Shown here: piece by piece, positions 1 through 39,751 of the stretch
Numbering within the stretch: the stretch's first letter is position 1
Layout of the letters: the number at the start of each line of letters is the position of its first letter
Source: Planctomycetota bacterium
GTDB taxonomy: Bacteria > Planctomycetota > Phycisphaerae > WQYP01
Assembly (NCBI GenBank): GCA_021805985.1
Contig: JAJZDN010000036.1
Location: 1 to 39,751 of the forward strand
Direction: 5' to 3'
DNA length: 39,751 nucleotides
Made by a program: the position numbers and the translations under genes
Notes under the pieces: generated by a model
Seen by the model: the letters and a program-made list of their open reading frames with translations, nothing else
What the model was told of the DNA's origin: nothing
The model's database searches: none

Positions 1-183
1 GCCGTGAGCCGCATCTATCGCGGAATTTTCGGATGGAGGATAATCTGCAGGTGCGGGAAGCGCGCAATTTACGGCGCTCAATTCGGCATTCTCGATTTGG
101 GCAGTGCCCGACGGTTTGCAAACCGAGGATTTGCGGTAGAATGACCACACCATTATCAGGCGGATCGTGATCAGGAAAACCGC
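1..183. other. left edge, no gene assigned
   Basis: The + strand frame starting at base 1 is open to a TGA at 142-144 (47 codons) and could be the 3' end of a gene lying outside the window. A second + frame is also open over much of this stretch, and the conceptual peptides show no motif I recognise. I therefore do not call a gene here. Confidence 0.3.
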
Positions 184-311
184 ATGGTTGCACTGGGCGA
201 ACAATTTCACAGCGAGGCCGAGGTTACAGGGGACAGGGGGGACGAGAACGCAGGAGCTAGGAGTTAGGAGTTAGAATGCTTGGGAATCGCTGTCGCTGCT
301 AAATGCGAGAT
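184..311 (+). repeat. dispersed repeat family R1, copy a
   Basis: The stretch begins ATGGTTGCACTGGGCGAA, continues through a GAGGTTACAGGGGACAGG block and a GGAGTTAGGAGTTAGAATG block, and ends in CGCTGCTAAATGCGAGATGC. The same succession of blocks is found at 2745-2896, so this is a repeat unit of about 130-150 bp rather than a low-complexity run. No gene is visible in it. Partial copies lie at 331-423, at 4865-4933 (reverse strand) and at 7101-7160. Confidence 0.75.
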
Positions 312-330
312 GCGGGATGCCGGGTGCTAA

Positions 331-423
331 ACGAGGTTACGGGGGACAGGGGTGACAACAACGAGAACGAAGGAGTTGGGAGTTAGGAGTTAGAAGCGTT
401 TGGAAGCGCTGCGCGGCGTTGCT
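331..423 (+). repeat. dispersed repeat family R1, partial copy
   Basis: A second, adjacent copy of the R1 blocks: GAGGTTACGGGGGACAGG, then GACGAGAACG-like sequence, then GGAGTTGGGAGTTAGGAGTT, then TTGGAAGCGCTG. It lacks the leading ATGGTTGCA block of copy a. The following bases to about 686 contain no gene I can support; short open frames there overlap on both strands and look random. Confidence 0.65.
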
Positions 424-686
424 GCTCAATGAATAAAGTGGGGAGCCGGGGGTTAGAAGAGGTAACGCAGGCGTCCCGCCTGCCTGTCCCGCGTTTACGT
501 TGCGGGCCAGATGCCGGATGCAGAATGCGGGTACGGGCTAAAGGTTACGGCTTCCAGGCAGTGGACCGATCGTACGGGGGACCGGCCAATGGCCGAGGGG
601 AATACAGACGCCGTTCCCGTGTGTAGAAGGCTCGCCACTTGAGGCGTGAACTCTACATGCGGGGGCGCATTTTTCCGGGGAACGCT

Positions 687-1040
687 ATGCACCGATTGTC
701 ACTTCGAAGGGTTTGTCTCACACTCACCGCCTGCAATACTACGGCTATCGTCTTCGGTCAGGATTCTGGTTGGATCTGCAGGAGAATTGCCCCATCTTTA
801 TACGGCGAGTGGCCGGCACCGCTGGGCTTCCTGCCCTCGAATTCATGGGAAGTCGTCGCGGTGCTGGCGCTCTCCGCCCTATTTTGCGTAAGTGTTCTGG
901 TGTGCGTTCAGGTGCTGGCAATTGCACCGCACCGGCATAGCTGCAGATTGCCCGCCGCCGCGCGCGGACGTGTTTGGCTAAGTGTGGCGAACGTGATCGC
1001 CATGGTATTCATACTCGTTGGTCCACAGGTGACAAGATAG
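687..1040 (+). CDS. small integral membrane protein, unrecognised
   Basis: A predicted 117-residue protein with three hydrophobic segments, roughly residues 6-24, 51-77 and 95-113, separated by short charged loops rich in Arg and His. This suggests a small inner-membrane protein. The ATG at 687 is chosen because a GGGGAA sequence lies about seven bases upstream and the hydrophobic segment follows directly; the frame is open further upstream to a TTG at 639. The next gene starts nine bases after this stop and is also a small membrane protein, so the two are probably co-transcribed. I recognise no family. It could be a lineage-restricted orphan, or less likely a remnant of a larger gene. Confidence 0.5.
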   Translation: MHRLSLRRVCLTLTACNTTAIVFGQDSGWICRRIAPSLYGEWPAPLGFLPSNSWEVVAVLALSALFCVSVLVCVQVLAIAPHRHSCRLPAAARGRVWLSVANVIAMVFILVGPQVTR

Positions 1041-1049
1041 GGGGGTATC

Positions 1050-1439
1050 ATGGTTAAATCGCATCAAGGTATGAATGATCGGAATCGGCTCTGGCTGGGA
1101 TTATTAAGCCTCGCCGCAGCTATCGGATGGGGGATCGTGGCAGACCTGTTTTTTTTGTGGCGACAAATGATGTTCGGTTCTCCCTGGGCTCAGGACCGGT
1201 TTGTTATGAATCTGGGGATTTGCTTGCTATTGCTTGCCGGCGCAGGCGCAATGCCGTATTGGAGGCCAAGATTTTCGTTCTGGTGGACGAGGTGTTGTTG
1301 CGCCTTCGGTTTGGGCATGGTGTATGGGGCAGCGCTATCCGAACACGAGAGGGGTGCGTCTACCTTGCTCTACGTATTGTGCGGAGGCACTGCCGTGGTC
1401 TTCCTGGTGACCAGTCGGCAAGAAGGGCCGCACCGGTGA
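1050..1439 (+). CDS. small four-helix membrane protein, unrecognised
   Basis: A 129-residue protein with four hydrophobic stretches, near residues 15-35, 52-68, 75-95 and 107-121. An aromatic and Cys-rich patch (WWTRCCC) starts the third helix. A G-rich Shine-Dalgarno-like run lies just before the ATG at 1050; an alternative ATG at 1071 would remove seven residues. It follows the preceding membrane gene by nine bases. No catalytic motif is seen and I do not recognise the family. The C-terminus is short and basic. The topology resembles small immunity or accessory membrane proteins, but that is only a general likeness. Confidence 0.55.
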   Translation: MVKSHQGMNDRNRLWLGLLSLAAAIGWGIVADLFFLWRQMMFGSPWAQDRFVMNLGICLLLLAGAGAMPYWRPRFSFWWTRCCCAFGLGMVYGAALSEHERGASTLLYVLCGGTAVVFLVTSRQEGPHR

Positions 1440-1537
1440 CCGAAGGGGGCACAAAATTTTTCTGCCCCAAGCCGAAATGAGGAAACAGGTTTTTGGCATG
1501 GGGAAAGAATAGCACGGGAATAGGAGTCCGTTGGTGT

Positions 1538-1738
1538 CTACCAGCCTTGGGCATGGGTGGCGCGGGCTTTGAGGATATAATTATGGCAATTACTGATCCA
1601 CAACGCGTTCCGGGCATGAACTGAATGGGCGTCGGTGATCGGGGCGTATGCATTTTGGGTTAAACCATGGATGGGAAACTTTTTATTTTTAACTTCGCGG
1701 CCCTGTCGGCGGCTCTCGTCGCCAACGTATGTTCCCAT
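1538..1738 (-). CDS. candidate 66-aa protein with a strong ribosome binding site
   Basis: Read on the minus strand, AAGGAGG lies seven bases before an ATG at 1738, a near-ideal Shine-Dalgarno arrangement. The frame gives 66 residues: an N-terminal charged part with Lys-rich sequence near residues 15-20, and a C-terminal part rich in His, Asn and Ala, ending in TAG. There is no signal peptide or membrane segment. The frame also continues upstream, so the start is set by the binding site alone. I recognise no family. The surrounding sequence (1440-2040) holds no other convincing gene, and the reading could be fortuitous or part of a mobile repeat. Confidence 0.35.
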   Translation of the reverse strand: MGTYVGDESRRQGREVKNKKFPIHGLTQNAYAPITDAHSVHARNALWISNCHNYILKARATHAQGW

Positions 1739-2042
1739 ATACTTTCCTCCTTGCTTCGCGACCCCAACCCCCTGGCCCACCGTCAATCCTAATTTTTGGG
1801 TGTGACAGAGCGCTAGGGGCAATCCCATGCTGGAAATCTTCGATGGCGCCTCGCGTATGCTTGAATCGCAGCAGCTTATGCGGCAAAATGGTCGCACGCA
1901 GATGCTTTTTGATGGTAATTCGCGCATGTTCTGCGGGGCAACCACCGACTCGGACAGGCCCCTAGACTTTGACACCGTGGGCCGGCGGGGGAGCTTTGTA
2001 GGTGCGCAGCATTGGCCCAATCGCATAGTGCAGGAGCAGCAG

Positions 2043-2393
2043 GTGGCAGATAATGAATTGGCAACCAACCTCGGGGCACGGGTGAAGGTCTGCTGGGCGG
2101 CGTTCTTGGCATTCTGCGCATTCATTCCCTATTGCCTGTCGTGGTTTTCATTCGGCGGGATGTTTCCTATCGTCATATCCTGCAGCCATTGGTTGCTTCC
2201 TCCAGCGGTGGCAGCCTTGTCCGCATCGGCAGTGGCGAGTCGTACCGTCGATTTTTGGCGGATATCTCGCGCGGGTGGCGCGCGAGCTACGGTTGGAGCA
2301 TATTTATTAGCCGCCAGCCTCGCTGCGGTCGCATTGGGAGCATCCGGGCTGTGGTGTTGCATGGTGCTGGTCAGTCTCGCCTACGGCGGCTGA
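2043..2393 (+). CDS. small integral membrane protein, unrecognised
   Basis: A GTG at 2043 preceded by AGGAG six bases upstream is the best start; the same frame is open upstream to an ATG at 1827, but that upstream part is not protein-like and crosses a hairpin at 1798-1835. From the GTG the product is 116 residues with hydrophobic segments near 14-35, 40-62 and 83-111. No family is recognised. The next membrane gene begins 29 bases downstream with its own GGAG, so the two probably form an operon. They resemble the pair at 687-1439 in size and layout, without visible sequence identity. Confidence 0.5.
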   Translation: MADNELATNLGARVKVCWAAFLAFCAFIPYCLSWFSFGGMFPIVISCSHWLLPPAVAALSASAVASRTVDFWRISRAGGARATVGAYLLAASLAAVALGASGLWCCMVLVSLAYGG

Positions 2394-2422
2394 AAAGAAC
2401 GGTTCACACGGGAGTGCCGAAC

Positions 2423-2743
2423 ATGGAACGGAGTCGATGGTTCAAGCGTGGAGGCGCGCTGCTTCTGGCGATCATTGGATTAGCCGGCTCGCTGGTGCTG
2501 TTGATTGCGGGCGTACCCCCCGTGCACTTTCCGCTGCCCCTGATTCCGGAGCCTGCCGCAGTCTTGTCGTTGGGCTCGGCGCTCTGCGCAGCGGTCGACG
2601 TGCTGGCCTGTGCAGCCCCTCAACCGACGGCTATGGGCCGCCGCCTGGCGGGCTGGGCTGTTCTACAGTTGTCTGCGGTTTGCTTGGGCTGGTCGTTAGG
2701 CGCTGTGCTGGCTGGCGCCACCAAGCTAATGTACGGGATGTGA
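2423..2743 (+). CDS. small integral membrane protein, unrecognised
   Basis: A 106-residue protein starting at an ATG with GGAG eight bases upstream. A short basic N-terminus (ERSRWFKRGG) precedes a hydrophobic helix at about 11-29. A Pro-rich loop (VPPVHFPLPLIPEP) follows, then a second helix near 44-60 and a third near 74-98. The stop codon abuts repeat R1b, which starts two bases later, so the repeat may have replaced the original 3' flank. Unrecognised family; probably co-transcribed with the gene at 2043. Confidence 0.5.
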   Translation: MERSRWFKRGGALLLAIIGLAGSLVLLIAGVPPVHFPLPLIPEPAAVLSLGSALCAAVDVLACAAPQPTAMGRRLAGWAVLQLSAVCLGWSLGAVLAGATKLMYGM

Positions 2744-2744
2744 C

Positions 2745-2896
2745 ATGGTTGCATTGAGCGAGGAATTTCACCTCAACGGCACGACGCCGGCCGGCGGAGG
2801 TTGCAGGTTACGGGGGACAGGGGACAGGGGTGACGAGAACGCAGGAGTTAGGAGTTAGAATGCTTGGGAGGCGCTGGCGCTGCTAAATGCGAGATG
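2745..2896 (+). repeat. dispersed repeat family R1, copy b
   Basis: Begins ATGGTTGCATTGAGCGAG, two bases after the upstream stop codon, and carries in the same order as copy a the GGTTACGGGGGACAGGGG block, the GACGAGAACGCAGGAGTTAG block and the GCTGCTAAATGCGAGATGC end. Copies a and b agree almost base for base over the second half and differ by an insertion in the first half. From 2897 to 3101 I see no gene or clear signal. Confidence 0.75.
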
Positions 2897-3101
2897 CTGT
2901 GATGAGACGAGGCAGGCGGAACAACTAGCTGCGTCACCGTTTATGTTCAACATCCGCAAGCCGCCCGGACATGAAGGGGATAGATTTGCCCGTGCTCAGA
3001 AATAGCAGGGGTGGAGAGTAATTCGTCAATCAGACTGGTGCTTGTGGTTTGCCGAGCCGGCGGGCGTAGCCCGCGGGATGTAATGAAGGGCTTGTGGCGC
3101 A

Positions 3102-3719
3102 ATGGAAGAAACTCAGGATATTCTGCTGGCCGGAAAATGGGCGGCCACGGCGGTGATCATAATATCTACCGGTCTGCTGCTCGTGGGATTTGTCTGGGCG
3201 TGCGTCGAAAGCACCGGTTGGATTTTTCTGCTTTCAATCGCGGGGACATCACTCCTCTGGATCGTGCGTCCAGCCGTGCAATACAGGGTGTCGCTGTTGC
3301 GAGGTAGCGGGGCTAATCCCTGGCAGTTATGTTTTGACGTGTCAATCCTCGGCTTTCGCTTCATTCACGAGCAGCTAGGCTTTCAGAAGTTCCAAGTGCG
3401 CCATACTGCAGCTGAATGGCCCAGCGAGTGCGGAGTTAGAGTTTACGTCGTTGGGGCATCCGGCGAATGCCGGTGGGCGACGGGTTTTGCAGCGTCTGTT
3501 TTCTGCGGTCCGCAGAACATCGAGGAGGTGGACAGGCTCTGTGCAGCCGCATCGGGATTGGGGGTCGAGGTTTCAATGTCGAAACATACAGCCCGAGCGC
3601 TGGAAAGATTGCGGAGCCAGGGACATTGGTGGGTGGCTCCCTTCTTACTGTCGTTTTGGCGATGGTCGCGAATGAAACTGGCCGCAGTGAGGGGCGTGGT
3701 GCGCCGGCGTCGGCACTGA
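3102..3719 (+). CDS. membrane-anchored protein, unrecognised
   Basis: A 205-residue protein with two close hydrophobic helices, near residues 11-33 and 38-57, followed by a mainly soluble domain of about 140 residues and a very basic C-terminus (VRRRRH). The soluble part has several Cys and Trp residues but no recognised motif. The start at 3102 is the only ATG ahead of the first helix; its ribosome binding site is weak (AAGGG some 13 bases upstream). The next gene starts 53 bases downstream and also encodes a two-helix protein with a soluble tail, so the pair is probably one transcription unit. Function unknown. Confidence 0.55.
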   Translation: MEETQDILLAGKWAATAVIIISTGLLLVGFVWACVESTGWIFLLSIAGTSLLWIVRPAVQYRVSLLRGSGANPWQLCFDVSILGFRFIHEQLGFQKFQVRHTAAEWPSECGVRVYVVGASGECRWATGFAASVFCGPQNIEEVDRLCAAASGLGVEVSMSKHTARALERLRSQGHWWVAPFLLSFWRWSRMKLAAVRGVVRRRRH

Positions 3720-3772
3720 TTGGGGCGCCGGAAAAGGGGTTGGAGCTGCGTGTATCCTTGAGGAGTGCAGAT

Positions 3773-4438
3773 ATGGCCTTTGGTAATTCGCGATCATCCA
3801 CGATTCCGCCGTCGCCCCCTCTTTTCAGTCGGGACGTGCGAACGGGCCTTTTTCCAGTAGTCGTCGAGGAAATTGAAACGCTACGGATTGAGCCGCCGAC
3901 GACGCCTTCGTCGCTGGCAGGGTGGATGTCTGTAGTGTTCAGCGCCGTGATAATCGCATTTTTTATCCTTCTCGGATTGCGCCTTCGTGCCGTGGGTACG
4001 GGCAACTGGTGGATACCAATTGCCATTTCCCCGATGTGCGTCGTGGCGACGGTGGGTGCGTGGTACTGGCATGTCGGCTTAGAGAGAGCGGAGTCGGCGA
4101 TGGGACCCTGGCTGATCTTTTACAAAGAGCAACGACTCGTTAACTTACCCCGGCTGAAACGGACGGTGCCCCTGGCCGATTGCAGGCGACTGGAATTGGT
4201 TTCGGGCCGGTGGCTAAAAGGCGAAATACCGGGTCAATGGTTCAAATTAGAAAGCGAGTTCCCCGTCAACCGGGAAATTCATTTGATCGTTCACACTCCA
4301 GAAGGCGGTGAGGAGCGGCTCTTTGTCCTGTACTCCATGGTGCGCGGCAAGATCACGCTCGCGGCCAAAGCGGTAAGTCGCGCTACCGGCTTGGAAATTG
4401 TGGAAAAAGAACAAATGGCCCAGCGGGTAATGGAATAA
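3773..4438 (+). CDS. membrane-anchored protein with C-terminal soluble domain
   Basis: The ATG at 3773 has AGGAG seven bases upstream and gives 221 residues; the frame is open far upstream but overlaps the preceding gene there. A polar N-terminal tail of about 45 residues precedes two helices near 46-69 and 80-100. A soluble domain of about 120 residues follows, beginning with LVNLPRLKRTVPLADCRRLEL. Its alternating strand-like pattern recalls small membrane-associated PH-like domains, but this is an impression, not an assignment. It lies directly upstream of the tandem hairpin repeats. Confidence 0.55.
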   Translation: MAFGNSRSSTIPPSPPLFSRDVRTGLFPVVVEEIETLRIEPPTTPSSLAGWMSVVFSAVIIAFFILLGLRLRAVGTGNWWIPIAISPMCVVATVGAWYWHVGLERAESAMGPWLIFYKEQRLVNLPRLKRTVPLADCRRLELVSGRWLKGEIPGQWFKLESEFPVNREIHLIVHTPEGGEERLFVLYSMVRGKITLAAKAVSRATGLEIVEKEQMAQRVME

Positions 4439-4560
4439 CCCTCGCCGTAGCGATGCAGGGGGCCGACGGCACCTTTAACACAGGCCTGGGAGCGTTTGCG
4501 AGTCATCGCCGGGTCGCGACGGCGTGATTTTTGGCCTCTTGGGGCATCGTCGCGTCTCAT

Positions 4561-4816
4561 AGAGCACCGTGGTGATAACCCGGTGGTTGGTTCGTGGCAC
4601 TGGATCAACCACCGGATTAACATCCGGTGCTCGGCGGGCGGGTCGTGGTTAAAGAGCACCGTGGTGATAAACCCATAGTGGGTTGGCGGCACTGGATCAA
4701 CCACCGGATTACCATCCGGTGCTCGGCGTTCGCGTTGTGGTTAAAGAGCACCGTGGTGATAACCCGGTGGTTGGTTGGTGGCACTGGATCAACCACCGGA
4801 TTATCATCCGGTGCTC
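4561..4816 (+). repeat. three tandem 92-bp hairpin units
   Basis: Three units start at 4561, 4653 and 4745, exactly 92 bases apart. Each has a core of about 72 bases that begins AGAGCACCGTGGTGATAA and ends CATCCGGTGCTC, plus a spacer of 20 bases ending GTGGTTAA. Within each core the left arm (GAGCACCG...CCGGTGGTTGG) is nearly the reverse complement of the right arm (CAACCACCGG...CGGTGCTC), so each unit can fold into a stem of about 28-30 pairs with a loop of roughly 12 bases. In unit 2 the inner left arm is replaced by AACCCATAGTGGGTT, itself a small palindrome. A period of 92 is not divisible by three, so this is not a protein repeat. Confidence 0.85.
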
Positions 4817-4864
4817 TGAAGGCTCCAGCGGGGGTGTGACAGAGCACTGGTGGGTTTACCCACT

Positions 4865-4933
4865 GGCAAGCAAAATAGCAGCGCCAGCGCTTCCCAAGCA
4901 TTCTAACTCCTAACTCCCAACTTCTAACTCCTC
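4865..4933 (-). repeat. dispersed repeat family R1, reverse-strand copy
   Basis: The reverse complement carries the GGAGTTAG-type blocks followed by TGCTTGGGAAGCGCTGG and GCTGCTATTTTGCTTGCC. The last 30 bases (4865-4894) are the exact reverse complement of 7131-7160. The two copies therefore lie in inverted orientation on either side of the moxR and DUF58 genes. A TGTGACAGAGC sequence at 4835-4845 immediately precedes this copy. Confidence 0.75.
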
Positions 4934-5025
4934 GCCCCCCCCTGCATGATCTTTCACCGCAACGCGTTATGCACATTGGCGGGGATGTGGTATTTTTATG
5001 GGGTCTTTTGTTCTGGAGATTTTAC

Positions 5026-6105
5026 GTGAGTGCAGAATCTAATTCGACTGAAAGTTTGGAATTATCGTCGCAGGAGCTTCAGAGCGTGGAGAAGCTGCAG
5101 GACGGTTTTACAAAAATCCGGCGGGAATTGGCCAAAACCGTGGTCGGTCAGGACCAGGTCATTGAAGAACTTCTGATCGCCTTATTTTGCCGGGGGCATT
5201 GCCTGCTGGTCGGTGTGCCGGGGTTGGCCAAAACCCTGCTGGTGTCGACGTTATCAAAAACATTAAATCTAAGTTTTAGCCGCGTGCAGTTCACACCCGA
5301 TCTCATGCCCTCGGATATTACCGGCACGGAAGTTATTGAAGAAGACAAATCCACGGGCCAGCGGTCGTTGCGGTATGTGAAAGGCCCGATCTTTGCCAAT
5401 GCTGTTCTTGCCGATGAAATTAATCGTACGCCGCCCAAAACCCAGGCGGCGCTGCTGGAAGCCATGCAGGAACATCAGGTAACCGCGGGCGGCGTGCAGC
5501 GGCAATTGCCTGAACCGTTCTTTGTCATGGCTACGCAAAATCCCATTGAGCAGGAAGGCACCTATCCTCTGCCGGAAGCACAGTTGGACCGGTTCATGTT
5601 TAATGTGCTGGTAAGTTACCCCACCGAGCAGGAAGAATTTGATATTGTTCGCCTCACCACCGCTCCCCGCCATGTGCAGGTGGAACATGTCCTGACGGCT
5701 CAGGAAGTTCTGCAATTGCAGGAACTCGTGCGGAAAGTGCCCGTGCCGGATCATGTGGTTCGCTACGCCTTGCGTTTAACCAGGCAAACGCGGGTATCCC
5801 AGCCGGATGCTCCGAAATTTGTGAAAGATTATGTCGCATGGGGTGCCGGGCCGCGGGCCTCGCAATATCTGGTTCTGGCGGGCAAGGCGCGGGCGCTGTT
5901 GCAGGGGCGGTACCATGTCAGCACGGAGGATATCCGAGCGGTGGCATATCCCACCCTTCGCCATCGTGTGTTGACCAATTTTAATGCGGAAGCGGAAGGC
6001 ATTCATTCCGATGATATTATCCGCATGCTCATTGAACATACCGATCAGAATGATCAAAGCGCGAAAGTGACCGCAGGTATGCCCAAGGTGTTGCACACCG
6101 CGTAA
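5026..6105 (+). CDS. moxR: MoxR-family AAA+ ATPase
   Basis: MoxR proteins are AAA+ ATPases that act as chaperones for partners carrying von Willebrand (VWA) domains. Counting from the GTG at 5026, chosen for a GGAG seven bases upstream, the product has 359 residues. Walker A is GVPGLAKT (63-70), Walker B ends LADE (128-131), sensor 1 is ATQNP (169-173), and LDRF follows at 187-190; the helical lid domain fills the C-terminal third. The length is a little above the usual 320-350 because of a polar N-terminal extension. A DUF58 gene follows 58 bases later and three large membrane genes come next, the classical MoxR/VWA gene order. ATPase function is secure by family; the substrate is unknown. 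Confidence 0.95.
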   Translation: MSAESNSTESLELSSQELQSVEKLQDGFTKIRRELAKTVVGQDQVIEELLIALFCRGHCLLVGVPGLAKTLLVSTLSKTLNLSFSRVQFTPDLMPSDITGTEVIEEDKSTGQRSLRYVKGPIFANAVLADEINRTPPKTQAALLEAMQEHQVTAGGVQRQLPEPFFVMATQNPIEQEGTYPLPEAQLDRFMFNVLVSYPTEQEEFDIVRLTTAPRHVQVEHVLTAQEVLQLQELVRKVPVPDHVVRYALRLTRQTRVSQPDAPKFVKDYVAWGAGPRASQYLVLAGKARALLQGRYHVSTEDIRAVAYPTLRHRVLTNFNAEAEGIHSDDIIRMLIEHTDQNDQSAKVTAGMPKVLHTA

Positions 6106-6163
6106 AATGGCGGAACGTGTAAAATTGTTTTAAGTGGAAATCTAAGGGTTTAAAGCGTGTGCA

Positions 6164-7093
6164 TTGGTGACTGTGGAAACCTCGCAAAAGACGGATTATA
6201 AAAAATATCTTGATCCGCGCACGCTGGCCAAGATCGCCGCGCTGGATGTGCGGGCGCGATTAATTGTAGAAGGTTTTATCACCGGCATGCACCGCTCGCC
6301 GTATAAAGGCTTTTCCATTGAATTCGCCCAGCATCGCCCCTACACCAGCGGCGACGATATAAAATATGTGGATTGGAAAGTCTTTGGTCGCACCGATCGG
6401 CATTACATCAAACAATATGAGGAGGAGACCAATTTACAAGTCATGTTGGTGGTGGATGCCTCGCACTCCATGAATTACGCCGGTCAAAGCAATCCGCAGT
6501 GGCGGAAGTTTGATCACGCCATCAGCATTGCCGCCAGCATGGCGTATGTGGCCATTCATCAACAGGACGGTGCGGGCTTGGCCGTCTTCGACCAGAAAAT
6601 CCGCAAGCTTTTGCGCCCCAGCAACAGCCCGCGCCACTGGCGCACCATTATTGAGGAGCTTTCCAATTCCCCCGGCGCCCCTAAAACCGGCACCGGGCAG
6701 GTGCTGGAGGAAATTGCCGAGGAAATTCGCCATCGTAGTCTTTTTATTGTCATTGGAGATATGTTTGATGATGCGGCGGCCATCATCAAAGGAATCCGCC
6801 ACCTGCGGTATCGGCGGCATGATGTGATCATGATGCAGGTACTGGATCATGATGAATTAGAATTCCCTTTCCACAATACTACCATGTTCAAAGGCATGGA
6901 AGACCTGGCGGAGGTGGTGGTAGAGCCACAAGCATTGCGGGAAGCGTACCTGGAGGAGTTTCAGAAGCACACGGAAAAATTACGATCCGCGTGCCATAAA
7001 TTGCAGGTGGATTTTCTGCAAATTGATACCAGCGTGCCGCTGGATGTATCGTTGCCGGGATTTCTAGCCAATCGCGCAGCACGAATTCATTGA
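6164..7093 (+). CDS. DUF58 / VWA-like protein, MoxR partner
   Basis: A 309-residue DUF58 protein. The family signature RPYTSGDDIKYVDWK lies at residues 58-72. A VWA-like domain follows with an intact MIDAS motif, DASHS (98-102), which in this family coordinates a divalent metal. There is no membrane segment, so the protein is probably cytosolic and bound by the upstream MoxR ATPase. The start is uncertain among TTG 6164, GTG 6167 and GTG 6173; none has a strong ribosome binding site. A 148-base gap holding repeat R1d separates it from the next gene of the operon, an unusual break in this otherwise tightly spaced set. Confidence 0.92.
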   Translation: MVTVETSQKTDYKKYLDPRTLAKIAALDVRARLIVEGFITGMHRSPYKGFSIEFAQHRPYTSGDDIKYVDWKVFGRTDRHYIKQYEEETNLQVMLVVDASHSMNYAGQSNPQWRKFDHAISIAASMAYVAIHQQDGAGLAVFDQKIRKLLRPSNSPRHWRTIIEELSNSPGAPKTGTGQVLEEIAEEIRHRSLFIVIGDMFDDAAAIIKGIRHLRYRRHDVIMMQVLDHDELEFPFHNTTMFKGMEDLAEVVVEPQALREAYLEEFQKHTEKLRSACHKLQVDFLQIDTSVPLDVSLPGFLANRAARIH

Positions 7094-7100
7094 GTGAAAA

Positions 7101-7229
7101 GGAGTTAGAAGTTAGAAGTTAGAAGGTTTTGGAAGCGCTGGCGCTGCTATTTTGCTTGCCCTTAGCAGTGCCGCGGCCAGCGGGCTGGCCGGCTTACCTG
7201 TAACCCGTAACCTGTAACCTGTAACCTCG
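7101..7229 (+). repeat. R1 repeat copy d with GTAACCT array
   Basis: Located between the DUF58 and BatA-like genes. 7101-7160 carries GGAGTTAGAAGTTAGAAG, then TTGGAAGCGCTGG and the GCTGCTATTTTGCTTGCC end shared with 4865-4894. A perfect hairpin GGCCAG-CGGG-CTGGCC lies at 7175-7190. 7195-7229 is a short array of GTAACCT/GTAACCC heptamers, which on the other strand read as the GAGGTTACAGG block of copies a and b. The two halves of the repeat are thus in opposite relative orientation here. Confidence 0.75.
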
Positions 7230-7241
7230 TCCGGAGCCGTC

Positions 7242-9479
7242 GTGAGTCCATTATCGCCCATTGCTGTCTTGCCTTTTGTTACGCCGTGGCTGTTTGCCGC
7301 GGGGGCGGCGGCGGTGTCGATACCGATTGTGATTCATTTGTTGAATCGGCGGCGGTTTCGGATTCGGGCTTGGGCGGCGATGGAATTTCTTCTGGCAGCC
7401 CATCGACGCAATGTCCGGAAACTTAAATTACAGCGCTGGCTTTTACTGTTATTGCGCTGTCTGGCATTGCTGCTGCTGGCGGCGGGAATCGCGCAGTTTC
7501 TTCCGCCCGGATCGGTGCTTGGCGCGATTCTTGGCCAAGCTGATCGGCTGACTCTGGTAGTCTGGGATAATGCCTACACCACGCAATATCGGCCGGCGGG
7601 GCAAAAAACCGTTTTCACCCGTGCTCGGTCCCTTCTGACGCATTGGCTTAACCGATCCAATGCCCAGGGGCGCGTGGCCGTTATCAGTGGTTCCACAAAT
7701 CCCCATGGCCTGTTGAATACACCCGCTGCGGATCTTGCTACCGTCAGTCACCTGGTGGCCGGCCAAAAACCGACGGACGCTGCCGTTGATCTCGCGGCGG
7801 GACTGAAACGCGCCTTGACGGTCTTACAGAAACAGAAAAAGCGGACCAACCGCAAACGCCTCTGGCTGATTACCGATGATGCCCAAGCCGCCTTCGCTCC
7901 ACAGGCCATGACCGGTACCGCAGCGGGTACGGGCACTGCCCAGCGGCTCAAAACATTAATCTCTGAGATTCGTAAAACCGGAACAAGCGTGCGCGTCTTT
8001 GATGTCGGCGATCCGCACGCGGGCAACATGGCCATTACGCAACTGAAACTCGCCCGCCATTTTGCCCTTATTAACCGGCCCTTGCGTGTTCGCGTAAGCG
8101 TCTGCAACGCCACTGCCACCCCCCAGGCGCAGGTCAAGGTGCGACTTTTTTTGGATCAGGTGGCGGCCGGTTCCGTCACGCTGCCGCAAATAAACCCCGG
8201 ATCTCAAGTAACCGTTGATGCCACGTTGGGGGCAGACATTACAGTCGCCGGCATGCACACCATTACCGCTAAACTCCCCGCAGACGGATTGTTAATCGAC
8301 AATACCCGCCGATTGGTCGTCCACGCCCATCGGCGAATGCGGCTGTTGCTGGTGGATGGTGCACCAGGCGATCCCATGGCCGGCCGCCTGGCCAGTACCG
8401 CATGGTTAGCAACAGCTTTGGCTCCTTTATCGCATGGCAATACCTTTGATCCGCACGTGATCAGCGCCATTGAGCTTTCCGCACAGTCTCTGCGGCATTA
8501 TGCGGCGGTCATTTTCAGTGATACATCAGCGCCGGGGCCACACATGGTCGAGCGTTTACGCGCGTTTGTGAACGCCGGCGGACTGCTGCTGATATTTCCC
8601 GGGCCGCAAGTCTCAGGCCATACCTGGAGTGCTGCGCTGAAAACCGATCGCAGCGGATTGCTGCCCGCGGTGATGGGCCGAATCACGGTACCGGCAAAAG
8701 CCCTGCATTTTAATTTTGGTGCACCCGGAAATGCCATCACCGGGCCATTTCTGGCAGCGCGGCAAAGCGGCATCCACACTGGCATAAGTTCAGTGGTTAT
8801 AACGCATTATCTGAATTTGCGGGTCATCAATCCTGAGTTATCCCAAACGCTCCTTACCTTCAGCAACGGACAACCTGCGTTAATGTGCCGCCGGGTGGGG
8901 CGCGGAGAGGTTATGGCGGCGGCATTTACCTGTGACACCCGCTGGACCGACTTTCCGGCCCAGCCATCCTTTTTGCCCTTCGTCTATCAGGTCATGTATT
9001 TCGGCATTCCGGATCGCAGTGCCCGCTGGAATTTGCAGGTAGGTGGGCACTTTACTCTGGCCGCGGGAAAAGCGGATATCTGGCGTGGCCCGAACGGAAA
9101 AGCCTTCGCCCTGCGGGATCAGCAAGTCGATGCACGGATTGTCGCAAACAGTCCGCGGCTTTGGCTTGCCGGCTTGTATCGCAACAGCATGCGCACGAGA
9201 CTTGTGGCAGTGAATGTGGATCCGGTAGATGCAGACATCCAACATCTTCCCGCGTCCCGCATTGCCGCGATACTTGGCCTGCCCGTCGCCGATGTTATCA
9301 GTGCGCCGCAGGCCTTGGCACACCAGCACACGCATCAGGCCTCCATCGGTGGCAATGCCGGGCAGCGATTATTGCTTCTGGCCTTATTGGTATTGCTGGC
9401 GGAAACCCTGTTGGCACGGGCATTTTCGCGCTATGATCACAAGCCGGACAGGGCCGCAAAGGCGGAGAGCAAAAAATGA
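7242..9479 (+). CDS. BatA-like membrane protein with degenerate VWA and amidotransferase-like domain
   Basis: A 745-residue protein starting at a GTG with GGAG five bases upstream. The N-terminus is BatA-like: a helix at about 15-33, HLLNRRRFRIRAWAAMEFL, then a second helix near 65-83. A VWA-like region (about 105-255) opens VVWDNAYT, so the metal-site pattern DxSxS is not kept. Beta-rich sequence follows. An amidotransferase-like fold around 365-475 includes RLLLVDGAPGDP and GGLLLIFPGP, with no obvious catalytic Cys. A last helix sits at 710-735. Most of the chain is probably periplasmic. The stop overlaps the next start by four bases (ATGA), giving translational coupling. Probable envelope scaffold working with MoxR; activity unknown. 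Confidence 0.85.
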   Translation: MSPLSPIAVLPFVTPWLFAAGAAAVSIPIVIHLLNRRRFRIRAWAAMEFLLAAHRRNVRKLKLQRWLLLLLRCLALLLLAAGIAQFLPPGSVLGAILGQADRLTLVVWDNAYTTQYRPAGQKTVFTRARSLLTHWLNRSNAQGRVAVISGSTNPHGLLNTPAADLATVSHLVAGQKPTDAAVDLAAGLKRALTVLQKQKKRTNRKRLWLITDDAQAAFAPQAMTGTAAGTGTAQRLKTLISEIRKTGTSVRVFDVGDPHAGNMAITQLKLARHFALINRPLRVRVSVCNATATPQAQVKVRLFLDQVAAGSVTLPQINPGSQVTVDATLGADITVAGMHTITAKLPADGLLIDNTRRLVVHAHRRMRLLLVDGAPGDPMAGRLASTAWLATALAPLSHGNTFDPHVISAIELSAQSLRHYAAVIFSDTSAPGPHMVERLRAFVNAGGLLLIFPGPQVSGHTWSAALKTDRSGLLPAVMGRITVPAKALHFNFGAPGNAITGPFLAARQSGIHTGISSVVITHYLNLRVINPELSQTLLTFSNGQPALMCRRVGRGEVMAAAFTCDTRWTDFPAQPSFLPFVYQVMYFGIPDRSARWNLQVGGHFTLAAGKADIWRGPNGKAFALRDQQVDARIVANSPRLWLAGLYRNSMRTRLVAVNVDPVDADIQHLPASRIAAILGLPVADVISAPQALAHQHTHQASIGGNAGQRLLLLALLVLLAETLLARAFSRYDHKPDRAAKAESKK

Positions 9480-11872
9480 TGGTCGATAAGGTGTTTCACG
9501 GAAATATACCGCTAGCGGCAATCAGCAGCGGTCGCTGGGCCTTAGGCACGGGACACCCGTGGCTGATGGTGCTGCTGATGGCGGCGGCTGCCGTGGTGGG
9601 TTGGTGGAGTTATCGGCATCAGACGGCGACGCCCCGCTTAAAACTCGCTATGGCGCTTATTCGTGCGGCTATTCTGGTGGTCGTTGTACTGTTGCTGGCC
9701 AAGCCGGTGTTTGTCATGATCCATACGCTGCGGCGCCCCGCGGTCGTGGCGATTTGGGTGGATAGCTCCCGCTCTATGTCGCTGCGGGATGCGTATACAA
9801 GTCCGGCTAAAATCAAACTCATTGATCAGGTGCGGCAAGCCCTGGCGGTAGCGGATTCAAAAACAAAACGTCCCACACGTTTTAATCTCGCGTGCTTTAG
9901 TCTTAATCAAGCGGCCAAAACATGGCTTGCCGCCCTGGCTAAAAATCAGCGCGTCGCCCTGTTTACCGGCGGTGCGCATGCCCACCTGCTGGGAATGGCG
10001 GATTCGCCCGCGCAGTTAGCGCCGCTGCTGCAACGGCTGGCAGCCATAAAGCCGCACGCCGACGCCACGGATGTCCCTGGCGTCGTGGCGGGAATATTTA
10101 ATGACCTGCAAGGCCGCCCAGTCAGTGCGGTTCTGGTGTACACCGACGGGCGCAGCACCCAACCGGCATCCGTCAGCATGGTTCATCATCTGGCCAAAGT
10201 CGGCGCGACACCCATCCTGGCTATCCCCCTTGGGCAGGTTCAATCGCCCTTTAATTTAGAAATAGCCCGGGCCCAGGTCGCTCGCCATGCCTTTGTGCAG
10301 GATCCCGTTGCGGTAACCGCCAAGATTCACATAACCGGGGCCACAGCGGTGCAAACCGCAACGATCCGTTTATTCCAGGAAACCAAAAACCAGCGCCGCG
10401 GCAAGCCCTTGGCCGTGCGTCGCATCACTATCCATCCCGGTAGCTCACAGCAAACTGTCAGCCTGATGTTTCACCCTGCACAACCGGGCAACTACCATCT
10501 GGTGTTAATGGCCGACGCGCTACCCCATGAATTAACGCACCGCGGCAATACGTCCCGCGGTGTCTGGACCCGTGTGGTGCAAGCCAAGGTGCGAATTTTA
10601 TATGTGGAAGGCTATCCCCGTTGGGAATATCGCTATCTGAAAAATGATCTGATGCGGGAAAAAACCACGTTGCTAAGTTGTCTGCTGTTATCGGCGGACA
10701 ATCGTTTTGCGCAGGAAGGCAACATTCCCATCAACCGCTTTCCCGATACGCAGGCCGAGATGAACCGCTATGACGTGCTGGTGCTGGGGGATGTGAATCC
10801 GGATTATTTTTCCGCCGCGCAGGAAAAAATCATTCTCCGTTTTGTCGGGCGCTACGGCGGCGGTATGGGCATGATTGCCGGGCCGGATTACGCTCCAGAT
10901 GCGTATAGCCATACCGCGCTTGCGCCCCTGCTGCCGATTATCGCCGGCAATTCGAATAATCCCATGCTCGCGCCGCCCCCCAGTGAACCCTTTGAGCTGC
11001 ATCTCACCGCTCTGGGCCGACAGAGCATGTTGTTTCACTTTTTTGGCAGCATGAAAAAAAATCTCCGGCAGGTCGCCAATTTGCCGCCGCTGTACTGGTT
11101 TGAGCCGGTCGCGGGCTTGCAACCTAGCGCCACGGTTCTGGCAGATTTACCCAGTCACCGCATCGACGGTCGCCCCGCACCTTTGCTGGTCTTCGGGCGC
11201 TATGGTGCCGGCCGCACAATGTTCTCCGCCATTGACGATACCTGGCGCTGGCGCTATTACCACGGGGCACCGCTGTATAAAAGCTACTGGCTGGAGATGA
11301 TGCGTGAATTGGCCCGCCAGCGCGTGTTCGGCGGGTCGCACGCCCTGGTGTTGCGCACCGAAGCCCGGCGCGTGCAGGTGGGACAAAGCAATCGTATTTT
11401 TCTCTCCGTGCGTGATCCGGAATTAACCAGCCAGATGCCCGCCTCCGTCCCCATTGTCATGACGTCCCCCAATGGACGCCAGACGGTCACACTTTCTGCC
11501 GCAAGTGCGGGCCATCGGCAATATGAAGGTGAGGTTACGCCTTGGGTTGTGGGGCATTACACGCTGGCGGCCAAACCGGGGGTTTTGCCTGGAACGGTTA
11601 AGCCGGTGGAAATGGATGTCGCAGCTTCCATGCGGGAATTTTCCAACCTTACCGCCGATCCTGCCGCTTTAACGCGGCTGGTTGCCGGTACCGGCGGCGC
11701 GGTGATCTTGCCGACAAATCAAAGCGCTTTGGCGCAATTAATTCCTGATCGCAGCGTCGAAGCGGTCATCCGGCAATCGCGGCAAATCTGGAATAAACCC
11801 TGGGCGTTGGCGCTGCTTATCGGATTGTTGACGGTAGAATGGTTATTAAGAAAGCGTGCAGGGTTAATCTGA
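9476..11872 (+). CDS. membrane VWA / glutamine amidotransferase-like protein
   Basis: A 798-residue partner of the preceding gene, starting within its stop codon. Two helices lie near 25-45 and 56-80. A VWA domain follows with an intact MIDAS, DSSRS, at about 98-102, and VLVYTDG at roughly 219-225. Beta-sandwich sequence comes next. An amidotransferase-like domain from about 372 includes VRILYVEGYPRWEYRYLKND, and GGGMGMIAGP near 460-470. A final helix (about 772-790) ends in KRAGLI. The same architecture occurs widely in Planctomycetota next to MoxR genes. It differs from its upstream neighbour in keeping the metal-binding residues, so only this one is expected to bind a VWA ligand in the classical way. 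Function is inferred from context. Confidence 0.85.
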   Translation: MMVDKVFHGNIPLAAISSGRWALGTGHPWLMVLLMAAAAVVGWWSYRHQTATPRLKLAMALIRAAILVVVVLLLAKPVFVMIHTLRRPAVVAIWVDSSRSMSLRDAYTSPAKIKLIDQVRQALAVADSKTKRPTRFNLACFSLNQAAKTWLAALAKNQRVALFTGGAHAHLLGMADSPAQLAPLLQRLAAIKPHADATDVPGVVAGIFNDLQGRPVSAVLVYTDGRSTQPASVSMVHHLAKVGATPILAIPLGQVQSPFNLEIARAQVARHAFVQDPVAVTAKIHITGATAVQTATIRLFQETKNQRRGKPLAVRRITIHPGSSQQTVSLMFHPAQPGNYHLVLMADALPHELTHRGNTSRGVWTRVVQAKVRILYVEGYPRWEYRYLKNDLMREKTTLLSCLLLSADNRFAQEGNIPINRFPDTQAEMNRYDVLVLGDVNPDYFSAAQEKIILRFVGRYGGGMGMIAGPDYAPDAYSHTALAPLLPIIAGNSNNPMLAPPPSEPFELHLTALGRQSMLFHFFGSMKKNLRQVANLPPLYWFEPVAGLQPSATVLADLPSHRIDGRPAPLLVFGRYGAGRTMFSAIDDTWRWRYYHGAPLYKSYWLEMMRELARQRVFGGSHALVLRTEARRVQVGQSNRIFLSVRDPELTSQMPASVPIVMTSPNGRQTVTLSAASAGHRQYEGEVTPWVVGHYTLAAKPGVLPGTVKPVEMDVAASMREFSNLTADPAALTRLVAGTGGAVILPTNQSALAQLIPDRSVEAVIRQSRQIWNKPWALALLIGLLTVEWLLRKRAGLI

Positions 11873-11909
11873 ACGCCCGCTTGCTTGGCCTCACGGAGAA
11901 TCCTGAACC

Positions 11910-14900
11910 ATGGAGAATTCCCCCGCAGCTCCAGCTCTCTTGCAGCGCATCGGTCAACTGCGCAGAACGCTGCGCGGTGCTCTGGTGCTCCATGGCGTGG
12001 CCCTGGTGCTTTCCGCGTTGCTGTGGGCCGCGCTGATTTTGGCCTTGGGAGATTACTATTTTCACTTCCCCGGTATCCTGCGCCTGATTCTGCTTCTGGC
12101 AGTGCTGGGAGGCACGGCCGTACTGCTTTGGCGGGATATCATTGCCCGATTATTACGGCCCATTCCGGATCAGTTTCTCGCCGGCGTGCTCCAAAAGGCT
12201 GCCGCCCTGCAACATGAACAATTACAGTCCGCCGTGGAATTCATGGAGAACCGTACGGACCGCCTCAACGTGCTGGCGGCCAAAGCCATTCTGGAGGCCG
12301 ACCAAACAGCGCAAGGCGTACAGGTAAAAACCGCATTGTCCTGGCGGCCAGTATTGAAGTTGTGGGCCAGTGTAGGTCTGGCCGTTATCGTGACAGCATG
12401 TATCATTGGATTAAATCCGGGCAATGCCGCACTTTCCATGTTGCGCTGGACCGGGCCGTTGGCCCACCATCCATGGCCGTTACACCAGCGGGTGGAATTG
12501 GTCTGGGATTCCGCCCAGCACCAGCCGCCGAAAATTTGGCCTCAGGGACAGGCACTGGCGGTGCGGGCGGTGGTAAAAAAAGGGTTCAGTCCGGATTTAC
12601 GTGTGTGGCTGCAGGTGCGCTCGGGCCACGCGTCCGCTGCGTCGCAACTGATGACCTGGCAGGGCGCGGCACATGGGCATTTGTATGAAAAAGTTCTCCT
12701 GCCGCAGGGGAAAACGCTCCAGGTTCGTCCGGTTGCTGGTGATGATCATCAGGAGCCGTGGCAAACTATTCATTTAATGCGGCGTCCCCGGATTATCGCA
12801 ATGACCGCCCGTATCGCCCCGCCCCATTATGCCAAAAAGGCCCCGACCTTTGACGTCAATGTGCTTGATCACCAAATCCGGGTGATTCGCGGGTCTCTAA
12901 TCACCCTGACCATCACCGCGGATCAGACCTTGCAATCCGGGGCACGGACCGCGGCTTATGCGCTGGTTAATGCCGTCAGTAAAGTACCCATTGCTCTGGC
13001 GGCACACGTGATCCGTCGTAAGGCCGATACGTTGACCATTGGCTGGCTGGCGGAAAAATCCGTTTCCGGCCGCCTGCAGGTCATCAGCCATTCCGGCTTG
13101 GCCAATCGCCGGGGTGGAGCGATCCAGTTAACCGTCATTCCGGATGCTTTGCCCACCGTGGTTATTGCGCATCCCCAACATTCCGTGGAACTCACCCCCG
13201 ACGGGTCATTCCACTTGACCGTCCAAGGCAGCGATGATCTGGGGCTGACCGATCTGTTTTTAAGCGGGACAGTCAGCGATATCAAGGGCCGCACCACGCC
13301 CGCATTCCGTACGCCGCTGGCGTGGCAAACCCTGCTTTATGATGCACAAACCCGTTTACAGCAGGGCAGCAGCACCTTGCGCTGGTCCCCGGAGAAACTA
13401 CATCTGGTCCCGGGTGATACCGTGGAACTCACGGCTTTAGCCGGTGATAATTATCAACGGGTATTACCCAGCGGAGTCATCAAACGCCATCCGCTGGTAA
13501 AATCTGCGAGTTTGCTGGTAATGATCCGAGCGCGGCAGCAAATCGCCGCGGAAATAACCACGGACCTGCAAAGCGTCCGTCGCGCCATTAAGGCTCTGCT
13601 TGTCCGGCAGCAAAATACTGCCGCGCAAAGCGCCGCCATTGCACAGTCAGTTCGCAATTCCGGTAAAGCCACGGCGCAGCAGGAAACCGCGTTATCTAAT
13701 CTAGCCACGCAGCAGGCCGATCAGGCCGCCCGGGCCGATCAAATCACCCGCACGCTGGGGCATATCAACCGTATCGCACGGCGCAATAAACTTGATCAAT
13801 CTACCGCGGGAAAATTAGCTCTTCTGGCCGCATCCAAAATGGGGCAGGTGGGGCATATCGACATGCCCACGGCGGCGGCGCGTTTAACGCGTGGCGATAC
13901 GCTGGCGAGACAAAATGCCGGGGCCAAAGCGGCTCAACAACTTGCCCACGCACATGCCGCGCAAAATCAAGCCATGCGCACGATGCGTAACCTGCTTAAC
14001 CAATTGGGTGCACAAGGCGAATTTGACGCTCTGCTGGCCCAAACTCGGAACATGCTGCACCATCAGCAATTACTGCAGAATCAACTAAAGGCTCTGGCTG
14101 GCAAAACCATCGGCATGAATATGAATCAACTCCCGCCCGCATTGCAAAAGGCGTTGCAGCACCTGGCTGAGAAGCAAAATGCTTTGGCGGGTAAGGCCGC
14201 CAAACTTGCCGATAAACTTCAGCAGGCGGCGCAGGCTTTGCAAAAAAGCAATCCCGCTTTGGCCGCGGCCCTTGCAAGTGCCGCTAAAATTGCACAACAC
14301 CAGGCTGTCAGTTCGGCTATGCAACTGGCCGCCGGTGCCATAAATAAAAATCAAATGCAGTCGGGTTCAGCCGGCCAGGCCCACGCCCACAAGGCGTTAA
14401 GCGATATGCTCAAAGCGCTCAATAGCGCGCGGAGTAAATCGCTGCGGCAGCTTGCTAAGCAACTGCGCGATCTGATCAAAATTGTGGCCCAGTTAATTAT
14501 TCGGCAAAAAGCATTAATTGCCGTAACCCCCCACGCCGGGATTAAAGCATCGGAAACCGCTCTGGCCGCCAGCGCTAATCGGGAAAGCCGTTTGCAACTC
14601 GATACCTTGGCGATCTGTGGGCGGGCCGATCAGGTGGATCAATCCGGGCACCTTGGCGAGGACCTACGGGCCGCTGGCGGAAATATGGGACAGGCCACGG
14701 GATCCTTGCTGCGCGACCATCAACCCCACGCGCTGGGGCATGAAAATAGCGCGTTGCATCATTTGCAACGAGCGCTGGCATTGCTGCAAAAGCAGCTCAA
14801 GAAAGTCCAGAAAAAACAGCGGCAGAATCAGATCGCCAGTTTGAAAAAGCAGTATCAGTTGCTGCTCAAGGCCCAGGAATCATTACTCAATCAAAGCCGC

Positions 14901-15452
14901 ATGCTGCGGGAAGCACGCGTGGCGCAGGGAATATTGACTCGGCCCCAGCAGTTGCAGGCGATCGGCATTGCCCGCGCCCAGCAGTTGCTGATGGCCGAAC
15001 TCGCGGCGTTAGGCCAGGTGGAATCCGGCCCGGCTCCCCTGTTGGCGTGGCTCAACGGTAAGATCATCGACGATATGCGCATGGCAGCCAACGTCTTGGC
15101 TGGTGCTACCGCCAATCAAGGGGTGCTGGATGAACAAACTTCAGCGATCGCGAAAATTAAAGATATTATCCAAGCTCTCAAACAGCAGCAGAATCCGAAA
15201 AAGGGCGGTGGCAGCGGCGGGGGGGGAGGTGGCGGCAAGCAGCAACTCATGCCGCCAGCGGCTCAGCTAAGATTGCTCAAACTTCTGCAATTGCAGGTGA
15301 ATGCCGATTCGTCGTATCTCAACAATCAATTACAGCACGCCGGCAACCCTGCACAAAAAAAAGGCGTACGCGATCTTGTGCGCCACCTCGGCGGCATGCA
15401 GGGCGACATTGCCACGCAGGCCCAGCGCGTTGTGCAGTCTATGAAAAAATGA
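11910..15452 (+). CDS. DUF4175-like giant coiled-coil membrane protein
   Basis: A 1180-residue protein starting at an ATG with GGAG some ten bases upstream, 37 bases after the VWA gene. Two helices near 24-48 and 52-75 and a third near 148-168 anchor it. A beta-rich periplasmic region (about 185-545) follows, with an Ig-like pattern such as PPHYAKKAP. From about 550 onward it is almost entirely Gln/Ala/Leu-rich helix of coiled-coil type. A Gly-rich linker (KGGGSGGGGGGGK) interrupts this near 1095-1107, and helix resumes to the end. The architecture matches DUF4175-type proteins found in MoxR/VWA operons. A paralogue of similar layout lies at 32797-36180. Role unknown, probably structural in the envelope. 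Confidence 0.82.
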   Translation: MENSPAAPALLQRIGQLRRTLRGALVLHGVALVLSALLWAALILALGDYYFHFPGILRLILLLAVLGGTAVLLWRDIIARLLRPIPDQFLAGVLQKAAALQHEQLQSAVEFMENRTDRLNVLAAKAILEADQTAQGVQVKTALSWRPVLKLWASVGLAVIVTACIIGLNPGNAALSMLRWTGPLAHHPWPLHQRVELVWDSAQHQPPKIWPQGQALAVRAVVKKGFSPDLRVWLQVRSGHASAASQLMTWQGAAHGHLYEKVLLPQGKTLQVRPVAGDDHQEPWQTIHLMRRPRIIAMTARIAPPHYAKKAPTFDVNVLDHQIRVIRGSLITLTITADQTLQSGARTAAYALVNAVSKVPIALAAHVIRRKADTLTIGWLAEKSVSGRLQVISHSGLANRRGGAIQLTVIPDALPTVVIAHPQHSVELTPDGSFHLTVQGSDDLGLTDLFLSGTVSDIKGRTTPAFRTPLAWQTLLYDAQTRLQQGSSTLRWSPEKLHLVPGDTVELTALAGDNYQRVLPSGVIKRHPLVKSASLLVMIRARQQIAAEITTDLQSVRRAIKALLVRQQNTAAQSAAIAQSVRNSGKATAQQETALSNLATQQADQAARADQITRTLGHINRIARRNKLDQSTAGKLALLAASKMGQVGHIDMPTAAARLTRGDTLARQNAGAKAAQQLAHAHAAQNQAMRTMRNLLNQLGAQGEFDALLAQTRNMLHHQQLLQNQLKALAGKTIGMNMNQLPPALQKALQHLAEKQNALAGKAAKLADKLQQAAQALQKSNPALAAALASAAKIAQHQAVSSAMQLAAGAINKNQMQSGSAGQAHAHKALSDMLKALNSARSKSLRQLAKQLRDLIKIVAQLIIRQKALIAVTPHAGIKASETALAASANRESRLQLDTLAICGRADQVDQSGHLGEDLRAAGGNMGQATGSLLRDHQPHALGHENSALHHLQRALALLQKQLKKVQKKQRQNQIASLKKQYQLLLKAQESLLNQSRMLREARVAQGILTRPQQLQAIGIARAQQLLMAELAALGQVESGPAPLLAWLNGKIIDDMRMAANVLAGATANQGVLDEQTSAIAKIKDIIQALKQQQNPKKGGGSGGGGGGGKQQLMPPAAQLRLLKLLQLQVNADSSYLNNQLQHAGNPAQKKGVRDLVRHLGGMQGDIATQAQRVVQSMKK

Positions 15453-15501
15453 GGTTCTGTTCATGGGTGTCCCAATTAGCGTAATGGCCCGGCATTGTGG
15501 T

Positions 15502-15518
15502 GCAGGCTTCCAGCCTGC
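15502..15518. repeat. perfect hairpin downstream of the DUF4175 gene
   Basis: GCAGGCT-TCC-AGCCTGC, a seven-pair stem with a three-base loop, lies 50 bases after the stop of the preceding gene. No T-run follows on either strand, so it is not a standard intrinsic terminator; it may be part of a dispersed repeat or protect a 3' end. Confidence 0.6.
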
Positions 15519-15534
15519 CGATCCGCGCACGGCT

Positions 15535-15576
15535 ACAAAAATAACCGGCCCGCCGAACCCAATTCGGCGAGCCGGT
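15535..15576 (-). terminator. intrinsic terminator of the secreted-protein gene
   Basis: On the minus strand a GC-rich stem formed by ACCGGCTCGCCGAA and TTCGGCGGGCCGGT (15544-15576), with one small mismatch region and a short TTGGG loop, is followed by TTATTTTT (15535-15543). It lies 19 bases after the stop codon at 15596. The T-run is on the minus side only, so it acts for that strand. Confidence 0.85.
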
Positions 15577-15595
15577 CCCAGTAAGGAGTTGCTAG

Positions 15596-16072
15596 TTAAT
15601 GCCAGTCGCGGCGTTGTGCAAAATCTCTCCGGCCGTCCCGATCGCCACGGTACCAGGCATGATCATCACGATCCGGCCGCCGCCACGCATTCCAGCGATT
15701 CTGCCATACGATCCGTGGCCGGTAAATCGGATGATAAAAAACCGGGCGCGGTGCCTGATATACCATAGGCGGTGGGCAATACGCCGGCGGTGAATAATAT
15801 AGCGGCTGCGGAGGAGGGCATATCGCCGGTGCCGGAACGGGGGCATAAACCGGCGGATAGTTGACAGGTGGGGGCGTATAGTAAAGGGGCTGCGGTTGTA
15901 CAAACACCGGAACCGGTGCAAAAACGGGCAATGAAAATCCAAAAGCAATTCGCACACCCGCCTGCGCCGGCGCCGCTGCAGCAAGCATGGCCACAGTCGC
16001 GCCCGCCAGCAAGCCAAGTTTCAATCCCGCCGCTTTACCACCCAGACACCGAACTGAATTCTGCCAGAACAT
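15596..16072 (-). CDS. secreted Pro/Tyr-rich protein
   Basis: The ATG at 16072 is chosen for an AAGGAG seven bases upstream; the frame is open to 16198, but that part lacks a start signal. The 158-residue product begins with a signal peptide: a basic stretch near residues 9-18, a hydrophobic core (LGLLAGATVAMLAAAA) and a likely cleavage after AQA at about residue 38. The mature part is low-complexity, rich in Pro, Tyr, Val and Ala with repeats such as QPLYY and PPVYAPVPAPA. It ends in an Arg/Asp/Trp-rich tail (WNAWRRPDRDDHAWYRGDRDG). This suggests an exported, perhaps surface-associated, unstructured protein. It stands alone with its own terminator. Confidence 0.75.
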   Translation of the reverse strand: MFWQNSVRCLGGKAAGLKLGLLAGATVAMLAAAAPAQAGVRIAFGFSLPVFAPVPVFVQPQPLYYTPPPVNYPPVYAPVPAPAICPPPQPLYYSPPAYCPPPMVYQAPRPVFYHPIYRPRIVWQNRWNAWRRPDRDDHAWYRGDRDGRRDFAQRRDWH

Positions 16073-16504
16073 AACTATCTCCTTAAGTACATCCGGCCCA
16101 AACGAGTTCTCCGCAGCACACGCCACAGGTTCATCAACCCGTCTGACCAGCCAAACGAACCAAAATGTAAATAGTTTCAACATGTATAATATTTTCATAT
16201 CAATATTATATTATTCGTATAAACGAAGATAATATCTAATATTTTAATAAAAATGGCATATCGCGCATAACGCACCGGCCTCACCAGAAATAAAGGTGTC
16301 AGGTACCTTTTTTTCCATGCGTTGTGTAACTTTTTACCGTAGTCGATCAACATATCGCGGTTTTTACGAAGGATCCCACGCTGCTGAAATGACACGTGTC
16401 TCCGTGGCGGACTTTTTCGGGGCAGCTTCCCGGCACCCGGGCGTGCGGTAGCAGCTGCCTTTTGCTCGATGTGTAACCCCATTTTTCATTATTATATAGA
16501 GGGC
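16073..16504. other. gene-free stretch with AT-rich promoter-like tract
   Basis: No gene is supported here. 16176-16250 is strongly AT-rich and includes the imperfect inverted repeat ATTATTCGT...ACGAAGATAAT around 16210-16235; it lies upstream of the minus-strand secreted-protein gene and probably holds its promoter, although no clear -35/-10 pair stands out. At 16294-16312 is AAAGGTGTCAGGTACCTTT, whose ends are complementary, followed on the + strand by a T-run. The rest is unassigned. Confidence 0.5.
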
Positions 16505-17050
16505 AAGGGGCCAAGATGTCCAAGTTCCGTGTCGTTTGCGTGGCAAGGTGTCCAAGTTGGACATGTAGAGGAAGTAGCTGATTTTAGAGGGTTTGGTCGA
16601 AGGTGGCCAAGATGTCCAAGATGTTTTGAGTTTTACCGAGAAATCGCAATCGCGGCGATTACTCGTACGGGAATCTGATACCCTGATTTCTTGCTGTGAC
16701 AGGGTAGGGGGCGATTATTTTCCATTCGATCTAACGGGGTTTAACCGCGGATTGCGCAGATTACGCGGATAGGCTTCTGGGACGGGGGGCGCTCGTCGCC
16801 GGACGACGATGCTAAACGGGGGAGGGGTGAGGACGTTTGTGTGCCGCGGGTTTCGCGTTGGTTTCCGTGCCAGCCGGATTGCTTGGGTGCGGATTTGTCG
16901 GGCGAAGGGGGGATAAGCCGTAGCGCGTGCTGTTTCTGGATTCCGGCTACTGGGATCGGGCGTATTATTTACTTTTCAAACAGCGTGGCGCTGCAATGAT
17001 CAATATTATCAGGGCCGCGGGGCTTCACTGATCAATGAGCAATGGGCGAT
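16505..17050 (+). repeat. left arm of a diverged inverted repeat pair
   Basis: This stretch matches, in the same block order, the reverse complement of 20235-20636. The clearest part is 16545-16660, which aligns over about 115 bases with few differences. Later shared landmarks are CGCCGGACGACGATGCTAAA (copy: a close variant), GTGTGCCGCGGG, TATTTACTTTTCAAAC and CACTGATCAATGAGCAATGG. Between landmarks the spacing differs by insertions, including a CCGCGGATT...ACGCGGAT repeat at 16745-16770. A perfect palindrome TGTCCAA-G-TTGGACA is at 16549-16563. No intact gene is seen in it. Confidence 0.8.
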
Positions 17051-24912: not shown

Positions 24913-25568
24913 TGCGGCGCCTCAATCAGTGGATCGGCCGGGTTGGCGGCCATGCGCTGCAGGGCTGCGGGATCAAGATTGTTCAAATAATTGACCACCG
25001 TGCGGGTTAAAATATCGGTTTCAATATTCACTCGGCTGCCGATGTTCAAACTTCCCAGTGTGGTATTCTCTCGGGTCAACTCAATAACCGCCACGCTGAA
25101 TGTGTTGGAATCCACCGTAGCAATGGTCATGCTTACGCCGTCAATGGCGATGCTTCCCTTGGGTACAATCATATTACGGCACGCGTCCGGAAGGGTGAAA
25201 AAAATCCGCCAGTCACTGGGGACGGCATGGACTTTGACCACCTCCGCCACGGCATCCACGTGCCCTTGCACAAAATGGCCGCCCAGCAAATCACCCGCCC
25301 GAAGTGAGCGTTCGAGATTCACTGCATCACCAGGATGTTTATCGCCCAGATTTGTTACGGACATGGTTTCCCGCACGGCGTCAAATTCCAATCGCTGGCC
25401 CGGTTCAATGCGCACCAGACTCAGGCAAACGCCGGAGACGGCGATGCTTTCACCCATTTCAAAAGAAGCCGGCCCCAAATTGCTGGCATCCAAGACAATA
25501 CGCCTGCCGCGCGGCGTATCCATGACCGCCTGAATGGTTCCCATCGCTTGTATCAAGCCCGTAAACAT
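24909..25568 (-). CDS. ribE: riboflavin synthase, alpha chain
   Basis: Catalyses the dismutation of two 6,7-dimethyl-8-ribityllumazine molecules to riboflavin. The 219 residues form two lumazine-binding barrels. The first begins MFTGLIQAMG and contains SIAVSGVCLSLV; the second begins GGHFVQGHVDA at about residue 95 and contains SIAIDGVSMTI. A helical C-terminus (about 190-219) is where the trimer contact usually lies. Length is normal for the family. The gene heads a small ribE-pdxA-(hflX) unit on the minus strand; no RFN riboswitch is visible in the 40 bases up to the fic stop. Confidence 0.96.
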   Translation of the reverse strand: MFTGLIQAMGTIQAVMDTPRGRRIVLDASNLGPASFEMGESIAVSGVCLSLVRIEPGQRLEFDAVRETMSVTNLGDKHPGDAVNLERSLRAGDLLGGHFVQGHVDAVAEVVKVHAVPSDWRIFFTLPDACRNMIVPKGSIAIDGVSMTIATVDSNTFSVAVIELTRENTTLGSLNIGSRVNIETDILTRTVVNYLNNLDPAALQRMAANPADPLIEAPQ

Positions 25569-25607
25569 ACCAGTATTTTACACCATTGCCGGTGTAAATT
25601 CTCGCCG

Positions 25608-27113
25608 TTAAGCCCCTAAACTCTTCCGCCAGTAATCCAATCCCTTCAGAATCGCAGAATTTACCCATTTTCTAAATGTCTCCGCGACTTTCGTCGGGTC
25701 TTGGTCGTAAGTAAAATAAAACGGTTCATCAACCAGCGCACGAATCTCGCTTATCTCTGATTTCCCCTCGTCGGTGGGCTGTTTCGTGTACGCCATGGCG
25801 GAACATACCAGCACGCCGTCGGAGTTGCCGCCGATGCCATGGAATGCGAAGAGCAATTCCGTCCGCAAAGGGGAAGATTGACCAGTGGAAGATATAACAA
25901 GCCGCGCCCATGCCTGGTACACCTGCTGGTTGGCGTAATAGCCCATAGCTTTTGCGCAGGTAACAATCTGAAATCTATGAAAATTTACACTCAAGGCGTC
26001 CTTAGGGTTACGCCGATTAGCTTGATCGGCAAAGGCTTGGACATGAAGAGAGCCAAGGGACCTGTTAATCTCCTCGGCGTTATCGGCAAGCTGTTGACTC
26101 ACCAGCGCATATAATGCGTCTCCGGTTTTCAATAATTCCATTTTTTGGGTTCGCATGATCTGGAACTGTTGCGTGAGCTTGTTTTTAACAGCGCCGAGTA
26201 TGGACTTCGCGGCATCTGCATCGCCAACTGTCTCCTCGCTTAGGCTCATTGCCTGTCGGACCGACCTAGTCTGAAGTGTGCAGAATAAATTGATCAGGGG
26301 CAATAAGTCCCCGCTGTCAGCGGATCGCAATGCATTGATATAATCCATTCTTTCATTGCGTGTCACCACCAGCGGAAACCACTTATGCTTAAGCAAAACT
26401 AAGGTCGCAAGGCATCGCGCCACGCGGCCATTTCCGTCGGTGAAGGGATGTATCAGTGTAAAACGATGATGCAGCCACGCTGCTTCAATTTCCGGCGGCA
26501 CTCCATTTTTTTCGTGCTCTGTGTGCATCTGCAAAAGGCGATCCATTTCAGACTCAACATGCTCTGGCGGGCAAAATTCAAATATAAAATCATCAGGGCC
26601 TTCAACGTTGTTTTTCAAACTTTTCCAGGTGCCCCGCGGCAGTTCCCTTTGTACGCGCTGCCCAAGGGTATCAATCGCCTCATAATGGCTCTGATTGGCG
26701 GTCAACACCGCGTGCAGTTCTCGAAGAAACGATTTACTAAGCGATCTGTTGCCGGAGATAAATTGATACAGTCCTTCAATGGCATTGTATTGGTCCTTAA
26801 TCACCGCGACTACTTCGCCGGCAGATAAGTCTGTATCGCCGCTGGATATGAAAGCGGCATCCAAGCCTTGTTCAATGAGTGTTTTAGTGGCACCGTCGCT
26901 GATGGAATAGAGCCGTTCGAGTACGCCGGTTTCAATGGCCCATTGCCGCCGTAATTTGATCAGGAAATCCTTGTACGCATCGCGTTCCTGCATTCCAACG
27001 GCTTGTATTTGCCACGCCCGGACCAGCGTTTCTGTCTGATCATGACGTAGGGATTGCCAGTCCGGGGGCAGGTCTTCTATCTCCTTCCAATAGTTCGACT
27101 TACGGTCCACCAT
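25608..27113 (-). CDS. Fic-family adenylyltransferase
   Basis: Fic enzymes transfer AMP (less often other groups) from nucleotides to hydroxyl side chains of proteins. The core motif is HPFTDGNGRVAR at residues 222-233, complete with catalytic His and the Gly-Asn-Gly-Arg phosphate loop. Before it, IETGVLERLYS (60-70) sits where class II Fic proteins carry the inhibitory helix; the Glu66 needed for autoinhibition is there but the following residue is Arg, not Gly or Asn. The start ATG 27113 has GGAG eight bases upstream; an in-frame ATG at 27134 is less favoured. The C-terminal 250 residues show no motif I know. Target unknown. Total 501 residues, larger than most stand-alone Fic proteins. Confidence 0.9.
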   Translation of the reverse strand: MVDRKSNYWKEIEDLPPDWQSLRHDQTETLVRAWQIQAVGMQERDAYKDFLIKLRRQWAIETGVLERLYSISDGATKTLIEQGLDAAFISSGDTDLSAGEVVAVIKDQYNAIEGLYQFISGNRSLSKSFLRELHAVLTANQSHYEAIDTLGQRVQRELPRGTWKSLKNNVEGPDDFIFEFCPPEHVESEMDRLLQMHTEHEKNGVPPEIEAAWLHHRFTLIHPFTDGNGRVARCLATLVLLKHKWFPLVVTRNERMDYINALRSADSGDLLPLINLFCTLQTRSVRQAMSLSEETVGDADAAKSILGAVKNKLTQQFQIMRTQKMELLKTGDALYALVSQQLADNAEEINRSLGSLHVQAFADQANRRNPKDALSVNFHRFQIVTCAKAMGYYANQQVYQAWARLVISSTGQSSPLRTELLFAFHGIGGNSDGVLVCSAMAYTKQPTDEGKSEISEIRALVDEPFYFTYDQDPTKVAETFRKWVNSAILKGLDYWRKSLGA

Positions 27114-27178
27114 GATTCTTTCTCCAAGAGCCATTACAGCGTACAGATTTTATCCGGTCGCCGCGAGATCGTCACAGT

Positions 27179-28165
27179 TTATAAATTGCCAGGCTTCCCG
27201 CCGGGGGGTTTGCTGAACTTGCGGTTGGCCAGGACGGCGGCCCATAAGGCCAATGCGATGGGGGCCATGTAGATGATTTGATCGGTCAAGGGCGATGGAT
27301 TGATTGCCGGAACTACACCAAAGACGGCCAGCAACCCGCGCAACATCAGAAGCGGGATCATCACCGCCATGGAAATCCGCCACGCGACTTTCAGGGGCAT
27401 TCCAATGTTGCGGTTAATTGACATGATCAGGAAGCCGGTCATAAATACCATCAGCACGGTCCAGAGGCAGAATCCTAAAAGGAATGCCAGTAGTGACGCC
27501 AGGCCTAAAATCACACTGGTGAATGGCATAAGAGCGGGAAGTGTTTTGGAATCCAAAATAATGGACGGCAATTTATCAGTGGGGAGGGATTTCGCCAGGG
27601 AGGGCTTAAGCAGGCCATTGATTGCCAAGACGTCCCGTTGCAGTTGCGCCATGGGCATAATCACCCACGCGCCGCCCCAGGTCGAACCGGTCAAGACCAT
27701 GCTGTCGCGATCAAAAAGCACGATTAATGGATGGGTCGTGAGTTTTGCTGCCCCGACCAGCGCGGGGTCCGCCATCACTGTTTCCAGCGGCGTTTGCACC
27801 TTCATCGGTATGAGTTTGGTTTTTCCCTTCGGCGAGATAATCGAGAGTTGCCCTTTATTGAGTTGCATCGGCAGAAAGCGCTGGTCATAAGATGCGGCAA
27901 ATGCCTGCAGCGGTTTGATGGATCCCGCCGCCATGGAATAGCCCATGCACAAGGTCGCAATGATCAAGGCCCAAGCCAACGGCCAGAATGTGGCCGAGGC
28001 CCGGTACATTGCCGCTTCCGCCCATTTTTCAGGCTCGACCAGCAAAAGAATAAAACGCTTGGGCAAGGCCGGCGGTTTAGGTTGGGAAAACCGCGTGGGT
28101 GGTTTGTAGCGTGCGTCTTGGGAAGGCGATTCATCAGAGGGCGGCTTGGGCGGGATATCGGTCAT
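27179..28165 (-). CDS. multi-pass membrane protein, DUF1189-like
   Basis: From the ATG at 28165 the product has 328 residues; a TTG at 28195 would add ten. A Pro-rich cytosolic tail of about 55 residues (DIPPKPPSDESPSQ) precedes a first helix near 58-80. An extracytoplasmic domain of about 120 residues follows, then four helices between roughly 205 and 315. This layout, with one helix, a loop domain and a helix bundle at the end, resembles DUF1189-type proteins, but I do not see a diagnostic motif. Ribosome binding site is weak. It is located between fic and efp; operon membership is uncertain given gaps of 65 and 128 bases. Confidence 0.7.
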   Translation of the reverse strand: MTDIPPKPPSDESPSQDARYKPPTRFSQPKPPALPKRFILLLVEPEKWAEAAMYRASATFWPLAWALIIATLCMGYSMAAGSIKPLQAFAASYDQRFLPMQLNKGQLSIISPKGKTKLIPMKVQTPLETVMADPALVGAAKLTTHPLIVLFDRDSMVLTGSTWGGAWVIMPMAQLQRDVLAINGLLKPSLAKSLPTDKLPSIILDSKTLPALMPFTSVILGLASLLAFLLGFCLWTVLMVFMTGFLIMSINRNIGMPLKVAWRISMAVMIPLLMLRGLLAVFGVVPAINPSPLTDQIIYMAPIALALWAAVLANRKFSKPPGGKPGNL

Positions 28166-28273
28166 TGCGGGTCTCAATTTCGCGCCGCCCTGCAAGCAGG
28201 AACGGGCATATCCGGGAAATCAACGCCGGTTCATCATCCACTAACGATCCGCGCATAGCGGAACATCACTTGG

Positions 28274-28297
28274 CTAACGCCGCCGGAGGGGCGTTAG
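28274..28297 (-). terminator. hairpin overlapping the efp stop codon
   Basis: CTAACGCC and GGCGTTAG form a perfect eight-pair stem around a short GC-rich loop; the stem includes the efp TAA. There is no T-run after it on the minus strand, so it may terminate weakly or only protect the mRNA end. Confidence 0.45.
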
Positions 28298-28860
28298 TCA
28301 TTTACCCGACCGAGATATTCACCGGTCCGGGTGTCCACGCGCACAACGGTTCCCTGGGCAATAAAGTCAGGCACGTTAAGAATCATGCCGGTTTCCAGCG
28401 TGGCATCTTTTCCAACGTTGCTTACGGTAGCACCTTTAATGCTGGGCGGGCAATCGGTAATTTCCAGTTCTACCGTGTTGGGCAATTCCACGGAAAATGG
28501 TTTGCCTTGATACATGGTAATTTGAACTTGGGTATTGGGCTTGAGGTATTTCACCGCTTCACCCACCACATCGCCGGAAAGTTCCAGTTGCTCAAAATCC
28601 TTGAGGTCCATGAAATAATGCGTTGTTGTGTCGGAATACAGATATTCCATAGGCTTCTGATCCAAAAAAGCCTGTTCCAGCGTATCGTCCACGCGAAACC
28701 GCTGTTCGATAATACTGCCGGTTTGGGTGTCTTTAAGCTTTACCTGCATGAAGGAACGCCAATTTCCTTTTGAGACCTTGGCGAAATCATGCACAACATA
28801 TAATTTGTTGTTGTATTCAACGGCCACACCGCGACGTAGATCAATGGCTTTAATCGACAT
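28294..28860 (-). CDS. efp: translation elongation factor P
   Basis: EF-P relieves ribosome stalling at consecutive prolines. The 188 residues cover the three beta-barrel domains: a KOW-like domain (about 1-62), the middle domain with FRVDDTLEQAFLDQKPMEYLY, and the C-terminal OB domain with TRTGEYLGRVND at the end, the typical family terminus. The loop residue that is modified in many bacteria is a lysine here, Lys31 in KVSKGNW. No epmA or epmB gene is in the window. GAGG lies six bases before the ATG. The gene follows tRNA-Glu on the same strand, with a strong hairpin between. Confidence 0.96.
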   Translation of the reverse strand: MSIKAIDLRRGVAVEYNNKLYVVHDFAKVSKGNWRSFMQVKLKDTQTGSIIEQRFRVDDTLEQAFLDQKPMEYLYSDTTTHYFMDLKDFEQLELSGDVVGEAVKYLKPNTQVQITMYQGKPFSVELPNTVELEITDCPPSIKGATVSNVGKDATLETGMILNVPDFIAQGTVVRVDTRTGEYLGRVND

Positions 28861-28883
28861 TTAATTCCTCTAATTTCTCTAAG

Positions 28884-28915
28884 GCCGCCGCGGCCTGCCT
28901 ATAGGCTGCGGCGGC
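28884..28915 (-). promoter_or_regulatory. strong GC hairpin between tRNA-Glu and efp
   Basis: GCCGCCGC and GCGGCGGC form a perfect eight-pair outer stem, and GCC/GGC can extend it inside across a mismatch. It starts 11 bases after the tRNA and ends 24 bases before the efp ATG. No T-run follows in the minus direction, so it could be a tRNA 3' processing boundary or an attenuator of read-through into efp. Confidence 0.5.
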
Positions 28916-28925
28916 TGAACCAAAC

Positions 28926-28998
28926 TGCCCTCATGGGGATTCGAACCCCAGTTACAGGCGTGAAAAGCCCGTGTCCTAGGCCTCTAGACGATGAGGGC
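28926..28998 (-). tRNA. tRNA-Glu (UUC)
   Basis: A complete cloverleaf of 73 bases. The acceptor stem is GCCCUCA with UGAGGGC, the D arm carries GUCUAGAGGCCUAGGAC, and the anticodon loop is CUUUUCA with anticodon UUC, reading Glu codons GAA and GAG. The T arm is intact (GGGGUUCGAAUCCCC). The discriminator base is A, and CCA is not encoded, so it is added after transcription. It has its own well-formed promoter upstream (29012-29039). Confidence 0.97.
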
Positions 28999-29011
28999 CA
29001 GAGAGCACCGC

Positions 29012-29039
29012 ATTATATCGAAAGCTTTAATTTTGACAA
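29012..29039 (-). promoter_or_regulatory. sigma-70-type promoter of tRNA-Glu
   Basis: On the minus strand TTGTCA (29034-29039) and TATAAT (29012-29017) are separated by 16 bases. The -10 box ends 13 bases before the first base of the tRNA. The -35 box differs from TTGACA at one position. This is the clearest promoter in the window. Confidence 0.85.
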
Positions 29040-29147
29040 ATCACTTATCGCTTGAGCTGCTTCACAAGTTCCTGTCAATACCAAAAGCCGGTTATGATGG
29101 GTGCTGGTAAGCTGTTACGCGTGGTAGTGTTTGCTTGGAACAGGGCG

Positions 29148-29552
29148 ATGCGGGTCACTCAATATACAGTTCTGGTCGCGGCTGGGCTGCTGCTGACGGG
29201 TTGCGGACTTTTGTCATTGGGCCGGCCTGACTTAGCCAGTGATGATCCTGCTTTGAAGATTCCGGCGATGAAGCTCGCGGCCCACCAAGATGATAAAAAA
29301 GCAATTTCCACGCTTATAAAAGCCTTATCCAGCCAGGATTCGGCCATTCGCTTTTATGCTATTTATGCTCTGCATAAAATCACAGGCCATCGATTTGGGT
29401 TTATATATTATGCCTCTCACGTGCGGCGCAACGTGGCCACGGCACGGTGGAAAAGGTGGTTTGCCACCCATCGGAGCAGGGGCTTTCACTTGCCTGCACC
29501 CAAACTCAGGCATACCGCCGCAGTTCCCGCGATATCAGGGGGCGCGTCATGA
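29148..29552 (+). CDS. HEAT-repeat lipoprotein
   Basis: From the ATG at 29148 the product has 134 residues. The N-terminus is a lipoprotein signal: a hydrophobic stretch (YTVLVAAGLLL) and the lipobox LTGC with Cys19 as the lipid-attachment site. The rest contains one to two HEAT-like helical repeats (ALKIPAMKLAAHQDDKKAI and IRFYAIYALHKITGHRFGF), ending in the ARWKRWF pattern common in HEAT proteins of this phylum. The frame opens upstream at 29052, but only this start puts the signal at the N-terminus. Its stop overlaps the STAS gene by four bases (ATGA), so it is the first member of the Mla-type operon and may act as its outer-membrane or periplasmic partner; that role is inferred. Confidence 0.8.
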   Translation: MRVTQYTVLVAAGLLLTGCGLLSLGRPDLASDDPALKIPAMKLAAHQDDKKAISTLIKALSSQDSAIRFYAIYALHKITGHRFGFIYYASHVRRNVATARWKRWFATHRSRGFHLPAPKLRHTAAVPAISGGAS

Positions 29553-30022
29553 TATTTCGCAAAAAGCCGGTCCCGCGCGCGGCATTGGGAACTGTTGAGG
29601 ACCTTGGTGCGGGCCGCATTTTTTATCGCCTTAACGCCGGCATGACCTTTGAACTGGTTCCGCTATTGCGTACAGAATTGCTGGCCATCGTGGATAGATA
29701 TAAACCCCAAAAGCTGATATTTGAACTCGAGCAGTTGAATCGTTTCGGCGGCGCGGGTTTGGCGATTCTGGTTGAAATTCTTCGCAACCTTCCTCCCGAT
29801 GCGCAACTTTATCTGGCACACCTGCATAAAGAAGTGCGCGCCATCATTGAAATTGGCCATCTTGATGATATGGTCACCATGGTAGATGATCTGCCTGCCG
29901 ACCAAGCCGCTGAACTTCTAGCTGGATCGTCCTGCTCCGTTCCCCTGTGCTGTCCGCATTGTACCCCGCTGCAGAAATCGTCCGGTCAAACATTGGGAGG
30001 TGCTGATGCGCGCAGCGATTGA
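29549..30022 (+). CDS. STAS-domain protein, MlaB-like
   Basis: A 157-residue cytosolic protein with a STAS fold: LIFELEQLNRFGGAGLAILVEI (57-78) covers the strand-loop-helix where anti-sigma antagonists have a phosphorylatable Ser; here that place is Gly, so switch phosphorylation is not expected. MlaB proteins, STAS subunits of the Mla ABC transporter, likewise serve as structural regulators. The C-terminal 30 residues are Cys-rich (CSVPLCCPHC) and unusual for MlaB. The gene overlaps the preceding lipoprotein stop by four bases and the following mlaE start by 17, in line with stoichiometric coupling. Confidence 0.8.
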   Translation: MIFRKKPVPRAALGTVEDLGAGRIFYRLNAGMTFELVPLLRTELLAIVDRYKPQKLIFELEQLNRFGGAGLAILVEILRNLPPDAQLYLAHLHKEVRAIIEIGHLDDMVTMVDDLPADQAAELLAGSSCSVPLCCPHCTPLQKSSGQTLGGADARSD

Positions 30023-30776
30023 ATTCTTCGGCGATTTTTTCTATCTGCTGCTGGACACGCTTCGGGCTATTGCTCCCGCGCTATCCAGCGGGCGCGGCAG
30101 GCATCTGGCCTGGCGGAATTTATGGATACAAATGAATCGCATTGGTGTGGAAAGCATTCCCATTGTCTCGCTGGTCATGTTCTGCATTGGGGCCATTCTG
30201 GCTATGCAGATTGCACCGGAATTTGCTAAATTCGGTATTGTCCCGGTTACCGCGGATGTGGTAGCCCTGGCAACTTTCCGGGAAATGGGACCGCTGGTTT
30301 CGGCCGTGGTCATGACTGGGTTTGGCGGGGCGGCAATCGCGGCGGAAATCGGCACGATGGTCGTGGGAGAGGAAATTGAAGCCATGGAGGCCATGGCCAT
30401 TGATCCTGTCCGGTTCCTGGTGGTGCCGCGTGTGGTTGCGGGCCTGTTGATGATGGTTTGCCTGACGGTGGTGGGAGATTTAGCTGCCATGTTCGGTGGT
30501 CTGGTGGCGTCGGCTCTGTTGCTGCATCTCGGTTCCATGCAATACACCCATCACGCCCTGGGAATTCTCAAGGTCGGTGATTTCCTTACCGGGCTGGCCA
30601 AAGCCGGCGTGTTTGGCGTGCTGATCACCGCCATTGCCTGCTTCCTGGGATTAAAAGTCCGCGGCGGGGCCGAGGGGGTAGGCTTAAATACCAGTAAAAC
30701 CGTGGTCTTCACAATTGTCGCGTTGATCTTGGTGGATCTGATTTTCACTTCTGTGTTCTTTTATCTGGGCGTGTAA
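30006..30776 (+). CDS. mlaE: MlaE-type permease of a lipid ABC transporter
   Basis: A 256-residue permease. The signature GFGGAAIAAEIGTMVVGEEI followed by EAMEAMAIDP matches the MlaE family coupling region. About five to six hydrophobic segments are visible, the last at the C-terminus (VALILVDLIFTSVFFYLGV). ATG 30006 has GGAGG five bases upstream; GTG 30000 would add two residues. The stop (TAATG) shares a base with the mlaF start. Mla systems move phospholipids between inner and outer membranes, so the cell should have an outer membrane or similar layer, in line with Planctomycetota. Confidence 0.95.
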   Translation: MRAAIEFFGDFFYLLLDTLRAIAPALSSGRGRHLAWRNLWIQMNRIGVESIPIVSLVMFCIGAILAMQIAPEFAKFGIVPVTADVVALATFREMGPLVSAVVMTGFGGAAIAAEIGTMVVGEEIEAMEAMAIDPVRFLVVPRVVAGLLMMVCLTVVGDLAAMFGGLVASALLLHLGSMQYTHHALGILKVGDFLTGLAKAGVFGVLITAIACFLGLKVRGGAEGVGLNTSKTVVFTIVALILVDLIFTSVFFYLGV

Positions 30777-31609
30777 TGCCGGAACCATTGATTCAACTTC
30801 AGGGCATCAGCAAGCTCTTTGGCGACCGGATGATATACCACGATCTTCATCTGGATATTTTTCCCGGAGAAACGCTGGTGATTCTGGGCGCATCAGGCTC
30901 GGGAAAATCCACACTTTTGCGTGTACTGATGGGGCATGTCAAAATTGATTCCGGGCAGGTGCTGATTCGCGGGCGGCCACTTCATGATATGGACCGCCGC
31001 GAGCTTGATTCCTGGCGGAAATCCGTGGGGGTATTGTTTCAGACCGGGGCACTATTTAACTCCATGACGTTGCGGGAAAATCTCGCGTTGCCCGTGCGGG
31101 AACACACCGATCTGGATGATCAGACCATTGACCTTATGGCACAGATCTATCTCCAACTCGTCGGTCTGCGCGAGCATATTGATAAACTGCCTGCAGAACT
31201 TTCCGGTGGTATGAAAAAGCGAGGTGGTCTGGCAAGAGCGTTGATGATGCAGCCGCGGATTTTATTTTATGATGAGCCTACCGCGGGTCTGGATCCGATC
31301 AGCACAGCGCAAATTGGTGAATTGATCATGAACCTGAAAAATAAAATGGGCGCTACCAGCGTCCTGGTTACCCATGATATGCAATCCGCGTTCCACCTTG
31401 CCGATCGACTGGCTCTATTATTCGATGGAAAATTTGCGGCCATCGGCTCTGTGGAATATTTTCGCACGACCACAGATCCCCTCGTGCGGCAGTTTGTAGA
31501 TGGCCGCCTGGATGGGCCGTTTTTAAACCCGTCGGATCAATGCAGCTACAAGGCTGAACTTCTTGGACGTAAGACAGATGAGGTGCCACATGGCAAAAAG
31601 ACAACGTGA
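30776..31609 (+). CDS. mlaF: MlaF-type ABC ATPase
   Basis: A 277-residue ABC ATPase. Walker A is GASGSGKST (38-46), the Q loop is in LFQTGALF (about 87-94), the signature is LSGGMKKRGGLARAL, Walker B is ILFYDEPTAGLD, and the switch His lies in VLVTHDM. The C-terminal extension of about 50 residues after the ATPase core is typical of MlaF. The gene overlaps the mlaD start by 20 bases. It energises the MlaE permease. Confidence 0.95.
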   Translation: MPEPLIQLQGISKLFGDRMIYHDLHLDIFPGETLVILGASGSGKSTLLRVLMGHVKIDSGQVLIRGRPLHDMDRRELDSWRKSVGVLFQTGALFNSMTLRENLALPVREHTDLDDQTIDLMAQIYLQLVGLREHIDKLPAELSGGMKKRGGLARALMMQPRILFYDEPTAGLDPISTAQIGELIMNLKNKMGATSVLVTHDMQSAFHLADRLALLFDGKFAAIGSVEYFRTTTDPLVRQFVDGRLDGPFLNPSDQCSYKAELLGRKTDEVPHGKKTT

Positions 31610-32768
31610 CGCCTTTCGCGCTGGCGTGTTCATGCTTTTAAGCATCATGCTGATTCTGGTTTTGATCGTGGCGATCAAAGGCTTCGCACGGGTCTTCGAG
31701 CCTGTGCAGGTGCGTGCCGCCCGCTTTTCGCTGCGTGATGATTTGGGCGGCCTGCAGGTGGGAGATAATCTGCGGGTAGCGGGGTTTACCGTGGGGGAAA
31801 TCCAGTCGATCCATTTAATAACCAATGTAAAAAAGCCGTTTGTTCAGGTCACCTTCACCATGCCGAAAAAATATACCCTGCGCAAGGATGCCCGGTTGGT
31901 TATAGGGGGTACCATCACCGGCACAAGCTGGTTGAATTTTGAAAGCTTGGGATCCGGCAAGCCGTTGCCCCCGAACTACGTTTTAACCGGCCGCCCCAGC
32001 GGTATAAGCCATGCTTTGGCAACAGTGGCTTCATTGGCCCCGCAAATTAAAGCGATGGTGACGCAAGTTCGCACGACGACTGTGCCGCTTATTAATGCTG
32101 ATTTGACCAAACTCGGTGCCACTGCTGACTCCATCCGTATAGCTGCAACGGGTGCCGCCGGTGTGTTGCGGTCGGTGCATGGGGAAATTAAACCCGTTGT
32201 CGCCAAATATGATGCGGCTGCGGAAAAAACCGCTTATGCCATGGATCAGGCCGGAAAGCTGCTGCATTCCGGTCGAAAAGGGGCGGTTGTAAATATCAAC
32301 GCCGTTACAGCGGATATAAAAAAAGCCATCCCGGCATTGTTGGCTAAGGCTCAATCTGATTTGAATCAGGTGCACGCCACGTTCACCAACAGTACTGCGT
32401 TAACGGCACACGCCAAGTCTCTGTTAGCAAAAAATCAGGATCGCATTAACGGTATCATCCGGGCCTTGCATGGAGCTTCGGTGAATCTTAAAACTTTCGC
32501 CGTGGAAATCCGCCACAGCCCCTGGCGGTTGCTTTACAAGCCAAGTAAAAAAGACATCAACAATATAGAAATTTATGACGCCGTGCGCGAGTTTGATCAA
32601 GCCGCCCGGCACCTGCAACGCGCCGCCGACGTACTCAAAGCCTCTGCGGTTAATCCCCAAACCCCCGCCCAGCAGGCGCAATTGCATCAGCTCATGCGGA
32701 AACTCAAAACCACCTTCAGCCAATTTCAGCAGGTGGAAACAAAATTCTGGAAGGCGGTTAAACAATAG
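31590..32768 (+). CDS. mlaD: MlaD-type MCE-domain protein
   Basis: From the ATG at 31590 (GAGG six bases upstream) the protein has 392 residues. A single N-terminal helix (about 12-31) anchors it. An MCE domain covers about 38-118, with RFSLRDDLGGLQVGDNLRVAG and the VGEIQSI strand. A long helical C-terminal part (about 150-390) would form the extended needle-like coil seen in larger MCE proteins. The E. coli MlaD is only about 180 residues, so the tail is an extension resembling PqiB/Mce-type proteins. It is the last gene of the set; the convergent DUF4175-like gene ends 28 bases on, with no terminator visible between. Confidence 0.93.
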   Translation: MAKRQRDAFRAGVFMLLSIMLILVLIVAIKGFARVFEPVQVRAARFSLRDDLGGLQVGDNLRVAGFTVGEIQSIHLITNVKKPFVQVTFTMPKKYTLRKDARLVIGGTITGTSWLNFESLGSGKPLPPNYVLTGRPSGISHALATVASLAPQIKAMVTQVRTTTVPLINADLTKLGATADSIRIAATGAAGVLRSVHGEIKPVVAKYDAAAEKTAYAMDQAGKLLHSGRKGAVVNINAVTADIKKAIPALLAKAQSDLNQVHATFTNSTALTAHAKSLLAKNQDRINGIIRALHGASVNLKTFAVEIRHSPWRLLYKPSKKDINNIEIYDAVREFDQAARHLQRAADVLKASAVNPQTPAQQAQLHQLMRKLKTTFSQFQQVETKFWKAVKQ

Positions 32769-32796
32769 CCCTACATTGTCAGCCCAGTGATATCCG

Positions 32797-35700
32797 CTAC
32801 TTAGAAGAGTGCGAAAGTTTTTCAAAATAGGCCTTCACGGGATCGGCGTAGCCTTTGGGCATGGCTCCGAGCATGGAGTCCGAAAGCTTGTGGAGGGTCT
32901 TGTGGCCGACCGTTGAGTTGTCAAAGGTTAAGCGTGATTCAGCCTGGTTGATGACCTTGGCCGTACTGAGGCTTTGCGTGGCTAATTTCTGATACAGCAG
33001 GGCGGTGTGGTAATGGTAGGCGTGCATGGCTTTTTGTGCATCCTGCATAAGCACGGCGGATTCTATGAGTTTGAAATTATTAAAACCCGCGGCCCGTAAC
33101 TGAATTCGCAGGCGATCGGTTTGATTCATCAGTTGTGCCTGAATTCCTGCCATGCGTTTGATATCTTTTTGCATGCCCAATGGGGCGGGGCCTTCCAAGC
33201 CTGCGCCGCCGTAGCCGGAGGCTTTTCCGCCGCCGGTGGCACCGCCCGGCGGCTGTTTGGACGAATCTTTTATCTGGCCGGAGCTGAATTGGTCACCGGT
33301 CAGTCGCGTAGGGGTGCGGCGGCCGCCCTTATCGGTTGCGGTGGCACCCACCATTTCGCCGCTGGCCCGGCCCTCACGCCCGGAGCCGCTGCGGCCCTGT
33401 ATTTCATCATTTTTGGGCATGGTATTACCAGTAACGCCCTGCGCGCTCATATCGCTGATCGGGCCGTCAAGAGCGCCCCATCCCAGGCCTTTATTCATGG
33501 AATCGTTCCATTTGCTCCCCAGAGATTCCATATCGCTGGTGAGGTCTTCTTCATGTTGCAGCAGCTTGCCGATCATATCGGAAAGCTCGGCGGGTAGTGG
33601 CGGGGCGGGGACATCATTTTGGGTGACCGGCTCTTCCATTTCCCATTTGGTGGTATCGGGCTTTTGCAGCAGCCATTTTTCAATATTGGAAGAGAGCTTC
33701 TTGGCGTCCTCGAGGCCTTCCTGTTCCAGCGGCGTGGCGATCTTCATGGCTTTGGCCGCTAAGGCTCCTTTCGCCATCGCTAAATCCACGTTCATCTGGG
33801 CGAGATCATCTTTTAACGACGCATTGGCCTGATCCTGCTCGGTGAGGTTGCTCATATTCACCAGCTTCTGATTGAGGAACTTCGACCATTTGTCTTCCAT
33901 GGCCTGGGCTTTAAGCAATTCCTTTTTATCTTTGGCGTCAAATTGATTGATCGGCTTTTGCGCCAGCTTCATGGACGTGTTCAGCACCCCGCGCTGCTGC
34001 TTTTCCAGTTTCTTCAATGCCAGTGCCAGTTGTCGCCATTGTTCCTTGCCTTGATCGGGAAAATTTGTGCCCTGATGCGATACCACAGAATCCACACTGC
34101 CGGCATTGGCACCGGCCATAGCCAGCAAGGCTTTAATGGCATTGAGGATATTAAGTTCGTGCATGTGAAGCTTGTGAAATTCCAACGGCACCGCCCCAGC
34201 GTCAGACACCAGGCCTAAGTCATCGGCACGGGCAACAGCCTCCGTCGCGTCTCCCTGCACAATAACATGCAGGGCCTGTTGAATGGTGTCCATGGAATGG
34301 ATGAATGGAAAATGTTTATAGGTGCTTTCCATATATTGCCGCAGATTCCGCTGACCGCCGGCAACCGCTGCGGCGGTTTTATGCACGGTCGTCAGCGGCG
34401 GCAACAGGTGGATGCCGTTGGCCAGGACAATCAACCCCTGCTGTTGTGCCAGCATTTTTTCCAGGCGATGTTCCAAACGTGCCCATCGGCTGCGACTTAG
34501 GGCGGAAGTTGCAGCGCTTTGCAACTTGATGGAATAGACGCGCCCAAACGTGGTCTGCGGGCCGTAGGCGGCCTGACCGAGGGTGATCTGCCTGTTATCT
34601 GTGGCTGTAAAGCGGTAGCGTACAGTTTGGCCAAGATGATATTTATCAGCGGGCAGTGCGAACAATTCACGAACGGTGGAAACCGTAGCGGGCTTGCCAT
34701 TTTCCGCATTCGGAATCTGCCATTGGCGAAACGCGGTAAATTTTCCACCATCGACAGCCATCTGCAACGTCATAGCGGTCAGGCCATAGTCATCGGTGGC
34801 CCTGGCCGCCATGGCAATGGTCGCGCCCGGAAGGGCAAAGACATCTTTGTGAGGTACCAGAACATGCACCAGGGGCGGTGCATCGGGCGTGACATGAACC
34901 ACAAGCCTGTCTGGGGCGGATGTAGAGGATGCGGGAAAGCGCTGCAGCGCGTTACCGTGCGAGTCATTAATCAGCCAATTATAATGCACGCTCTGATCAG
35001 CAATCCAGGATAGGGAAAATGTTTTTTGATTAGCGCTTCTCGCTGAAATTATTTTGCCACCCCGCATTTCCACCAACGCCGAGGCACCAATCACGGTGTG
35101 ATCCAGTGTTGCGGTCAGCGTGATTTTACTGCCGAAGGGAGCCGTAGCTGACGCGGAAGCCGCGTTAAATGCTTTGCCGGCAGCGGTGATGGTCTGGGGT
35201 GCTAACTGGGTATACGTGGGGGGGGTAATGTGAATCTGATATTGCTTAAGAGTAATTTTCGGTAGCACGGTCAGATGATACTTCAGGCTTTGTGTTCCAG
35301 CGGCTTGAACCATATACGTTAAATTTTCCGCCACACTTCCGAGATGAAAGCGGAATGTACTATTGTTGCGGCCAAAGACTACCATCGTCACTTTTTTCCG
35401 TAAGCCGCTATTGAAGTGGAGAAATAATGTCGTGGCGACAAGTTTGTGGCCCGGGGTATTGATGCGGGCCATGAAATCCACCGGCTCGCCGGCCAGAACG
35501 GTTTCATTACCCGGCTGGACATCCACAATCTGTGCGGCACCCTGCATGGGCACAAACTGCCCCGGTGCCGAAAGAACCGCCAAGCCGTGGGACATCTGGC
35601 TGTGAAAAAGCAGGGCCAGCAAGGCACAGATCAGGAAAATCACGCCGGCGCGGAGGCAGACTTTCCGTTGCTGCCGCCATGGGGCGATCTGCGAAAGTTG

Positions 35701-36180
35701 ATGAGTTTCAATGCTGCTGCTGATTTCCTTAAGCACCTGGGGAATCAGCACGCTGCGGGTATCCGGGGGGCTGGCGGCGGCCGGCGGAAGTTTTTCGAAT
35801 TCATCTGCCAGAAGAACGGCATTAATAAAATGATTGTTCAGCGGCAACTGCTGGGCAGCAGCCTGCTCTTCAACCCACCGGGCGATCTGCCCATAGGCGG
35901 GTCGCTTCCAGATCATGTCATGCAGGAACCACCAGTATCCCAACGCGATGGCCAGCGGAATGGCCGCCAGCAGCAGCCACACGGCCCAAGCCCCAAGATG
36001 AGATCCCAGAATGCCCGCTAATAATAGCGCCGCGGCTGTTACGGGTACCACCAGCGCCGCGAACCTGGCCAGCGCTCCAATGAACATGGCAACGCGGAAG
36101 CGGTTGCCCGCTTCCTCGAGCTTCTGGAGGATGTGATGAAAGTCTTCAGGTAACGCCCTGCCGGGACTTATGGCGGTCAT
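32797..36180 (-). CDS. second DUF4175-like giant coiled-coil membrane protein
   Basis: From the ATG at 36180 the product has 1127 residues. Two helices near 28-58 and 62-85 and a third near 170-192 match the N-terminus of the 11910 protein. A beta-rich region (about 195-545) follows with similar segments, such as PPTYTQLAPQ and VTPDAPPLVHVLVPH. After it comes mostly helical sequence with Lys/Leu/Met-rich coils. A Gly/Ser-rich linker lies near 930-1000 (SGSGREGRASGE, GGATGGGKASG), and a final helical part closes the protein. Both this and the 11910 protein thus share layout and probably descent. No MoxR or VWA gene accompanies this copy. Function unknown, probably envelope-structural. Confidence 0.8.
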   Translation of the reverse strand: MTAISPGRALPEDFHHILQKLEEAGNRFRVAMFIGALARFAALVVPVTAAALLLAGILGSHLGAWAVWLLLAAIPLAIALGYWWFLHDMIWKRPAYGQIARWVEEQAAAQQLPLNNHFINAVLLADEFEKLPPAAASPPDTRSVLIPQVLKEISSSIETHQLSQIAPWRQQRKVCLRAGVIFLICALLALLFHSQMSHGLAVLSAPGQFVPMQGAAQIVDVQPGNETVLAGEPVDFMARINTPGHKLVATTLFLHFNSGLRKKVTMVVFGRNNSTFRFHLGSVAENLTYMVQAAGTQSLKYHLTVLPKITLKQYQIHITPPTYTQLAPQTITAAGKAFNAASASATAPFGSKITLTATLDHTVIGASALVEMRGGKIISARSANQKTFSLSWIADQSVHYNWLINDSHGNALQRFPASSTSAPDRLVVHVTPDAPPLVHVLVPHKDVFALPGATIAMAARATDDYGLTAMTLQMAVDGGKFTAFRQWQIPNAENGKPATVSTVRELFALPADKYHLGQTVRYRFTATDNRQITLGQAAYGPQTTFGRVYSIKLQSAATSALSRSRWARLEHRLEKMLAQQQGLIVLANGIHLLPPLTTVHKTAAAVAGGQRNLRQYMESTYKHFPFIHSMDTIQQALHVIVQGDATEAVARADDLGLVSDAGAVPLEFHKLHMHELNILNAIKALLAMAGANAGSVDSVVSHQGTNFPDQGKEQWRQLALALKKLEKQQRGVLNTSMKLAQKPINQFDAKDKKELLKAQAMEDKWSKFLNQKLVNMSNLTEQDQANASLKDDLAQMNVDLAMAKGALAAKAMKIATPLEQEGLEDAKKLSSNIEKWLLQKPDTTKWEMEEPVTQNDVPAPPLPAELSDMIGKLLQHEEDLTSDMESLGSKWNDSMNKGLGWGALDGPISDMSAQGVTGNTMPKNDEIQGRSGSGREGRASGEMVGATATDKGGRRTPTRLTGDQFSSGQIKDSSKQPPGGATGGGKASGYGGAGLEGPAPLGMQKDIKRMAGIQAQLMNQTDRLRIQLRAAGFNNFKLIESAVLMQDAQKAMHAYHYHTALLYQKLATQSLSTAKVINQAESRLTFDNSTVGHKTLHKLSDSMLGAMPKGYADPVKAYFEKLSHSSK

Positions 36181-36204
36181 CGTGGACACCCCGAAACACA
36201 TACG

Positions 36205-36221
36205 TACTATCGGTAGTATAA
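36205..36221 (-). promoter_or_regulatory. possible operator/promoter of the second DUF4175-like gene
   Basis: TACTA-TCGG-TAGTA (36205-36218) is a perfect five-base inverted repeat that overlaps a TATACT box (36216-36221) on the minus strand, 36 bases before the ATG at 36180. No -35 box with normal spacing is clear. The intergenic region to 36423 also holds AT-rich sequence that may serve the divergent pseudopilin gene. Confidence 0.35.
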
Positions 36222-36422
36222 CGCGTGGCCAGGGGATTTGTTGTACAAAAATTATGCAAAATTATCAGACCCGATCGCCAAGGTCCATTATTGAATTATA
36301 CCTTCAGCATTCGTTTATGAGCATCCGAAGGATATGGTGGGAAACCGCATCGGCGTGCTCTATGGACGCTGTCTGCATAGGGAGAGCCGGGGCTTCAGGG
36401 CCTAAAGGCAGGAGACTCTTTT

Positions 36423-37664
36423 ATGTTCAGGCCGCGAAAAAGTCCGGGATTCTCGCTTGTTGAAATTCTCGTCACCATTACGATTATTTTACTATTAATC
36501 GCCATTATTGTGCCGGCCATGCGGAAGGCGCGGGAATTAGCCAATCGCACATCTTGCGCGGCGAATTTACTGACGTGGGGTCAAGCGTCACTGCTGTTTG
36601 CCAAGGATCATAGAGGATTTTTCCCGGCGGCATGGGGCTTTGGTAACGGAAACGCTCAAAGTTCGTTTCCTAAATATGGGATTTCCCAGGATCCGGTTAA
36701 TGGGTGCATTTTTCCCATGATTCTTAATAATGATCCCGTTGATGAAAATAACAGCCAATATGGTGCGGACTGGCGACGTTTCGGCACGCCTTACGCTACG
36801 TTTTTGCAATATGGCGGTACCGGAGTAACCACGGAAATGTCCGGCTTTGGTAATGCGGTCTCCAGCGCGTTAAGCGGCCCGGAAATTCCTTATATTTCCG
36901 GGCTTAATTCCGAGAAGTGGAGTTACACGGGTTATGATCCGACCACTTGGGGCTTGAACAACGGTTTAAGTAAAGCGGGCAAGCCCAGCACGTATGTAAG
37001 ATTGGCGCCTTGGATGATTTGTCCAAGCTCCAATTACCAGAGCACGCTTTATGCCGGCGATCAACCCGGGGACTGGGGATATTGGATTACAGATACTTAT
37101 ATGTACGTCGGCGGGACGGTGGATCGCACGCGAAACAGCTTTGCGCAAATGACCACAGGCCTGCCGAGAGGTTCACTGTTCGCCGGCCAGGGCATGGTTG
37201 AAACCAGTGGCTATAACGGCAACTTAACGCCGACATGGGGAAATCGTATCAATGAACCGGCCACAACCGATGAAGATTCGCCGCAGGCGATTTTGGCTGC
37301 TGACGCCGTCGCATGGGGCGGCAATAATCAGGAGCAAGACAACGAACCCATGAGCGGACAGGGCAATATGTATCTGATCAACCATCCTAGTTACAGCAAT
37401 CCGGATGTGCCGTCTTTCCAGAATATTTTATACGCCGACGGCCACGTCAATGGAATCAGTTATCCCACCTTTTATAATTACGCAACGGGGTCAAATTCCA
37501 ATAATCTCACCGCTTACAATTGGGCGATGGCCCACATGCCGCCGCTCAATGGCCGTCCGTCCCTGTTTTCCGGCTACACCGGCGGCAACAGTTATCTTAA
37601 TGTCTGGAACTACAACTGGGCAGGCTGGTATTTCTATTGGCCCAATCAGCCGGGGGGCGATTAA
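36423..37664 (+). CDS. type II secretion/pseudopilin-like protein
   Basis: A 413-residue protein with a class III signal: a short basic leader (MFRPRKSPG), then FSLVEI with Glu14 at +5, and a hydrophobic helix (about 15-34). Prepilin peptidase would cut after Gly9. The long C-terminal globular part is rich in Asn, Gly, Tyr and Trp and contains ILYADGHVNGISY, the DGH pattern usual near the C-terminus of the large pseudopilin-like families of Planctomycetota. AGGAG lies eight bases before the ATG. These proteins are abundant in the phylum and are usually not part of a classical secretion operon; none is seen here. Role probably surface or secretion related. Confidence 0.88.
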   Translation: MFRPRKSPGFSLVEILVTITIILLLIAIIVPAMRKARELANRTSCAANLLTWGQASLLFAKDHRGFFPAAWGFGNGNAQSSFPKYGISQDPVNGCIFPMILNNDPVDENNSQYGADWRRFGTPYATFLQYGGTGVTTEMSGFGNAVSSALSGPEIPYISGLNSEKWSYTGYDPTTWGLNNGLSKAGKPSTYVRLAPWMICPSSNYQSTLYAGDQPGDWGYWITDTYMYVGGTVDRTRNSFAQMTTGLPRGSLFAGQGMVETSGYNGNLTPTWGNRINEPATTDEDSPQAILAADAVAWGGNNQEQDNEPMSGQGNMYLINHPSYSNPDVPSFQNILYADGHVNGISYPTFYNYATGSNSNNLTAYNWAMAHMPPLNGRPSLFSGYTGGNSYLNVWNYNWAGWYFYWPNQPGGD

Positions 37665-37777
37665 TACTCTGCCGGGACGCCGTCGGCGTGCAATCTGCAC
37701 TGCGGTCCTGTGCCTGGGTGGATCGCGCTATGTTTTAATAACCAGCAACTTACCCAATCGGCGCGGCGGCGACAATG

Positions 37778-37803
37778 CTAATCAGGCATTCTAATCAGGC
37801 ATT
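37778..37803. repeat. 13-bp perfect tandem duplication
   Basis: CTAATCAGGCATT is repeated twice head-to-tail and ends on the last base of the minus-strand regulator's stop codon. It is probably a recent slippage duplication in the convergent intergenic region. Confidence 0.8.
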
Positions 37804-38987
37804 CAGCGCACGGATGGCAGCGGGCGCTGATCACGGTAGCGGCGGCGATAGGCGCCCGGCGCTACGCCGATTTTGTTACGGAATGTATGGGTAAAGTGTT
37901 CGTGGCTGTTGTAGCCGGATTCCGCAGCGATCCGCGGCAGCGGCCAATCTGTTTCGGCGAGCAGCCGCTTGGCCTGCTCCAGGTGCACGCGTTCAATTTC
38001 CGCATGAGGCGAATGGCCAATAAGTTTTTGAAACTGCCGTTCCATATTCCGCCGGGACATGGGAACAATTTGTAAAAGCTCCTTCACGCTTAAGGGCTTG
38101 CGGGCATGATTGCGAATAACCCGCATGACTTCCACCAGTTCCGGATCTTCGATGGCCAGGCTGTCTGAGCTGCGACGCGTAACAACACCAATCGGCGGCA
38201 CGACGATGCGTACTGCTTTTGTTTTTCGGCCTGCCATTAAATCCGCCAGCAGCACCGCCGCCTGATACCCGACCTGTTCAATGGGAACTGCAACACTGGA
38301 TAAAGGCGGATCCGCTAATTCGCAATTTATTTCATCATCATCGACACCGACAATCGCAACGTCTTCCGGTACGCGGACGCCAATGCGATAACAGGCGTCG
38401 GCAATCTGCCGGGCACGCCCGTCATGCCAACCTAATACCGCAACCGGCTTAAGCATCGATTTTACCCACTGTCCCAGTTCGCCCACATCGGCTTCGGTGC
38501 CGCCAGCATAGCGATGCAACCGTCGCGGCTCAAAAATCGAAACCGCCGCACCCGCCAGCGCCGCGCGGTCGGAAAATCCTTTCAGGCGCTTGTCTGCGGC
38601 GGCATGTCCGGCGGGCCCGGAAAATGCCAGGCGGCGAAAGCCCCGGGTTATAAAATAATCCGCGGCCATGGTGCCAATAGCCTCATCATCCGGTGTTACC
38701 TGGGGTAACGGGAGGCCGGGAATTACACCGCCGACATCCACAACTTCAATACCCCTTTTTTTCATAGCCAGTACTTTGTCCCGTCTCTGGTCATCCCATA
38801 CCTGCGCAATAACTCCATCGCCGCGCCAGGTGCGTAAATTGCCGATCGGAGCTACCACGCGCCGCGGCTCACCCATGAGCGTCCAGCGTTGATGCATTCG
38901 CAAATACCGCCCGACGCCGAGAATAACGTTGCGGCCATAATGCGAAAGATAATCCACGAGAATGCCAACTACCGGTTCATGATCCAT
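37803..38987 (-). CDS. XylR-type transcription regulator (LacI-like sensor with AraC DNA-binding domain)
   Basis: From ATG 38987 (GGAG eight bases upstream) the product has 394 residues. The N-terminal 275 residues form a periplasmic-binding-protein-like sugar sensor (for example VGILVDYLSHYGRNVILGVGRYL and GTMAADYFITRGFRRLAFSG). The C-terminal 100 residues are an AraC-type double helix-turn-helix with RRNMERQFQKLIGHSP and RIAAESGYNSHEHFTHTFR. This fusion is the XylR arrangement, used to sense sugars and activate catabolic genes. Many Planctomycetota carry numerous copies. It sits between the two pseudopilin genes, so its target may be the divergent gene at 39213 or an unlinked sugar locus. 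The ligand cannot be read from sequence. Confidence 0.9.
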   Translation of the reverse strand: MDHEPVVGILVDYLSHYGRNVILGVGRYLRMHQRWTLMGEPRRVVAPIGNLRTWRGDGVIAQVWDDQRRDKVLAMKKRGIEVVDVGGVIPGLPLPQVTPDDEAIGTMAADYFITRGFRRLAFSGPAGHAAADKRLKGFSDRAALAGAAVSIFEPRRLHRYAGGTEADVGELGQWVKSMLKPVAVLGWHDGRARQIADACYRIGVRVPEDVAIVGVDDDEINCELADPPLSSVAVPIEQVGYQAAVLLADLMAGRKTKAVRIVVPPIGVVTRRSSDSLAIEDPELVEVMRVIRNHARKPLSVKELLQIVPMSRRNMERQFQKLIGHSPHAEIERVHLEQAKRLLAETDWPLPRIAAESGYNSHEHFTHTFRNKIGVAPGAYRRRYRDQRPLPSVR

Positions 38988-39025
38988 GACGGGGTCTCCA
39001 TAGGTGCACGTGCGCTTATAGCGGG

Positions 39026-39077
39026 GCATTATACGGGAATTCAGCGTTGTCGCATTATCTTAAATTTTTTGCGCATT
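39026..39077 (+). promoter_or_regulatory. candidate XylR-type operator with direct repeats
   Basis: CGCATT occurs at 39051-39056 and 39072-39077, exactly 21 bases (two helical turns) apart and separated by AT-rich sequence; GCATTAT is also at 39026-39032. AraC-type regulators usually bind direct repeats at about this spacing. The site lies between the regulator gene (minus strand, 38987) and the pseudopilin gene (39213), so it may control either. The -10/-35 boxes are not obvious. Confidence 0.4.
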
Positions 39078-39212
39078 TACACCTAGCGGAAGGGGGGCCA
39101 GCGGTAGTAGACTTATTTCCAGATGGTTTGCAGAGGCTCGTGACAGTAACACGAGAAGGGCTGTAGCCCAACCTGTCTTGTTCTGAAAGAAGTGTTTTAA
39201 GGAGAACCCGCT

Positions 39213-39751
39213 ATGAAACGTCGCGCAATTTACAAAGGGCATCCGGCTTCAACGCGAGGTTTTACTCTCGTTGAACTGCTGGTGGTAATCTCGATCATCG
39301 CGTTGTTGATCGCGCTGTTGCTACCGGCGCTGGCGCGGGCGAAGGACTTGGCTTATAACATTTCTTGTCAAGCTAATATCCGGTCGCTGTGTCAGATCAC
39401 GGCGGAATATTCCGGGTCCAATCGGGGATTCTATCCGTTAATGCTTAATAATTGGTATGATCTTGAGTACAACCCCAATCCCGGGTTTGCGGTGCTGCGG
39501 GCCGGACCGAACAATAACGGAAGTTGGATTACGCCTTACGCCCAATGGGTCCTGGCACCCTATCTCTCCGCTGGCAAGTATGACTTGGACTGGAATAATC
39601 CCAGTTATTCCACCTACGCCCAAAAACTTACCGAGGGCGCGAACGGTAAAGAGTTACTGTCAAATGTTGTGGACGGGAGATTTTCAGGCGGCTGATTTCT
39701 TGATCCCGTCTTCGTAAATAATCCCGACGATAATATCCTTAATCTGTTCGG
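39213..39751 (+). CDS. pseudopilin-like protein, interrupted by in-frame TGA and cut by window end
   Basis: AAGGAG lies eight bases before the ATG. The leader MKRRAIYKGHPASTRG is followed by FTLVELLVVISIIALLIALLLPALARAK, a class III signal with Glu21 at +5 and a long helix. The frame ends at a TGA (39693-39695) after 160 residues. The same frame is then open to the window edge and reads FLDPVFVNNPDDNILNLF, which is protein-like. The family is normally 250-400 residues with a DGH motif near the end, missing here. So either a TGG-to-TGA change has split a longer gene, or the protein ends early. The gene at 36423 is a relative. Confidence 0.8.

Follow-up and report, generated by a model that had tools for sequence, protein, structure and literature searches.

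What is the array of long hairpins that lies upstream of a moxR-type gene in this Planctomycetota bacterium? The window, that is, the whole stretch of DNA that was analysed (39,751 nucleotides of contig JAJZDN010000036.1), contains one array detected by TRF, with a period of 92 nt (4561-4816, 2.8 copies, 0% indels, score 421). The units start at 4561, 4653 and 4745, and their spacing of exactly 92 and 92 nt bears out the tandem arrangement with an exact period described in the initial annotation. Each unit comprises a 72-nt fold-back core and a 20-nt spacer (Table 1). Over the full 92 nt, units 2 and 3 are 87% and 83% identical to unit 1, respectively. The cores are all far more stable than dinucleotide shuffles, with RNA fold energies of -46.2, -30.5 and -48.7 kcal/mol (z scores of -7.8, -3.2 and -7.5) and DNA folding z scores of -6.2, -4.7 and -6.9 for cores 1, 2 and 3, unit 2 being the weakest. 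A stem of 28 to 30 pairs had been attributed to every core; the exceptional stability holds for all three, but unit 2 folds differently. As had also been seen, its left inner arm is rewritten and forms a small palindrome of its own, the perfect AACCCA-TAG-TGGGTT, which among the fetched loci is confined to the window lineage. A terminator search returned a single terminator-like site, at 4507-4524, which is within shuffle expectation and lies outside the units, in the MITE arm described below.

Table 1. Features of the array and its surroundings, in window coordinates.
Position	Strand	Feature	Evidence
4486..4489	.	CTGG, the 4 bp just outside the MITE, a CTAG-like target context	Same outer 4-mers at most of 130 TIR sites
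4490..4556	+	MITE left arm, including a degraded 17-nt TIR (4490-4506, 4 mismatches)	An intact 367-nt MITE has a left arm 85% identical over 67 nt (E 4e-19)
4561..4632	+	Unit 1 core; its REP-like halves, 4562-4589 and 4606-4632, lie in inverted orientation	TRF, unit alignment, folding
4633..4652	+	Unit 1 spacer, 20 nt	Direct repeat in register
4653..4724	+	Unit 2 core; the inner arm on the left is rewritten	Unit alignment, folding
4670..4684	+	AACCCATAGTGGGTT, new local palindrome within unit 2, probably derived in the window lineage	Lacking at the other fetched loci; orthologous unit 2 canonical
4725..4744	+	Unit 2 spacer, 20 nt	Unit alignment
4745..4816	+	Unit 3 core, best-folding of the copies	Unit alignment, folding
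4832..4850	-	CTGG and the 15-nt end of a second CTAG-flanked family, partly coinciding with the claimed fourth unit	A 266-nt element in L220 has this terminus on each side; it recurs at further sites
4853..4955	+	Another, distinct dispersed repeat, tailed with the heptamer CTAACTC; adjoins the array	The orthologous L248 is 90% identical over 104 nt; shorter matches at many loci
5027..6105	+	moxR-type AAA gene that opens a MoxR-DUF58-BatA operon; lies outside the element, downstream of the array	Pfam AAA_3 2e-62; conserved in relatives without the array

At the orthologous locus of a related genome (L248 in G007), the array and its right flank likewise precede the moxR gene, with 88% identity over 3.8 kb. 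At this locus unrelated DNA stands in place of the left part of unit 1, and a change in unit 3 affects both sides, GAGCAACG with CGTTGCTC. Since the inner arm of unit 2 is normal there, its rewriting most likely took place in the window lineage, and templated (quasi-palindrome) correction is a plausible route. In genomes G002 and G004 the DNA upstream of the moxR gene is unrelated and contains no array; the operon thus does not require the array.

A partial fourth unit had been placed at 4841-4866. This candidate was rejected: the stretch is the junction of two other dispersed repeats, and AGAGCACTGG, the basis of the claim, has no match at L248. The first of these repeats, GGGTGTGACAGAGCA followed by CTGG, matches the terminus of a second CTAG-flanked family, and the second is the heptamer-tailed repeat of Table 1. 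The second CTAG-flanked family is palindromic, with ends TGCTCTGTCACACCC, and is found in the window at 4832-4850 and 1798-1812 and in L220 at 5846-6111, where the complete 266-nt copy adjoins a MITE. Heptamer CTAACTC, which marks the other dispersed family, gives 11 matches in the window against 0.07 expected, with runs at 4853-4955, 254-274, 373-393, 2845-2858 and 7102-7122; ACCTGTA heptamers are localized at 7196-7227. In L105, L108 and L269 the heptamer element splits a hairpin unit near its centre, as if the loops of palindromes were targets.

The hairpin unit itself belongs to a dispersed family. A search for it elsewhere in the genome, proposed earlier as a check, revealed 69 matches in 4.68 Mb (197 contigs), spread over many contigs, intergenic, and either single or clustered; here and below, repeat counts are taken from searches and from fetched stretches of genome. 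With ORFs as a stand-in for gene calls, 4 of 67 cores fall inside ORFs of at least 200 aa, compared with 73% of random positions from the same loci. Convergent gaps are in mild excess around the cores (14/45 versus 53/261). In a first survey of 61 genomes, 13 gave matches, including the genome of the window; every genome of the same genus except one is among them, along with several more of the family, and no core match was found outside the family. A scan of named genomes located the core in uncultured Planctomycetota, one record being labelled Phycisphaerales. Each core consists of two inverted copies of a REP-like palindrome of about 27 nt: the left half reads GAGCACCGTGGTGATAACCCGGTGGTTG and the right half, once reverse-complemented, GAGCACCGGATGATAATCCGGTGGTTG; the two are near-identical versions of one motif, and each is itself palindromic. 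The family thus has two palindromes in inverted orientation within one unit, and is short, extragenic and present in many copies per genome, as are REPs, REPINs and BIMEs. Since the same repeat is scattered between genes genome-wide, we regard it as a mobile or selfish family rather than a dedicated RNA gene.

Alignment of single copies revealed conserved flanks around the hairpin and, beyond them, terminal inverted repeats (TIRs). The end pattern GAGCCTGTCC.AGTAAT..CCGGG occurs at 106 sites in the genome, against 0 for a reversed-pattern control. Paired ends delimit elements of 47, about 275 and about 360-368 nt, together with one 512-nt copy. The step from about 275 to about 367 nt equals one 92-nt unit, and the two forms align with each other apart from the hairpin segment. 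The outer 4-mers CTAG, CCAG and CTGG surround most of the 130 distinct TIR sites; exact equality of the 4 bp at both flanks, as a target-site duplication would give, occurs in 4 of 29 cases, which is at the chance level of 4.1 expected from the CTAG consensus alone, CTAG being its own reverse complement. Two 1,724-bp ISs have the same 17-nt ends as the MITEs and CTAG on both sides, so that TIRs are common to the MITEs and the autonomous IS, as in IS1182-family MITEs. The IS copy of G006, a close relative, encodes an intact transposase of 477 aa that scores 347 bits against NF033551 (IS1182), for a cut-off of 270; that of the window genome, the sole copy found there, is frameshifted. Elements of 47 bp, made of the two MITE ends alone in CTAG-like sites, were observed at L107, L123, L128, L129, L166 and other loci, and are minimal palindromes with IS1182-type ends. 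MITE outer flanks other than CTAG are mostly one transition away from it (CCAG, CTGG, TTAG), as if the decay of CTAG were biased.

Because the array is continuous with a MITE left arm that begins at 4490, the feature starts earlier than 4561, where it had been taken to begin. The right arm of the window copy was not found, no TIR within 3 mismatches being present in the window; the left arm (4490-4556) is thus the one end present, where an IS1182-family MITE has both. Elsewhere in the same genome, L078 carries a 3-unit array between both MITE arms. The 512-nt MITE, from G007, contains 4 tandem units between two TIRs, and its orthologue in the window genome (L009) 1 unit in 239 nt, so the number of units changes within the inserted element; complete MITE copies hold 0, 1 or 4 units. 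One MITE copy of the window genome, L076, is filled where the orthologous site of G007 (L222) is empty, which points to insertion for this sister copy and not for the window copy. Judged from these sequence comparisons, the array is quite probably a tandem expansion of a REPIN-like repeat carried in a MITE with the ends of an IS1182-family IS, and the window would best be read as holding a one-ended remnant of such a MITE with three units. In the mechanism that we propose, an IS1182 transposase would have moved the MITE in trans, with the REPIN-like repeat as a passenger. Slippage or unequal recombination between units would then have altered their number, and the right half of the window copy would have been lost later. 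The unit would be a selfish or neutral passenger at the DNA level, any effect on flanking transcripts being secondary.

Hairpin and MITE are separable. Genome G004 has 52 hairpin matches, in long arrays with a period of 89-90 nt, and no TIR. G014 has 15 hairpin matches, likewise without a TIR, and its core sits in a different long repeat. In G019, from another genus of the same family, 3.1 Mb of sequence gives 252 TIR matches but not one hairpin unit. In the window genome, several cores are without detectable MITE arms. Because the hairpin is found without the TIR in G004 and G014, and the TIR without the hairpin in G019, the hairpin spreads in some other way too, or is older than its association with the MITE or outlives it. 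Many of the G019 TIR matches are near contig ends, which suggests recent amplification. In G004, the arrays at L091 and L092 have at least 7 copies in a row and no MITE ends. We tentatively propose that a RAYT-independent REPIN-like family may spread by loading into MITEs of DDE transposons and multiply there in tandem, so that transposases of the cut-and-paste type propagate palindromes. As part of this same possible but speculative reading, the MITE host would be IS1182 in the genus of the window and the different long repeat in another genus.

RAYT transposases are the usual explanation of REP-type palindromes. The family might be a classical REPIN or BIME family that owes its spread to a REP-associated Y1 transposase (RAYT), with an incidental MITE association. 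Its inverted REP doublets, extragenic and in tandem clusters that include flanks, are reminiscent of REPINs (PMC3116915), the REP halves alternate about 45 nt apart in the G004 arrays, and Y1_Tnp genes are present in every genome tested. However, in six draft genomes, profile searches up to E 10 that readily recovered controls detected no core in the roughly 1.5 kb on either side of 37 Y1_Tnp loci. The three window units also lack a GTAG or CGTC tag conserved in position at the palindrome end; many single-unit MITE copies do have CTAC/GTAG, but directly against just one end. A RAYT-driven origin is thus unlikely. The association with a REP-type transposase that the initial annotation had suggested seeking was not observed, and its BIME-like cluster holds in part: the repeats are dispersed, intergenic, alternating inverted palindromes, sometimes in tandem, but they show no link to Y1 genes, and the IS1182 MITE had been missed. 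Because the RAYT and tag tests gave these results, we do not class the repeat as a RAYT-type REPIN, even though it works like a REPIN cluster. With its complete copies lying in MITEs that have IS1182 ends, and no RAYT detected in their vicinity, the family offers a concrete and testable alternative route of spread.

The very stable folds and intergenic position could also be those of an array of small structured RNAs, or of an RNA element regulating the downstream moxR operon. Pairing was assessed with 40 distinct cores from several species and two genera, hand-chosen for diversity. The two local hairpins are paired in 93.4% of cells, more often than in shuffles (91.1%; 0 of 500 as high), whereas the 28-pair long hairpin, with 87.6%, is at the level of shuffles (87.2%; 85 of 500 as high). 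The covariation score of the local hairpins is 0.121 versus 0.085 in shuffles (0/500 as high), in counts where independent events are few and which relatedness can inflate. RNAalifold independently chose the outer stem and the two local hairpins. The covariation check thus supports pairing within each half of about 20 nt and in the outer stem, and not across the whole hairpin of 28-30 bp as conceived earlier. The change in orthologous unit 3 is one compensatory double change, but templated correction also yields compensatory changes in palindromes. No Rfam family was reached at gathering score, the sub-threshold matches being to generic hairpins only. The same operon is without an upstream array in G002 and G004, and dozens of copies of the repeat are in unrelated places. 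An RNA function, one of the options raised initially, is therefore very unlikely. Conspicuous hairpins arrayed in front of a gene may thus be what is left of a transposon and not a regulator. Finally, gyrase or nucleoid-protein sites have been reported in BIMEs, and a putative chromosomal protein-binding array of this kind would suit tandem palindromes at an intergenic locus conserved across two species, but it is highly improbable given that copies and species differ in unit number, with values from 0 to many.

The preferred reading, a REPIN-like repeat expanded within an IS1182-type MITE, was compared with known systems. Hairpin and clover folds have been proposed for REPINs, which also form tandem clusters that include flanking sequence (PMC3116915). 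Like REPINs and BIMEs (PMC3116915, PMC2817692), the window family is an inverted doublet of short extragenic palindromes with dozens of copies per genome, both long-hairpin and two-hairpin ('clover') folds are possible, and tandem clusters include the flanks. Unlike them, it has no linked RAYT among the loci searched and no conserved GTAG/CGTC tag, and many of its copies are carried inside a DDE-type MITE. Small palindromic dispersed repeats tagged with GTAG/CGTC are reported in Planctomycetes too (PMC3733652); the window family is also small, palindromic and dispersed, but its tag is not conserved. Searches of open-licence papers yielded no account of an IS1182 MITE that carries such a REP-like tandem cargo. 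IS1272, a member of the IS1182 family, targets inverted repeats and reportedly takes the place of stem-loops, with no duplication of the target (PMC5678879). The two systems share a transposase family and palindromes matter to both, whereas the IS and MITEs of the window family are in CTAG-like sites. Like IS-family MITEs (IS1182, NF033551), the elements described here are non-coding, TIR-bounded, share their TIRs with an autonomous IS of the genus, and have a consistent target context and one empty orthologous site. They differ from these in their cargo, a REP-like unit in variable tandem number, and in the one-ended state of the window copy.
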